The notes beneath the pieces were generated by a model. The model was given only the letters and a program-made list of their open reading frames with translations. It was not told where the DNA came from and ran no database searches. The position numbers and the translations under genes were made by a program. Positions 1-56,398 of a DNA stretch of 56,398 bases are shown here, one piece after another (position 1 is the stretch's first letter; every line of letters starts with the position of its first letter). Origin of the DNA: Actinomycetota bacterium. Lineage in GTDB: Bacteria; Actinomycetota; Actinomycetes; Actinomycetales; Kineosporiaceae. The stretch spans positions 1-56,398 of the forward strand of contig JAUPKQ010000120.1 in the NCBI GenBank assembly GCA_030837345.1, read 5' to 3'.

Positions 1-285
1 CCCTTGACCGGAATTGTCCACAGCGAGCCATTCAACGCATCGGATTGTGACCGTGACGGGCCGAGTAGTCACTTCACGCAGTTCAGCACCCGGGTCTAGG
101 TGATCTTCGAAGGAGTGCGTTCATCGTCGACCGGACGGGAGAGATGTACCTGTTGTGCCCTTGTGGGGCATCTCGGACACCTTCGCCCGTCGGAATGCCT
201 CAGCATCCTCTCGTCCCGCGATCACCCACCGGGATGACTGATCCCAAGGGTTCTCGGAACCGTATGGAGAACGCTGCACCTCAGC

Positions 286-332
286 CTCGGTCGGATCTTG
301 GTCTCGGTCGGATCTCGGTCTCGGTCGGTCCG
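286..332. repeat. Short tandem repeat, 17-bp unit
   Basis: A unit reading CTCGGTCGGATCTTGGT is repeated about 2.8 times (286-302, 303-319 with one change, then a partial copy to 332). It lies in the gene-poor stretch and has no obvious function. Confidence 0.7.
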
Positions 333-471
333 GTCATCACCCCCTCCACTGACACCGGGAGCTGTGCACCGATACCGTCCCATATCCGCCCTCACTGAGT
401 CGCCTGGTTCGGCGACGTGGTTGGACGCGTCCGAGGAAGCGACCATCCCGGGCGATACCTGTCAGATCATC

Positions 472-800
472 GGATGCAGTACCCGGTTCTCGGGCACACG
501 AACCGCATTGGGCACCAAGATTCGCTCCACCGGCACGTGATCGACGAGCGTTTCCGTCCGGCAGGTCGCGGTTCGAGAGGATCGTGAGTCGAGGATCGGG
601 TAACGGACCCGGCTTCGGGATCGACGAGAATCGTCACGGGCATCTCCTGCCTCGATCTCGACAGCGAGTGCCAGACTTGATCCCCCGGCCCAGGAGTGGC
701 GGGTCAGCTACCCGGTATCAGCATCTGTGAGGCGAGAATCAAGGACGAAGAGACGCCCTCCCTCGACGATCAGCTCGGGCCGTCGTTCCGTCTGCTCAAA
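472..800 (-). pseudogene. Decayed minus-strand coding remnant, possibly Uma2-like
   Basis: Reading the minus strand from about 800 down to 472 gives two stretches of protein-like sequence in different frames. The first contains RPELIVEGGRLFVLDSRL and is ended by a stop near 715. The second contains LALAVEIEAGDARDD and runs to a stop at 472-474. The order of the motifs (RPEL-I, then a valine-rich VEI strand) is loosely like Uma2/PD-(D/E)XK-type proteins common in actinobacteria, but this is only a resemblance. There is no start codon with a ribosome binding site and the frame is broken, so it would be a pseudogene. Confidence 0.25.
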
Positions 801-1117
801 CCGACACAATTATGTGGGATCCAGCCGACAGAACGACGGCCCGGCAGGCCCCGCAGGCCGAGGCCGAGGTGCGGCGTCGTCCCCGTAACAGCGATCGCAC
901 ACCTTGATCGGAATCTGCCCTGTCATCGGGTTTGGCACACGACTCTTTGGCACACGAACCACTCACGTCGGCATGTCACGTAACCTCGATACATGATCGC
1001 CAATCCTCGCCACTGAAACGGCGAAGAATCCGCCCTGCCGCAGCCCCGGATATCTATCACATGGATCGGATCAGTTCACCCCGCTCATCGGAAAGTCCTG
1101 GACTGACGGTGAAGCTA

Positions 1118-2017
1118 CTAGGCTTCAGCAACCGAGTCTTCGACCAAGGCGGCCCTGGCTTCTATCACCGTCACCTGCCGAGCGACGCTGGCGACCGAAG
1201 CGGTTCCCTCGATGGGGATCCACGGTCCTCCGGATACCGCGAACTCGCCTCGGTACGTCGTCGTCAGGACCAGGTTCACTGTTCCCGGGCGAGTATACGT
1301 ATGGGTGGTTCGCAAGTTTGGGTATGGGGCACCCGGGTCAGCTGTTTTCAGTACACCACCGTCACCGAAACTCCATGCATACCCCGCAGGGGTCGCCCTG
1401 ACCTGTACTCCTGCTCCCAATACCGAAGCAGGGAGCATGATCGGCCCCGCCTCGACCCACACATTCGTCGGAATGTTCACCAGTGTGCGGCCTGACTCCG
1501 GCTGGACATGAACCCGACCAGCTGGAAGTGGTAGCCGCCGAAAATCCTCAGCCGTCACGGTGGGAACAGCCCTCCGCCCGCTCGAACCAGTTTTCTCCGG
1601 CGACAGACACGTCTGCCCACTCGGAACCCAATCAGCCGACCCTGGCCTGGCAACCCCCGGAGGGCCAAGATAGATCCAGAACATTCGATCCCGTGGATCA
1701 GCGGTATCTGAACACAGATCCATCGACTCACTACACAGAACATCACTCACAACATTTGCAGGGAGCTCATTCCCTCGACAAGCAGGAAGCGCCAACCGCT
1801 CCCTAGGTAGAACCTTTCCACCAACAAATCGTGTTATGCCTGGCTTCAATGTCTTCGTCATACCCAACTTCGACTTCTTCGCCTCAATCTCCGTTGCCCC
1901 AGAAGCATGCCTTGCTCGAACATCGAATATTCCCGATCCATCCTCGGGAGGAGACGCTGGAGACATTTGTCCAGCAACCATCAGGAACCCCACAACCGAA
2001 AAGCCGAATGAGTTCAT
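1118..2017 (-). CDS. PKD-domain secreted or surface protein
   Basis: 299 residues. The N-terminus (MNSFGFSVVGFLMVAG) looks like a short signal peptide or membrane anchor. A PKD-like fold is recognisable in the last third: YAWSFGDGG at about residues 214-222 is the classic PKD core, followed by HTYTRPGTVNLVLT. The ATG overlaps the stop of the upstream DUF6318 gene by 4 nt (ATGA), so translation is probably coupled. PKD domains usually mediate protein or carbohydrate contacts outside the cell; the partner here is unknown, though association with the DUF6318 lipoprotein is a natural inference. Codon use is noticeably less GC-rich than in hflX just upstream, hinting at different ancestry. Confidence 0.8.
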   Translation of the reverse strand: MNSFGFSVVGFLMVAGQMSPASPPEDGSGIFDVRARHASGATEIEAKKSKLGMTKTLKPGITRFVGGKVLPRERLALPACRGNELPANVVSDVLCSESMDLCSDTADPRDRMFWIYLGPPGVARPGSADWVPSGQTCLSPEKTGSSGRRAVPTVTAEDFRRLPLPAGRVHVQPESGRTLVNIPTNVWVEAGPIMLPASVLGAGVQVRATPAGYAWSFGDGGVLKTADPGAPYPNLRTTHTYTRPGTVNLVLTTTYRGEFAVSGGPWIPIEGTASVASVARQVTVIEARAALVEDSVAEA

Positions 2018-2613
2018 TTTCCTTCCACCTCAGGAAATGCCGCATCCAGCAATAGCCAGCGACCATCAACCCAGCGAACAATCATGTCCATTCGAATGTT
2101 TCGCTTCTCTGGCGTTAATGCAACAACAGAACCATCCGACGCAATGGTGCGAGCTGCTTTTTGATCAAAGACGATATTTACAAGAACGCCAGTAGTGGAC
2201 TTTCCTGGAGCCGCAACAATTGCACGTATCTCAATCCCATGCCCGACCGATCTACGACTTTTTTGGCGCCCACCATCAACGGCGCGAATTGTGCTGTTAC
2301 AGAAATCACAATCAGGCGCGCTCACGACACGAAGAGGCGCCGGATCCATGATCGTGAACGAATACTGGTATACGTCGAAGAAGTAGCGGATGAATGCTTC
2401 TGCTCCGGCTCGGGTGGGTTGGGCCGCGGCGGAGGGGAGGACGGGAGCAGGAGACGGGGAGGGCGAGAAACCGGAAGGGAGTGGAGTGGTCTCCACCGGA
2501 ATAGGGGTGCCTGTGGCACCAGGAGGCGCCGGTGAGGATTCGTCCGTACAGCTTGCCATCACCGGCGCCAAGACCACCACGGCCGCCATGACCGCGCTCC
2601 CCCGCTTGATCAT
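2014..2613 (-). CDS. DUF6318 family lipoprotein
   Basis: 199 residues from the ATG at 2613, which has GTGGAG a few bases upstream; an in-frame GTG at 2637 is the alternative start. The N-terminus is positively charged, then hydrophobic, and ends in a lipobox VMASC, so the protein should be lipid-anchored to the outer face of the membrane. A Pro/Ser/Thr-rich linker follows. The folded part contains AFIRYFFDVYQYSF and a CDFC pair, features I associate with the actinobacterial DUF6318 family. The role is unknown. It is downstream of hflX on the same strand and overlaps the PKD gene by 4 nt, forming a two-gene unit. Confidence 0.8.
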   Translation of the reverse strand: MIKRGSAVMAAVVVLAPVMASCTDESSPAPPGATGTPIPVETTPLPSGFSPSPSPAPVLPSAAAQPTRAGAEAFIRYFFDVYQYSFTIMDPAPLRVVSAPDCDFCNSTIRAVDGGRQKSRRSVGHGIEIRAIVAAPGKSTTGVLVNIVFDQKAARTIASDGSVVALTPEKRNIRMDMIVRWVDGRWLLLDAAFPEVEGK

Positions 2614-2682
2614 GACTCCACTGTAAGTGGACTTCACGATTCTGTCCCGCCCTCGATGACGTCTGTGGACGGGGAGAAGGGA

Positions 2683-4212
2683 TCAGCTGATAGCGGCGAA
2701 CCCCGTCAGCTCCGCGGCGAGAGCAGGCTTGACCCTGGCCTTGACGCGGGTGCCGTCGCCGAGGTGCTCTTCGAGGAGAATCTCGCCCTGTTCGTGGAGG
2801 CGGCTGACGATGTCACCGCGGCTGTAGGGCACGAGAACATCGACATCGACATCGGGTCGGGGCAGGCGCTCGTCGAAGATCCGGAGGAGTTCGTCGATGC
2901 CCTCCCCGCTCCAGGCCGAGACGGCGAGAGCGGACTCACGCCGCACGAGACGCGCCACGACGTCCGGGTCGGCCGCGTCGGCCTTGTTGACGACGACGAG
3001 TTCCGGGCGGTCGAGGGCACCGATGTCCGCTAGTACCTGGCGGACGGCGATGAGCTGGCTCTCGGGGTCCGGGTGGCTGCCGTCCACGACGTGAACGAGA
3101 AGATCAGCGTCGGTCACCTCTTCGAGGGTGGAGCGGAAGGCCTCGACGAGCTGGTGGGGTAGTTGACGGACGAAACCCACGGTGTCGGTGAGCGTGAATT
3201 CGCGGCCTTCCGGGGTGACAGCCCGGCGGATCGTGGGGTCGAGGGTGGCGAACAAGGCGTTCTCGACGAGAACCCCGGCCCCGGTGATCCGGTTGAGCAG
3301 GGACGACTTGCCAGCATTCGTGTAACCGACGATGGCGACGGCGGGGACGGCGTTGCGCCGCCGGAAGTCCCGCTGGGTGACGCGAGCCTTCCGCATCTCC
3401 TTGATGTCCCGCCGCAGTTTGGCCATCCGGGTGCGGATCCGCCGACGATCCAGTTCGATCTTCGTCTCACCGGGGCCTCGGGAACCGATACCGGCGCCGC
3501 CAGCCACCCGGCCACCCGCCTGCCGTGACATCGATTCGCCCCATCCACGCAGACGGGGAAGAAGGTACTCGTACTGGGCCAGTTCGACCTGGGCCTTACC
3601 CTCCCGGCTCTTCGCGTGCTGGGCGAAGATGTCCAGGATCAGCGCGGTCCGATCGATCACCTTGACCTTCACGACGTCCTCGAGACCACGCCGTTGGGAC
3701 GGGGAGAGCTCTCCGTCACAGATCACCGTGTCGACCCCGGACGACGCCACGATGCTGTGGAGTTCGTCGGCCTTGCCCCGGCCGAGGAAGGTGCCGGGGT
3801 CCGGATGGTCACGCCGCTGCAGGACGCCGTCGACGACGGCCGATCCCGCGGTCTCGGCGAGTGCCGCGAGTTCCCGCAGGGAGATCTCGGCGTTCTCGGC
3901 GGTGCCGCCGCTCCAGATACCCGCGAGGGCGACGCGCTCGAGACGGAGCTGCCGGTACTCGACCTCGGTGACGTCCTCAAGCTCGGTGGAGAGGCCACCG
4001 ACCCTGCGCAGGGCCTGACGTTCGGCGCGGTCGAGCTGGTCGCCGTCCTGGCCGGGCCAGGGCTGGGATGGGGTGTCTCCGGCAACCGCGGTCCCGGCCC
4101 GGGACAGGATGCGCCTCACGGCGCGGGTCCCCTCGTCGACGGATGTGTCCGGTGCGGCCTCGTAGGAGGTCCCCTCACCAGGACGGAACTGGGCTGATGT
4201 CGTGGTATTCAT
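2683..4212 (-). CDS. hflX: Ribosome-associated GTPase HflX
   Basis: 509 residues. HflX binds the large ribosomal subunit and splits or rescues stalled ribosomes. The N-terminal HflX domain includes RGKADEL and is followed by the glycine-rich linker region (RVAGGAGIGSRGPGETK). The GTPase domain has G1 GYTNAGKSS (about 296-304), G3 DTVGF and G4 NKAD. I chose the ATG at 4212 because GGAGG lies just before it; the upstream GTG at 4230 has no such site. Length is in the upper range for the family because of an N-terminal extension. It is divergent from the methyltransferase gene at 4301. Confidence 0.96.
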   Translation of the reverse strand: MNTTTSAQFRPGEGTSYEAAPDTSVDEGTRAVRRILSRAGTAVAGDTPSQPWPGQDGDQLDRAERQALRRVGGLSTELEDVTEVEYRQLRLERVALAGIWSGGTAENAEISLRELAALAETAGSAVVDGVLQRRDHPDPGTFLGRGKADELHSIVASSGVDTVICDGELSPSQRRGLEDVVKVKVIDRTALILDIFAQHAKSREGKAQVELAQYEYLLPRLRGWGESMSRQAGGRVAGGAGIGSRGPGETKIELDRRRIRTRMAKLRRDIKEMRKARVTQRDFRRRNAVPAVAIVGYTNAGKSSLLNRITGAGVLVENALFATLDPTIRRAVTPEGREFTLTDTVGFVRQLPHQLVEAFRSTLEEVTDADLLVHVVDGSHPDPESQLIAVRQVLADIGALDRPELVVVNKADAADPDVVARLVRRESALAVSAWSGEGIDELLRIFDERLPRPDVDVDVLVPYSRGDIVSRLHEQGEILLEEHLGDGTRVKARVKPALAAELTGFAAIS

Positions 4213-4288
4213 ACGCCTCCAGGCTCCCACGTGCCAACGACGGGGTCGAGCCGGTTAATCCGTCGGCGCCGGGCCGGGGACGGGTGGA

Positions 4289-4294
4289 TACCCT
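4289..4294 (+). promoter_or_regulatory. Candidate leaderless -10 box of the methyltransferase gene
   Basis: TACCCT fits the TAnnnT -10 pattern and is followed by exactly 6 nt (GGCGCG) before the GTG at 4301. That geometry would put the transcript start on the start codon. No good -35 is visible. Confidence 0.45.
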
Positions 4295-4300
4295 GGCGCG

Positions 4301-4903
4301 GTGAGTTCGCCCCATTACTTCACGACCCCGACGGGGAAGGCCGAGCGTCGTCCGCTCTCCGTGACGCTGGCGGGCCGGGACGTCAAGGTCGTCACGGCGG
4401 ACGGCGTGTTCAGCGGAAGCCGCGTTGATCTCGGCACCCGGGTACTCCTCCGCGAGGCCCCTGCCCCGCCGCAGACGGGCGATCTGTTGGATCTCGGCTG
4501 CGGCTGGGGTCCTCTCGCCCTCACCCTCGCCATGTCCTCCCCTGACGCGACCGTGTGGGCGGTCGACGTCAACGAGCGGGCTCTCGAGCTCACCAGGGAG
4601 AACGCCGCCGGGCTCCGGCTGCCGGGGGTCCGGGCCACGTCGCCGGACGGTGTTCCCGCCGACACGCGGTTCGCGGCGATCTGGTCGAATCCTCCGATCC
4701 GGATCGGCAAGGCCGAACTCCACGCCATGCTGATCCGCTGGCTGCCACTGTTGGCGCCGGAGGGGCAGGCCCACCTCGTGGTCCAGAGGAACCTCGGAGC
4801 CGATTCGCTGCATACCTGGCTCTCGGAGAACCTCGGCGGGGAGTTCGCGGTCACCAGGGCGGGGAGCGCGAAGGGCTACCGCGTCTTGCGGGTCACACGC
4901 TGA
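4301..4903 (+). CDS. Class I SAM-dependent methyltransferase (RsmC/RlmG-like)
   Basis: 200 residues from a GTG start. Domain order fits the small-domain MTS family: motif I LDLGCGWGPLAL (about 65-76), motif II VDVNERAL, and motif IV NPPIRIGK (about 131-138). NPPI/F/Y after motif I is typical of exocyclic amino-group methyltransferases such as RsmC and RlmG, which modify guanines in rRNA, so an rRNA guanine N2 target is likely but not proven. It is about half the length of E. coli RsmC and lacks that protein's N-terminal duplicated domain, as is usual in actinobacteria. No Shine-Dalgarno is seen; the start is probably leaderless. The end overlaps a small minus-strand ORF. Confidence 0.88.
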   Translation: MSSPHYFTTPTGKAERRPLSVTLAGRDVKVVTADGVFSGSRVDLGTRVLLREAPAPPQTGDLLDLGCGWGPLALTLAMSSPDATVWAVDVNERALELTRENAAGLRLPGVRATSPDGVPADTRFAAIWSNPPIRIGKAELHAMLIRWLPLLAPEGQAHLVVQRNLGADSLHTWLSENLGGEFAVTRAGSAKGYRVLRVTR

Positions 4904-5052
4904 CCGTTCGCCGGTGTCTGCGCGCCGCCGGACCGGCGTCCTCGGAGCAGTTCCAGCTTGAGGACAAGGAGGTCACGACGCCCCAGCCGTTCGACGTCGT
5001 CCTTGGGGCCGGGGCGGGACTGCCCGGCCGTCGACGCCGCGGGGGTCCCCAT
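4876..5052 (-). CDS. Small hypothetical protein, 58 residues
   Basis: The ATG at 5052 is preceded by AGGGAG with 6-nt spacing, one of the better ribosome binding sites in the window. Most codons end in G or C, as in real genes here. The product is basic and polar, with a central DLLVLKLELLRG helix-like segment. The last 28 bp overlap the convergent methyltransferase gene. A short perfect inverted repeat (CCACCC-GGGA-GGGTGG, 5068-5083) sits just upstream of the ribosome binding site. I recognise no family and no function can be proposed. Confidence 0.42.
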   Translation of the reverse strand: MGTPAASTAGQSRPGPKDDVERLGRRDLLVLKLELLRGRRSGGAQTPANGQRVTRKTR

Positions 5053-5274
5053 GACCACTCCCTGTCCCCACCCGGGAGGGTGGTGATCAACAATCGTTCG
5101 AGACGGGTCCGTGGACCCGGACGGCCGGATGCCCGGTCGGTGCTTCACGCCGCTTCTCGACGCTCCGGGCCCAGAACTTGAGCCGCGAGGAGCCTCGAAG
5201 GACAGAATCGGCACTTCGGACGACGCCGAGGCCCCCCGAACGATCCAGCACAGCCTTCCGCTCAGCGGGAATGC

Positions 5275-6195
5275 TCAGCGGGAGGAACCCTCCGTCACCT
5301 TGATAGTGCCCTCAGCAACGATCGTAGCGGGGCCGGCGAGTTCGACGTGCTCCCCCGCGAGCCGTGAGTCCGACGGGACCACGACCCGGAGGCGGCCGCC
5401 GGGGACGTCGACCAGCCAGCGGTCGGGCGCTCCGGAACCGCCCCAGACCCGAGCGGCCAGCACGGCTGCGACGGCTCCCGTACCACAGGACCGGGTCTCA
5501 CCCACGCCCCGTTCGAACACCCTCATCGCCAGGTGCCCGACCTCCCGGTGCGGCAGAGGGACGACGATCTCCACGTTGGTCCCGTCCGGCGGGGAGGGGT
5601 CGACCATGGGCTGCGTCCGCAGGTCGGCCGCGGCCAGGCGATCGGTGTCCGGCAGCGCCACGACGACGTGGGGGTTGCCGACATCGATCGACAACCCCGG
5701 AAGGACCGAGGGGCCGCCGAAGATCGAGACCCTGGCGTCGGAACCCGTGGTGGCCGCGGGGCCACCGCCGACGACGCGCCAGGGACCCAGATCCGCCGCG
5801 AGGAGGTCGCCGTCCCGGCGGACGCGCTTGGCACCGGCCCGGGTTCCCACGGTGACCGTTCCACCGTCGGCCAGCTGGATCCATCCGAGGTGCTCAAGGT
5901 AGGCGACGAAGACCCGAAGTCCGTTGCCGCACATCTCGGCGATTGAACCGTCAGCGTTGCGGTAGTCCATGAACCACACGACGTCCGGTCCGAATGACCC
6001 CGCGACCTCGTCGACCGCGGCGACGGGGACGGCCCGGATCAGACCGTCGCCACCGATCCCGGCCCGCCGGTCGCACAGAGCCGAAACCTGGCTGGGTGAC
6101 GGATCAAACTCTCCCGAAGCGTCCGGCACGAGGACGAAATCGTTCTCGGTGCCGTGCCCTTTGGCGAAGCGGACGGCGGGCAGTTGAACGGTCAC
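5275..6195 (-). CDS. dapF: Diaminopimelate epimerase
   Basis: 306 residues from GTG at 6195, which gives the usual N-terminus TVQLPAVRFAKGHGTENDF. The enzyme interconverts LL- and meso-diaminopimelate using two cysteines as acid and base; both are present, Cys89 in MCGNGL and Cys237 in SCGTG. It feeds lysine and peptidoglycan synthesis together with dapA and dapB elsewhere in the window. The gene starts 10 nt after the stop of the LAL regulator gene. A TAGGCT box, whose TAG is that stop codon, lies 7 nt before the GTG and could be a private leaderless promoter. Confidence 0.96.
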   Translation of the reverse strand: MTVQLPAVRFAKGHGTENDFVLVPDASGEFDPSPSQVSALCDRRAGIGGDGLIRAVPVAAVDEVAGSFGPDVVWFMDYRNADGSIAEMCGNGLRVFVAYLEHLGWIQLADGGTVTVGTRAGAKRVRRDGDLLAADLGPWRVVGGGPAATTGSDARVSIFGGPSVLPGLSIDVGNPHVVVALPDTDRLAAADLRTQPMVDPSPPDGTNVEIVVPLPHREVGHLAMRVFERGVGETRSCGTGAVAAVLAARVWGGSGAPDRWLVDVPGGRLRVVVPSDSRLAGEHVELAGPATIVAEGTIKVTEGSSR

Positions 6196-6202
6196 CCGCC
6201 CA

Positions 6203-6208
6203 AGCCTA
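6203..6208 (-). promoter_or_regulatory. Candidate -10 box for dapF overlapping the upstream stop codon
   Basis: On the minus strand TAGGCT is followed by 7 nt and the dapF GTG. Its first three bases are the TAG stop of the LAL regulator gene. No -35 is evident, so this rests on the spacing pattern shared with several other genes here. Confidence 0.35.
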
Positions 6209-9200
6209 GCCAGCGTCCGCCGGACCGAGGAGACCGAGGCGATGAGCCACCGACACGGCCTCCGCACGACCGGAGGCACCCAGTTTGGCCATCAGGTTCG
6301 ACACGTGGACGCTCGCGGTCTTCTCGCTGATGGCGAGGCGGGTGCCGATACCTCTGTTGGTGAGTCCCTCGGCGACGAGGCAGATGACTTCCTCCTCGCG
6401 AGGCGTGAGAATCCGTTGACCGACAACACCACCGCCGAGATCGAGCCGGTGTCGTGCGGCCGTGGCGTCGATCGCCGCTCGCAGCCGGACGGCGCGGAGA
6501 CCCACCACCGTCCGGCGGGCGTCACGCAGCAGGGCGGTCGCCTCATCGCGCGGACGCCTCCCACCGGACGCCAGCAACGCCTCTGCCAGCCGCCACCGTG
6601 ATCGGGCCTCCTCGTAGACGTGACCGGTCCGAAAGGCGTCCACAGCCGCACGCCACGCCGCGACGTCCCCTGGCCCGGTCAGTCTCGTGGCCTCGGCCTC
6701 CGCACGCGCCAGCCAGGCCCGTCCCTCCGGACCCATGAACCTCATCTTGGTCGCCCCCGTCGCGGCGGCGCGCCGGGCCCGTTCCAGGAGCTCGGGACCC
6801 TCCTGGGATGCCTCCGGGAGGCGGACCCCGGAGCGAGCCGCATCGGCGAGCACCGCGATACCCAGGGCGGCCGTCCGGATAGCGGCGATCGCCAGGGGCC
6901 GCCCGATTCTCTCGAATGACGCGAAAGCCTTCCGGACGGCCTCGAGCGCCTCCTCGTGGCGTCCGAGCCAGGTCAAGGCGTCGGCCCACGGCGCGTAGAC
7001 GAGATGCCACATGATCGGATAGGCCTCGTCGCAGGCCTCCAGCGCCGCCGCGCGGTCGATGGCCGCCGAGGGGTCGCGGGCTGCGAGGACCGGCAGGAGA
7101 GGCACCATCATGAACAAGGACTCGCGGACGGGAAGGCGTGGACGATCCGTCGTCACCGTGCGCTCGACGTCCTCCCACTCCCCGGCGATCTCCAGCACCT
7201 GGGCGAGCAGGAGACGCGACTCGATGGCGAACAGGCAGCTCGCCAGCCCGGCGCGTTCTGCCCCGGCGAGCCCACGCTCCAGGTGGCGTCTCGACGTGGC
7301 GAGATCGCCGACGTCCAGGGCGAAGAGACCGAGGTAGAACGCCACCCGGAGCTCGATCTGGGGATCCCCGGCCTCCGCTCCCCGGCGGGCGGCCTCCTCG
7401 AGCCGGGCGGTGGCGGCCTCTGGACCGACGACCAGGGCGTCACCCTGGGCGAGGGTGATGAACAGGTCCGCCTCGGCCGCGACCATCCCGAGCTCCCATG
7501 CTTCGGCGAGGGCCTTCTCCACGAGATCACGGGTACGCAGGAGGTGACCGCGTCGGCAGTCCCAGAGGTCGCCCCGGCCGGTGGTGATCCTCGCCTCGAC
7601 GGTGGCGGCCCACACCCGTGACGACCGGGGTCCCTGCCCGTCGAGCAGGGCATAGACCAGGTGGACCTGCTCCAGCGCCGGATCGACCTGGTCGTCCTCC
7701 ACCAGGTAGGTCGCCAGGCAGCTTCGGGCGTGGGCCTCCAGTTCGACGTCGCCGGCTGTTCCGGCCGCCGTCGCGGCGGCCCGCCCCAAGGCGATGGCCC
7801 GCAGGAGTTCGCCCGACGCGGAGGCCGCCTTCGCCGCGTCGAGCTTCACCTGGATCACCTCTGTGCCGGCGGGACGCCGGTCCGCGGGAACGGACGGCCA
7901 GAGCCGCAGGACCCGGTCGTAGTGGGTGAGGGCCTCGGCGGGGGCGAGCCGTCGCCCGGCCTCACGGGCGGCACGCAGCCAGGCTGCGAGGGCCGAGGGG
8001 AGGTCGTGCGCCTCGACGCTGTGCCGGGCGAGGTCGGCGGCGGTCGCGGGGTCGGGATCGCTCGCCAGGAGGTCCGCGTACAACCGATGAAGCCGGGCAC
8101 GCTCTCCCGGCAGCAGATCGGTGTAGACGGCCTCCTGCACGAGCGCGTGGCGGAAGGCGAATCGGTCCGAACCGTCCGGCACGAGCACCTGGTGGGTGAC
8201 CGCGGACCGGAGGACCTCGTGAATGTCGCCCTCTGCCTCGCCGGGGGCTGCGTCGGAGGCACTCCCCCCGGCGAGCGCCAGGGCCTGACGCAGGAGGGTG
8301 TCGGAGACCCGGCGACCGGCGACGGCGGCGACCCGGGCGACGTTCTGGACCGGTTCGGGCAGCTGTTCCATCCGGGCGAGCAGGACGTCGGCGAGGGCCC
8401 ACGGGAGCGGGACGGACCCGTCGCCCGACGTCGAGACGAGCAGCTCTGCCGCGTAGAACGCATTGCCCTCGGAGCGGACGGCGATGTCCTGCACGACCTG
8501 TTCCGCGAGCTCACCACCATGCAGGGTGACGAGATACCTGCGCAGCTCGACCTCGTCGAACGGGCGGAGATCGAGGCGGGTCACCCGGGGCAGGCGGACC
8601 AGCTCCGCCAGCAGCCCTCGAAGGGGATGGCGCCGGTGGAGGTCGTCCGAACGATAGGTACCGACGATGAGCACCGGGTCGTCCCCGAGACGGGACAGCA
8701 GGAAACGCAGCAGATCACGGCTGGAGGCGTCGGCCCAGTGGAGATCCTCCAGGACGAGGAGCAGAGGGCCTGCCGCCTGGGCTGTCACCTTCAGCGCCGT
8801 CGCCACCGCGTCGTACAGGGCGAGACGCTGCGACGCTTCGTCCACCCCGGGCTGCCCGTCCGCCTGACCGGTGACCCGCGACAGGGAGGGGCGTTCTTGC
8901 GCGACCTTGCGCAAGGCCGCCGCGGCGGCGTGGTTCCCCGGCTCACCGGTGAGCCCGAGCAATGACGCCACGACCTCGGAGAACGGCAGGTACGGCAGGC
9001 CTCCGGCGCCGAGGTCGACGCAGCGACCGACGACGGTGAGAGCTCCCCCCTCGGTCGCCCGGGTTACGAACTCAGTGAGCAGGCGTGTCTTACCCACTCC
9101 GGCGTCCCCGCCGACGAGCACCCCGCAGCCACCGTCGGCCGTCGCTGTCAGGAACTCCTCCAGCCTCGACAGCTCCTGTGCCCTGCCGACGAACCCCGAC

Positions 9201-9226
9201 CCCCGTATCCCCACCACGGGAGACAT
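6206..9226 (-). CDS. LAL-family (large ATP-binding LuxR-type) transcriptional regulator
   Basis: 1006 residues. An AAA/STAND-type ATPase domain comes first: FVGRAQEL (about 12-19), Walker [10 protein letters not shown] (about 39-47) and Walker [13 protein letters not shown] (about 150s). A long alpha-helical, TPR-like middle follows. The C-terminus has a LuxR helix-turn-helix: [22 protein letters not shown], then [16 protein letters not shown]. Such regulators sense an unknown ligand or protein and activate transcription on ATP binding. The ATG at 9226 lacks a clear ribosome binding site; translation may depend on the small ORF starting at 9371. The gene ends 10 nt before dapF, an odd pairing whose regulatory meaning is unknown. 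Confidence 0.92.
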
Positions 9227-9371
9227 GCTCGCATCGGGAGGCGACGGTCCCGAAGTTGATTTCCCTCCGTTGCCGCCTTCGAGGCCGGCCCCAGTCCGCC
9301 GCCAGGCGGCGACGGTGATCGTCGGACATCCGGTGTATCTCGTCGCCGGTCAGCATCACGTACCAGGTCAT
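9090..9371 (-). CDS. Possible small ORF leading into the LAL regulator gene
   Basis: The ATG at 9371 has GGAGG 8 nt upstream, a strong ribosome binding site, and the first 29 codons (MTWYVMLTGDEIHRMSDDHR...) carry strongly GC-ending third positions. The rest of the 93-codon frame is poor in coding signal and overlaps the start of the regulator gene by 137 bp in another frame. The product could be a genuine short protein, a leader coupling translation to the regulator, or the start of a frameshifted gene. I recognise no family. Confidence 0.3.
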   Translation of the reverse strand: MTWYVMLTGDEIHRMSDDHRRRLAADWGRPRRRQRREINFGTVASRCEHVSRGGDTGVGVRRQGTGAVEAGGVPDSDGRRWLRGARRRGRRSG

Positions 9372-9485
9372 CGGTTCTTCCTCCGTCGTCGATGACCCGA
9401 CGATCTACCTAAGGACCAGGTGAGGACATGGGGAGATCACGCAGGCTTCCTCCCGACCGGGGCGGTCAGGCGTCTGAGGTCGGTC

Positions 9486-11066
9486 TCACACGCCGGACGG
9501 TCCGGCTCCCGGTTCCTGAGGCGCCGGACGGACGCGCGGCAGGCCGAGGGCGACACCGGTCCCGGACGGTGAGAGCGCGTCCTCGGTCCGCCGCTGCCAG
9601 GCGTCCCCGGCCGCCGTCCGCCGGAGGACGTAGCGCGTCCCGGGGGCGACGTCCGCGACGAGATGGTGCGGCGCACCGTACGTGACGGTGACCTCGGCGA
9701 TATCCCCCGGGCGGGGACGCTCGGCGCCGTCCGGAACGCTGAAGTGGACGAGGCGGTTGTCCCGGGCCCGCCCTGACGACCGCAGGGTGGCACGGTCCTT
9801 GCGCCCTTCACCCTCAGCGACCAGGACCTCGACCACGCGCCCCTCCTGGGCCCGGTTCTCGCGCCAGGAGATCTCCTCCTGACAAGCGACGAGTCGCTCG
9901 TACCGGTTCGAGACGACGGCCTTGGGGACCTGTCCTGGCATGTCCGCGGCGGGGGTCCCGGGGCGACGGGAGTACTGGAACGTGTAGGCCTGTGCGAACC
10001 GTGCCTCACGGACGACGTCCAACGTCGCCTCGAAGTCCGCGTCGGTCTCGCCGGGGAAGCCGACGATGATGTCCGTGCTGATGGCCGCCCCGGGAAGCGC
10101 CGCACGGACACGCCGGACGATGTCCAGGTACCGCTCGGCCCGGTAGGAGCGGCGCATCACCTTGAGCACGGCGTCCGAGCCCGACTGCAGGGGCATGTGG
10201 AGTTGGGGCATCACGTTCGCCGTCGCGGCCATCGCCTCGACGACGTCATCGGTGAACGCCGCCGGGTGAGGACTGGTGAACCGGACGCGCTCCAGCCCGG
10301 CGACGTCCCCACAGGCCCGCAGGAGCTTCGCGAACGCGCCGCGGTCACCGAACTCGACGCCGTAGGTGTTGACGTTCTGGCCGAGGAGGGTCACCTCCAG
10401 CACGCCCTCCGCCACGAGAGCCTGGACCTCGGCGAGGACGTCGCCCGGCCGCCGGTCACGCTCCGGGCCCCGCAGGCTCGGCACGATGCAGTACGTGCAC
10501 GTGTTGTTGCACCCGACACCGATCGACACCCAGGCCGCGTAGGCGGACTCACGCCGCGTGGGCAGGGTCGAGGGGAACACGTCCAACGATTCCAGGATCT
10601 CCACCTGGGCCGCGGCATTGTGACGGGAACGCTCCAACAGCACCGGAAGGGACCCGAGATTGTGCGTGCCGAAGACGACGTCCACCCAGGGTGCCTTGCG
10701 GACGATCACCTCCCGGTCCTTCTGGGCCAGGCAGCCGCCGACAGCGATCTGCAGGCCGGGGTGCGACTCCTTCAGGGGCGCCAGATGCCCGAGGTTGCCG
10801 TACAGCTTGTTGTCCGCGTTCTCCCGCACGGCGCAGGTGTTGAGGACGACGACATCCGCCTGCTCACCGTCCGGCGCGGGACGGTAACCGGCGGCGTCGA
10901 GCACTCCGGCCATGCGCTCGGAGTCGTGCACGTTCATCTGGCACCCGAAGGTGCGGACCTGGTAAGTGCGCGGCGGATCCTGCGGGAGTACCGAGGCAGG
11001 CGGGAACACCGAGGCAGGCTGGTGCGCCGAGGCATCACCACGCGCAGGAGACGTCATGTCGGACAC
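9486..11066 (-). CDS. miaB: tRNA-2-methylthio-N6-dimethylallyladenosine synthase MiaB
   Basis: 526 residues. A radical-SAM methylthiotransferase that adds the methylthio group to (iso)pentenylated A37 of tRNAs reading UNN codons. The N-terminal UPF0004 domain supplies cluster ligands Cys42 (TFGCQMN), Cys78 (NTCAVRE) and Cys112 (GGCLAQ). The radical-SAM cluster motif CNNTCTYC has Cys186, Cys190 and Cys193. A TRAM-type RNA-binding domain is near residues 405-475. The [13 protein letters not shown] start distinguishes it from RimO at 27513. A GTG at 11066 and an ATG at 11057 are both possible starts. The C-terminus carries about 50 residues of low-complexity tail. Confidence 0.96.
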
Positions 11067-11189
11067 CGCGCCATCCTCTCAGCCTCGCCGGGCCTCCCCG
11101 TCACCTGCTCGCAGCCCTCCGTCACGCCGTCGTCTCCGGCCTGCGAGATCGTATTTCCTGCCTGTAAATTCGACCGACAGCATCAGGGA

Positions 11190-11219
11190 TTGCCCATGAT
11201 CCCGCAGCTAAGGTACGTT
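11190..11219 (+). promoter_or_regulatory. Candidate sigma-70 promoter of the amino-acid ABC importer operon
   Basis: TTGCCC (11190-11195) and TACGTT (11214-11219) are separated by 18 bp in a locally AT-richer stretch between miaB and the importer. Transcription would start near 11227, about 100 nt before the chosen start of the ATPase gene. No riboswitch-like structure is obvious in that leader. Confidence 0.5.
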
Positions 11220-11328
11220 CCGCGACGCTGAGGACGTGCCGCACGACGTGCTCCTGAAGAGCGGCTGCCGACGATGCGCAGTGCTTCACTGATCCGTGAT
11301 GGCCGCCGAAACCCGATCTGGAGAGCCC

Positions 11329-12096
11329 GTGACACCAGTAGGCGAGGAGAGCAAGGAACGACGGCCCGTGGTCGTCCTGCACGGGGTTGAGAAGCACTTC
11401 GGCTCGCTCCACGTCCTGCGCGACGTCAACCTCACCGTCAGCGAGGGGGAGGTCGTCGTCGTCATCGGCCCGTCCGGTTCGGGCAAGTCGACGTTGTGCC
11501 GCACCATCAACCGTCTGGAGACGATCGACGCCGGACGGATCGAGGTCGACGGAACCGTTCTCCCCGAGGAGGGGAAGGCGCTGGCCCGGCTGCGTTCCGA
11601 GGTGGGAATGGTGTTCCAGTCCTTCAACCTGTTCCATCACAAGACCGTCCTCGAGAACGTCACCCTCGGGCCGGTGAAGGTGAGAAAGGTTCGGCGGGCC
11701 GACGCCACCGCGACGGCCCTCGCCCTGCTCGAACGGGTCGGAGTGGCGGACCAGAAGGACAAGTACCCCGCCCAGCTGTCCGGCGGGCAGCAACAGCGGG
11801 TGGCCATCGCCCGGGCCCTGGCGATGCGGCCGAAGGTCATGCTCTTCGACGAGCCGACGTCCGCCCTCGACCCAGAGATGATCAATGAGGTGCTCGACGT
11901 CATGACAGCCCTCGCCCGCGACGGCATGACCATGCTCGTCGTAACGCACGAGATGGGCTTCGCACGCCGGGCGGCGGATCGGGTGGTGTTCATGGCGGAC
12001 GGCCAGATCCTCGAGGACGCCGCTCCGTCCACGTTCTTCACCGATCCGCGCTCAGTACGCGCCCAGGACTTCCTGTCCAAGATCCTTACACACTGA
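11329..12096 (+). CDS. Glutamate-type amino-acid ABC importer, ATP-binding protein
   Basis: 255 residues from GTG at 11329, chosen because GGAG lies 5 nt before it; ATG 11299 or GTG 11296 would add 10-11 residues but have no ribosome binding site. The protein hydrolyses ATP to drive polar amino-acid uptake: Walker [11 protein letters not shown]-loop FQSFNLF, signature LSGGQQQR, Walker [10 protein letters not shown], and the switch histidine in VVTHEM. It resembles GluA/GlnQ. It is first of four genes with the order ATPase, binding protein, permease, permease, the gluABCD layout of actinobacteria. Substrate is probably glutamate or a related acidic or amide amino acid, by analogy. Confidence 0.93.
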
Positions 12097-12115
12097 CCGC
12101 CAGAGGAAAACCACG

Positions 12116-13024
12116 ATGTCTCTTCGAACACGTGCCGCGATGGCCGCCCTGTCCACCGCCGTCCTGACGCTGTCCGTCACCGCCTGCGGCGGCGGCTCGG
12201 GCACGGGATCCGGCTCGTCCCTGTCACCGTCCGTCGCCAGTTCGGTGTCGTTCGCGGCCGGGTCCACGATGGCCCGGCTCTCCGGTGCCAAGAAAATGAC
12301 CGTCGGCACCAAGTTCGACCAGCCCGGATTCGGTCTCCAGGGACTCGACGGCAAACCCGCCGGTTTCGACGTCGAGATGGCGAAGATCATCGCGGGAAAG
12401 CTGGGGATCCAGCCCGACGGCATCACGTTCAAGGAGACGCCGTCCAAGGTCCGCGAAGAGGTGATCGAGCGGGGTGAGGTCGACCTCGTCATCGCCACGT
12501 ACACCATCAACGACAAGCGCAAGGCGCGCGTGAGTTTCGCCGGGCCCTACTACGTCGCGGGTCAGCAGGTCATGGTGAAGAAGGAGGACTCGGCGATCAC
12601 CGGACCGGAGTCCTTGAAGACCAACGCCTCGGCGAAGGTCTGCTCGGTGACCGGCTCGACACCGGCGGAGACCATCAAGACCTACCTGGCGAACCCGGCA
12701 CAGCTGGTGACCTTCGACGTCTACAGCAAGTGCGCCGACGCCCTGCGCACCGGACAGGTCCAGGCGATGACCACGGACAACGTGATCCTCCTCGGGCTGA
12801 TCTCGAAGTCACAGGGCTCCTTCAAGCTCGTCGGGGAGAAGTTCACCCAGGAACCGTACGGCGTCGGGATCCGCAAGGGGGACACGTCCTTCTGCGAGTT
12901 CATCAACACCTCTCTCAAGGAGGCAGCGGACTCGGGTGCCTACGAGAAGGCCTGGACCTCCACCGCCGGCGGGGTCGAGGGCGCCGAGAAGGCGCAGCTG
13001 CCCCCCGCAGGGACGTGTAGCTGA
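12116..13024 (+). CDS. Glutamate-type ABC importer, substrate-binding lipoprotein
   Basis: 302 residues. Signal peptide ending in lipobox SVTAC, so membrane-anchored outside the cell. A family-3 periplasmic-binding fold is clear: KKMTVGTKFDQPGFG begins the first lobe, GFDVEMAKIIAGKLG is the typical family helix, and the later ATYTINDKRKARVSFAGPYY is highly characteristic of GluB/GlnH-like proteins. The ATG is preceded by AGAGG a few bases upstream. It captures the amino acid and delivers it to the two permeases encoded just downstream. Confidence 0.93.
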   Translation: MSLRTRAAMAALSTAVLTLSVTACGGGSGTGSGSSLSPSVASSVSFAAGSTMARLSGAKKMTVGTKFDQPGFGLQGLDGKPAGFDVEMAKIIAGKLGIQPDGITFKETPSKVREEVIERGEVDLVIATYTINDKRKARVSFAGPYYVAGQQVMVKKEDSAITGPESLKTNASAKVCSVTGSTPAETIKTYLANPAQLVTFDVYSKCADALRTGQVQAMTTDNVILLGLISKSQGSFKLVGEKFTQEPYGVGIRKGDTSFCEFINTSLKEAADSGAYEKAWTSTAGGVEGAEKAQLPPAGTCS

Positions 13025-13048
13025 TCTTCCGTCCGTCCTGGAGGCCGA

Positions 13049-13699
13049 ATGGACGCCATCACCGACAACCTCTCGCTGTTCGCCGGCGGATACCGGACCT
13101 CGCTGCTGATCGCGTTACTCGGCCTGGTCGGTTCCCTTCTCGTGGGCACAGCGGTCACCGCCCTACGGGTCTCCCCCCTCGCGCCGCTCCGTGCGGCCGG
13201 GGCGGGGTGGGTCCATCTGCTGCGGAACTGCCCGTTGACCGTCGTCCTGTTCTTCATGGCGTTCGGGCTCCCCGAGATCGGGGTGAACGGCTCCTACTAC
13301 GTCTTCGGGGTGTCGGCTCTTGTCGTGTACACCTCGGCCTTCGTGTGCGAAGCCCTGCGGTCCGGCATCAACGCCGTACCGCAGGGTCAGGCTGAGGCCG
13401 CCCGTGCTCTCGGACTGTCCTTCACGCAGACGCTCGGGACCGTGATCCTCCCCCAGGCCTTCCGGACGTCGATCCCCCCGCTGGGCAGCGTCCTGATCGC
13501 CATGTTCAAGAACTCGGCCATCATCGGTGCCTTCGGGGTGTCGGGGGACCTCTTCGACGTCGGGGAGGCGTTGACGAGCGCCCGCGGTTACGCGGTGCTG
13601 CCCGTCCTCACCGGCGTCGCTGTCGGGTACCTCGGTATCACCGTGCCGGTCGCCGCGATCATGGCGGCCCTGGAACGGAAGGTGGCGATCTACCGGTGA
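13049..13699 (+). CDS. Glutamate-type ABC importer, permease (GluC-like)
   Basis: 216 residues, mostly hydrophobic, with about five membrane spans. The cytoplasmic EAA loop that contacts the ATPase is present: QAEAARALGLSFTQT followed by ILPQAFR. It begins 24 nt after the binding-protein gene with GGAGG upstream (tcctGGAGGccgaATG) and ends overlapping the next permease gene by 4 nt. It should form the heteromeric channel with the following permease. Confidence 0.92.
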   Translation: MDAITDNLSLFAGGYRTSLLIALLGLVGSLLVGTAVTALRVSPLAPLRAAGAGWVHLLRNCPLTVVLFFMAFGLPEIGVNGSYYVFGVSALVVYTSAFVCEALRSGINAVPQGQAEAARALGLSFTQTLGTVILPQAFRTSIPPLGSVLIAMFKNSAIIGAFGVSGDLFDVGEALTSARGYAVLPVLTGVAVGYLGITVPVAAIMAALERKVAIYR

Positions 13700-14646
13700 A
13701 CGGTCCGGAACAGGGCGTCCTGCATGATCGCCCCGGCCCGAAGGCCCGGCGACGGGCCCTCGTCGGCAGCCTGATCGCAGCCGTGGCCCTCCTCGGGGCC
13801 GGAGGGATCGTCGTACGCAGGCTGGCGGACGCCGGCCAGTTCTCCTCCCGGCGGTGGGCTCCCCTCGTCGACCCGTCCGCTCCCGAGTTCGCCCAGGTAT
13901 GGGCGCTGCTCGGCACCGGTCTGCGCCAAACACTGATCGCCGCGGCCCTCGCGATCACGGCATCCATGATCGTGGGGACCCTGCTCGGGGTCGCCCGGAT
14001 GATGCTCGGCCGGTGGGGACGGGTCCCTCTGATCGGGGTGATGGAACTCCTGCGCGGCCTGCCCGTCGTCATCACCATCTTCTTCGCCTACCGCGTCCTG
14101 CCGACGCTCGGGGTGGATGTCTCCTTCTTGCCCGGAGAGGACGGGCTCTGGTACCTCCTCGTCGGACTGACCGTCTACAACAGCGTGGTGATCGCCGAGA
14201 TCCTGCGGGCCGGTGTCAGGTCACTGCCGGGGGGACAACGGGAAGCCGCCCTGACGATCGGCCTGACCTCCGGACAGACGATGCGGATGGTGCTTCTCCC
14301 CCAGGCGTTCCGGGTGATGCTCCCGTCGCTCATCAGCCAGCTCGTGGTGATCCTCAAGGACACCTCCCTGGGCGGGATGCTCGGTCTCTACACCGAGACC
14401 CTCCGCCAGGCGAACCGCATCTCCCAGTTGCTGGGTAACCCCTTGCAGCTGTACCTGGTCGTCGGTGTCCTCTTCATCCTGATCAACGGATCTCTCTCCT
14501 TCCTGGCCCAGAGGCTGGAACAGGGACTCGCCCGGGGACGACGAGTCCCCCTCGCCGAGAAGCCCGTGGGCCCGGCCGACCCGGCTGGCCCGGTCGGCCC
14601 TGCTGATCCGCCCCTCGACCTGCGGACCGCCGACCGTGCGGTCTGA
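13696..14646 (+). CDS. Glutamate-type ABC importer, permease (GluD-like)
   Basis: 316 residues from a GTG that overlaps the previous stop by 4 nt (GTGA), implying translational coupling. The protein has an N-terminal hydrophilic stretch, then about five membrane spans, with EAA loop QREAALTIGLTSGQT followed by LLPQAFR. The C-terminal 35 residues are a Pro/Ala/Gly-rich cytoplasmic tail (PVGPADPAGPVGPADPP) not needed for the family fold. It is the last gene of the importer operon and converges on recX. Confidence 0.92.
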   Translation: MNGPEQGVLHDRPGPKARRRALVGSLIAAVALLGAGGIVVRRLADAGQFSSRRWAPLVDPSAPEFAQVWALLGTGLRQTLIAAALAITASMIVGTLLGVARMMLGRWGRVPLIGVMELLRGLPVVITIFFAYRVLPTLGVDVSFLPGEDGLWYLLVGLTVYNSVVIAEILRAGVRSLPGGQREAALTIGLTSGQTMRMVLLPQAFRVMLPSLISQLVVILKDTSLGGMLGLYTETLRQANRISQLLGNPLQLYLVVGVLFILINGSLSFLAQRLEQGLARGRRVPLAEKPVGPADPAGPVGPADPPLDLRTADRAV

Positions 14647-14712
14647 CACCAACGAGGACTGACGCCAGCGGGGACTGACACCAGCTGGTCTGGCACCGGG
14701 CCGGGGACGAGT

Positions 14713-15348
14713 TCACTCGCCCCAGTCGCCCCTGTCGATACCATCGACGGGGTCCGCTTCGTCGGCCTCCCCGCAGTTCTCCTGCTCGTCGAGGGCCTCG
14801 CGGATCGCTCTCATGGCGACACCGGTGCCGTACCCCCTCCGAGCGAGCATTCCGGCCAGACGCCGCCTCCGCCGGAGGGGATCGTCGAAGCGCATCCCCG
14901 CCAGTCGGCGTCGGACCAGTTCACGAGCGGCCTCGAACTCGGACTGCTCATCGATCGCCTCGACAGCGGCGGCGACGGTCTCCTCCTCCACACCGCGTTC
15001 CCGCAGCTCCTGCCGCAGAGCTCGGCGTGCCAGACCCCGGCCGGCGTGGCGGGACTGCACCCATTGCCGGGCGAAGAGCTCATCGTCAACGAGCTGGACC
15101 TCCTCGAACCGATCGAGGACGGCGTTCGCGACCTCCTCGTTGACACCTCGGCGGGCCATGGCGCGGGCGAGCTGGGCGCGGGTACGAGGAGCGACCGTCA
15201 GCTGCCGCAGGGCGATGGCTCGCGCGACCTCCAGGGGATCGGCCTCGGGAGTGCGATCCGCCGGAGAACCGGGGACGGGCTCGTCATGACCCTGCCCGGT
15301 CCTCGAACGTCCGCTCCGGCGACCTCGCCCACCGTCCCTTCGTGCCAC
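14713..15348 (-). CDS. recX: RecA regulatory protein RecX
   Basis: 211 residues. RecX caps or destabilises RecA filaments. The three-helix repeats are visible from about residue 38: ARAIALRQLTVAPRTRAQLA, then FARQWVQSRHAGRGLARRAL, then FDDPLRRRRRLAGMLARRGY. The first ~35 residues are a basic, disordered extension. It starts with GTG 12 nt after the recA stop, in the conserved recA-recX order, so it should share the SOS-controlled transcript. Confidence 0.93.
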   Translation of the reverse strand: MARRDGGRGRRSGRSRTGQGHDEPVPGSPADRTPEADPLEVARAIALRQLTVAPRTRAQLARAMARRGVNEEVANAVLDRFEEVQLVDDELFARQWVQSRHAGRGLARRALRQELRERGVEEETVAAAVEAIDEQSEFEAARELVRRRLAGMRFDDPLRRRRRLAGMLARRGYGTGVAMRAIREALDEQENCGEADEADPVDGIDRGDWGE

Positions 15349-15360
15349 CTCGGTACCCGG

Positions 15361-16410
15361 TCAGAAGTCGACGTCCGCCGCTGCTGCGGGGACCGGGGCG
15401 GGGGCGTCGACCTGGGGACCGATGCCGAGCTTCTCCTTGATGCGCTTCTCGATCTCATTGGCGAGATCGGGATTGTCGCGGAGCATCGACCTGGCATTCT
15501 CCTTGCCCTGCCCGAGCTGGTCGCCCTCGTACGTGTACCAGGCCCCGGCCTTCCGGACGATGCCGTGCTCGACCCCCATGTCGATCAGCCCGCCCTCGCG
15601 CGAGATGCCGATGCCGTAGAGGATGTCGAACTCGGCCTGCTTGAACGGCGGGCTGACCTTGTTCTTGACAACCTTCACCCGGGTCCGGGAACCGACGGGA
15701 TCGGAACCGTCCTTGAGAGTCTCGATCCGCCGGACGTCGAGGCGGATCGACGCGTAGAACTTCAGCGCCCGGCCACCGGTCGTCGTCTCGGGCGAACCGA
15801 ACATGACACCGATCTTCTCGCGGAGCTGGTTGATGAAGATCGCTGTCGTCCCCGAGTTGCTGAGGGCTCCAGTGATCTTCCGGAGAGCCTGGGACATCAG
15901 GCGCGCCTGCAGACCGACATGACTGTCGCCCATCTCGCCCTCGATCTCGGCGCGGGGCACCAGGGCCGCCACCGAGTCGATGACGATGATGTCGAGGGCA
16001 CCGGAGCGGATCAGCATGTCGGCGATCTCAAGAGCCTGCTCACCGGTGTCGGGCTGGGAGATGAGCAGGGCGTCAGTGTCGACCCCGAGCTTCTGCGCAT
16101 AGTCGGGATCCAGAGCGTGCTCGGCGTCGATGAAGGCCGCGATGCCACCGCCCTTCTGGGCGCTCGCCACCGCGTGCAGGGCGACGGTGGTCTTACCGGA
16201 GGATTCAGGTCCGTAGATCTCGACGACCCGGCCCCGCGGCAGACCCCCGATGCCAAGAGCGACGTCGAGAGCGATCGATCCTGTTGGGATGACCTCGATG
16301 GGAGGGCGGACGTTCTCACCCAGACGCATCACCGAGCCCTTGCCGAACTGGCGGTCGATCTGCGCTAGGGCAGCCTCCAGCGCTTTCTCGCGATCTGCGG
16401 GTGTGGGCAT
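15361..16410 (-). CDS. recA: Recombinase RecA
   Basis: 349 residues from the ATG at 16410 ([17 protein letters not shown]), supported by GAGGTGAG just upstream and by family alignment; an upstream in-frame ATG at 16494 adds an unlikely extension. RecA forms filaments on single-stranded DNA, drives strand exchange and triggers LexA self-cleavage. Walker A is GPESSGKTT (67-75), Walker B is [12 protein letters not shown], and the L2 loop [10 protein letters not shown] is present. No intein is inserted. A LexA box overlaps the promoter at 16581-16603. Confidence 0.98.
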
Positions 16411-16580
16411 GTTCTCACCTCGGGAACGAGCGGTCGGCGCGGTGGGCCGCGTGGTGGTCGGTCTGCCGGAACGAGCTCTGCTGGTAGCCATCACCCCTGA
16501 CGCTAGAGGTGACCACCGACAGTCTTCTCACCGACCTACCGAACCTGTGGACAACGGGACGGGATCGGGAGCTGTGGACG

Positions 16581-16603
16581 AGAGTAGCCCGAACGCGTGT
16601 TCG
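16581..16603 (-). promoter_or_regulatory. LexA (SOS) box within the recA promoter
   Basis: CGAACGCGTGTTCG (16590-16603, plus strand) matches the Gram-positive/actinobacterial SOS box GAAC-N4-GTTC with flanking C/G. On the minus strand a TACTCT -10 box (16586-16581) lies 3 bp downstream, so LexA would sit between the -35 and -10 elements. The transcript would start near 16574 and carry a leader of about 165 nt before recA. Confidence 0.85.
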
Positions 16604-17479
16604 ATGCAGCCGGCACGCCCGCTACCCTTCAGCGGGTACGAATCAGAGAGGAACAACAGGAACCTGCCTGAATTATGTGGCTTTTCGATTCGTTTGGGGT
16701 GATGACTGTGGCTCGTCGAGGTGAAGCGTTCGACGAAGCGGTCCCGACGATCGATGTGTGAACGAACCGTTCCGGGAAACGAGTCGATGCGCCTGGCGAT
16801 CAAGACACCGACACCGGACCCAGCGAGCCGACCGGAGGCGATCAGGATGGACAATCAGAGCATCAGACCTTGCACAGTCACGCGCGGTCACGTGAAACAG
16901 GTCAGGTGTCACCGGTAGTAGCGCTGTCATGTGTCGGGGACGTGCCCGAAACCCGGGTACTCCGCCCGGCGACCTCGCCGGGATTCCTTACCGCAGGCAG
17001 CGACAAACACGATCACAGCGGCAACCCCACACCTTGATCAGCGTCGGCTGGACCATCGGGTTCGATGCCCGCCTCTCGACCATCTCGATCGCCCAGCGCT
17101 GCGGGTTGTTGCCCGGAAAAGCTTCAGTGAGCCGTCTACGAGGAGCCGAAGGGGTCCATCCTGGCGTTGACGAGTGTGGACCTAGATCCAGGATCTGATC
17201 GGGCAGGGACGAGATGCGAGCCGGGGAGCGGTCGAGCCAGGTGGCGCTGGATCTGGCGCTGCGCCGGTCGGTCGCCTCGAAGGTGAAGGGCGCGATGATC
17301 GACGGGATCGCGGCGTTGGAGGACCTGCCGACCGGTCTGGACGCCCCCGTGGCCTCGCCCCGGACCACGGCTTCGACCGCATCGCGTCCGTGAGCGACCT
17401 GCGACACGAGTACATCGCACCGGCCCGGTGAGACCGTCACCTCGGGGTGCCTGATGGGGTGGAGGTACCCCAACCCCGT
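16604..17479. other. 876-bp stretch without a convincing gene
   Basis: No frame here combines a good start with coding bias. A short plus-strand frame from ATG 17214 (MRAGERSSQVALDLALRR) and a minus-strand frame containing NPQRWAIEMVERRASNPMV look protein-like but are short and unsupported. A perfect 8-bp inverted repeat with a 2-nt centre (CCCGGCGA-CC-TCGCCGGG, 16965-16982) could be a terminator or a site. Base composition is lower in GC near 16600-16900. It may be a relic of lost genes between recA and the exporter. Confidence 0.5.
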
Positions 17480-18292
17480 TCAGGTGAGCAACAGCCGTTC
17501 GAGACGTCTCGCCGCGATGAGGAGGCCGACCACCCCCATGACGACGAGGTAGAGCAGGTGGCCGACCAGAGCCCACCCGACCGTACCGAGCGTCAGGGAC
17601 CGCAGGAGGCTCACCCCGTGGTAGAGCGGGGTCAGCCGCACGACCCACTGGAGGGCCTCGGGGTAGGCCGACAGCGGGTAGAAGGTCGCCGAGAACAGGA
17701 ACATCGGCAGGATCGCCAGATTCACCAGGTCGAAGTCCTGCCAGGACTTCATGAACGTCGTCGCGGCCATGCCGGCCCCCGCGAATGCCACCCCGACGAC
17801 GACGGCGGCCGGAAGCGCGAGAAGGGCCCACCATGAGGAGAGGAACCCCGCCAGGAGCATGACGGCGACGAACATCGCCGCGTAGAGCCCGCCGCGCAGC
17901 TGGGCCCAGGCGACCTCGCCGAGCGCGACGTCCCGAGGACCGAGCGGCGTGGCCAGCTGAGCCTCGTAGATCTTGCCGTATTTGATCTTCCAGAAGACGG
18001 CGAACGTCGAGTCGTAGATCGCCCCGTTCATCGCGGAGGCGGCGAGCAGGGCGGGGGCGACGAACTCGGCGTAGCCGACGACACGCCCATCCCCGATCGG
18101 TATCTGCCCGACGAGCGATCCCAGGCCGATGCCGAGGGAGAACAGGTACAGGACCGGTTCGACGAAACCGCTGAGGATGGACACCCAGTACCGCCGGGCG
18201 ACGACGAGGTTGCGCTCGAGCACGGCCCGGCTCATCCCCGCTCCGGCGGGGATGACCACGAGGCGGGCGAGGCCTTTCGCGAGCGCGGTCAT
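17480..18292 (-). CDS. ABC-2 type exporter permease (second copy)
   Basis: 270 residues. About six membrane spans typical of ABC-2 permeases, with the family signature region PATLFSATFYPLS-like (here FLFSATFYPLSAYPEALQWVV) before the last spans. The ATG overlaps the stop of the first permease gene by 4 nt (ATGA), so the three genes form one coupled operon: ATPase, permease 1, permease 2. It and permease 1 share MxG-I-DSTF/TYTV architecture and probably arose by duplication, suggesting a heterodimeric channel. The substrate is unknown; relatives export drugs or polyketides. Confidence 0.88.
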   Translation of the reverse strand: MTALAKGLARLVVIPAGAGMSRAVLERNLVVARRYWVSILSGFVEPVLYLFSLGIGLGSLVGQIPIGDGRVVGYAEFVAPALLAASAMNGAIYDSTFAVFWKIKYGKIYEAQLATPLGPRDVALGEVAWAQLRGGLYAAMFVAVMLLAGFLSSWWALLALPAAVVVGVAFAGAGMAATTFMKSWQDFDLVNLAILPMFLFSATFYPLSAYPEALQWVVRLTPLYHGVSLLRSLTLGTVGWALVGHLLYLVVMGVVGLLIAARRLERLLLT

Positions 18293-19074
18293 CGGACCAG
18301 CGTCCGGCGGTAGCAGACGACGGCGGCGGCGAGACCACCGAGGGTCCACACCAGCAGGTACGCGAGATGCCCGGTGACGGGCCAGAGGCCGAAGCGCCCC
18401 GTCGCCAGGGCCCGGGCGGCCTCGGTGCCGTGCCACAGCGGGGCCGCCCAGGCGAGCGGACGCAGGCCTGGCGGCAACTGGTCGACAGGGAAGAACGTGC
18501 CCGCGAACAGGGACATCGGGACGATGACGAGACGGAACAGCAGCCCGAACCCGACGTCGGTCTCTCGGCCGACGGAGAAGGCCATCACCGGCGTCGCATG
18601 CGCCAGACCGACGAGGACGGCGACGGGCACCGCGGCGAGGACCCACCCGGAGGTGAAGGCCCCGAGAACCGCGCCGACCCCCGCGAACGTCACGGTGACC
18701 AGGAGCAGCCGGAACACGATGAAGCCGAGGTGGCCGAGCACGACGTCGATCACTCGCAGGGGGGTGGCGAGCATCGCGAAGTAGAACCTCTGCCACCGCA
18801 CGGCGGTCATCACCGTGTAGGTCGACTCCCCCACGGCGGTCTGCATCGCGGTGACGGCGAGGACGCCCGGCGCGACGTACTGCGCATAGGGCAGTCCGGC
18901 GACGCCGCCAGAGGGACCACGGTCGATCAGGGCCCCGAGTCCGAAGCCGAGGGAGGCGAGGTAGAGCAGCGGGGAGAGGAAGCCCGAGAAGACGCTGGCC
19001 CTCCACGTCCCCCGGTAGGAGCGCAGCCAGTACTCCAGGGCCCGGCCCGCCATCACCGGGGTCACGGTCGCCAT
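18289..19074 (-). CDS. ABC-2 type exporter permease (first copy)
   Basis: 261 residues from the ATG at 19074, which shares its A with the TGA of the ATPase gene (TGATG). It has about six membrane spans and the ABC-2 region PMSLFAGTFFPVDQLPPGLR. Two different permeases behind one ATPase, each with perfect overlaps, indicate a fixed three-protein complex like DrrAB/NodIJ-type exporters, here with a split transmembrane pair. The transported compound cannot be inferred. Confidence 0.88.
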   Translation of the reverse strand: MATVTPVMAGRALEYWLRSYRGTWRASVFSGFLSPLLYLASLGFGLGALIDRGPSGGVAGLPYAQYVAPGVLAVTAMQTAVGESTYTVMTAVRWQRFYFAMLATPLRVIDVVLGHLGFIVFRLLLVTVTFAGVGAVLGAFTSGWVLAAVPVAVLVGLAHATPVMAFSVGRETDVGFGLLFRLVIVPMSLFAGTFFPVDQLPPGLRPLAWAAPLWHGTEAARALATGRFGLWPVTGHLAYLLVWTLGGLAAAVVCYRRTLVR

Positions 19075-20087
19075 CAGTCGACCAGGCTGCGGCCGGTGAG
19101 CCGCAGGAAGACGTCCTCCAGGGAGGACCGTCGCACCAACGAGGACTCGGGGGACACACCCCGGTCGAGGACGGCACGGAGGGCTGCGTCGCCGTCCGCG
19201 GAGTAGAGCAGCAGGCGGTCGGGCAGGGTCTCGACGCGATCGGCGAGGTCCCTGACGGCGACCTCGAGACCGAGGTGGTCGTCGTCGGTGAAGCGCAGTT
19301 CGAGGACCTCCCGGCTGCTGTGCTGCTCGATCAGTTCCCGAGGAGATCCCTCGGCGACGATACGGCCGCCGTCCATGACGACCAGGCGGTCGCACAGTTG
19401 CTCGGCCTCGTCCATGTAGTGGGTGGTGAGGATCAACGTGACCCCCTGGCGTTTCAACCGGAACAGGCGCTCCCACAACAGGTGCCTCGCCTGGGGGTCG
19501 AGGCCGGTCGTCGGTTCGTCGAGCAGGAGGACATCGGGGTCGTTGACCAGGGCACGGGCGATCGTCAGGCGACGTTTCATGCCCCCTGACAAGGGTTCGA
19601 CCCGGTCGTCGGCCCGGTCGGTCAGGTGGGCGAACTCCAGGAGTTCGTCCGCCTTGGCGCGGGCGTGCGCCCGGGAGAGGCCGAAGTACCGGGCGTAGAG
19701 CACGAGGTTCTCGCGGACTGTCAGTTCCTGGTCGAGCGTGTCCTGCTGCGGGACGACGCCAAGCCGGGCCCGGATGCGTGAACCGTCCCGGCGCGGATCC
19801 AGGCCGAGGACGGTCAGCTCACCGGCGGAGGGCGGGGAGACACAGCCGATCATGCGCATCGTCGAGGACTTGCCCGCGCCGTTCGGCCCGAGGAAACCGA
19901 ACGACTCACCGAGGGGCACCTCGACGTCGATGCCGTCGACCGCGACGAAGTCGCCGAAGCGTTTCACCAGGCCCCGGGCCCGGACAGCTGTTCCCGCCTT
20001 TGTTCCCGAGCTGGAGGAAGACCTCGTGGAGAGCTCGCCCCGTCCTTCGTCCCGGACCACCGAGCTCGTCACCGGCATCCCCCTCAC
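19074..20087 (-). CDS. ABC-2 type exporter, ATP-binding protein (DrrA/NodI-like)
   Basis: 337 residues. Preceded by a ~35-residue polar N-terminal extension, the ATPase core has Walker A FLGPNGAGKSST, signature LSGGMKRR, Walker B VLLLDEPTTGLDPQ and switch histidine LTTHYM. The residues after about 240 form the C-terminal domain found in DrrA/NodI exporters (SREVLELRFTDDD). It powers the two downstream permeases. GTG 20087 and ATG 20078 are alternative starts; a G-rich stretch precedes both. Confidence 0.92.
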   Translation of the reverse strand: MRGMPVTSSVVRDEGRGELSTRSSSSSGTKAGTAVRARGLVKRFGDFVAVDGIDVEVPLGESFGFLGPNGAGKSSTMRMIGCVSPPSAGELTVLGLDPRRDGSRIRARLGVVPQQDTLDQELTVRENLVLYARYFGLSRAHARAKADELLEFAHLTDRADDRVEPLSGGMKRRLTIARALVNDPDVLLLDEPTTGLDPQARHLLWERLFRLKRQGVTLILTTHYMDEAEQLCDRLVVMDGGRIVAEGSPRELIEQHSSREVLELRFTDDDHLGLEVAVRDLADRVETLPDRLLLYSADGDAALRAVLDRGVSPESSLVRRSSLEDVFLRLTGRSLVD

Positions 20088-20179
20088 GTCCCCTACGAGG
20101 CCACCCCGGCCACCCTTTCGACGCTAGCCACGCCTGCACGGCCGGGCAAACGAGATTCCGGATCCGACCCCCGGGATCC

Positions 20180-20437
20180 TCAGCGACGACGCCTGGTCCC
20201 AGGCCGCCGGGCGCTGCCCGAACGCTGCTGCTCGTTGTCGCCCCACCACCGTTCCCTGGGGACCTGAAGGTCCTCGCAGAGCGCGAACCAGACCGACCGC
20301 TCGTCCTCGCCGGCGGCGAGGGCCTGCTCGGCGGAACGGTTCCCGAGCGTCCCGACCACGTGATCCCGCACCAGGACCCGGCCCTGGCCAGGGCCGAACT
20401 CGCCGTCGACCAGGGCCCAGAATTCGCTCATCCGCAC
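20180..20437 (-). CDS. DUF3046 family protein
   Basis: 85 residues, within a longer open frame whose upstream part is antisense to the helicase gene. From the GTG at 20437 the product reads VRMSEFWALVDGEFG, matching the family's usual MRLxEFWxxM start, then VRDHVVGTLGNRSAEQALAAG and VWFALCEDLQVPRERWWG. DUF3046 proteins are small, actinobacterial and often encoded near recA; the function is unknown. It is divergent from the Lhr helicase gene with 111 bp between starts. Confidence 0.85.
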   Translation of the reverse strand: MRMSEFWALVDGEFGPGQGRVLVRDHVVGTLGNRSAEQALAAGEDERSVWFALCEDLQVPRERWWGDNEQQRSGSARRPGTRRRR

Positions 20438-20548
20438 GCTCGAAGCATGCCATCTCCCGCGCCCGGGACAATCGCGGACAGGTGGGCCGGTCACGCCCGG
20501 CGGCCCGGCCTCCGGGATGCTGTCGGTGGTCGGGGTGACAATCGAACC

Positions 20549-23500
20549 GTGACCACCGATCAGCCCGTATCCCCCGTCGACGGGTCCGTCGACGCCTTCG
20601 GGAGCGGCCTCGCCGAGATCCCCGGGGCCTCGGTGCTCGACCGGTTCGGTCCCGCGACCCGGGCGTGGTTCACGGAGACCTTCGCCGCGCCGACCCCGGC
20701 TCAGCTCGGGGCGTGGGCCGCGATCTCCCGCGGCGATCACGCCCTGGTCGTCGCGCCGACGGGCTCCGGCAAGACGCTCGCGGCGTTCCTGTGGGCGATC
20801 GACCGTCTCGTGTCAACGCCGTCCCCGGACGAGGTCACCCACCGCTGCCGGGTGCTCTACGTCAGCCCGCTCAAGGCGCTGGCCGTCGACGTCGAGCGCA
20901 ACCTGCGCCTGCCGCTCGCGGGTGTCCGGCGGGCGGCCGACCGGCTCGGCCTGTCCGCCCGGGAGGTCCGGGTCGCCGTCCGCTCGGGTGACACCCCGGC
21001 CGACCAGCGCCGCGCGTTCTCCCGGACGCCGCCCGACATCCTGATCACCACGCCCGAATCGTTGTTCCTGCTGCTGACGTCCCGGGCCCGCGAGGCGCTG
21101 GCAGGGGTCGAGACCGTCATCGTCGACGAGGTGCACTCCTTGGCGGGAGGCAAGCGGGGAGCCCACCTCACGCTGAGCCTGGAACGGCTCGACGCCCTGG
21201 TGGGGCGGCCCACAGCGAGGGTGGGCCTCTCCGCGACGGTCAGGCCCGTCGCGGCGGTCGCACGCTGGCTGGGCGGTGCGGGTGACGCGCCGGTCCACGT
21301 CGTGCACCCTCCGGCGCAGAAGACCTTCGACCTCCGGGTGGTCGTCCCCGTACCGGACCTGAGCGACCTCGACGCCCCTCGTCCGGACGCCCCTCCGCCG
21401 GGCTCCCCGCAGCCCGGCGATGACGCGGTCACCGCCCCCGCCTCCCGGTCCTCTGTCTGGCCGCATGTCGAGGAACGGGTCGTCGATCTCATCGCGGAGC
21501 ACCGCTCGACGCTCGTCTTCGCCAACTCGCGTCGTCTCGCGGAACGCCTGACCGCCCGGCTCAACGAGGTGTGGGCCGAGCGCCAGGAGGGCGCAGGATC
21601 CCTGCCGGACGCCGGGTCCGCGCACCCCGCCGAGGTCATGGGCCAGGCGGGGGCGTCACGGGGCGCCCCCGCGGTCCTCGCCCGGGCCCACCACGGCTCG
21701 GTGAGCAAGGAGCAGCGCGCCCTGATCGAGAGCGATCTCAAGGCGGGGGTGCTGCCGGCGGTCGTCGCGACGTCGAGCCTCGAGCTCGGGATCGACATGG
21801 GGGCGATCGACCTCGTCGTCCAGGCCGGGTCCCCGCCGAGCGTCGCCAGCGGCCTGCAGAGGGTGGGCCGGGCCGGGCACCAGGTCGGCGCGGTGTCGCA
21901 CGGTGTCCTCTTCCCGACGTTCCGCAGTGATCTCGTCCAGACGGCGGTCGTGGTGGAGCGGATGCGCGACGGCCGGATCGAGGCCCTCACCGTCCCCGCC
22001 AATCCCCTGGACGTCCTGGCGCAGCAGATCGTCGCGATGGTCGCCATGGATCCCTGGGACGTCCGCGACCTCGGGGCACTCGTGCGGCGCGCGGCCCCCT
22101 TCGCGGACCTTGGCCAGGCGGTCCTCGACGCCGTTCTCGACATGGTGTCCGGCCGGTATCCCGGCGACGAGTTCGCCGAGCTGCGGCCACGGATCGTCTG
22201 GGACCGGGCGGCCGGCGTCCTCACCGGGCGGCCGGGCGCCCAGCGGCTGGCGGTCACCTCGGGGGGCACGATTCCCGACCGCGGGCTGTTCGGCGTCTTC
22301 CTGGCCGGTGGCGAAGGACGGCGGGGCGGGTCCGGACGGCGCGTCGGCGAGCTCGACGAGGAGATGGTCTACGAGTCCCGGGTCGGCGACGTCTTCACCT
22401 TGGGGTCCTCGTCCTGGCGTATCGAGGAGATCACCCCGGACCGGGTCCTGGTCACCCCGGCTCCCGGGCGGGCGGGACGTCTGCCGTTCTGGCACGGCGA
22501 CGCCCCGGGACGTCCCCTCGAGCTGGGGCGCGCGATCGGTGCGTTCGTCCGGGAGGTGGACGGTCTTCCGGACGGCGCCGCGCACGCCCGCGTCCGGGCG
22601 GCCGGGCTCGACGAGTGGGCGGCGGACAACCTCCTCGCCTATCTGCGGGAGCAACGCGAGGTGACAGGGCACGTCCCCGACGACAGAACACTCGTCGTGG
22701 AGCGTTTTCGGGACGAACTGGGTGACTGGCGTGTCGTCGTCCACTCCCCCTTCGGCGGCACGGTGCACGCGCCGTGGGCCCTGGCCGTCGCCGCCCGCTT
22801 CCGCGAGCGCTTCGGGATCGACGTCCAGGTGATGCACGGCGACGACGGCCTGGTCCTGCGTCTGCCCGACGTCGAGACGGCCGACGGCCTCGCTCCCGAC
22901 GTGACGGACCTGCTCGTCCTCGACCCCGCCGAGGTGGAGGGGACCGTCACCGCGGAACTGGGCGGGTCGGCGCTGTTCGCCTCGCGGTTCCGGGAGTGCG
23001 CCGGGCGGGCGCTGCTGCTTCCCCGGCGCCGTCCGGGCCAACGGCAGCCGCTGTGGCAGCAACGCCACCGGGCGGCGCAGCTCCTCGCGGTCGCCGGCCG
23101 CCACAGCGGGTTCCCGATCGTGCTGGAGACGGTCCGGGAATGCCTCCAGGACGTCTTCGACGTCCCCGGCCTGACCGAGCTCATGCGGGACGTCGCGTCC
23201 CGGCGGGTGACGATCGTCGAGGTGGACACCGCGACGCCCTCGCCGTTCGCCCGCTCCTTGTTGTTCGGTTACGTCGCGCAGTTCCTCTACGAGGGCGACT
23301 CCCCGCTGGCGGAACGGCGGGCCGCCGCGCTCGCCCTCGATCCCGCCCTGCTCGCGGAGCTCCTCGGCCGGGGCGAGGGTGCGGCCCTGCGCGATCTGCT
23401 GGATCCCGCCGCGCTCGCCCGGACGGAGGCGGAGCTGCAACGGGTCGCTCCCGGCCGCCGCCTGCCCGGTGCCGAGGGAGTGGCGGACCTCCTCCGGCTC

Positions 23501-25318
23501 CTGGGGCCGCTGACGACCGCCGAGGTGGACGAGCGGACGTCCGCCGGTGCGGACGACTCTGCCTCGGGGCCGTCCCTGGCCGCCGCGTGGCTGGGGGACC
23601 TCGAAGAGGCCGGACGGGTGCTGCGGGTCGGCCTCGCCGGCGGCGAGTACTGGGCCTCGGCGGAGGACGCCGGGCGGCTCCGGGACGCGCTGGGAGCGGT
23701 TCTCCCGCCGGGGGTCGCCGAGGCATTCACCGAACCGGTCACCGAACCCCTCGGTGACCTGCTGTCGCGGTTCGCCCGGACCCACGGTCCGTTCACCGCC
23801 GCCGGGCCCGCGGGGCGGTTCGGCCTCGGGATCGCCGTCGTCTCCGACGGGCTGCGGCGGCTCGTCGCCGACGGACGGCTCGTCACGGGCGCATTACGTC
23901 CCCTGGAGGCAGGTGGCGGGCGTGATCTGGACTTCTGCGACGCGGAGGTGCTGAGGATCGTCCGCCGGCGTTCCCTCGCGGCGCTCCGGGCCGAGGTCGA
24001 ACCCGTGTCCGCAGGCGATCTTGCCCGTTTCCTCCTTCTGTGGCAGGGAGTCGGCGGATCCCTGCGCGGCGCGGAGGGGGTCCTGCGGGTGGTGGAACAG
24101 CTCGCGGGCGCCGTCGTTCCGGCGAGCTCGCTGGAGACGCTGATCCTGCCGTCGAGGGTTCCCGGATACTCCCCCGCCGTGCTCGACGAACTGACGGCGT
24201 CCGGGGACGTCGTCTGGTCCGGCCACGGGGCCCTCCCCGGGAACGACGGCTGGGTTGCCCTGCACCCCGCGGACCTCGCACCGGTGACCCTCGGCGACCC
24301 CGGCCCCGGGTTCGAGGCCACTCCGGCGCACCAGGCTCTGCTCGACGTCCTGTCCGGCGGGGGGGCCTACTTCTTCAGGGCGCTGTCGGACGCCGTCGGA
24401 TCGACGGACGACGCCGCCCTCGCCTCGTGCCTCTGGGAGCTCGTCTGGGCGGGGAAACTCACCAACGACACCCTGCTCCCCCTGCGCGCGCTGCTGGCGG
24501 GGGGACGGACGACGCACCGGGTCCGCCAGGCGACCTCCCGGTCCCGGTACTCCACCGGGAGGCAGGCCGCCCGGCGGGCCGCGTGGGCCGCGGCCGGAGG
24601 CCGGGCGTCGATGCCGTCACGCACCGGACCACCCACGGTCGCGGGGCGCTGGTCGCTCCTGCCGCCGGGCGAGGCCGACGTGACGATCCGTTCGCACGCC
24701 GTCGCGGAGATCCTTCTGGACCGGTACGGGGTCGTGACGCGGGGATCGGTCCAGGCCGAGGGCGTGACCGGAGGGTTCGCCGCCGTGTACCGGGTGTTCT
24801 CGGCCTTCGAGGACGCCGGTCGCGTCCGCCGCGGCTACTTCGTCGACGGTCTGGGCGCCGCCCAGTTCGGGAGCACGGGGGCGGTGGACCGGCTGCGGGA
24901 AGTCGCCAGGTCAGCGGAACGGAACGCCCGCCCCGGCCCCGACCCGGAAAGAACCCACGTTCTCGCCGCCTCCGACCCGGCCAATCCCTACGGCGCCGCG
25001 CTGCCCTGGCCGGAGCCCCGGGGCACCGCCCACCGGCCCGGCCGGGCGGCGGGGGCGCTCGTCGTCCTCGTCGACGGCGACCTCGTCCTCTACGTGGAGC
25101 GTGGCGGCCGGTCCCTGCTCTCCTGGACGGAGGCCCCCGTCCGGTTGCAGGCGGCCGCCGACGCGCTGGCCCTCGCCGTCCGCAAGGGGGCCCTCGGGAG
25201 GCTGACCGTCGAACGGGCCGACGGGACCGGCGTCCTCACCACCGGGCATCCGCTGTCCCGGGCGCTGGCCGGCGCCGGATTCCACGCGACCCCGAAAGGG
25301 CTGCGAATTCGCGGTTGA
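20549..25318 (+). CDS. lhr: Lhr-family superfamily 2 helicase
   Basis: 1589 residues from GTG 20549; the longer open frame further upstream runs antisense to DUF3046 and is not used. Lhr is a 3'-5' ATP-dependent DNA/RNA helicase in DNA repair. Motif I APTGSGKTLAAFLW (about 67-80), motif II DEVHSL, motif III LSATVRP, and motifs V-VI TSSLELGIDMG and QRVGRAGH are all present. The Lhr core and winged-helix domains follow (FRFR-like MHGDDGLVLRLPD and LLFGYVAQFLYEGDSPLAERR). The C-terminal ~600 residues match long Lhr proteins of actinobacteria rather than Lhr-core. It sits alone between DUF3046 and a lipoprotein gene. Confidence 0.93.
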   Translation: MTTDQPVSPVDGSVDAFGSGLAEIPGASVLDRFGPATRAWFTETFAAPTPAQLGAWAAISRGDHALVVAPTGSGKTLAAFLWAIDRLVSTPSPDEVTHRCRVLYVSPLKALAVDVERNLRLPLAGVRRAADRLGLSAREVRVAVRSGDTPADQRRAFSRTPPDILITTPESLFLLLTSRAREALAGVETVIVDEVHSLAGGKRGAHLTLSLERLDALVGRPTARVGLSATVRPVAAVARWLGGAGDAPVHVVHPPAQKTFDLRVVVPVPDLSDLDAPRPDAPPPGSPQPGDDAVTAPASRSSVWPHVEERVVDLIAEHRSTLVFANSRRLAERLTARLNEVWAERQEGAGSLPDAGSAHPAEVMGQAGASRGAPAVLARAHHGSVSKEQRALIESDLKAGVLPAVVATSSLELGIDMGAIDLVVQAGSPPSVASGLQRVGRAGHQVGAVSHGVLFPTFRSDLVQTAVVVERMRDGRIEALTVPANPLDVLAQQIVAMVAMDPWDVRDLGALVRRAAPFADLGQAVLDAVLDMVSGRYPGDEFAELRPRIVWDRAAGVLTGRPGAQRLAVTSGGTIPDRGLFGVFLAGGEGRRGGSGRRVGELDEEMVYESRVGDVFTLGSSSWRIEEITPDRVLVTPAPGRAGRLPFWHGDAPGRPLELGRAIGAFVREVDGLPDGAAHARVRAAGLDEWAADNLLAYLREQREVTGHVPDDRTLVVERFRDELGDWRVVVHSPFGGTVHAPWALAVAARFRERFGIDVQVMHGDDGLVLRLPDVETADGLAPDVTDLLVLDPAEVEGTVTAELGGSALFASRFRECAGRALLLPRRRPGQRQPLWQQRHRAAQLLAVAGRHSGFPIVLETVRECLQDVFDVPGLTELMRDVASRRVTIVEVDTATPSPFARSLLFGYVAQFLYEGDSPLAERRAAALALDPALLAELLGRGEGAALRDLLDPAALARTEAELQRVAPGRRLPGAEGVADLLRLLGPLTTAEVDERTSAGADDSASGPSLAAAWLGDLEEAGRVLRVGLAGGEYWASAEDAGRLRDALGAVLPPGVAEAFTEPVTEPLGDLLSRFARTHGPFTAAGPAGRFGLGIAVVSDGLRRLVADGRLVTGALRPLEAGGGRDLDFCDAEVLRIVRRRSLAALRAEVEPVSAGDLARFLLLWQGVGGSLRGAEGVLRVVEQLAGAVVPASSLETLILPSRVPGYSPAVLDELTASGDVVWSGHGALPGNDGWVALHPADLAPVTLGDPGPGFEATPAHQALLDVLSGGGAYFFRALSDAVGSTDDAALASCLWELVWAGKLTNDTLLPLRALLAGGRTTHRVRQATSRSRYSTGRQAARRAAWAAAGGRASMPSRTGPPTVAGRWSLLPPGEADVTIRSHAVAEILLDRYGVVTRGSVQAEGVTGGFAAVYRVFSAFEDAGRVRRGYFVDGLGAAQFGSTGAVDRLREVARSAERNARPGPDPERTHVLAASDPANPYGAALPWPEPRGTAHRPGRAAGALVVLVDGDLVLYVERGGRSLLSWTEAPVRLQAAADALALAVRKGALGRLTVERADGTGVLTTGHPLSRALAGAGFHATPKGLRIRG

Positions 25319-25356
25319 CCTGTTGAGAAGTACGCCGTGAGGCATACTCGGCGGCC

Positions 25357-25785
25357 GTGGGGAGACGAAGCAGCCGCTACCAGGGTGCCGTTCCCGTCGC
25401 GGCCCTGGTTCTCGTGACGAGCGTGACGGGGTGCGGCGTCCCCGGGGGTGGGAGCGCGGTGTGCGAGGTCCTGGAGGAGCAGTTGCCCGCCTACACCGCC
25501 GACCCCCTGACGGCGCTCCCTCCCGGCGCGGGCGCGAGCGCCTGGAGGGCCCACGTCACCCTCATGCGTGCGAGGACGGAGACGCTGAGCAAGGTCGCCC
25601 CGGAGGAACTCCGGGACGCCGCGTCCCGCCTGAAGGAGACGAACGACAAATTGGCCGACATGTTCAGGGCCGCCCAGAACGATCCCGCCCAGGTGGACCC
25701 CGGCCTCGTCTCGCAGTTGCTGCGTGACACCGGCTACCCGGACGCGGTCGCCGCGATCACGATGTACCGGAAGAACAGCTGCTGA
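25357..25785 (+). CDS. Small hypothetical lipoprotein
   Basis: 142 residues from GTG. The signal peptide ends in a lipobox SVTGC, so it should be anchored outside the membrane. The mature part is mostly alpha-helical (LMRARTETLSKVAPEELRDA, LKETNDKLADMFRAAQ) and ends in a Cys. I recognise no named family. It follows lhr by 38 bp on the same strand and converges on clgR. A TACTCG box exactly 6 nt before the GTG could allow leaderless expression independent of lhr. Confidence 0.72.
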   Translation: MGRRSSRYQGAVPVAALVLVTSVTGCGVPGGGSAVCEVLEEQLPAYTADPLTALPPGAGASAWRAHVTLMRARTETLSKVAPEELRDAASRLKETNDKLADMFRAAQNDPAQVDPGLVSQLLRDTGYPDAVAAITMYRKNSC

Positions 25786-25845
25786 CGGGGGGACGGGGGC
25801 AAGGCGCGGGAGTGCGGGCCGCGTGGCGTACAGGCGGCCAGGGAC

Positions 25846-26184
25846 TCAGGCCGCGCTGACGAGACCGGGCGCCGAGAGCGCGACGTCACCCTCGAGAGCG
25901 CTCGCCAGGTCGTCGGGCACGGTGTCGGGAACACGCATGCCCACGGGGGTCTCGGCCGCCGCGACCCGTTGGCTCACCTCGTGGAGCACCCGGGACAACG
26001 GCACCTCCAGGGCCCCGCAGATCGAGGCGAGCAATTCGCTGGAGGCCTCCTTCTGGCCTCGCTCGACCTCGCTGAGGTACCCGAGGGAGACCCGGGCGAC
26101 CGACGAGACTTCCCTGAGGGTTCGGCCCTGCCGACGGCGGGCGTGACGGAGCACGTCGCCGATCTCCTGTCGCAAGAGCACCAT
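25846..26184 (-). CDS. clgR: Transcriptional regulator ClgR
   Basis: 112 residues from ATG 26184, where GGGAGG lies 7 nt upstream; longer in-frame starts lack such a site. An XRE-type helix-turn-helix with near-invariant [19 protein letters not shown] and [18 protein letters not shown] is diagnostic of ClgR. In actinobacteria it activates clp protease, recX and other proteostasis genes and is itself degraded by ClpP. The gene order cinA then clgR is the family's usual location. An 11-bp perfect inverted repeat lies in its 5' region (26246-26273). Confidence 0.93.
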
Positions 26185-26245
26185 GGCCCGTCCTCCCTTC
26201 ATCGGCATGTTGCCTGTCTCGGCTGTTGCCCTGGTCATCTGAAGC

Positions 26246-26273
26246 TGTCGCCGAGGGTTCGACCTCGGCGACA
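26246..26273 (-). promoter_or_regulatory. 11-bp perfect inverted repeat upstream of clgR
   Basis: TGTCGCCGAGG and CCTCGGCGACA flank a 6-nt centre (GTTCGA). A possible -10 box TACCGT lies at 26290-26285 on the minus strand, so the repeat would cover the first ~30 transcribed bases of clgR. It has no U-tract, making an operator or 5'-UTR hairpin more likely than a terminator for cinA. It does not obviously match the CGC-N5-GCG type ClgR site. Confidence 0.6.
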
Positions 26274-26440
26274 CGATTTCCCCCACGGTACCCCGGCCCG
26301 GGTTCAACTGCTCAACAGGCGCGTCGTGAATCACACCGGGGAAACCTCAGGTCGTTCCACGCTGTTCCGCCTCACCTGGACTACTGTCCGTTTTCAGCTC
26401 ATGGCGGAACGATCGGCCCAGATGCCGTGTGCCGCTGCAA

Positions 26441-26914
26441 TCATCCCAGCAGAACACCCAGGGCCGCGTCTACGGTGAGCCTCCGAATCGTGGCTCGATC
26501 CCCGTCGAGCACCAGCGAGACGACCCGGACGCCGCCGGGTCCGGCGATCCCGAGGTGGACCGTTCCGGGCGATCTGCCGTCCTGCGGCGCCGGGCCGGCG
26601 ACACCCGTCGTCGCCAGACCCCACGTGGCGCCCAGACGCTCCCGGACCCCGGTGGCCATCTGGGCCGCGACGTCCGGATGCACCGCCCCATGGGCCGCGA
26701 GCAGCTCGTCGTCCACCCCGAGGAGGACGTGCTTCAGATCGGTCGCGTAGGCGACGACGCCGCCGCGCAGGACGGCCGACGCCCCGGGGACGTCCACCAG
26801 ACGCGCCGCGAGGAGACCACCGGTCAGCGATTCGGCGACGGCCAGGGTGTTCCCCTCGTCGCGCAACCGGGCGATGACGCGGGCTGCCAGGCCGGCGTCG
26901 TCCGGAGTGGTCAC
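26441..26914 (-). CDS. cinA: CinA C-terminal domain protein (nicotinamide-nucleotide amidase)
   Basis: 157 residues from a GTG overlapping the pgsA stop by 4 nt. Only the C-terminal PncC-type amidase domain is present: TLAVAESLTGGLLAARLVDV and GLATTGVAGPA are conserved. The enzyme deamidates nicotinamide mononucleotide to recycle NAD. The N-terminal MoCF-like half of full CinA is absent, as is common in actinobacteria. Lies between pgsA and clgR in the conserved order. Confidence 0.92.
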   Translation of the reverse strand: MTTPDDAGLAARVIARLRDEGNTLAVAESLTGGLLAARLVDVPGASAVLRGGVVAYATDLKHVLLGVDDELLAAHGAVHPDVAAQMATGVRERLGATWGLATTGVAGPAPQDGRSPGTVHLGIAGPGGVRVVSLVLDGDRATIRRLTVDAALGVLLG

Positions 26915-27507
26915 GCCCGGTCGTCCCGGATCAGGCGGATCACCTTCACCAGGTAGTCCAGACCGGTCAGCACCGTCAGGAGCACGGCGGCAGCCATCGT
27001 CACGACGGCCACGGGATGGGCCCAGCCCGGCAGCGGGGTGAGGTACAAGGTGATCGCCACGGCCTGGAGGGCGGTCTTCGCCTTGCCTCCGCGACCGGCC
27101 GGCAGGACCACCCGGCGGATCACCATGAACCGGAGAGTGGTGATCATCGCCTCGCGGACGAGGACGACCGCCGTGGCCCACCAGGCGAGCTCGTCGAGCA
27201 GCGACAGGGCGACGAGGGCCGTCCCGATCAGCGCCTTGTCCGCGATCGGATCCGCGATCTTCCCGATGTCCGTGACGAGGCCTCGGCGACGGGCGAGCTC
27301 ACCGTCGAACCGGTCGGTGATGGCCGCGGCGACGAAGGCCGTCGCGGCGGCCGCCCGCCAGGTGGTGCGCCCGTCGCCGGCGAGCAGGAGCCAGCCGAAC
27401 AGCGGGACGAGCACGAACCGCACGGCGGTCAACCCGTTCGCGACGTTCCACGGGCTGACCCGCCGGGGGGAGGGCGGAACCGCGGCCTGGTCGAGCGAGT
27501 GCTCCAT
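26911..27507 (-). CDS. pgsA: CDP-alcohol phosphatidyltransferase (PgsA-type)
   Basis: 198 residues from ATG 27507, 5 nt after the rimO stop; upstream GTG/ATG codons overlapping rimO are less likely. The CDP-alcohol motif DG-x2-AR-x8-G-x3-D-x3-D is intact (DGELAR ... G ... DPIAD). About four to five membrane spans. It probably makes phosphatidylglycerol phosphate from CDP-diacylglycerol and glycerol-3-phosphate at the membrane; position after rimO and before cinA supports PgsA over phosphatidylinositol-type relatives. Confidence 0.92.
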   Translation of the reverse strand: MEHSLDQAAVPPSPRRVSPWNVANGLTAVRFVLVPLFGWLLLAGDGRTTWRAAAATAFVAAAITDRFDGELARRRGLVTDIGKIADPIADKALIGTALVALSLLDELAWWATAVVLVREAMITTLRFMVIRRVVLPAGRGGKAKTALQAVAITLYLTPLPGWAHPVAVVTMAAAVLLTVLTGLDYLVKVIRLIRDDRA

Positions 27508-27512
27508 CGGGG

Positions 27513-29006
27513 TCACCCTGCCGGATCCGGGCACGGGACCGGCTCGACGGCGGCGACGAGATCGACGCCTTCCGAACGGACCACACGGGCCGTCACGACG
27601 TCCCCGACCCGAAGGCGTGCCCCCGGGGACAAGGACGGTGGCAGGAGCGTCGCTCCGTCCACCTCCGGCCCCTGGTGGGCCGCCCGGCCGAACGGGACCG
27701 GACCGTCGCCGTCGTCCTCCCCGAGATCCTCCACGAGGACCTGCACGATCTCCCCCACACGGTCGGCGGCACGCTCGGCTGTCAACTGTTCGACGAGATC
27801 ACCCACCCGGGTGACACGGGCACTCACGACGTCGGGAGCGAGCTTGCCGGCGAACCCGGCGGCCTCCGTGCCGTCCTCGTCGGAGTACCCGAAGACACCG
27901 ACGACGTCCAGCATCGCCTCGGTGAGGAACCGCTCCAGCTCGGCGACGTCGTCATCGGTCTCCCCGGGGAAACCGACGATCACGTTGGAGCGGATGCCCG
28001 CCGTCGGAGCGAGCGCACGGATCCTCTCGATCAGGGCGAGGAACTCGGCCGTCCCGCCGAAACGCCGCATCCGGCGCAGGACGGACGGCGAACTGTGCTG
28101 GAAGGAGAGATCGAAGTACGGCACGACCTTGGGTGTCGAGGCGAGAACGTCGACGAGCCCCGGGCGCACCTCGGCGGGCTGGAGGTACGAGACACGGACA
28201 CGGTCCAGACCGTCCACCGCCGCCAGGCGGGGCAGGAGCGACTCCAGCAGCCGGAGGTCGCCGAGGTCCTTGCCGTAGGAGGAGGAGTTCTCGCTGACGA
28301 GGAGCACCTCGCGGACCCCTTGCCCGGCGAGCCACACCGCCTCGGCGAGGACGTCGTCGGGACGCCGGGACACGAAGGCACCCCGGAAGGACGGGATGGC
28401 ACAGAACGTGCACCGCCGGTCACAGCCGGAGGCGAGTTTCAGGGGAGCCCACGGACGGGACCCGAGACGGGCCCGCACGACGGTCGAGGGGGACGACGGG
28501 GCCGGGAGGGAGGACGGGGCCGAGGGGCCTGGTCCCGGCTGACGGTCGGCAGGGGCCAGGGGGAGAAGTGTCCGCCGGTCACGCGGCACGTGGGCCGGTG
28601 GCCGCTCGCCGTGGAGCACGCCCGCGAGATGGTCGGCCAGGTCGGTGTACGAGTCGAATCCGAGAACGGCGTCGGCCTCGGGCAGCGCCTCGGCGAGATC
28701 ACGCCCGTAGCGCTCGGCGAGACACCCGACGGCGACGACCGCGCGGGTCCGCGAGGAGGCGTCGGCCCGCAGATCGGCCGCCTCCAGAACGGTGTCGATC
28801 GAGTCCTTCTTCGCCTGTTCCACGAAACCACAGGTGTTGACCACGGCGACGTCGGCGTCCGCGGCGTCGTCCACGAGGCCCCAGCCCGCGGCCCGCAGCC
28901 TTCCCGCGAGTTCTTCGGAGTCCACCTCGTTGCGCGCGCACCCCAGCGTGACCAGGGCCACCGTGCGTCCCGGCACCGGTTCGGGACCGGAGTGCGTGCG
29001 TGGCAT
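27513..29006 (-). CDS. rimO: Ribosomal protein S12 methylthiotransferase RimO
   Basis: 497 residues. A radical-SAM enzyme that methylthiolates the aspartate of ribosomal protein S12. N-terminal cluster cysteines Cys23 ([13 protein letters not shown]), Cys59 (NTCGF) and Cys95 (VGCLAERY); radical-SAM CDRRCTFC gives Cys195, Cys199 and Cys202. The GCARN-VDSE and CDxxCxFCAIPxxRG sequences separate it from MiaB. A TRAM domain closes the protein. A ~40-residue Ser/Pro-rich insertion lies just before the radical-SAM core. A TAGGCT box exactly 6 nt before the ATG suggests a leaderless transcript; pgsA, cinA and probably clgR follow on it. Confidence 0.95.
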
Positions 29007-29012
29007 CCGGCC

Positions 29013-29018
29013 AGCCTA
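29013..29018 (-). promoter_or_regulatory. Candidate leaderless -10 box of rimO
   Basis: TAGGCT, then GGCCGG, then the ATG at 29006. The 6-nt spacing puts the transcription start on the first base of the start codon. There is no Shine-Dalgarno for this gene and no clear -35. Confidence 0.5.
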
Positions 29019-29261
29019 GCCGCGACGACCGGACGTTATGCACAGTGCCCGGCCCCCGGCCCCCGGGAGGCGGAGGCGCACCCGGCGGAGGCGGGGACGG
29101 CGCGGGGAGGCCGTGGAGACGTGGAGACGGGCGCCCGCGAGATCGCGGACGCCCGCCCTCCCCGGGCGACGGGCCTCACCGGTCACAGGCCGCGACGGTC
29201 ACCGTTCGCCCGGTTACCCACCCGATCGCCTGCCCGATCGCCTGCCCGGCCGTTCGGCCGA

Positions 29262-30959
29262 TCAGCGACGGGGGCCGCCCACGGCAGCGAGCGCGTCCAC
29301 GACGCCGTCACCGTAGATCGAGTTCCGGGCCGGGGTTCCGGTGCACGGTGAGCCGTACGTCGCGCCCCGTCCCTCGGCCTTGTAGGAGATCACCGGCGCC
29401 GGGCAGATCTTGTCGATCGCCGTGCCCCGCAGGACGCGATCGACGACGTCGGGGTCCAGGGTCTTCCCTCCGCGTCCGTCGGGCCGTCCGTACTGCGACA
29501 CGATGAGTGCCGCGACCCCCGCGACGTGAGGCGCCGCCATCGAGGTTCCTTGCAGGTACTGCCAGTAGGCGCAGCTCTCGGGGCCGGGGGCGCCGCACGA
29601 GGAGACGAGGAACGGGTCCTTCGACTCGCCCGTCGTGGCGTCGATCAGGCCGGACCTCACCGCGAGGTGGTGCGGCATCGGGGCGAGGACCAGGTTCCCC
29701 GGCTGACGGCTCGCGTCGGTCCCGGCGAAGTCGCGGAGGAATCCGCCCGGTGCCGCGACGTCGGTCTGCTCCGTACCGTGGTTCGAGTAGTCGGCCTTCT
29801 TGCCGCTCTTGCCCACCGACGCCACCCCGATCACGTGGCGGCCCTCCGCCGGGAGCGAGAGGCAGGTGGAGTTGTCGATCGTCCGCTCGTGGGCGGCGCC
29901 GGCCGGGTGGTTCGGGCTGATCTTGTCGACCGGAGGGCTACCGAGGTCCAGGTGGTCGTTGCCGAGCGCGGCCACGAGGGTCACGCCTCTGCGGTGCGCG
30001 TACGTCAGGGCCCGCTGGGTCGCCTCGATCACCGCCCGCTGCTCCCGCTGCTCCTCGGGGCTGTCGGCGGAGTTCGCCGCGCAGTTGAAGAGCCACGGGT
30101 CGATGTAGAAGCTCATGTTCACCACGTCGATACCGGCCTGGCCCGCGTAGCGGATCGCCTTGAGCGTCGGCTCGAGGAAGAAGCTCCCGGCGTCCCCACC
30201 CGCCCGGATGTTCACCAGGGTCACGTTCGGGGCCACCCCGGCGATCCCGACGCCGTTGATCGACGCTCCGATCGTCCCGGCGACGTGGGTGCCGTGTTCG
30301 TTGTCGTCCGTGTCGACGGGGTCGACGCAGGAGGGCTGCTCGCACTCCCCGTCGAGGCTGGGGATGTCGGTGACGAAGTTGCGGCTGAGCGCCTTGTCGA
30401 AGTTGGGCTTGATGTCCGGGTGGTTCCCGTCGACACCGGTGTCGATGATCCCGACCCGGACCTGTCTCGACCCGGGCTGCTTCCGGTAGGACCCCGAGGG
30501 AGTGGCGTTGATCATCGCCATGTCCCACTGGAGGTCGGCGAGGGGCTCGGCCTTGGGCAGCGGACCCCGGGCCGGGCGTCGTGCCACCGGGACGCTGTCA
30601 CGCAGGTCCCGTTTCAGCGGGTCGGCCCTGGGCACCGCGCCGATCCGCCGGTCACCGGCGACGCCGGACACGGCGGCGCTGGCGTCGGCCTTCGCCGCGA
30701 AGTCGGTGGCGGAGGATGTCGCGGTGAGGATCCCGAGCTCGGCGTCCTCACTGGTGACCGTCCCGCCCGCCGACGTCACCGCCTGCTTCGCCGCGGCGAC
30801 CGAACCGGTGTCAGCCGCGACGACGACGTACGAGGTGGCCTTGTCGGACGGGTTCCCCGTCGTGTCCGCGGCAGTGGCGCAAGGCGCGGCGGTCAGGCCA
30901 TAGACGGCCGCCCCGAGGGCGGTGGCCACGGCCACCGCCCTCGTCCGATGTCCTGTCAT
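29262..30959 (-). CDS. Secreted S8 family (subtilisin-like) serine protease
   Basis: 565 residues. Signal peptide (residues 1-~31, ending AAPCATAAD). Residues ~44-115 resemble an I9-type inhibitory propeptide (SYVVVAADTGSVAAAKQAV). The catalytic triad is complete: Asp in VGIIDTGVDG, His in EHGTHVAGT, Ser in GTSMAAPHVAG. Disulphide potential is suggested by pairs such as CEQPSC. It has no C-terminal membrane anchor or sorting motif, so it is probably released. The ATG has AAGGA 7 nt upstream. Isolated between rimO and the NYN gene; its substrates are unknown. Confidence 0.94.
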   Translation of the reverse strand: MTGHRTRAVAVATALGAAVYGLTAAPCATAADTTGNPSDKATSYVVVAADTGSVAAAKQAVTSAGGTVTSEDAELGILTATSSATDFAAKADASAAVSGVAGDRRIGAVPRADPLKRDLRDSVPVARRPARGPLPKAEPLADLQWDMAMINATPSGSYRKQPGSRQVRVGIIDTGVDGNHPDIKPNFDKALSRNFVTDIPSLDGECEQPSCVDPVDTDDNEHGTHVAGTIGASINGVGIAGVAPNVTLVNIRAGGDAGSFFLEPTLKAIRYAGQAGIDVVNMSFYIDPWLFNCAANSADSPEEQREQRAVIEATQRALTYAHRRGVTLVAALGNDHLDLGSPPVDKISPNHPAGAAHERTIDNSTCLSLPAEGRHVIGVASVGKSGKKADYSNHGTEQTDVAAPGGFLRDFAGTDASRQPGNLVLAPMPHHLAVRSGLIDATTGESKDPFLVSSCGAPGPESCAYWQYLQGTSMAAPHVAGVAALIVSQYGRPDGRGGKTLDPDVVDRVLRGTAIDKICPAPVISYKAEGRGATYGSPCTGTPARNSIYGDGVVDALAAVGGPRR

Positions 30960-31109
30960 GTCGGGTCCTTATGTCTCGGGATAAGCATCGTCCGCGGGAC
31001 ATTAGTGACCTAAAGGACCCACTCCGTAACTTGTGATGCAATTGATGCGTATATCACACGTTCTTGACACTTCTCCTCAGCTAAGAGGAAAGGCCTCACT
31101 GAAGGAGAT

Positions 31110-31853
31110 TCAGTCGTGGATCTCCTCCAGAAGCGACCGCATCGACCGGGTGGGAGGCAGCCACGCGCCACCGACGGGAAGGTTGTCGAGGCGGACACGC
31201 GGCAGGGGCTGGGTGAAAGCGCCCGGCACATCCTCCAGATCGAGGAAGGTCAGGGCATCGGATTCCTGGGCGTACCCGGCGACCTCAGCGAACGAGAGGA
31301 CGATGACCTCGACGCCGTCCCGGGCGAGTTTCTCCAGCGGTTCGAGGAAGTTTCGGCCGTCACCGCTGGCCACCACGAGCCGACGCAGGTGATGCGTCTC
31401 CGAACGGGCCTCGATATGCGTGAGCATGTCGGCGTCCACGTCGTCGTCCGGGCCCAGTTTCGGTCGCGCGAACACCGCGTAGCCGAACGACCGGATCGCC
31501 TCGATCCAGCCACGCATCGAGACCGCGCCCCCCGGAGGGACGTTGGCGAAGACACACCCCTCGACCTCGTGGTCACCCGCCCCCGCCAGCAGCCAACGGG
31601 CGACCGCGTCGAACCGGGGCCGGGAGGCCGGGGTCGGACGGCCACCGATGACGTTGGAGAGCGTCATATCGATATTTGGGGCATCCCAGACCAAGAGGTC
31701 GAGCTCCCCACGTTCGGTCTCGCCCTGGGCCGGATCATCCATCAATATCGCCTGCTCGCTCACCGTCACCACCTCCGTCGGAGGGACTGCACGATCACCG
31801 GTCCTGGCTCCCTGGTCCGGCAGACCCGGCGTCGAGTCGTCCTGTTCACTCAC
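31110..31853 (-). CDS. NYN-domain (PIN-like) putative RNase
   Basis: 247 residues. The NYN/LabA-like fold is indicated by LDLLVWDAPNIDMTLSNVIG (first acidic strand), the later DDDVDADML and VVASGDGRNFLEPL, which supply the acidic metal-binding residues typical of NYN nucleases. These proteins are predicted to cleave RNA. Translation overlaps the ftsK stop by 4 nt (ATGA), so it is coupled to the DNA translocase, an arrangement I know from other actinobacteria but whose meaning is unclear. The first ~45 residues are polar and probably disordered. Confidence 0.86.
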   Translation of the reverse strand: MSEQDDSTPGLPDQGARTGDRAVPPTEVVTVSEQAILMDDPAQGETERGELDLLVWDAPNIDMTLSNVIGGRPTPASRPRFDAVARWLLAGAGDHEVEGCVFANVPPGGAVSMRGWIEAIRSFGYAVFARPKLGPDDDVDADMLTHIEARSETHHLRRLVVASGDGRNFLEPLEKLARDGVEVIVLSFAEVAGYAQESDALTFLDLEDVPGAFTQPLPRVRLDNLPVGGAWLPPTRSMRSLLEEIHD

Positions 31854-34594
31854 TCGCCGTGTCCTGGTTCCCAGAGATCCTCGACGCGACCGGCGTCGTC
31901 GTCCGGGGGCTCCTCGCCCCGCATGAGTGCAAGTGTGCCCGGCAGGTCGTCAGGTTTCACCAGCACGTCCCGTGCTTTGCTCCCTTCGCTCGGTCCGACC
32001 ACCCCCCGGCTCTCCAACAGATCCATCAGACGACCCGCCTTGGCGAACCCGACCCGCAGCTTGCGCTGGAGCATGGACGTCGAGCCGAACTGCGTCGTCA
32101 CCACCAGTTCCGCGGCCTGCAACAACAGATCGAGATCGTCACCGATGTCCTCGTCGATCTGCTTCCTGACGGCCGGAGCGGCGACGTCGGACCGGTAGCT
32201 CGGCGTCAGTTGCTTCTTCACGTGCTCGACGACACCGTGAATCTCGCTCTCGGTCACCCAGGCGCCCTGGACCCGCATGGGCTTGCTGACCCCCATCGGG
32301 AGGAACAAGCCGTCACCCTGCCCGATGAGCTTCTCGGCGCCTGGCTGGTCGAGCACGACCCGTGAATCCGTGACGGACGACGTGGCGAACGCCATCCGGC
32401 TCGGCACGTTCGCCTTGATCAGACCGGTGACGACGTCGACGCTGGGCCGCTGGGTCGCGAGCACCAGATGGATTCCCGCGGCGCGGGCGAGCTGGGTGAT
32501 CCGCACGATCGAGTCCTCGACGTCCCGGGGCGCGACCATCATCAGGTCCGCGAGCTCGTCGACGATCACCAGGAGATACGGGTACGGCGTCAGTTTCCGT
32601 TCGCTGCCCGCGGGCAGGACGATCTCCCCCGCCCTGACCGCCTTGTTGAAGTCGTCGATGTGCTTGAAGCCGAAATCAGCAAGATCGTCATAGCGCAGGT
32701 CCATCTCCTTGACGACCCACTGCAACGCCTCGGCGGCCTTCTTGGGGCTCGTGATGATCGGGGTGATGAGGTGAGGAATCCCCTCGTACGCCGTCAGTTC
32801 AACCCGTTTCGGGTCAACGAGGACCATACGGACCTCGTCGGGTGTGGACCGCATGAGGATGGAAGTGATCATCGAGTTGACGAAACTGGACTTCCCGGCG
32901 CCGGTGGCGCCCGCGACCAGCAGGTGCGGCATCTTCGCGAGGTTCGCGACGACATAACCGCCCTCGACGTCCTTGCCGACCCCCATGGCCATCGGGTGCA
33001 CGGTCTTGCGCGCGACGTTGCTGCGCAGGACGTCGCCGAGGCTCACCGTCTCACGGTCGGTGTTCGGGATCTCGATACCGATCGCCGACTTCCCCGGGAT
33101 GGGGGACAAGATCCGGACGTCGGCGCTCGCCACCGCGTACGCGATGTTCTTGCTGAGGGCCGTCACACGCTCGACCTTGACGGCCGGGCCTAGCTCCACC
33201 TCGTACCGGGTGACCGTCGGTCCCCGGGTGAAGCCGGTGACCTGGGCGTCGATCGTGAACTGGTCGAGGACGGTGGTGAGGGCCTCCGTGATGCGGTCGT
33301 TGGCGGCGGTGCGGGCCTTGGGCGCGCTGCCGGGGGCGAGGAGGTCGGAGGGGGGCAGATGGTACGTGACGTCGCCGGACAGCATCAATTGCTCGGCCCG
33401 GGCCGGCAGCTGGGTCGTCGAGGGAGCCTCGAGCGGCGGCCTGATCTCCGGCGGCGCGCTCTCCGGTGAAATGATCTCAATCGGCATCGTCGAGACGGGA
33501 CGTCCGTCGACGATCTCCACGGACGACGGGGCGTCCCGGTCGTGGTCCGTGGCCGACGACGGGCCCGCCCCGGGTCCGGCGTCCGCTCCGGCGTCCGATC
33601 CGGGATCCGGCTGGCCCACGGAACGGCGCTCCCCCGGCCTCGGACGGCGTCTCCCGCCCTCCCCGGTGACGACGGCCTTCTCGTAGGCCTCGTCACCGCT
33701 TCGCGGATCGCCCTCGCCGTCCGGGTCGGAACGCCGGCCCCGGCGCGTGCGGCGGCGCAGGGCGGCACCGACCGTCGCGGCGTCCTCGGCCGCGGTGGCG
33801 ACCTCTTCGTCCCGCATCGAGGTCAGGTGGTCGTGGAGATCCCGCAGCCGGTCCGGGATCGCGTGCACGGGCGTCGCGGCCATCACGAGGACACCGAAGA
33901 AGACGACGAGCCCCAGAAGAGGCACGGCGACCCACACCGAGACCGCGCTCTCCAGGGGGGACGCCGCGAGGAAACCGATCATCCCCCCGGCGTTGTGCAT
34001 CTTCGCCTCGCCCTCCCCGGGGCTGGGCAGCCCCCGGGCGATGTGGACGAGGCCGGTGCCGGCCGTTCCGGTGGCGAGGAGCCCGATGACGACGCGGTTG
34101 GTCTCACGCACCCGGTCCGGGTGCCGGAGCAGCCGCACCCCGAGGGCGAGCAGCACCAGGGGCAGGACCAGACCCACGACGCCGAAGGTCCCCGCGACCA
34201 CGGCGTGGATCACCTGTCCGACGACGCCGGGCATGCGCCACCACTCCCGGGCCGCGACGACGAGGGAGATGCCGATCAGGAGCAGGCCGAGGCCGTCCCG
34301 GCGGTGGACCGGGTCGAGGTCGCGGGCGCTGTCACCGAGGCGTCGCGCGGTGCCGCCGAGCAGATGGGCCAACCCCATCCACAGCCCGCGGGCGAACCGG
34401 AAGGGCAGCGGGAGCGGCAGGCCCATCGGCCGTGAGCCCCCCCGCGGATGTCTGGCGGGCCTGCGGGGCCGGGCACCGCCGCCGCGGCGCGGGGAACGGC
34501 CGGAGGAGGTACCGCTGGCGGAACGCGCGGGCGAGCGCCCGGTCGAGCCCGGCGCCTTCACGCGCCCGCCGCTGGAGGACGTACGGGTCGCCAT
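31850..34594 (-). CDS. ftsK: DNA translocase FtsK/SpoIIIE
   Basis: 914 residues. Pumps chromosome ends through the division septum. A basic Ser/Arg/Gly-rich N-terminus (1-~60) is followed by four membrane spans (about 95-260), an acidic/Pro-rich linker, the alpha-beta motor with Walker A GATGAGKSS and Walker B LLVIVDELADLMM, and a C-terminal gamma winged helix (TSMLQRKLRVGFAKAGRLMD) that reads KOPS/FRS-type sites. TAGCCT lies 8 nt before the ATG, so expression may be leaderless. Confidence 0.96.
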   Translation of the reverse strand: MATRTSSSGGRVKAPGSTGRSPARSASGTSSGRSPRRGGGARPRRPARHPRGGSRPMGLPLPLPFRFARGLWMGLAHLLGGTARRLGDSARDLDPVHRRDGLGLLLIGISLVVAAREWWRMPGVVGQVIHAVVAGTFGVVGLVLPLVLLALGVRLLRHPDRVRETNRVVIGLLATGTAGTGLVHIARGLPSPGEGEAKMHNAGGMIGFLAASPLESAVSVWVAVPLLGLVVFFGVLVMAATPVHAIPDRLRDLHDHLTSMRDEEVATAAEDAATVGAALRRRTRRGRRSDPDGEGDPRSGDEAYEKAVVTGEGGRRRPRPGERRSVGQPDPGSDAGADAGPGAGPSSATDHDRDAPSSVEIVDGRPVSTMPIEIISPESAPPEIRPPLEAPSTTQLPARAEQLMLSGDVTYHLPPSDLLAPGSAPKARTAANDRITEALTTVLDQFTIDAQVTGFTRGPTVTRYEVELGPAVKVERVTALSKNIAYAVASADVRILSPIPGKSAIGIEIPNTDRETVSLGDVLRSNVARKTVHPMAMGVGKDVEGGYVVANLAKMPHLLVAGATGAGKSSFVNSMITSILMRSTPDEVRMVLVDPKRVELTAYEGIPHLITPIITSPKKAAEALQWVVKEMDLRYDDLADFGFKHIDDFNKAVRAGEIVLPAGSERKLTPYPYLLVIVDELADLMMVAPRDVEDSIVRITQLARAAGIHLVLATQRPSVDVVTGLIKANVPSRMAFATSSVTDSRVVLDQPGAEKLIGQGDGLFLPMGVSKPMRVQGAWVTESEIHGVVEHVKKQLTPSYRSDVAAPAVRKQIDEDIGDDLDLLLQAAELVVTTQFGSTSMLQRKLRVGFAKAGRLMDLLESRGVVGPSEGSKARDVLVKPDDLPGTLALMRGEEPPDDDAGRVEDLWEPGHGE

Positions 34595-34655
34595 GCTGAC
34601 CGAGGCTACGCGAGCCGGGCGTTCCGGTCATTGACCGCCACGCCCCTTCGGGCCG

Positions 34656-35561
34656 TCAGCCCAATGAGGCGAGGGCCACGGCCGTACGGGCCGCGAAGGC
34701 CGCGTTGTTGCGGACCAGGGCGATGTTCGCGACGAGGCTCCGCCCCCCGGTCAGATCGTTGACGCGCGCCAGGAGGTACGGCGTCACCTCCTTGCGCGTC
34801 ACGCCGGCCGCCTCGGCGTCCGCGATCGCCTCGGCGACACGGGCGTCGATGTCGCTGCCGTCCAGGGCGTCCTCGACCGGGATCGGGTTGGCGACGAGGA
34901 CGCCGCCCCTCAGGCGGAAGCGGCGATGAGCTGCGAGGACGGCGGCGAGCTCGTCGGGCGAGTCGACGCGGTGGTCGACGGGCTGGCCCGACGTCCGCGA
35001 GAAGAAGGCGGGGAACTCGTCGGTACCGACACCGATGACAGGCACCCCCCGGGTCTCGAGGACCTCCAGGGTCTTCGGCAGGTCGAGGATCGACTTCGCC
35101 CCGGCGCACACGACAGTGACGGGGGTCGACCCCAGCTCGTCGAGGTCGGCGCTGATGTCGAAGGTGCGCTCCGCCCCGCGGTGGACTCCGCCGATCCCCC
35201 CGGTCGCGAAGATCTCGATCCCGGCGAGGTGGGCCAGATACATCGTGGCCGCGACGGTCGTTCCGGCGGTCCGTCCCGCCGCGGAGAGCGCGGGCAGATC
35301 ACGACGGGAGGCCTTGGCCGCGTCCTTCGACGAGGCGAGACGCTCCAGCGCCGCGTCGTCCAGGCCGACGCGGGCGACGCCGTCGAGCAGGGCGATCGTC
35401 GCCGGGACGGCGCCGTTGGCGCGGACGACGTCCTCGACGGACCGGGCCGTGGCGAGGTTCTCCGGGTACGGCATGCCGTGTGTGATGATCGTCGACTCCA
35501 GGGCGACGACAGGGGCCCTGCGGTCGAGGGCGTCCGCCACCTCGGGCGAGAGAGTCAGCAT
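34656..35561 (-). CDS. psuG: Pseudouridine-5'-phosphate glycosidase
   Basis: 301 residues from the ATG at 35561. Splits pseudouridine 5'-phosphate into uracil and ribose 5-phosphate. The family is recognisable throughout: VVALESTIITHGMPYPENL at the N-terminus, ASRRDLPAL, GTTVAATMYLAH, FATGGIGGVHRGAERTFD, and the C-terminal GGRSLVANIALVRNNA. It lies 23 bp downstream of the kinase gene psuK, so both steps of pseudouridine salvage are encoded together. TACCGT lies 7 nt before the ATG and could be a promoter of its own. Confidence 0.95.
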   Translation of the reverse strand: MLTLSPEVADALDRRAPVVALESTIITHGMPYPENLATARSVEDVVRANGAVPATIALLDGVARVGLDDAALERLASSKDAAKASRRDLPALSAAGRTAGTTVAATMYLAHLAGIEIFATGGIGGVHRGAERTFDISADLDELGSTPVTVVCAGAKSILDLPKTLEVLETRGVPVIGVGTDEFPAFFSRTSGQPVDHRVDSPDELAAVLAAHRRFRLRGGVLVANPIPVEDALDGSDIDARVAEAIADAEAAGVTRKEVTPYLLARVNDLTGGRSLVANIALVRNNAAFAARTAVALASLG

Positions 35562-35584
35562 GCCGAAGACGGTACCTGGACGCA

Positions 35585-36514
35585 CTACCGCCCCGGGGTA
35601 CCGGGCCCCTGGACACCGGGCCCCGGGCCCTTGCCGCGGACGCTCTCGGGGACGGCGACCGTCAGCGAGGCCTCCCGCACCCCCGCCCGGACCGCCTCGT
35701 CGAGGGAGCCACCCGTGACCAGGTGGGACAGCGTGGTCGCCACGAGCGCGTCGCCCGCGCCGGTGACGTCGACGACCCGCGCCGGGATCCCCGGGACCGT
35801 CCGGGGCGGTCCGTCGCCGTCCGCCACGACGGCCCCGTCGGGGCCGAGGGTCAGCACGACCGCGCGGGCACCGGCGCCGAGGAGACGGTCGGCGAGGGCC
35901 GGTGGACCGCCGTCCGGGGACAGCGCCAGCTCCGCGAGCAGGGCGCGGGCCTCGTCGAAGTTGCAGAACAGGACGGCGGTGCCCGCGAGGCCACCGGCCA
36001 GCCGGGTGACCTTGGGGGTCGACACGGCGTCCACGGCGACCGGCGTGCCGTCGGACGCCGCCCGGCGAAGGGCCGCGGCGAGGACCGGGGCCGGGAGGTT
36101 GCAGTCGAGGAAGAGCCACTCCCCGGGCCGGGGCCAGGCCCCGAGCAGGTCCTCGGGGGTGATGCCGTCCAGGACGTCCATCGCGGCGACGCCGAGCACG
36201 AGGTCACCCGCGGGATCGAGGACGGCGACGTACGACGCCGTCGACACCCCGCCGACGACCCTCACAGCCTTCGATCCGACCCCGCGAACGGCCAGCTGGG
36301 TGAGCAGCTCACGGCCCGCGTCGTCGTCGCCGACCCGTGAGCACAGCCGCACGGGGACGCCGAGGAGGGCGAGGTTCTCGGCGACGTTGCGCGCGACCCC
36401 GCCCGGCGACGTCGACGCCCGGGCGGGGTTCGACGTGCCGGGACGCGCCGCCGCGAGCAGGCGGAGATGGCGGTCGAGCACGATGCCGCCGGCGCACAGC
36501 ACCGACGGGACCAC
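35585..36514 (-). CDS. psuK: PfkB-family sugar/nucleoside kinase, probably pseudouridine kinase
   Basis: 309 residues from a GTG directly abutting the rnj stop (TAG-GTG, no spacer). PfkB features: N-terminal GGIVLDRHLRL and SPGGVARNVAENLALLG, and C-terminal anion-hole motif DVTGAGDALVATTL. It would phosphorylate pseudouridine to the 5'-phosphate used by PsuG. The identity as PsuK rests mainly on pairing with psuG, since PfkB kinases have varied substrates. Confidence 0.87.
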   Translation of the reverse strand: MVPSVLCAGGIVLDRHLRLLAAARPGTSNPARASTSPGGVARNVAENLALLGVPVRLCSRVGDDDAGRELLTQLAVRGVGSKAVRVVGGVSTASYVAVLDPAGDLVLGVAAMDVLDGITPEDLLGAWPRPGEWLFLDCNLPAPVLAAALRRAASDGTPVAVDAVSTPKVTRLAGGLAGTAVLFCNFDEARALLAELALSPDGGPPALADRLLGAGARAVVLTLGPDGAVVADGDGPPRTVPGIPARVVDVTGAGDALVATTLSHLVTGGSLDEAVRAGVREASLTVAVPESVRGKGPGPGVQGPGTPGR

Positions 36515-38200
36515 CTAGGCCTCGATCACGAGCGGAAGGATCATCGGACGCCGCCGGTAGCTCTCGTTCACCCAGCGCCCCACGACGCGCCGCACGATCT
36601 GCTGGAGCTGGTGGGTGTCGCCGACGCCTTCGGCCGCGGCGGACGCGAGCGCGTCGGCGATGCGCGGCCGGACCTTGTCGAAGACCGTGTCGTCCTCGGC
36701 GAAGCCCCGCGCGTGGATGTCCGGCCCCGCGACGACCTTGCCGGTGCCGGAGTCCACGACGACGACGACGGAGATGAAACCCTCCTCGCCGAGGATGCGA
36801 CGGTCCTTGAGATCGATCTCGGTGATCTCGCCGACGCTGGCGCCGTCGACGTAGACGTACCCGCATTCGACAGCACCAGCGATCTTGGCGACACCGTCGA
36901 CGAGATCGACGACGACGCCGTCCTCCGCGACGACGACCCGCTCCCGGGGGACACCCGACAGGACGGCGAGATCGGCGTTCGCGAAGAGGTGGCGGACCTC
37001 GCCGTGCACCGGCATGACGTTGCGTGGCCGGATGATGTTGTAGCAGTAGAGGAGTTCCCCGGCGCTGGCATGCCCGGACACATGGACCCGGGCGTTGCCC
37101 TGGTGCACCACCTTGGCACCGAGGTGGGTCAGTCCGTTGATCACCCGGTAGACGGCGTTCTCGTTGCCCGGGATGAGCGACGAGGCGAGGACGACGGTGT
37201 CACCGCGCCCGATCCGGATCCGGTGGTCGCGGTTCGCCATGCGCGACAGCGCCGCCATCGGTTCGCCCTGCGAGCCGGTGCACATGAGGACGACCCGGTC
37301 GTCCGGCAGGTCGTCGATCGCCCGAAGGTCGACGAGGACGCCGTCCGGCACCCGGAGGTAGCCCAGTTCCTTGGCGACGCCCATGTTGCGGACCATCGAC
37401 CGGCCCACGAGAGCGACGCGGCGGCCGTGGGTGTGGGCCGCGTCCAGGACCTGCTGGACACGGTGCACGTGCGAGGCGAAGGAGGCGACGATGATCCGCC
37501 GGTCGGCGGCGGCGAACACCCGGTCGAGGACCGGGGTGATCTCACGTTCAGACGTCGTGAAGCCCGGGACCTCGGCGTTCGTCGAGTCGACCATGAACAG
37601 GTCGACCCCGGCCTCGCCGAGGCGGGCGAAGGCCCGCAGGTCGGTGATACGCCCGTCCAGCGGCAACTGGTCCATCTTGAAGTCGCCGGTGTGCAGGATC
37701 GTCCCGGCCTCGGTCCGGACGGCGACGGCCAGCGCGTCGGGAATGGAGTGGTTGACCGCCACGAACTCGCACTCGAACGGCCCGAAGCGCTCGGTCTGGC
37801 CCTCGCTGACGGCGAAGGAGTAGGGGGTGATCCGGTGCTCGCGCAGCTTGGCCTCGACCAGCGCCAGCGTCAGCTGGGACCCGATCAGGGGCAGGTCGTC
37901 GCGGAGGCGAAGGAGGTAGGGGACGGCCCCGATGTGGTCCTCGTGCCCGTGGGTGAGAACGACGGCGACGACGTCGTCGAGGCGATCGGCGATCGGGGTG
38001 AAGTCCGGCAGGATGAGGTCGACCCCGGGCTGGTGGTCCTCCGGGAACAGCACACCGCAGTCGATGATCAGTAACTTGCCGGCGAATTCGAGGACCGTCA
38101 TGTTGCGGCCGATCTCGCCGAGCCCGCCGAGCGGGACGACCCGGAGCGCGCCGTCAGGAAGGGGCGGGGGCGGGCCGAGCTCGGGGTGCGGGTGACTCAC
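36515..38200 (-). CDS. rnj: Ribonuclease J
   Basis: 561 residues. A metallo-beta-lactamase/beta-CASP RNase with 5'-3' exo- and endonuclease activity in mRNA turnover and rRNA maturation. The zinc motif is LTHGHEDHIGAVPYLL, with later metal ligands in HTGDFKMD and VHVSGHAS; the beta-CASP stretch and C-terminal domain are of normal length. It overlaps dapA by 4 nt upstream and abuts psuK downstream, so it sits inside one coupled dapA-rnj-psuK-psuG transcript. Confidence 0.96.
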   Translation of the reverse strand: MSHPHPELGPPPPLPDGALRVVPLGGLGEIGRNMTVLEFAGKLLIIDCGVLFPEDHQPGVDLILPDFTPIADRLDDVVAVVLTHGHEDHIGAVPYLLRLRDDLPLIGSQLTLALVEAKLREHRITPYSFAVSEGQTERFGPFECEFVAVNHSIPDALAVAVRTEAGTILHTGDFKMDQLPLDGRITDLRAFARLGEAGVDLFMVDSTNAEVPGFTTSEREITPVLDRVFAAADRRIIVASFASHVHRVQQVLDAAHTHGRRVALVGRSMVRNMGVAKELGYLRVPDGVLVDLRAIDDLPDDRVVLMCTGSQGEPMAALSRMANRDHRIRIGRGDTVVLASSLIPGNENAVYRVINGLTHLGAKVVHQGNARVHVSGHASAGELLYCYNIIRPRNVMPVHGEVRHLFANADLAVLSGVPRERVVVAEDGVVVDLVDGVAKIAGAVECGYVYVDGASVGEITEIDLKDRRILGEEGFISVVVVVDSGTGKVVAGPDIHARGFAEDDTVFDKVRPRIADALASAAAEGVGDTHQLQQIVRRVVGRWVNESYRRRPMILPLVIEA

Positions 38201-39099
38201 AGAAGTTCTGCCTCCTCAAGGGCTGAACGCAGCGCGGGGAGATCGGCCTCCGGGGCCGGCAGCAGCGGTAGCCGGGTCGTTCGGTGGGTGAGGGCGCCGG
38301 TGAGCTGGAGAGCCGCCTTGACGCGGATCACTCCCTGTGACGCCGAGGACATGATCTCGCGGATGGCGGGGATCAGCCGGGTGTGGATGCGACGGGCCGC
38401 GAGGAGGTCACCGGCGTCCGTCGCGGCGACGAGCGCCGCGTGGTCGGCCCCCGCGACATGCCCGACGACGCTGATGAGACCGGCAGCGCCCTGGGCGAGC
38501 CAGGCGAGGTTCAGCGCGTCGTCCCCCGAATAGTAGGCCAGGTCGGTCCGGGCCATCACCTGGGCCCCGGCGAACAGGTCGGCGGTGGCGTCCTTGACCG
38601 CGACGATACGGGGATGCTCGGCCAGGCGCAGCAGGGCGGGGGTCCCGATGCGCACACCGGTACGCCCGGGGATGTCGTAGAGCATCATCGGCAGCCCGGT
38701 CACGTCGGCGACCGTCGTGAAGTGGGCCACCAGGCTCTCCACCGGGGGCTTGTTGTAGTACGGGGTGACGACGAGCAACCCATGGGCACCGGCCTTGGCC
38801 GCCCGCTCCGAGAGCTCGACCGTGTGGCGGGTGTCGTTGGTGCCGACTCCCGCCACGATGACGGCCCGGTCCCCCACGGCCTCCAGGACGGCGCGGAGCA
38901 GCGCCTCCTTCTCCGCGTCCGACGTGGTCGGCGACTCACCCGTCGTCCCGGAGACGACGAGCCCGTCGTGCCCGGCGTCCACGAGCCTGACCGCGAGATC
39001 GGCGGCGGCCCCCAGGTCGAGAGCGCCGTCGGCGTCGAAGGGGGTGACCATCGCGGTGAGCACCGCACCGAAAGGGCGGGCAGGAGAGCGTTCCGGCAT
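38197..39099 (-). CDS. dapA: 4-hydroxy-tetrahydrodipicolinate synthase
   Basis: 300 residues. First committed step of the diaminopimelate/lysine pathway, condensing pyruvate with aspartate semialdehyde. Schiff-base Lys169 is in IVAVKDAT; the catalytic tyrosine is Tyr141 in MLYDIPGRTG; the GTTGES motif (51-56) is intact. Only one dapA-like gene is visible and it is co-transcribed with rnj, the usual actinobacterial linkage. TACCGT exactly 6 nt before the ATG supports leaderless expression. Confidence 0.96.
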   Translation of the reverse strand: MPERSPARPFGAVLTAMVTPFDADGALDLGAAADLAVRLVDAGHDGLVVSGTTGESPTTSDAEKEALLRAVLEAVGDRAVIVAGVGTNDTRHTVELSERAAKAGAHGLLVVTPYYNKPPVESLVAHFTTVADVTGLPMMLYDIPGRTGVRIGTPALLRLAEHPRIVAVKDATADLFAGAQVMARTDLAYYSGDDALNLAWLAQGAAGLISVVGHVAGADHAALVAATDAGDLLAARRIHTRLIPAIREIMSSASQGVIRVKAALQLTGALTHRTTRLPLLPAPEADLPALRSALEEAELL

Positions 39100-39105
39100 A
39101 CCCCA

Positions 39106-39111
39106 ACGGTA
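39106..39111 (-). promoter_or_regulatory. Candidate leaderless -10 box of dapA
   Basis: TACCGT, then TGGGGT, then ATG. The spacing of exactly 6 nt is the same as at rimO, thyA, the DUF456 gene and the methyltransferase gene. Confidence 0.45.
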
Positions 39112-39178
39112 CCCGGGGTCCGGTCCTCTCCGTTCCCACCTGGCCCGGGGCGCCGGACGGCAAGGGCCCGGAACGGCG

Positions 39179-39222
39179 AAAAACCTCGGAGCTGCCCGCT
39201 CGGGGGTCCGGGCAGTTCCGAG
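39179..39222 (-). terminator. Intrinsic terminator downstream of thyA-dfrA
   Basis: A 14-bp stem, CTCGGAGCTGCCCG (39185-39198) against CGGGCAGTTCCGAG (39209-39222) with one G-U type mismatch, and a 10-nt loop. Read on the minus strand it is followed by GTTTTTCG, a run of five T. It lies about 70 nt after the dfrA stop and is the only classic U-tract terminator I found in the window. Confidence 0.85.
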
Positions 39223-39292
39223 ATTCGTCGCCTACATCGGCGGTCCGATCATCCCTGTTACACCGCCCCGCAGCCCGCTCAAGTGAACTGGG

Positions 39293-40634
<1,342 letters not shown>

Positions 40635-40640
40635 GCCGGG

Positions 40641-40646
40641 AGGCTA
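40641..40646 (-). promoter_or_regulatory. Candidate leaderless -10 box of thyA
   Basis: TAGCCT, then CCCGGC, then the ATG at 40634. It is one of two back-to-back boxes in the 64-bp thyA/DUF456 divergent region. Confidence 0.5.
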
Positions 40647-40686
40647 CCTCGTCCCCCGCCGGTCCGGTCTCCGCCCGTTCGTCGGC

Positions 40687-40692
40687 TACGGT
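40687..40692 (+). promoter_or_regulatory. Candidate leaderless -10 box of the DUF456 gene
   Basis: TACGGT, then CGCGCC, then the ATG at 40699: 6-nt spacing. It faces away from the matching thyA box 40 bp to the left. Confidence 0.5.
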
Positions 40693-40698
40693 CGCGCC

Positions 40699-41193
40699 AT
40701 GGTGTCCTCCTCCCTGCTGCTGGACCTGCTCTGTCTGCTCGGCGTCGTCGTCGGGATCGTCGGGGTGGTGATCCCTGTCCTGCCTGGTCTCCTGCTCTGC
40801 TGGGCGTCGACGCTGGCCTGGGCGCTCCTCTCGAACGCGGGCGGTGGTCGCTGGCTCGTGCTCGGCCTCGTCACGCTGTGGACGCTCCTCGGGATCGTCG
40901 TCCAGATCGTCTGGCCCGGAAAGCGCCTCAAGGACGCGGGGGTCCCGACGTCCACCCTGATCATCGGGGTGGCCGGCGCCCTGGCCGGCATGGTCGTCAT
41001 CCCGGTCGTCGGGTTGCCGTTCGGGTTCGTCGCCGGAGTGTGGGTCGCCGAGAGGATCCGGCTGGGGGACGCCGCGGCCGCCTGGCCCTCGACCCGGCAG
41101 GCCGTCCTCGGGGCCGGGCTGTCAATGCTCGTCGAACTCGTCGCGGCGACCGCGATCCTCGGGACGCTCGTCGCGGGCATGGTGGTCGCGTAA
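40699..41193 (+). CDS. DUF456 family membrane protein
   Basis: 164 residues from ATG 40699. Four or five membrane spans dominate (LLLDLLCLLGVVVGIVGVVI, LLLCWASTLAWALL, LVLGLVTLWTLLGIVVQIVW). The glycine-rich GVAGALAGMVVIPVVGLPFG region is typical of DUF456. Function unknown. Convergent with the cellulase gene, leaving only 17 bp between stops. Confidence 0.88.
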   Translation: MVSSSLLLDLLCLLGVVVGIVGVVIPVLPGLLLCWASTLAWALLSNAGGGRWLVLGLVTLWTLLGIVVQIVWPGKRLKDAGVPTSTLIIGVAGALAGMVVIPVVGLPFGFVAGVWVAERIRLGDAAAAWPSTRQAVLGAGLSMLVELVAATAILGTLVAGMVVA

Positions 41194-41210
41194 TCAGCTC
41201 GCCGCGCGGG

Positions 41211-43814
41211 TCAGCTCGCCGTGCAGGTCAGGGCCGGGACGGCGGCGGCCGCCGCGCCCTTGCCGCCCATCAGACCGATCTTGACCGTGGCCCCGGCTCC
41301 CAGGGAACCGTTCCAGGCCAGGCTGGCGATCGTGATCGCAGACCCGCTCGCGGTCAGGGTGCCTCCCCAGGACTGAGTGACCTTCTCCCCGTTCGCCAGG
41401 GTCCAGCCGATCTTCCACCCCCTGATCCCGCTCGTCCCGGAGTTCTTCACCGTGATGTTCGCCTGGTAGCCGCTCTCCCACTCCTCGGACACCTCATAGG
41501 TGGCCGTGCAGACCTTGTCGGTCGGCGTCGGACCCGTCGGCGTCGGTCCGGTCGGGGACGGCGACTGGCTGCCCGACGGTGACGGGGTCGGGGTGACCGG
41601 CTGTTCCTTGCCGTAGACGAGCGTGCCGTTCTCGTAGACGGGAATGCGCTCCGTGACAGTGAACGACGTCCCCAGGCCGGAGCGGCTGTAGTCGTTGCCC
41701 GCGTCCCAGTTCGCGGTCCAGGTGCTGTCCTGGGCCGCGACCAGCCCGAAGTGGTAGTCGAGGGTGCCGAAGAAGGCGACGCCCTCCCACGAGACGGTGA
41801 CGTAGTAGATGCCTTTCGCGGCGTCGACGGCGACCGGTCCACTGATCTTCGCCGTGATGCCGGTGCCGTTGACCGACGACTGGTCGTAGTAGGTGACGAC
41901 CTTGACGTCCTCGATGCCCTGCCCCTTGGCGATCAGCTCGCTGATGTCGAAGTAGTACCGGGCGGAGAGCGTGTCGACGAGCCGCGGCGGATGCGTCGCG
42001 AAGTTGGCGATCTGGAGCGTGACCTGCGTGCGTTCCTTGCTCTCCTGCTCCATCTGGGCCTTGACCGTGAACGGGGTCTCGACCGGCTCGGCGGGCGGCG
42101 TCCACGTCACGACGTCCTGTGACGCCCCGAAGTACTGGTAGAGGCCCGCGAGGGCGCTGGTGAGACCGGCGTTGTAGTCGACGGCGACCTCGTTGAGCAC
42201 GTAGTCCGTCGTGATGTCCTTGTGCGCGTCCGTGGCGTCCGGACCACCGACGAGGGCGCCCCACAGGGTGTGCCGGTGTGTCGCGGGAACGTTCATGTCG
42301 TTCGTCGTCGAACCGTGGGCGGCCCGGTGGTGGGGGTGCTGGGCGTGGTGGTCACCGGGCGCCGCCGTGAAGCCGACGATGTACGACCGGTGGAGCGGGT
42401 TGTCACCCATGATGTAGTTCGTCTGGGACAGCGCCCACCGGGAGAGCTTCTCCCCCAGCCCGGTCGGCCCCTTCGGGTCCTTCGCCTCGTACTTGCGGTA
42501 GACGAGCGCCTGGAGCTGGGCCGCCGCGTTGTACCGGGCCGATCCCCAGGTGGCGACGACGCTGAATCCGGCCGGTGTCGTGCTGAGGTAGTTCGTGTCA
42601 CTGGCGGACGTCGTGTGCTTCACCGCGCCGCCGGTCCAGTACTCGCAGTTCCAGCGGAAGTAGTACCAGTACTCCTCGTTGTCGGCGTCCGGGACCACGC
42701 CCTTCGACAGCGGGGCGAGTTTCGCGAAGACGCCACCCCACACCGAGTCCCACGAGTGGACCCAGATGTTCTGCCAGGTGCTCTGGCTGTTCGTGATGAT
42801 CGCCTTGAGATACCCGGTGTGCTCGCCCTTGGAGTCCTTGGCGGTGATGTCGGTGAGGTAGCTCTCTGTCCCCGTCGCCGCATACAGCCAGACGGCGGCC
42901 CAGGACAGATCGTCGGCGTCACTCGCCGACGGGTAGAACCCGTCGCCGTTGCCGAGACCCCGGTTCGCCGTCGCGAACGCGTACAGGGCCTTGGCGTTGT
43001 CCAGGCACTTCGCCGAGTAGGCGGGGTCGGACTCCTTGACGACCTGAGACATGATCGTCAGAGCCGCCGCCGTCTGGGCGGCCTGGTCGCTCGCCGGCGC
43101 GGCCGGCCAGCCGCTCCCCGCCGGGTAGGCGAAGGTGGCCGGGCGCGGGTACTTCGCGCCGTCCTGCAACTCCGGCGGCCCCCAGAACGTGTGGTCGACA
43201 CCGCCTCGACCCACCATGTAGTTGAAGGCGACGACCTTCCCGGAGGAGTCACGGAAGATCGACCGGAGGAAGTAGTCGTTGAACCAGTGGAGCTCGTCGA
43301 GGAGATGCTCGGCGGTGCCGGTCTTGGCGTAGGCGTCCTTGAACTCGTAGAGGCCCCAGGCGAGGGTCGAGGCCGCGTACGCCTGCGGCAGCCCGAACTT
43401 CACGTGGTCGCCCGCGTCGTGCATGCCGCCGGACAGGTCGAGGGCACCGTCACCGTCAGGGTCGAGCACGGAGCGGTACTTCTCGATGAGAGCGGCGGGC
43501 AGGTTGGTCGCCTTGGTACCCAGCCCGTCCTTCGCGTCGTTGGCCAGGGGGATCTTGGAGTCCGTCGGCTCGGAGTCACCCCGCCACTCCAGCGGCTGGC
43601 GTTTCAGCGAACGGGCCGGACCGGATTTCTCGGCGTCGTAGAAGTAGATCGACTGCGCGAGCGCTTTCGACAGATTCCCGTACGGCGTCGTCGCCAGGGT
43701 CGGCGCCGCGGCCCGGGCCGGTCCCGTGAGACCGGTCATCGCCCCGGCGACCAGCGCGACCACCGACGCGCCGACCGCGCAGAGCCGTAGTTTGCCTCGA
43801 TCGAGAACGGACAT
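41211..43814 (-). CDS. Secreted GH9 endoglucanase with CBM3 and CBM2 modules
   Basis: 867 residues. Signal peptide 1-~36 (to GPARAAAP). The GH9 catalytic domain spans about 45-560: catalytic-base motif HDAGDHVKFG with Asp133 and Asp136, and the acid-containing stretch NEVAVDYNAGLTSAL near 541. A CBM3c-like module follows (about 575-735), then a Pro/Ser/Thr linker, then a C-terminal CBM2 (about 765-867) bearing Cys residues and tryptophans in SEEWESGYQA and IRGWKIGWTL. The GH9-CBM3c-CBM2 layout is that of processive endoglucanases such as Thermobifida Cel9A, minus its Fn3 domain. AAGGGG precedes the ATG. No other cellulase gene is near. Confidence 0.94.
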   Translation of the reverse strand: MSVLDRGKLRLCAVGASVVALVAGAMTGLTGPARAAAPTLATTPYGNLSKALAQSIYFYDAEKSGPARSLKRQPLEWRGDSEPTDSKIPLANDAKDGLGTKATNLPAALIEKYRSVLDPDGDGALDLSGGMHDAGDHVKFGLPQAYAASTLAWGLYEFKDAYAKTGTAEHLLDELHWFNDYFLRSIFRDSSGKVVAFNYMVGRGGVDHTFWGPPELQDGAKYPRPATFAYPAGSGWPAAPASDQAAQTAAALTIMSQVVKESDPAYSAKCLDNAKALYAFATANRGLGNGDGFYPSASDADDLSWAAVWLYAATGTESYLTDITAKDSKGEHTGYLKAIITNSQSTWQNIWVHSWDSVWGGVFAKLAPLSKGVVPDADNEEYWYYFRWNCEYWTGGAVKHTTSASDTNYLSTTPAGFSVVATWGSARYNAAAQLQALVYRKYEAKDPKGPTGLGEKLSRWALSQTNYIMGDNPLHRSYIVGFTAAPGDHHAQHPHHRAAHGSTTNDMNVPATHRHTLWGALVGGPDATDAHKDITTDYVLNEVAVDYNAGLTSALAGLYQYFGASQDVVTWTPPAEPVETPFTVKAQMEQESKERTQVTLQIANFATHPPRLVDTLSARYYFDISELIAKGQGIEDVKVVTYYDQSSVNGTGITAKISGPVAVDAAKGIYYVTVSWEGVAFFGTLDYHFGLVAAQDSTWTANWDAGNDYSRSGLGTSFTVTERIPVYENGTLVYGKEQPVTPTPSPSGSQSPSPTGPTPTGPTPTDKVCTATYEVSEEWESGYQANITVKNSGTSGIRGWKIGWTLANGEKVTQSWGGTLTASGSAITIASLAWNGSLGAGATVKIGLMGGKGAAAAAVPALTCTAS

Positions 43815-43916
43815 CGCAACCCCTTAGACCGGCCCGAATGGGCAGGCGAGTATGTCACCGGCCGCAGCGATCGAACGATAGGACCAAAGTCCGAAAATCT
43901 CATGAAACAGATCACC

Positions 43917-43947
43917 CGGAATGAAAGAGATTCATTTCCGTCGGAAA
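43917..43947. promoter_or_regulatory. Overlapping inverted repeats upstream of the cellulase gene
   Basis: CGGAATGAA (43917-43925) and TTCATTTCCG (43931-43940) are inverted copies with one extra base. The right arm is shared with a perfect TTTCCG-T-CGGAAA palindrome (43935-43947). Placed about 100-130 bp before the cellulase ATG, they are candidate operator sites. Confidence 0.4.
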
Positions 43948-44067
43948 GTTCTCGCTAAATTCTCGTCAACCTGCCGCCACCCCTGCTCAGACGGCACCGG
44001 TTGCCTCTCGACGCCAACGGGACGGACTGCTAGAAAACCACTGCGCGGACGTGGGCGAGATCCGCGT

Positions 44068-44113
44068 GGCAGTGTCCGCTCCCCCGCCCCGGCGGGCGGG
44101 GGCCGCCACTGCC
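44068..44113. repeat. Long imperfect hairpin in the divergent region
   Basis: GGCAGTG (44068-44074) pairs with CACTGCC (44107-44113), and CCCCCGCCC (44081-44089) with GGGCGGGGG (44094-44102), with internal bulges between. There is no U-tract on either side. Confidence 0.6.
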
Positions 44114-44239
44114 GCATCGCTCGCGCACGACACCGTGACCAGCAACGACGCCGGATCGGGACGGTTCGCCGACCGCGGGTTCCAGCCCGCGGCGAGCCTT
44201 CCGGACGGATCGGGCCGAAGGATTCCATGAAAGGATCTC

Positions 44240-44881
44240 ATGTTCCCCGCCACCAGAAATCTCGCCGTCGGTGCCCGGACCGGAGCGGCTCTGCTGACCG
44301 CGGTGGTCCTGACGGGGTGCGGCGGTGAGCTGGTCTCGACCGGCCCCACCACCGGAGCGGCCTCGAAGTTCCCGAGCACTTCCGCACCGGCCGTCTCCAA
44401 CGCGGCCGCCCAGTCCCCGGCCGGTGCGGCGCACAATGCCGCTGACATTTCTTTCGCGACGCGAATGATCCCGCACAACGTCCAGTCCCTCGCCACGACG
44501 CAGCTGATCGCGACCAAGGCCACCAAAGAACAGGTCAAGACCCTGGCCGCGGGAATCAGCAAGAACGGGCTTCCCGAGATAGAGTCACTGTCCCAGTGGC
44601 TGACCTCGTGGGGGCAGCCCGTGCCGAGCGGCATGATCGCATCAGGCCGGGGCGCGGTGGGGATCAGCCAGGAGGACCTCAACCAGCTGTCCCGCGCCAA
44701 CGGGACGGCCTTCGACGCCCTGTGGCTCAACCTGATGCTCCGGCACCAGCAGAACGCGGTGACACTCGCCAAGGAAGAGATCGCGGGCGGTCAGAACCCC
44801 GAGACCAAGGCCCTCGCCCAGAAGGTGCTGAAGGACCGTGAGGCCGGGATCACGACGATGAAGGCGCTGCTCGCGACGTAG
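44240..44881 (+). CDS. DUF305 family lipoprotein
   Basis: 213 residues; AAGGA lies 6 nt before the ATG. Signal peptide ends in lipobox VLTGC. The DUF305 fold shows ADISFATRMIPHNVQSL and, 100 residues later, WLNLMLRHQQNAVTLAKEE. In most members these read MIxHHxxA and MxxHHxGA, with His pairs thought to bind metal (copper) in periplasmic homeostasis. Here the first pair is HN and the second HQ, so metal binding may be weakened or altered. Divergent from the cellulase gene; convergent with dapB. Confidence 0.86.
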   Translation: MFPATRNLAVGARTGAALLTAVVLTGCGGELVSTGPTTGAASKFPSTSAPAVSNAAAQSPAGAAHNAADISFATRMIPHNVQSLATTQLIATKATKEQVKTLAAGISKNGLPEIESLSQWLTSWGQPVPSGMIASGRGAVGISQEDLNQLSRANGTAFDALWLNLMLRHQQNAVTLAKEEIAGGQNPETKALAQKVLKDREAGITTMKALLAT

Positions 44882-44889
44882 GAACCGCG

Positions 44890-44917
44890 CTGGTCCGGGC
44901 CCCCGGGCCCGGACCAG
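44890..44917. terminator. Bidirectional hairpin between DUF305 and dapB
   Basis: A perfect 13-bp inverted repeat, CTGGTCCGGGCCC with GGGCCCGGACCAG around a CC centre, starts 9 nt after the DUF305 stop and lies 30 nt past the dapB stop. No U-tract is present, as is common for hairpin terminators in very GC-rich genomes. Confidence 0.7.
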
Positions 44918-44946
44918 CAGCCGAATCCCCGGGCCGGATCCCCGCG

Positions 44947-45696
44947 TCAGATCGCCAGGTAGTGCTCCAGTCCGACCGTCAGCCCCGGATGGGAGGCGAC
45001 CTGGCGGACCCCGAGCAGGACGCCGGGCATGAAGGACGCACGGTCGAACAGGTCATGACGCAGGGTGAGCTGTTCCCCGGGTCCGCCGAGGAGCACCTCC
45101 TCATGGGCCACGAGCCCGCGCAACCGGACGGAGTGGACGCGGACGCCCTCGACGTCCGCGCCACGAGCGCCCTCCAGAGAGGTGGTCGTCGCGTCCGGGA
45201 CGGGCGGGGAACCAGCGTCCCGGCGAGCCGCGGCGATCATCTGCGCGGTGTGCGCGGCGGTACCGCTCGGGGCGTCCACCTTGTCGGGATGGTGCAGTTC
45301 GATGACTTCGACGGACTCGAAGTGCGGTGCCGCCAGGGCCGCGAACCGCATCAACAAGACCGCGCCCATCGCGAAGTTCGGGGCGACGAGAGCCCCGACG
45401 CCGGGAGCCTCCTCGAGAGCCCGCCGCACCGTCGCCAGGGAGGAAGCGTCCCACCCCGTCGTCCCGACGACCGCGTGGACGCCGAGCCGGATACAGGTCA
45501 GGGTGTGCTCCACGACCACCGACGGCACGGAGAACAGGACCGCGACGTCGGACCCGGCCACGGTGTCCGGGTCGTCACCCAGATCGATCCGCGGACCGAG
45601 ATCGAGGTCGGCGGCGGCGTCGATCGCGGCGCACGTCGTACGCCCCATCCTGCCGCCAGCACCGATCACGGCCACTCGGGGACTGCCCATCGCCAC
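44947..45696 (-). CDS. dapB: 4-hydroxy-tetrahydrodipicolinate reductase
   Basis: 249 residues from a GTG with AAGGAG 6 nt upstream. Second step of the diaminopimelate pathway. N-terminal nucleotide-binding motif VAVIGAGGRMGRT; substrate-binding ELHHPDKVDAPSGTA; both are conserved. Starts 28 nt after the M16 peptidase stop, in the usual pnp-M16-dapB order. Confidence 0.96.
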   Translation of the reverse strand: MAMGSPRVAVIGAGGRMGRTTCAAIDAAADLDLGPRIDLGDDPDTVAGSDVAVLFSVPSVVVEHTLTCIRLGVHAVVGTTGWDASSLATVRRALEEAPGVGALVAPNFAMGAVLLMRFAALAAPHFESVEVIELHHPDKVDAPSGTAAHTAQMIAAARRDAGSPPVPDATTTSLEGARGADVEGVRVHSVRLRGLVAHEEVLLGGPGEQLTLRHDLFDRASFMPGVLLGVRQVASHPGLTVGLEHYLAI

Positions 45697-45724
45697 GGTT
45701 CACTCCTTCGAATCGGTCACCCGA

Positions 45725-47092
45725 TCAGTCTCCGACCGAGGGGAACGGCCGGTCGATCTCGAACGGACCGACGACGGCGAGCGACCGTGGTCGCGCCGCG
45801 AGCTCGACGGCCAGCTTCTGCACCTGCTCGGCGGTGACCGCCCGTACCCGGACGAGTGACTCGTCGAGGCTGAAGAACTCGCCGTGGACCAGTTCGGCCT
45901 TGCCGAGCCGCGACATCCGCGACCCGGAATCCTCCAGTCCGAGCACGAGCCCGCCACAGATCTGCCCGTGGGCCCGCAGGAGTTCCTCCTCGGTGACGCC
46001 GTCGGACGCGAGTTCCTCCAACCCGGCCCGCAACAGGGTGATCACCTCGTCGACCTTGCCCGGCGCGCACCCCGCATAGAGCCCGAAGTACCCCGAGTCG
46101 GAGTGGCCCGAGGCGAACGAGTACACCGAGTAGGCGAGCCCGCGACGTTCCCGGATCTCCTGGAAGAGGCGGCTGCTCATCCCTCCGCCGAGGACGGCGT
46201 TCAGCACCGACATCACGTACCGGCGGTCGTCCGTCGTGGTGAGGCCGGTGGTCCCGAGCACGACGTTCGCCTGCTCGATCTGCCGTCGCACGACCAGGGT
46301 GCGCCCGTGGGGCGCCCCGGCGACGTCATCCGTCAGGGGACGCCGGGGCAGAGGCGACACCGACGCGGAGAGGTCCCAGGCTGACGCGCCGAGCCTCTCC
46401 ATGACGGTGGCGCATACCGCTTCGTGATCCAGTCCCCCGGCGGCCGTGATCACAAGGCCCGGGGCCTGGTAGTGCCGACGGTAGTGGTCCTGGATGTTGT
46501 TCGCCCCGACGGCCTCGATCGTGTCGACCGTCCCGCCGATGGGCCGCCCGAGCGGATGGTCACCGAGCACGAGTTCGGCGAAACGTTCGTGGACGACGTC
46601 GCTGGGGTCGTCGTCGTTCATCGCCAGTTCTTCGAGGATGACGCCGCGTTCGCTCTCGACGTCCTCAACGGCCAGCGTTGCCGTCGTGACCATGTCGGTG
46701 AGGACATCGACGGCGAGGTCGAGATCCTCGTCGAGCACACGTGCGTAGTAACACGTGTGTTCCTTGCCGGTCACCGCGTTGGCCTCGCCGCCGACGGCGT
46801 CGAACGACGAGGCGATCTCCATGGCGGAGCGACGCGCGGTCCCCTTGAAGAGCAGGTGCTCCAGGAAGTGCGTCGAGCCGTGGTGACCGTCGGCCTCGTC
46901 ACGCGAACCGACGCCGACCCAGCAACCGAACGTGACCGACCGCAGTCCGGGCATCGCCTCGGTGAGGACCCGGACCCCACCGGGGAGGACGGAACGGCGC
47001 ACAACGGCGCCGCCCGCCTCCCCGCTGACGATCTGGCCCGTCGAGGAGCCCTGCGATCCTTCGGGCTTCAACGGAAGCGGGATGCCTGACAC
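45725..47092 (-). CDS. M16 family zinc peptidase (pitrilysin/MPP-like)
   Basis: 455 residues from a GTG 1 nt after the pnp stop. The zinc motif HxxEH reads STHFLEHLLFKG, with the downstream glutamate in ESERGVILEELAM; the second M16 half continues to residue ~440. It resembles processing peptidases conserved downstream of pnp in actinobacteria. A 50-residue polar N-terminus precedes the catalytic domain. Substrates are unknown. The start inside the pnp/M16 junction implies translational coupling. Confidence 0.93.
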   Translation of the reverse strand: MSGIPLPLKPEGSQGSSTGQIVSGEAGGAVVRRSVLPGGVRVLTEAMPGLRSVTFGCWVGVGSRDEADGHHGSTHFLEHLLFKGTARRSAMEIASSFDAVGGEANAVTGKEHTCYYARVLDEDLDLAVDVLTDMVTTATLAVEDVESERGVILEELAMNDDDPSDVVHERFAELVLGDHPLGRPIGGTVDTIEAVGANNIQDHYRRHYQAPGLVITAAGGLDHEAVCATVMERLGASAWDLSASVSPLPRRPLTDDVAGAPHGRTLVVRRQIEQANVVLGTTGLTTTDDRRYVMSVLNAVLGGGMSSRLFQEIRERRGLAYSVYSFASGHSDSGYFGLYAGCAPGKVDEVITLLRAGLEELASDGVTEEELLRAHGQICGGLVLGLEDSGSRMSRLGKAELVHGEFFSLDESLVRVRAVTAEQVQKLAVELAARPRSLAVVGPFEIDRPFPSVGD

Positions 47093-47093
47093 G

Positions 47094-49352
47094 TCAGGCG
47101 TTCGCCCCTTCCGCCTCGGGCGACGCGGAGGCTTCGTCGGTCTTCTCCGCCTCGTCGTCGGCAAGGACCGGAACGAGCGACAGCTTTCCGCGCGGGTCGA
47201 TCGCGGAGATCTGCACCTGAACCTTGTGCCCGACCGAGAGGACGTCGTCGACGTTCTCCACGCGCTTCCCGCCGACCATCTTGCGGATCTCGCTGACGTG
47301 CAGGAGGCCGTCCTTGCCCGGGAGCAGCGAGATGAAGGCGCCGAAGGTCGTCGTCTTGACGACGGTGCCCATGTACCGCTCACCGACCTCGGGCATCGTC
47401 GGGTTGGCGATCGCGTTGATCGCCGTCCGGGCGGCCTCGGCCGACGGGCCGTCGGTGGCGCCGATGTAGACGGTCCCGTCGTCCTCGATCGAGATCTCGG
47501 CGCCGGTGTCGTCCTGGATCTGGTTGATCATCTTGCCCTTGGGCCCGATCACCTCACCGATCTTGTCGACCGGAACCTTGACCGAGATCACCCGCGGGGC
47601 GAACGGCGACATCTCGTCGGGCCGGTCGATCGCCTCGGCCATCACGTCGAGGATGTGCAGCCGGGCCTCACGGGCCTGGGTCAGCGCGCTGGCGAGCACC
47701 GACGCCGGAATGCCGTCGAGCTTGGTGTCGAGCTGGATCGCCGTGACGAACTCCGACGTCCCGGCGACCTTGAAGTCCATGTCGCCGAAGGCGTCCTCGG
47801 CACCGAGGATGTCGGTCAGGGCGGCGTATTCCGTCTGCCCGTCGACCGTGTCGGACACCAGGCCCATCGCGATGCCCGCGACCGGGGCGCGCAGCGGCAC
47901 ACCGGCGTTGAGCAGCGAGAGGGTCGAGGCGCAGACCGACCCCATCGAGGTCGACCCGTTGGAGCTCAGCGCCTCGCTGACCTGCCGGATCGCGTAGGGG
48001 AACTCCTCGCGCGCCGGGAGGACCGGGACGAGGGCACGCTCCGCGAGCGCACCGTGACCGATCTCGCGGCGCTTCGGGGAACCGACCCGGCCCGTCTCAC
48101 CGGTCGAGTACGGGGGGAAGTTGTAGTTGTGCATGTAGCGCTTGCGCGTCTCGGGCGAGAGGGTGTCGAGCTGCTGCTCCATGCGGAGCATGTTCAGCGT
48201 CGTCACGCCCATGATCTGCGTCTCGCCGCGCTCGAACAGCGCCGAGCCGTGAACCCGCGGGATCACCTCGACCTCGGCGGAGAGCGTGCGGATGTCGGCG
48301 AGCCCACGCCCGTCGATCCGCACCTTGTCGCGCAGGATGCGCATGCGCACCAGCTTCTTGGTCATCGCCCGGTACGCGGCCGAGATCTCCTTCTCGCGCC
48401 CGGCGAACGTCTCGGCGAGCGAGGCCCTGACAGCCTCCTTGATCTCGTCGAGGCGGTTCTCGCGCTCCGTCTTGCCCGCGATCGTCAGCGCGGCGGCCAG
48501 ATCGTCGGCGACGGCACCGGAGACGGCGTCGAAGACGTCGTCCTGGTAGTCGGGGAAGAGCGGGAACGTCGTGGTCGGCTTGGCGACCTGCTCGGCGATC
48601 GTTCGCTGGGCGGCCACCAGGGTCGCGATGAAGGGCTTGGCGGCCTCCAGGCCCGCGGCGACGACCTCCTCGGTCGGCGCGGCGACGCCGTCGTCCTTGA
48701 TGAGGTGCCAGGCCGACAGCGTGGCCTCGGCCTCGACCATCATGATCGCGACGTCCTGCGTGCCGTCGGCGGCGGTGACCACACGACCCGCGACGACCAT
48801 GTCGAAGACGGCCCGCTCCAGCTCACTGTGCCGGGGGAACGCGACCCACTGGCCGTCGATCAGCGCCACGCGGACACCGCCGATCGGGCCGCTGAACGGC
48901 AGCCCGGCGAGCTGGGTCGACAACGAGGCGCCATTGATGGCGATCACGTCGTACAGGTCGTCAGGGTTGAGCGCCATCACGGTGACGACGACCTGGACCT
49001 CGTTGCGCACGCCCTTGACGAACGACGGCCGCAGCGGCCTGTCGATCAGCCGGCAGGTGAGGATCGCGTCGGTGCTCGGCCGGCCCTCGCGACGGAAGAA
49101 CGAGCCCGGGATGCGGCCCGCGGCATACATCCGCTCCTCGACGTCGACGGTGAGCGGGAAGAAGTCGAACTGTTCCTTCGGGCTGCGGCCCGCGGTCGTC
49201 GTCGACAGGAGCATGGACTCACCGTCGAGGTAGACCGTGGCCGATCCGGCGGCCTGACGGGCCAGACGGCCCGTCTCGAACCGGACGGTGCGCGTGCCGA
49301 AAGAGCCGTTGTCAATGACGGCTTCCGCAAAAGTGATCTCGGGACCCTCCAC
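47094..49352 (-). CDS. pnp: Polyribonucleotide nucleotidyltransferase (PNPase)
   Basis: 752 residues from a GTG at 49352 preceded by GGAAGGGG; the longer frame upstream begins without support. A 3'-5' phosphorolytic RNase and guanosine-penta/tetraphosphate synthetase-like enzyme. Two RNase PH domains are followed by a KH domain ([19 protein letters not shown]) and an S1 domain ([21 protein letters not shown]). An acidic Ala/Glu-rich tail ends the protein. It follows rpsO and its hairpin. Confidence 0.96.
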
Positions 49353-49542
49353 TCGGGTACCCCTTCCGTTCTCTTGGGACGGAGCGAGGCCGATCGGAAA
49401 GGCTGATCCGGTCTTCGATCGAGGCGCTCGGGCCGGGGCGACGCCCTCCCGGGGGCCACTACCGAGGACCGGTGCGCCGTCCGTTCCCCGCTCCTGGCGT
49501 GTGTTGATTCTGCCGTCCGGCACTCCGCGGTGCCACGGCGAC

Positions 49543-49572
49543 GGGCCGCGGCCCCCGAAGGAGCCGCGGCCC
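49543..49572 (-). promoter_or_regulatory. rpsO-pnp intergenic hairpin
   Basis: A perfect 10-bp inverted repeat, GGGCCGCGGC and GCCGCGGCCC with a 10-nt loop, begins about 6 nt after the rpsO stop. There is no U-tract. In other bacteria this position holds an attenuator or an RNase III site that governs pnp mRNA; this is a plausible counterpart. Confidence 0.65.
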
Positions 49573-49577
49573 GGAGG

Positions 49578-49847
49578 TCACCGACGCAGGCCGAGCCGCT
49601 CGATCAGCGACCGGTAGCGGGTGATGTCGGTGCGCTGCAGGTACTGCAGCAGACGTCGGCGCTGGCCGACGAGGATGAGCAGACCACGACGGCTGTGGTG
49701 GTCGTGCTTGTGCTCCTTCAGGTGCTCGGTGAGGTCCTTGATGCGCCGGGTCAGCATCGCGACCTGGACCTCGGGAGATCCGGTGTCGCCCTCACGGGTC
49801 GCGTACTCCGTCATGATTTCCTGCTTGGTGGCGGCGTCGAGTGCCAA
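49578..49847 (-). CDS. rpsO: 30S ribosomal protein S15
   Basis: 89 residues, full length. Binds 16S rRNA in the platform. Conserved [33 protein letters not shown] and [11 protein letters not shown] segments. The only start that gives the normal N-terminus MALDAATK is a TTG at 49847, with GAGGGAG about 4 nt before it. It starts the rpsO-pnp order. Confidence 0.97.
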
Positions 49848-49980
49848 GGTGCTCCCTCACTGATCGTTGCGCGGCGCTCCGGGGCCGGTTCACCCGGGCT
49901 CTGCGGTCCGCGGCCGTTCTGACGGCGCCTTTACGCTATCAGCGCCACTGGTCACCCACCGAATCAGCGGGTCTGATCGG

Positions 49981-50988
49981 TCAAACCGGTCGAACCGGCC
50001 ACGAGACTCTCGCCGGGGCCGCCACCTCGAGGACGGTCCGGCACTCCTCGACATCGACGGCCATCTGCTCGACCAGGCGCTCGACGCTGTCGAAGCGCAG
50101 GGTAGGACGCAGGAGACGGACGAACTCGACGGCGACATGCTCGCCGTAGAGATCGAGGTCGTCGCGGTCGAGCACGCACGCCTCGACACGTCGCTCGGTG
50201 CCGCCGAAGGTCGGGTTGGTTCCGACCGAGACGGCAGCCGGCAGGCGGTGCCCGGGAACGTCCTCCGCGACGCCGAGACGGACCAGCCACCCGGCGTAGA
50301 CGCCGTCCGCCGGCACCAGCCCGGTGAGGTCGGGACCGAGGTTCGCTGTGGGGTACCCGAGCTGACGCCCTCGCCTGTCACCGACGACGACCGTCCCGAC
50401 GACGCGTGACGGGCGCCCCAGGACCTCGGCGGCGGTGGCCACGTCACCGGTCGTCACCAGTTCACGGGCCCACGTGGACGACCACCGCCGACCCGACGGG
50501 TGGGTGCGATCCACACCCCCGAGATCCTCCACCACCTCGACCCTGAAGCCCGCGGTCGCCCCCAGGGCCCGCAAGGTGGTGACGTCACCGCGGTTCCGGC
50601 GTCCGAACCGGGTGTCCTGCCCGACGACGACCACCGCCGCTCCGAGCGCCCCGACGAGCACCTCCCCCACGAACCGCTCGGGTTCCCAGGCGGCCAGCTC
50701 CCGGGTGAACGGCATGACGAGGACGGCGTCGAGGCCGGTGGCGGCGAGCAGATCAAGTCGCTCGTCCAGGCCCACGAGCACCGCCGGGGCCTTCGTGGGG
50801 TGCAGGACGGCGAGGGGGTGCGGATCGAAGGTGATCGCCACCGCGCGGGCTCCGTCCCGTCGCGCATCCGCCACCAGCTGGGTCAGCACCGCCTGGTGTC
50901 CGCGATGGACTCCGTCGAAGTTGCCGATCGTCACCACGGACGGGCCGAATCCCGCCGGGACCTGGTTCAGTCCGTTCCACCGCTCCAC
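49981..50988 (-). CDS. ribF: Bifunctional riboflavin kinase/FMN adenylyltransferase
   Basis: 335 residues from GTG 50988, which gives the typical MERWNGLNQVP start before VVTIGNFDGVHRGHQ. The N-terminal FAD-synthetase domain carries that GNFDGVHRGH motif; the C-terminal kinase domain has GYPTAN and PADGVYAGW. Together they make FMN and FAD. In most relatives truB is the next gene upstream; here a 0.9-kb insertion with small ORFs separates them. Confidence 0.95.
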   Translation of the reverse strand: MERWNGLNQVPAGFGPSVVTIGNFDGVHRGHQAVLTQLVADARRDGARAVAITFDPHPLAVLHPTKAPAVLVGLDERLDLLAATGLDAVLVMPFTRELAAWEPERFVGEVLVGALGAAVVVVGQDTRFGRRNRGDVTTLRALGATAGFRVEVVEDLGGVDRTHPSGRRWSSTWARELVTTGDVATAAEVLGRPSRVVGTVVVGDRRGRQLGYPTANLGPDLTGLVPADGVYAGWLVRLGVAEDVPGHRLPAAVSVGTNPTFGGTERRVEACVLDRDDLDLYGEHVAVEFVRLLRPTLRFDSVERLVEQMAVDVEECRTVLEVAAPARVSWPVRPV

Positions 50989-51255
50989 GTACCCACTGTG
51001 CCAGGACCGCCGGGCCGCCCGCGTCGCGGTGTCCTCCCCCGCGACCTCGTCCCCCGACGGATCGTGGTGATCCTTGGACAGCGGTGACCACAATGACAGG
51101 AGAGGAACCCTTCACCCGGCGTACACCCGCCATTCAAGGACAACTACCTCCGAAGAGCGGCCCCGAGACTTTCGGGCGCGAATCCGGCACGACGGTCGGA
51201 CAGGACTCCGCGGTCCGCGAGAAAGGAGAGGGCGAAGGCGCCGAACGGGCGGAAA

Positions 51256-51345
51256 TCACCAGGTGAGCACTATCGGAACTTCCGCACCGAACGCACCGGA
51301 CGCACCTGGCAGAAGAGCAGCCACCTGGTCTTCGGCCACTCTCAC
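51256..51345 (-). CDS. Possible 29-residue ORF overlapping the cysteine-rich peptide gene
   Basis: A GTG overlaps the stop of the 55-residue peptide gene by 4 nt (GTGA), the same arrangement seen for several coupled genes in the window. The product MRVAEDQVAALLPGASGAFG... is hydrophobic and ends LTW. Third-position GC is poor, so it may be chance. No family recognised. Confidence 0.25.
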   Translation of the reverse strand: MRVAEDQVAALLPGASGAFGAEVPIVLTW

Positions 51346-51509
51346 CAGCACATGATGCATTCGCTGAGAGTGCACTGCCCGCAGGCGTCGCTCCTGCCGT
51401 ACGACTCGCCGTCGGAGCCGAAACACCCCCCGGCGTAGCTTCCCCGCATCAGTTCCCTGAGCTCGGCCAATATTTCGGAATCGCAGGTATGAGCCAGCTT
51501 CGTGGGCAT
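51342..51509 (-). CDS. 55-residue, six-cysteine peptide; possible lantibiotic-like precursor
   Basis: Starts at ATG 51509 with AAGGGAG 6 nt upstream, downstream of a near-consensus promoter. Most codons end in G or C, like genuine genes here. The N-terminal 23 residues (MPTKLAHTCDSEILAELREL...) look like a helical leader; after AGG at 26-28 come GCFG, then CGQC, then CTLSECIMCW at the end. Cysteines are at 9, 29, 43, 46, 51 and 54. CTLSEC plus I-x-C closely resembles the CTLTSECIC end of mersacidin, whose Thr-Glu-Cys region binds lipid II. The alternative is a CxxC-x4-CxxC metal-binding microprotein. No LanM, LanB/C, protease or transporter gene lies within the window. Confidence 0.6.
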   Translation of the reverse strand: MPTKLAHTCDSEILAELRELMRGSYAGGCFGSDGESYGRSDACGQCTLSECIMCW

Positions 51510-51561
51510 CAAAATCTCCCTTCCATCTCCGATCATGAGGAGCGTCGCCGGATTCCGTGGA

Positions 51562-51584
51562 GCGGTGTCGTTCTGCGACACCGC
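51562..51584 (-). promoter_or_regulatory. Hairpin in the 5' leader of the cysteine-rich peptide gene
   Basis: GCGGTGTCG and CGACACCGC form a perfect 9-bp stem with a 5-nt loop, 53-75 nt before the ATG. No U-tract follows. It may modulate mRNA stability or translation. Confidence 0.55.
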
Positions 51585-51628
51585 ACGGTACGACGCGCGG
51601 GGCAAGAGGATTCATAGGTTCAGCGCCC

Positions 51629-51639
51629 CTGACATCAGT
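51629..51639. promoter_or_regulatory. Operator-like site overlapping the peptide promoter start point
   Basis: CTGACATCAGT differs at one position from the core of the upstream palindrome (CTGACGTCAGT at 51719-51729). It lies right after the -10 box, where a repressor would block initiation. Confidence 0.45.
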
Positions 51640-51640
51640 C

Positions 51641-51670
51641 AACCTAGGAGGCATTTGTCCGGCCTGTCAA
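51641..51670 (-). promoter_or_regulatory. Near-consensus sigma-70 promoter of the peptide gene
   Basis: On the minus strand TTGACA (51670-51665) and TAGGTT (51646-51641) are separated by 18 bp. The transcript would start near 51634, giving a leader of about 125 nt. It is the strongest promoter-like match I found in the window. Confidence 0.72.
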
Positions 51671-51716
51671 TTGGGGATACAACGACGTAACAATCGGCGG
51701 ACACCACCGGAGGTCG

Positions 51717-51730
51717 TACTGACGTCAGTA
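51717..51730. promoter_or_regulatory. Perfect 14-bp palindrome upstream of the peptide promoter
   Basis: TACTGACGTCAGTA is fully self-complementary and lies 47-60 bp upstream of the -35 box. With the near-identical site at 51629-51639 it forms a pair 90 bp apart. Confidence 0.55.
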
Positions 51731-51892
51731 TCAAAGACGGCGGTCAAGAAAAACCGCACAAGCTCGCTTCAATCCCGCCCCGCCGGCGACTCGCGTTTGG
51801 ATCAGGCCTTCGACCTGCGTCAATTCCGCGGCGGAAAGAATCGACGACATTCGGACGCTCTGCGTGGCGAACCCGACACATCCGGTTGACAT
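51731..51892 (-). CDS. Possible 39-53-residue ORF upstream of the peptide promoter
   Basis: Minus strand, ending at 51731. From ATG 51850 (or in-frame ATG 51892) the frame reads MSSILSAAELTQVEGLIQTR, then VAGGAG. The ELTQVEG...AGG pattern looks like a double-glycine secretion leader, which is why I mention it. Neither ATG has a good ribosome binding site and third-position GC is only moderate. It may be spurious. Confidence 0.22.
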   Translation of the reverse strand: MSTGCVGFATQSVRMSSILSAAELTQVEGLIQTRVAGGAGLKRACAVFLDRRL

Positions 51893-51931
51893 GGGGGGAA
51901 ATAGCCCCCGGAAGCAGCGGGAGCAATTCCT

Positions 51932-51943
51932 TGACCTAGGTCA
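51932..51943. promoter_or_regulatory. 12-bp palindrome near the end of truB
   Basis: TGACCTAGGTCA is a perfect palindrome in a lower-GC stretch between truB and the small ORFs. No promoter is tied to it, so its role is unknown. Confidence 0.35.
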
Positions 51944-52007
51944 CTAATTACCCGAAGTCACAACATAACCGGCCGATGTGAAATATATCACCGCCGCGAG
52001 TGACCGG

Positions 52008-52937
52008 TCATCTCGTGCCCGGGGTTCCCGAAACGGCCGGGGCGATCACCAGGACGGGTCTCGCCACGCCGTCCCGCTCCTCGAGAAGCGCCACGAGGCT
52101 CCCGTCAGGGGCGAATGCCGCGATCGGACCGCTCCCGGACCCCACGGAGGCGAGACTCCTCCCGTGTCCCAGGAGACGGGCCTCCCCGGCGGTGACGTCC
52201 CTGCCGGGGAATGCCACCCGTGCCGCGTCGGCCGGCGACAGCAGGACGAACGACTCCTCCAGCTGGTCGAGCGTCCGGGCGACCGGCAGGCCGTACGGGC
52301 CCACCGCCGTCCGCCGCAGAGCCGTGAGGTGCCCGCCGACGCCGAGAGCCGCACCGACGTCCCGGGCGAGAGCCCTGACGTAGGTGCCCGACGAACAGTC
52401 CACCGAGACGTCGACGTCGACGACGCCGTACCCGTCCACGACCGGGCGGCGCACGGAGAGGACGCTGAAACGGGACACCGTCACCGGACGCGCCGCGAGC
52501 TCGACGGTCTCCCCCGCCCTCACCCGGGCGTACGACCGGCGTCCATCGACCTTGATCGCACTGACCGAGCTGGGAACCTGCTGGATCTCTCCCGTCAGGG
52601 AGGCCACCGCCCGGGCGACGTCCCCGTCACCGACCGACGCGGCATCCGCGCGCGCGACGACCTCGCCCTCCGCGTCGTCGGTGACGGTCGCCACCCCGAG
52701 GCGCATCGTCGCGTCGTAGCTCTTCCCCGCCCCGACGAGGTAGGTGAGCAGTTTGGTCGCCCGCTCGACGCCGAGCACGAGCACGCCGGTCGCCATCGGG
52801 TCGAGAGTCCCCGCGTGGCCGACCCGCCGGGTACCGGCGAGACGCCGGACCCGGGCGACGACGTCGTGCGAGGTCCAGCCGGCGGGCTTGTCGACGACCA
52901 CGAGCCCCGAGGGACCCGGGACAGCGCCACGCGCCAT
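52008..52937 (-). CDS. truB: tRNA pseudouridine(55) synthase TruB
   Basis: 309 residues from ATG 52937, which shares bases with the rbfA stop (TGATG); GTG 52940 is the alternative. Makes pseudouridine 55 in the T-loop. Catalytic Asp lies in GHAGTLDPMATGVL (about 42-55); DKPAGWTSHDVV precedes it and the PUA-like tail ends the protein. Follows rbfA in the infB-rbfA-truB order, here separated from ribF. Confidence 0.96.
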   Translation of the reverse strand: MARGAVPGPSGLVVVDKPAGWTSHDVVARVRRLAGTRRVGHAGTLDPMATGVLVLGVERATKLLTYLVGAGKSYDATMRLGVATVTDDAEGEVVARADAASVGDGDVARAVASLTGEIQQVPSSVSAIKVDGRRSYARVRAGETVELAARPVTVSRFSVLSVRRPVVDGYGVVDVDVSVDCSSGTYVRALARDVGAALGVGGHLTALRRTAVGPYGLPVARTLDQLEESFVLLSPADAARVAFPGRDVTAGEARLLGHGRSLASVGSGSGPIAAFAPDGSLVALLEERDGVARPVLVIAPAVSGTPGTR

Positions 52938-53416
52938 CACCCGAGATCGCCCGCCTCGTCGTCGTCCCCCTCGTCGCCCGAGTCCTCGTCGAGCTCCTCC
53001 GCCGGTTTGCGGTAGGGGTCGGGGTCACCCGCGTAGCGCGCCGAGGCCGCCTGGGCCGCGACGTCGGCGTCCTGGGCGGCCGCGACGCGCAGGACCTTCT
53101 CGATATGGGCGGCGTTCTCGGGAATGGCATCCGCGATGAACTCGAGCGTCGGGGTCAACCGGATACCGGTGCGGCGCCCGACCTCGGACCGCAGCACCCC
53201 TTTGGCGCTCTCGATCGCGGCCGCGCTGGCGGCCTTCTCCTCGTCGTCACCGAAGACGGTGTAGAAGATCGTCGCGTGCTGCAGATCGCCGGTCACCCGG
53301 GTGTCGGTCACGGTGACAAAACCCAGCCGCGGGTCCTTGACCCTCTTCTCCAGCGCCTCCGCGACGATCTCGTGGATACGGTCGGCCAGTTTTCGCGCGC
53401 GTGCGGTGTCAGCCAT
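52937..53416 (-). CDS. rbfA: 30S ribosome-binding factor RbfA
   Basis: 159 residues. Helps mature the 5' end of 16S rRNA and assemble the 30S subunit. The KH-like fold includes [20 protein letters not shown] at the start, [13 protein letters not shown] and [13 protein letters not shown]. The C-terminal ~40 residues form an acidic tail ([20 protein letters not shown]). GAGGAA lies near the ATG. Confidence 0.95.
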
Positions 53417-53497
53417 CGGTGGTTCCTCTTCGTCGGCGGCGTCAGTTCGGTGGAACGGCGAGGAGGTCGTCCTCGTACGTCATAGGAGTCCTTGTCG

Positions 53498-53794
53498 TCA
53501 GGAGTCCTCGTCGTCCCAGATTCTCGTCCGGGCCTTTAGAAGTTCGACCTCCGGGCGGCCCGCGACGAGACGCTCGCAGGCGTCGAGCATCTGGCGGGCG
53601 TGCCCGGGATCGGCAGAGACGACAGCCACGGACACCTCGCTGCGTCGATGCAGGTCGAGATGACCCGTTTCGGCCGCGCTCACCGCGAAGCGCCGTCGCA
53701 GCTCGGCCACGATCGGACGGACGACGGAACGTTTCTCCTTCAGCGAGTGGACGTCGCCGAGCAGAAGATCAAGAGTGAGTGATCCCAGATACAT
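53498..53794 (-). CDS. ylxP: DUF503 (YlxP-like) protein
   Basis: 98 residues from ATG 53794, giving the standard MYLGSLTLDLLLGDVHSLKE start. Small protein conserved between infB and rbfA in Gram-positive bacteria and thought to act with ribosome assembly factors; its activity is not established. VSADPGHARQMLDACERLV is the conserved C-terminal helix. Confidence 0.92.
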   Translation of the reverse strand: MYLGSLTLDLLLGDVHSLKEKRSVVRPIVAELRRRFAVSAAETGHLDLHRRSEVSVAVVSADPGHARQMLDACERLVAGRPEVELLKARTRIWDDEDS

Positions 53795-53878
53795 GATGTG
53801 TACCGGTCGGCCCGGCCACCGGCCCGGTGCGACCCGTGAGGGCCTCACCGAACCGGTGGACGATGCCGTGCGGGCGCG

Positions 53879-56398
53879 TCAGGCGCGCGGCTTCTCCCGC
53901 ATCTCGAAGGTTTCGATCGTGTCACCGATGCGGATGTCGTTGAAGGACCCGAGTCCGATACCGCACTCGTAGCCCTCGCGGACCTCCGTCGCGTCGTCCT
54001 TGAAGCGCTTCAGCGAATCGATGGCCAAGCTCGGAGCGACGATGACGCCGTCGCGCACGAGCCGCGCCTTGGAGTTCCGGCGAATCTCCCCGGACCGGAC
54101 GATGCACCCGGCGATATTGCCGAACTTGCTCGACCGGAACACCTCCCGGATCTCCGCGCTGCCGAGCTGCGCCTCTTCGTACTCCGGCTTGAGCATGCCC
54201 TTGAGAGCAGCCTCGATCTCCTCGATCGCCTGGTAGATGACCGAGTACTGCCGGATGTCCACGCCCTCGCGGTCGGCGAGCTCGCCGACCTTCTCCGCCG
54301 GGCGCACGTTGAACCCGACGATGATGGCGCTGGACGCGACCGCGAGGTTGACGTTGTTCATCGTGATCGCGCCGACGCCCCGGTCGATGACCTGCAGCTC
54401 GACCTCGTCGCCGACATCGATCTGCAAGAGGGCGTCCTCCAGGGCCTCCACCGAACCGGAGACGTCGCCCTTGAGGATGAGGTTGAGGGTCTGGACCTTG
54501 CCCTGCTCCAGAGCCTTCGTGAAGTCCTCCAGGCTGATCCTCTTGCGGCGCTTGGCGAGGATCGCGGCCCGTTCGACGGCCTCACGCTTCTCGGCGATCT
54601 GCCGGGCCGTGCGGTCGTCCGGCGCGACGATGAACGTGTCGCCGGCCCGCGGGACCGAGGTGAGACCGAGCACCTGGACGGCGCGCGACGGGAGGGCGAC
54701 GTCCATCGTGTCGCCGTTCTCGTCGAGCATCGCCCGGACCCGGCCGTGGGCCGTGCCACAGACGATCGAGTCGCCGACCGCCAGCGTTCCGGACTGGACG
54801 AGGACCGTCGCCACAGGGCCACGGCCACGGTCGAGGTTGGCCTCGATCGACACGCCTCGGGCGTCCTTGTCGGGGTTGGCCGACAGCTCCAGCGCCGCGT
54901 CCGCGGTGAGCAGGATCGCCTCGAGGACACCGTCGATGTTGATCCGCTGCTTCGCCGAGATGTCGACGAACATCGTTTCGCCGCCGTACTCCTCGGCCAC
55001 CAGGTTGTACTCGGTGAGCTGCTGACGGATCTTCGCCGGGTTGGCGCCCTCTTTGTCGATCTTGTTGACCGCGACGACGATCGGGACACCAGCGGCCTGG
55101 GCGTGGTTGAGCGCCTCGATCGTCTGCGGCATCACGCCGTCGTCGGCCGCCACCACGAGGACCGCGATGTCGGTGACCTTCGCCCCACGGGCACGCATGG
55201 CGGTGAAGGCCTCGTGACCAGGGGTGTCGATGAAGGTGATCGCCCGGGTGATGCCCTCGTGCTCGGCGTGCACCTGGTAGGCACCGATGTGCTGGGTGAT
55301 GCCGCCGGCCTCCCCCGCCACCACGTTGGCGTGGCGGATGGCGTCGAGGAGCTTCGTCTTGCCGTGGTCGACGTGACCCATGACCGTGACGACCGGAGGC
55401 CTCGCCTCGAGGAACTCGGCGTCGTCCTCAGCCTCGCCCTCGATGTCGATGGAGAAGGACTCCAGGAGTTCGCGGTCCTCCTCCTCCGGGGAGACCACCT
55501 GGATGTCATAGCCGAGCTCGGAGCCGAGCAGGCCGAACGTGTCCTCGTCGAGGGACTGCGTCGCCGTCGCCATCTCGCCGAGGTGGAACAGCACCGTCAC
55601 CAGGCTGGCCGGATTGGCGTTGATCTTCTCGGCGAAATCGGTCAGCGACGCGCCACGGCGCAGCCGCACGATCGTCGACCCGTCGCCGCGGGGAATCTGC
55701 ACGCCACCCGGCATGGGCGCCTGCATGTTGTCGAACTCTTGACGCCGCTGCTTCTTCGACTTGCGACCGCGCACGGGACGGCCACCGGCGCGCCCGAAGG
55801 CGCCCTGCGTACCGCCACGACCGCCGCCGCCCTTGCCGAACCCGCGTCCACCGGCGGGGCCTCCGCCGCCACCGGGACCGCCGGGACGGCCGCCGAAGCC
55901 ACCGCCGGGACGTCCCGCGCCACCGCGGGAGGGTGCGCCGGGACGGCCGCTGCTCGGGCTGCCAGGACGGCCGACCGACGAGCGGCCGGGCATCATGCCG
56001 GGGTTGGGGCGAGGCGGCATATTGCCAGGACTCGGGCGGGGACCAGCCGGACGGGGACCGCCGGGACGGTCGCCACCGGACGCCGGCGCACCACCGGCGC
56101 CACGCGAGCCACCGGGACGGGGCATGCCCTGGCTGGGCGCGAACGGGTTGTTGCCCGGACGGGGACCGCCACCGGGACGGGGCATGCCCTGGCTGGGCGC
56201 GAACGGGTTGTTGCCCGGACGGGGCGATCCACCAGGCCCGGGACGGGGGCCGCGGTCACCCCGAGGACCACGGTCCTCACGGGCGGCCGGAGCCTGCGGA
56301 CGCCCGGGGGCCTGCGGGCGGGGGCCACCGGGACGGGGACCACCGGACTGCCCCGGGGAGGGCGCCGCCTGGCTGGGGGCGGAGGGGGTTCGCGGCCC
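53879..56398 (-). CDS. infB: Translation initiation factor IF-2 (5' end outside the window)
   Basis: About 840 residues are visible; the frame stays open to the window edge at 56398, so the true start lies beyond. Delivers initiator tRNA and joins subunits. G1 [13 protein letters not shown]3 DTPGHEAFT and G4 NKIDKEG are in the GTPase domain, followed by domains II-IV. The visible N-terminus is Pro/Gly/Arg-rich and contains a 20-residue tandem repeat. It leads the infB-ylxP-rbfA-truB cluster. Confidence 0.97.
56109..56224. repeat. 60-bp direct tandem repeat in infB
   Basis: Bases 56109-56164 recur almost perfectly at 56169-56224, a 60-bp period (20 codons) coding for a Gly/Met/Pro/Arg-rich unit ending NPFAPSQ. 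It keeps the infB frame, so copy number may vary by slippage or recombination without frameshift. Confidence 0.85.

Follow-up and report, generated by a model that had tools for sequence, protein, structure and literature searches.

The 55-codon gene on the minus strand at 51342-51509 of the window (the whole stretch of 56,398 nucleotides of actinobacterial DNA analysed here) probably encodes a second, orphan precursor belonging to a rare RiPP family that is matured by two radical-SAM/SPASM-type enzymes, most likely the pair encoded on contig C175 of the same genome, and not a lantibiotic. The preliminary description of this DNA had raised a RiPP precursor modified in trans as one of several possibilities, and this idea gained support from a paralogue in the same genome and from distant homologues, each of which directly precedes genes for two radical-SAM maturases.

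The 55-codon gene

The open reading frame, MPTKLAHTCDSEILAELRELMRGSYAGGCFGSDGESYGRSDACGQCTLSECIMCW (55 codons and a stop), is intact, and the AAGGGAG ribosome binding site at 51516-51522 (minus strand), read directly from the sequence, lies 6 nt 5' of the ATG, confirming the earlier claim of a gene with a strong ribosome binding site. The GC-ending codons also claimed for it are present (GC by codon position 0.48/0.57/0.80), but the bias is weaker than in ribF and truB. A Glu/Leu-rich leader segment common to the relatives, SEILAELRELM, is encoded at 51447-51479 (minus strand), and the part encoding the conserved C-terminal core C43-x2-C46-T47-x3-C51-x2-C54-W55, CGQCTLSECIMCW, lies at 51345-51383 (minus strand). 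AlphaFold modelling of the peptide alone gave no confident fold (pLDDT 49), with a low-confidence helix at residues 11-20.

A paralogue beside two radical-SAM genes

A search of the whole 4.35-Mb genome found a paralogue with about 50% identity (E 2.5e-7) on contig C175. This peptide, MSAKVEELRNLVHANGMGGRFVEDQELNRAGKLDACGHCTLCNCIICW, is encoded at C175:12646-12792, directly upstream of two adjacent radical-SAM genes. The first, rSAM1 (C175:12977-14470, starting 184 bases after the precursor), encodes a PqqE-like radical-SAM/SPASM protein of 497 aa, and the second, rSAM2 (C175:14494-15855, starting 23 bases after rSAM1), a TIGR04463/CteB-like radical-SAM protein of 453 aa. The nearest models to rSAM1 were PqqE (60.5 bits, cut-off 381) and the mycofactocin maturase (51.4 bits, cut-off 265), scores that do not make it an equivalog of either, and its sole PDB match was PqqE 6c8v. 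For rSAM2 the nearest models were the TIGR04463, Clo7bot and geopeptide maturases, all far below their curated cut-offs: the TIGR04463 score was 185 bits for the C175 protein and 242 bits for its Rhizobium homologue, against a cut-off of 525. The ranthipeptide/SCIFF models also scored below threshold (TIGR03974, 32.6 bits, cut-off 425; PapB, 66 bits, cut-off 340). The best solved-structure relative of rSAM2 is the radical-SAM protein 5wgg/5why, which is CteB.

Both actinobacterial peptides contain GG; Peptidase_C39 is absent from the genome, and the peptides do not qualify as double-glycine (C39-processed) peptides. Divergently upstream of the C175 precursor is a gene for an EgtD-like histidine-specific methyltransferase (Methyltransf_33; locus L005 of G000:C175, 249-1337, minus strand), which was not seen beside the rhizobial pairs described below. 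An inverted repeat, GTCAATGAC-N8-GTCATTGAC, also lies upstream of this precursor (L005 1503-1528) and does not resemble the operator-like pair at the window gene.

Homologous loci on plasmids

Searches of plasmids by tblastn found both enzymes encoded side by side in Rhizobium sp. CB3171, Mesorhizobium sp. L-2-11 and Aminobacter sp. SS-2016, at about 51% and 44% identity to the C175 rSAM1 and rSAM2, respectively, with 10 and 12 invariant cysteines. A small open reading frame ending GCDSCTVCPCMICW stands directly before rSAM1 in each of the three loci, so the precursor-rSAM1-rSAM2 gene order is seen in two phyla. Homologous small open reading frames thus adjoin radical-SAM/SPASM genes at C175 and at three rhizobial plasmid loci. 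The 55-codon gene itself does not adjoin a maturase gene: its candidate maturases are on another contig, and the neighbouring truB/ribF region contains no maturase gene. When plasmids were searched with the precursors, the window peptide gave no match and the rhizobial precursor matched the three rhizobial plasmids only.

Other features of these plasmids were a third radical-SAM/SPASM gene near the pair in Rhizobium sp. CB3171 (L031 4533-5909, minus strand), with no counterpart seen next to the pair on either of the other plasmids, and genes for mutually related alpha/beta-hydrolase-like proteins that flank the pair in differing positions and orientations (L031 11602-12924, plus strand; L032 6005-7465, minus strand) and whose products are possibly a partner peptidase or thioesterase. 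A Paenibacillus peoriae plasmid carries a distant relative of rSAM1 (30% identity, split into two open reading frames), with two Cys-rich small open reading frames in tandem before it, one of which contains CGQC...CINC (L034, plus strand: small open reading frames at 5583-5789 and 5826-6023, split PqqE-like gene at 6040-7469); neither small open reading frame had an NCBIfam match.

A shared C-terminus

The Mesorhizobium and Aminobacter precursors are identical, leaving four distinct peptides overall, and alignment of the four showed that all end in C-x2-C-T-x3-C-x2-C-W-stop after a short, probably helical, Glu/Leu-rich stretch. Conservation is weak in the leader, where E16 and L20 align across the four peptides, and strong in the core; the resemblance takes in both. 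Of the six-Cys pattern noted in the preliminary description, four cysteines are conserved in the relatives, but the other two (C9 and C29) have no counterpart. The third core Cys of the relatives (C42 in the C175 peptide) is replaced by Ser49 in the 55-residue peptide, so the two precursors would yield different products.

With the window peptide left out, a profile was built from the other three precursors. Across the 4.35-Mb genome only the window gene (E 0.019) and the C175 gene reached E<=10, and when the profile was run locally against the window peptide and 2000 composition shuffles of it, the peptide outscored every shuffle. None of the precursors is covered by a model in Pfam or NCBIfam.

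Distribution

The family appears to be rare. Outside its own genome the window peptide was absent from 38 relatives; the precursor profile found, in 396 genomes of the order, only its own genome and one weak match inside an unrelated long frame; and rSAM1 was found only in its own genome among 297 genomes of the class and 396 of the phylum, in samples that overlap across order, class and phylum and by scans that would miss diverged precursors. Given the absences from the 38 relatives and the order, there is no record of selection on the window copy. Relatives of TIGR04463 occurred in 14 of 395 class genomes, none above the cut-off, and in the loci fetched around them a CW-type Cys-rich open reading frame was nearby only at C175. 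A single-sequence scan of the GTDB genome_contigs (84,980 species) had no match, nor did a search of viral contigs, and literature searches on TIGR04463 and on the core sequences came back empty. A DNA-pattern scan of the same GTDB contigs (84,980 species) for CGxCTLxxCxxCW, a pattern that would miss the rhizobial CDSCTV form, returned five matches, which were rejected as chance occurrences in unsuitable frames.

Proposed route and alternative explanations

Taken with the homology and gene order described above, the most probable reading is that the 55-codon gene would provide the C175 enzymes, in trans and from its own promoter, with a second substrate. The Glu/Leu-rich leader would dock the peptide, either on the enzyme pair or on the N-terminal extension of its PqqE-like member. 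Both radical-SAM enzymes would then act on the core C-x2-C-T-x3-C-x2-C-W, where bonds between Cys sulfur and nearby carbons are the most plausible modification, and a protease would finally free the product. Expression of the gene may be controlled separately by the local promoter and the operator-like pair. This reading draws on the paralogue and rhizobial loci, the held-out profile match, the intact frame, the ribosome binding site and the promoter-like element. Against it stand the distance of at least about 17 kb between the gene and the enzymes, which are on different contigs, the Ser49 substitution and extra cysteines, the failure to identify a leader peptidase or exporter in a genome that lacks C39 peptidase, and the absence of the peptide from the other genomes surveyed.

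Several of these same features would fit a copy of the C175 precursor that has decayed or lost its function and now lies stranded between truB and ribF without being modified: one core Cys has been lost, no enzymes are encoded next to it, and it is found in one genome only. Such decay is unlikely, however, for a 55-codon frame that is intact behind a good ribosome binding site, is served by a promoter-like element and two matching operator-like sites of its own, and has kept four core cysteines and the terminal Trp. The CxxC-x4-CxxC spacing would, judged from the sequence, also suit zinc or an Fe-S cluster, as in a small unmodified metal-binding peptide, but the relatives' genes directly precede radical-SAM maturases in the manner of RiPP precursors, the motif is at the extreme C-terminus and ends in Trp, and no confident fold was predicted, making a metal-binding role quite improbable.

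The mersacidin-like character suggested in the preliminary description did not hold up. The lipid II-binding motif is CTLTXEC (PMC7269505), to which the CTLSEC of the window peptide bears a resemblance but is one residue short, and the relatives read CTLCNC and CTVCPC, which is, as far as sequence can tell, a Cys chemistry and not a Ser/Thr dehydration pattern. The genome does encode RiPP enzymes of the kinds the earlier account proposed to look for, namely the C175 radical-SAM pair and a LanM on contig C103 (locus L009 of G000:C103, 8927-12429, minus strand; TIGR03897 628 bits, cut-off 304), the only LANC_like match in the genome, but this LanM has its own unrelated precursor immediately upstream. 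That precursor ends WVCTLTIECGTRVCACR, of the CTLTIEC type, its leader is unrelated to that of the 55-residue peptide, and the two peptides have no meaningful similarity (best BLAST E 7). The window gene thus neither adjoins a LanM gene nor shares a leader with a LanM substrate. Because the motif is short, the relatives have Cys at the middle Ser, where a dehydratable residue would be needed, and adjoin radical-SAM enzymes, and the LanM's own precursor is dissimilar, a mersacidin-type lanthipeptide modified by this LanM was rejected on LanM context, leader and motif, and we regard it as very improbable and the least likely of the alternatives. The C103 locus is itself a genuine CTLTxEC lanthipeptide locus, with a weak plantaricin-C-type match of its precursor and a divergent ABC transporter.

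Relation to known systems

The resemblances of the family to described systems are partial. Like the TIGR04463 ('rSAM_vs_C_rich') maturases, rSAM2, which scores best with that model, adjoins a Cys-rich small open reading frame, but it falls far below 525 bits, is paired with a PqqE-like second enzyme in both C175 and the rhizobia, and accompanies a precursor that has no model. Ranthipeptide systems (SCIFF/CteA-CteB, PapA-PapB, Clo7bot) share with it the structural relative 5wgg/5why, scores with the Clo7bot and PapB models and a Cys-rich core; rSAM2 is nevertheless below all cut-offs, and C-x2-C-T-x3-C-x2-C-W fits neither the SCIFF nor the PapB Cys/Asp pattern. PQQ and mycofactocin systems (PqqE, MftC) supply the best models for rSAM1, as well as its structural match 6c8v, and likewise have a conserved precursor C-terminus, but rSAM1 is far below their cut-offs, the core here is Cys-rich and a second maturase is present. 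Mersacidin/lacticin 3147-type lantibiotics share only the superficial CTL-x-EC-like tail, the 55-residue peptide having no LanM link, a motif one residue short and a different leader.

Systems in which several precursors share maturases are also known. In thuricin CD, a complex of TrnC and TrnD works on both precursors (PMC12093266), and two radical-SAM enzymes and two Cys-rich precursors are likewise found in one organism here, although sequence-level membership is not established for the present pair and the precursors are on different contigs. Many ProcA precursors of the prochlorosins are served by one shared maturase, ProcM (PMC10783134), a similar sharing of one maturase system, but with lanthipeptide chemistry and with more precursors than the two found here.

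It is possible, and we suggest it tentatively, that an undescribed RiPP class, defined by C-x2-C-T-x3-C-x2-C-W-stop and a dedicated PqqE-like/CteB-like pair, occurs in this actinobacterium and on rhizobial plasmids, and that the pair serves two separately encoded and regulated precursors here, yielding a two-component or Ser/Cys-variant product. What looked like an orphan lantibiotic can now be tested as a substrate of a defined enzyme pair, and the analysis has exposed a rare precursor family, unmodelled in Pfam and NCBIfam, that occurs in an actinobacterium and on plasmids of rhizobia. Should both precursors be modified by the C175 enzymes, this natural Ser-for-Cys variant would provide a direct test of the core Cys residues that the two radical-SAM enzymes each require, and genome mining restricted to enzyme-adjacent open reading frames would miss substrates.

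Control region and neighbourhood

The TTGACA-18-TAGGTT promoter of the preliminary description is present as a promoter-like element at 51641-51670 (minus strand, reading 51670-51641) and is the only TTGACA-N16-19-TANNNT match in the window, where 0.05 would be expected, but a stricter sigma-70 scan found none. Both operator-like sites described earlier also exist: ACTGATGTCAG at 51629-51639 (minus strand), directly downstream of the -10, and ACTGACGTCAG within the palindrome TACTGACGTCAGTA at 51717-51730, upstream of the -35. Elsewhere in the genome the operator 11-mer occurs as one palindromic and two single sites. In the two contigs inspected for ACTGAYGTCAG (C24 and C194) the site falls within coding frames, so a shared operator regulon is unsupported and was discarded, and the pair is, as far as checked in these two contigs, peculiar to the promoter of the peptide gene. 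The leader hairpin fared less well, for although a 9-bp inverted repeat that could form its stem exists at 51562-51584 (minus strand), its folding energy is not exceptional, and the leader RNA as a whole is no more stably folded than shuffled versions of it (z -0.85).

The claim that the gene interrupts a conserved truB-ribF neighbourhood is true of part of the relatives: truB was near ribF in 7 of 12 ribF loci, but was not found within the 1.5 kb fetched in the other five, which include the three closest relatives, and in two truB-less loci that were examined the region upstream of ribF is occupied by other genes. Upstream of the peptide gene in the window lie a 53-aa open reading frame (MSTGCVGFATQSVRMSSILSAAELTQVEGL..., 51731-51892, minus strand) with no Pfam match and, in the gap after the truB stop codon, the perfect palindrome TGACCTAGGTCA (51932-51943).
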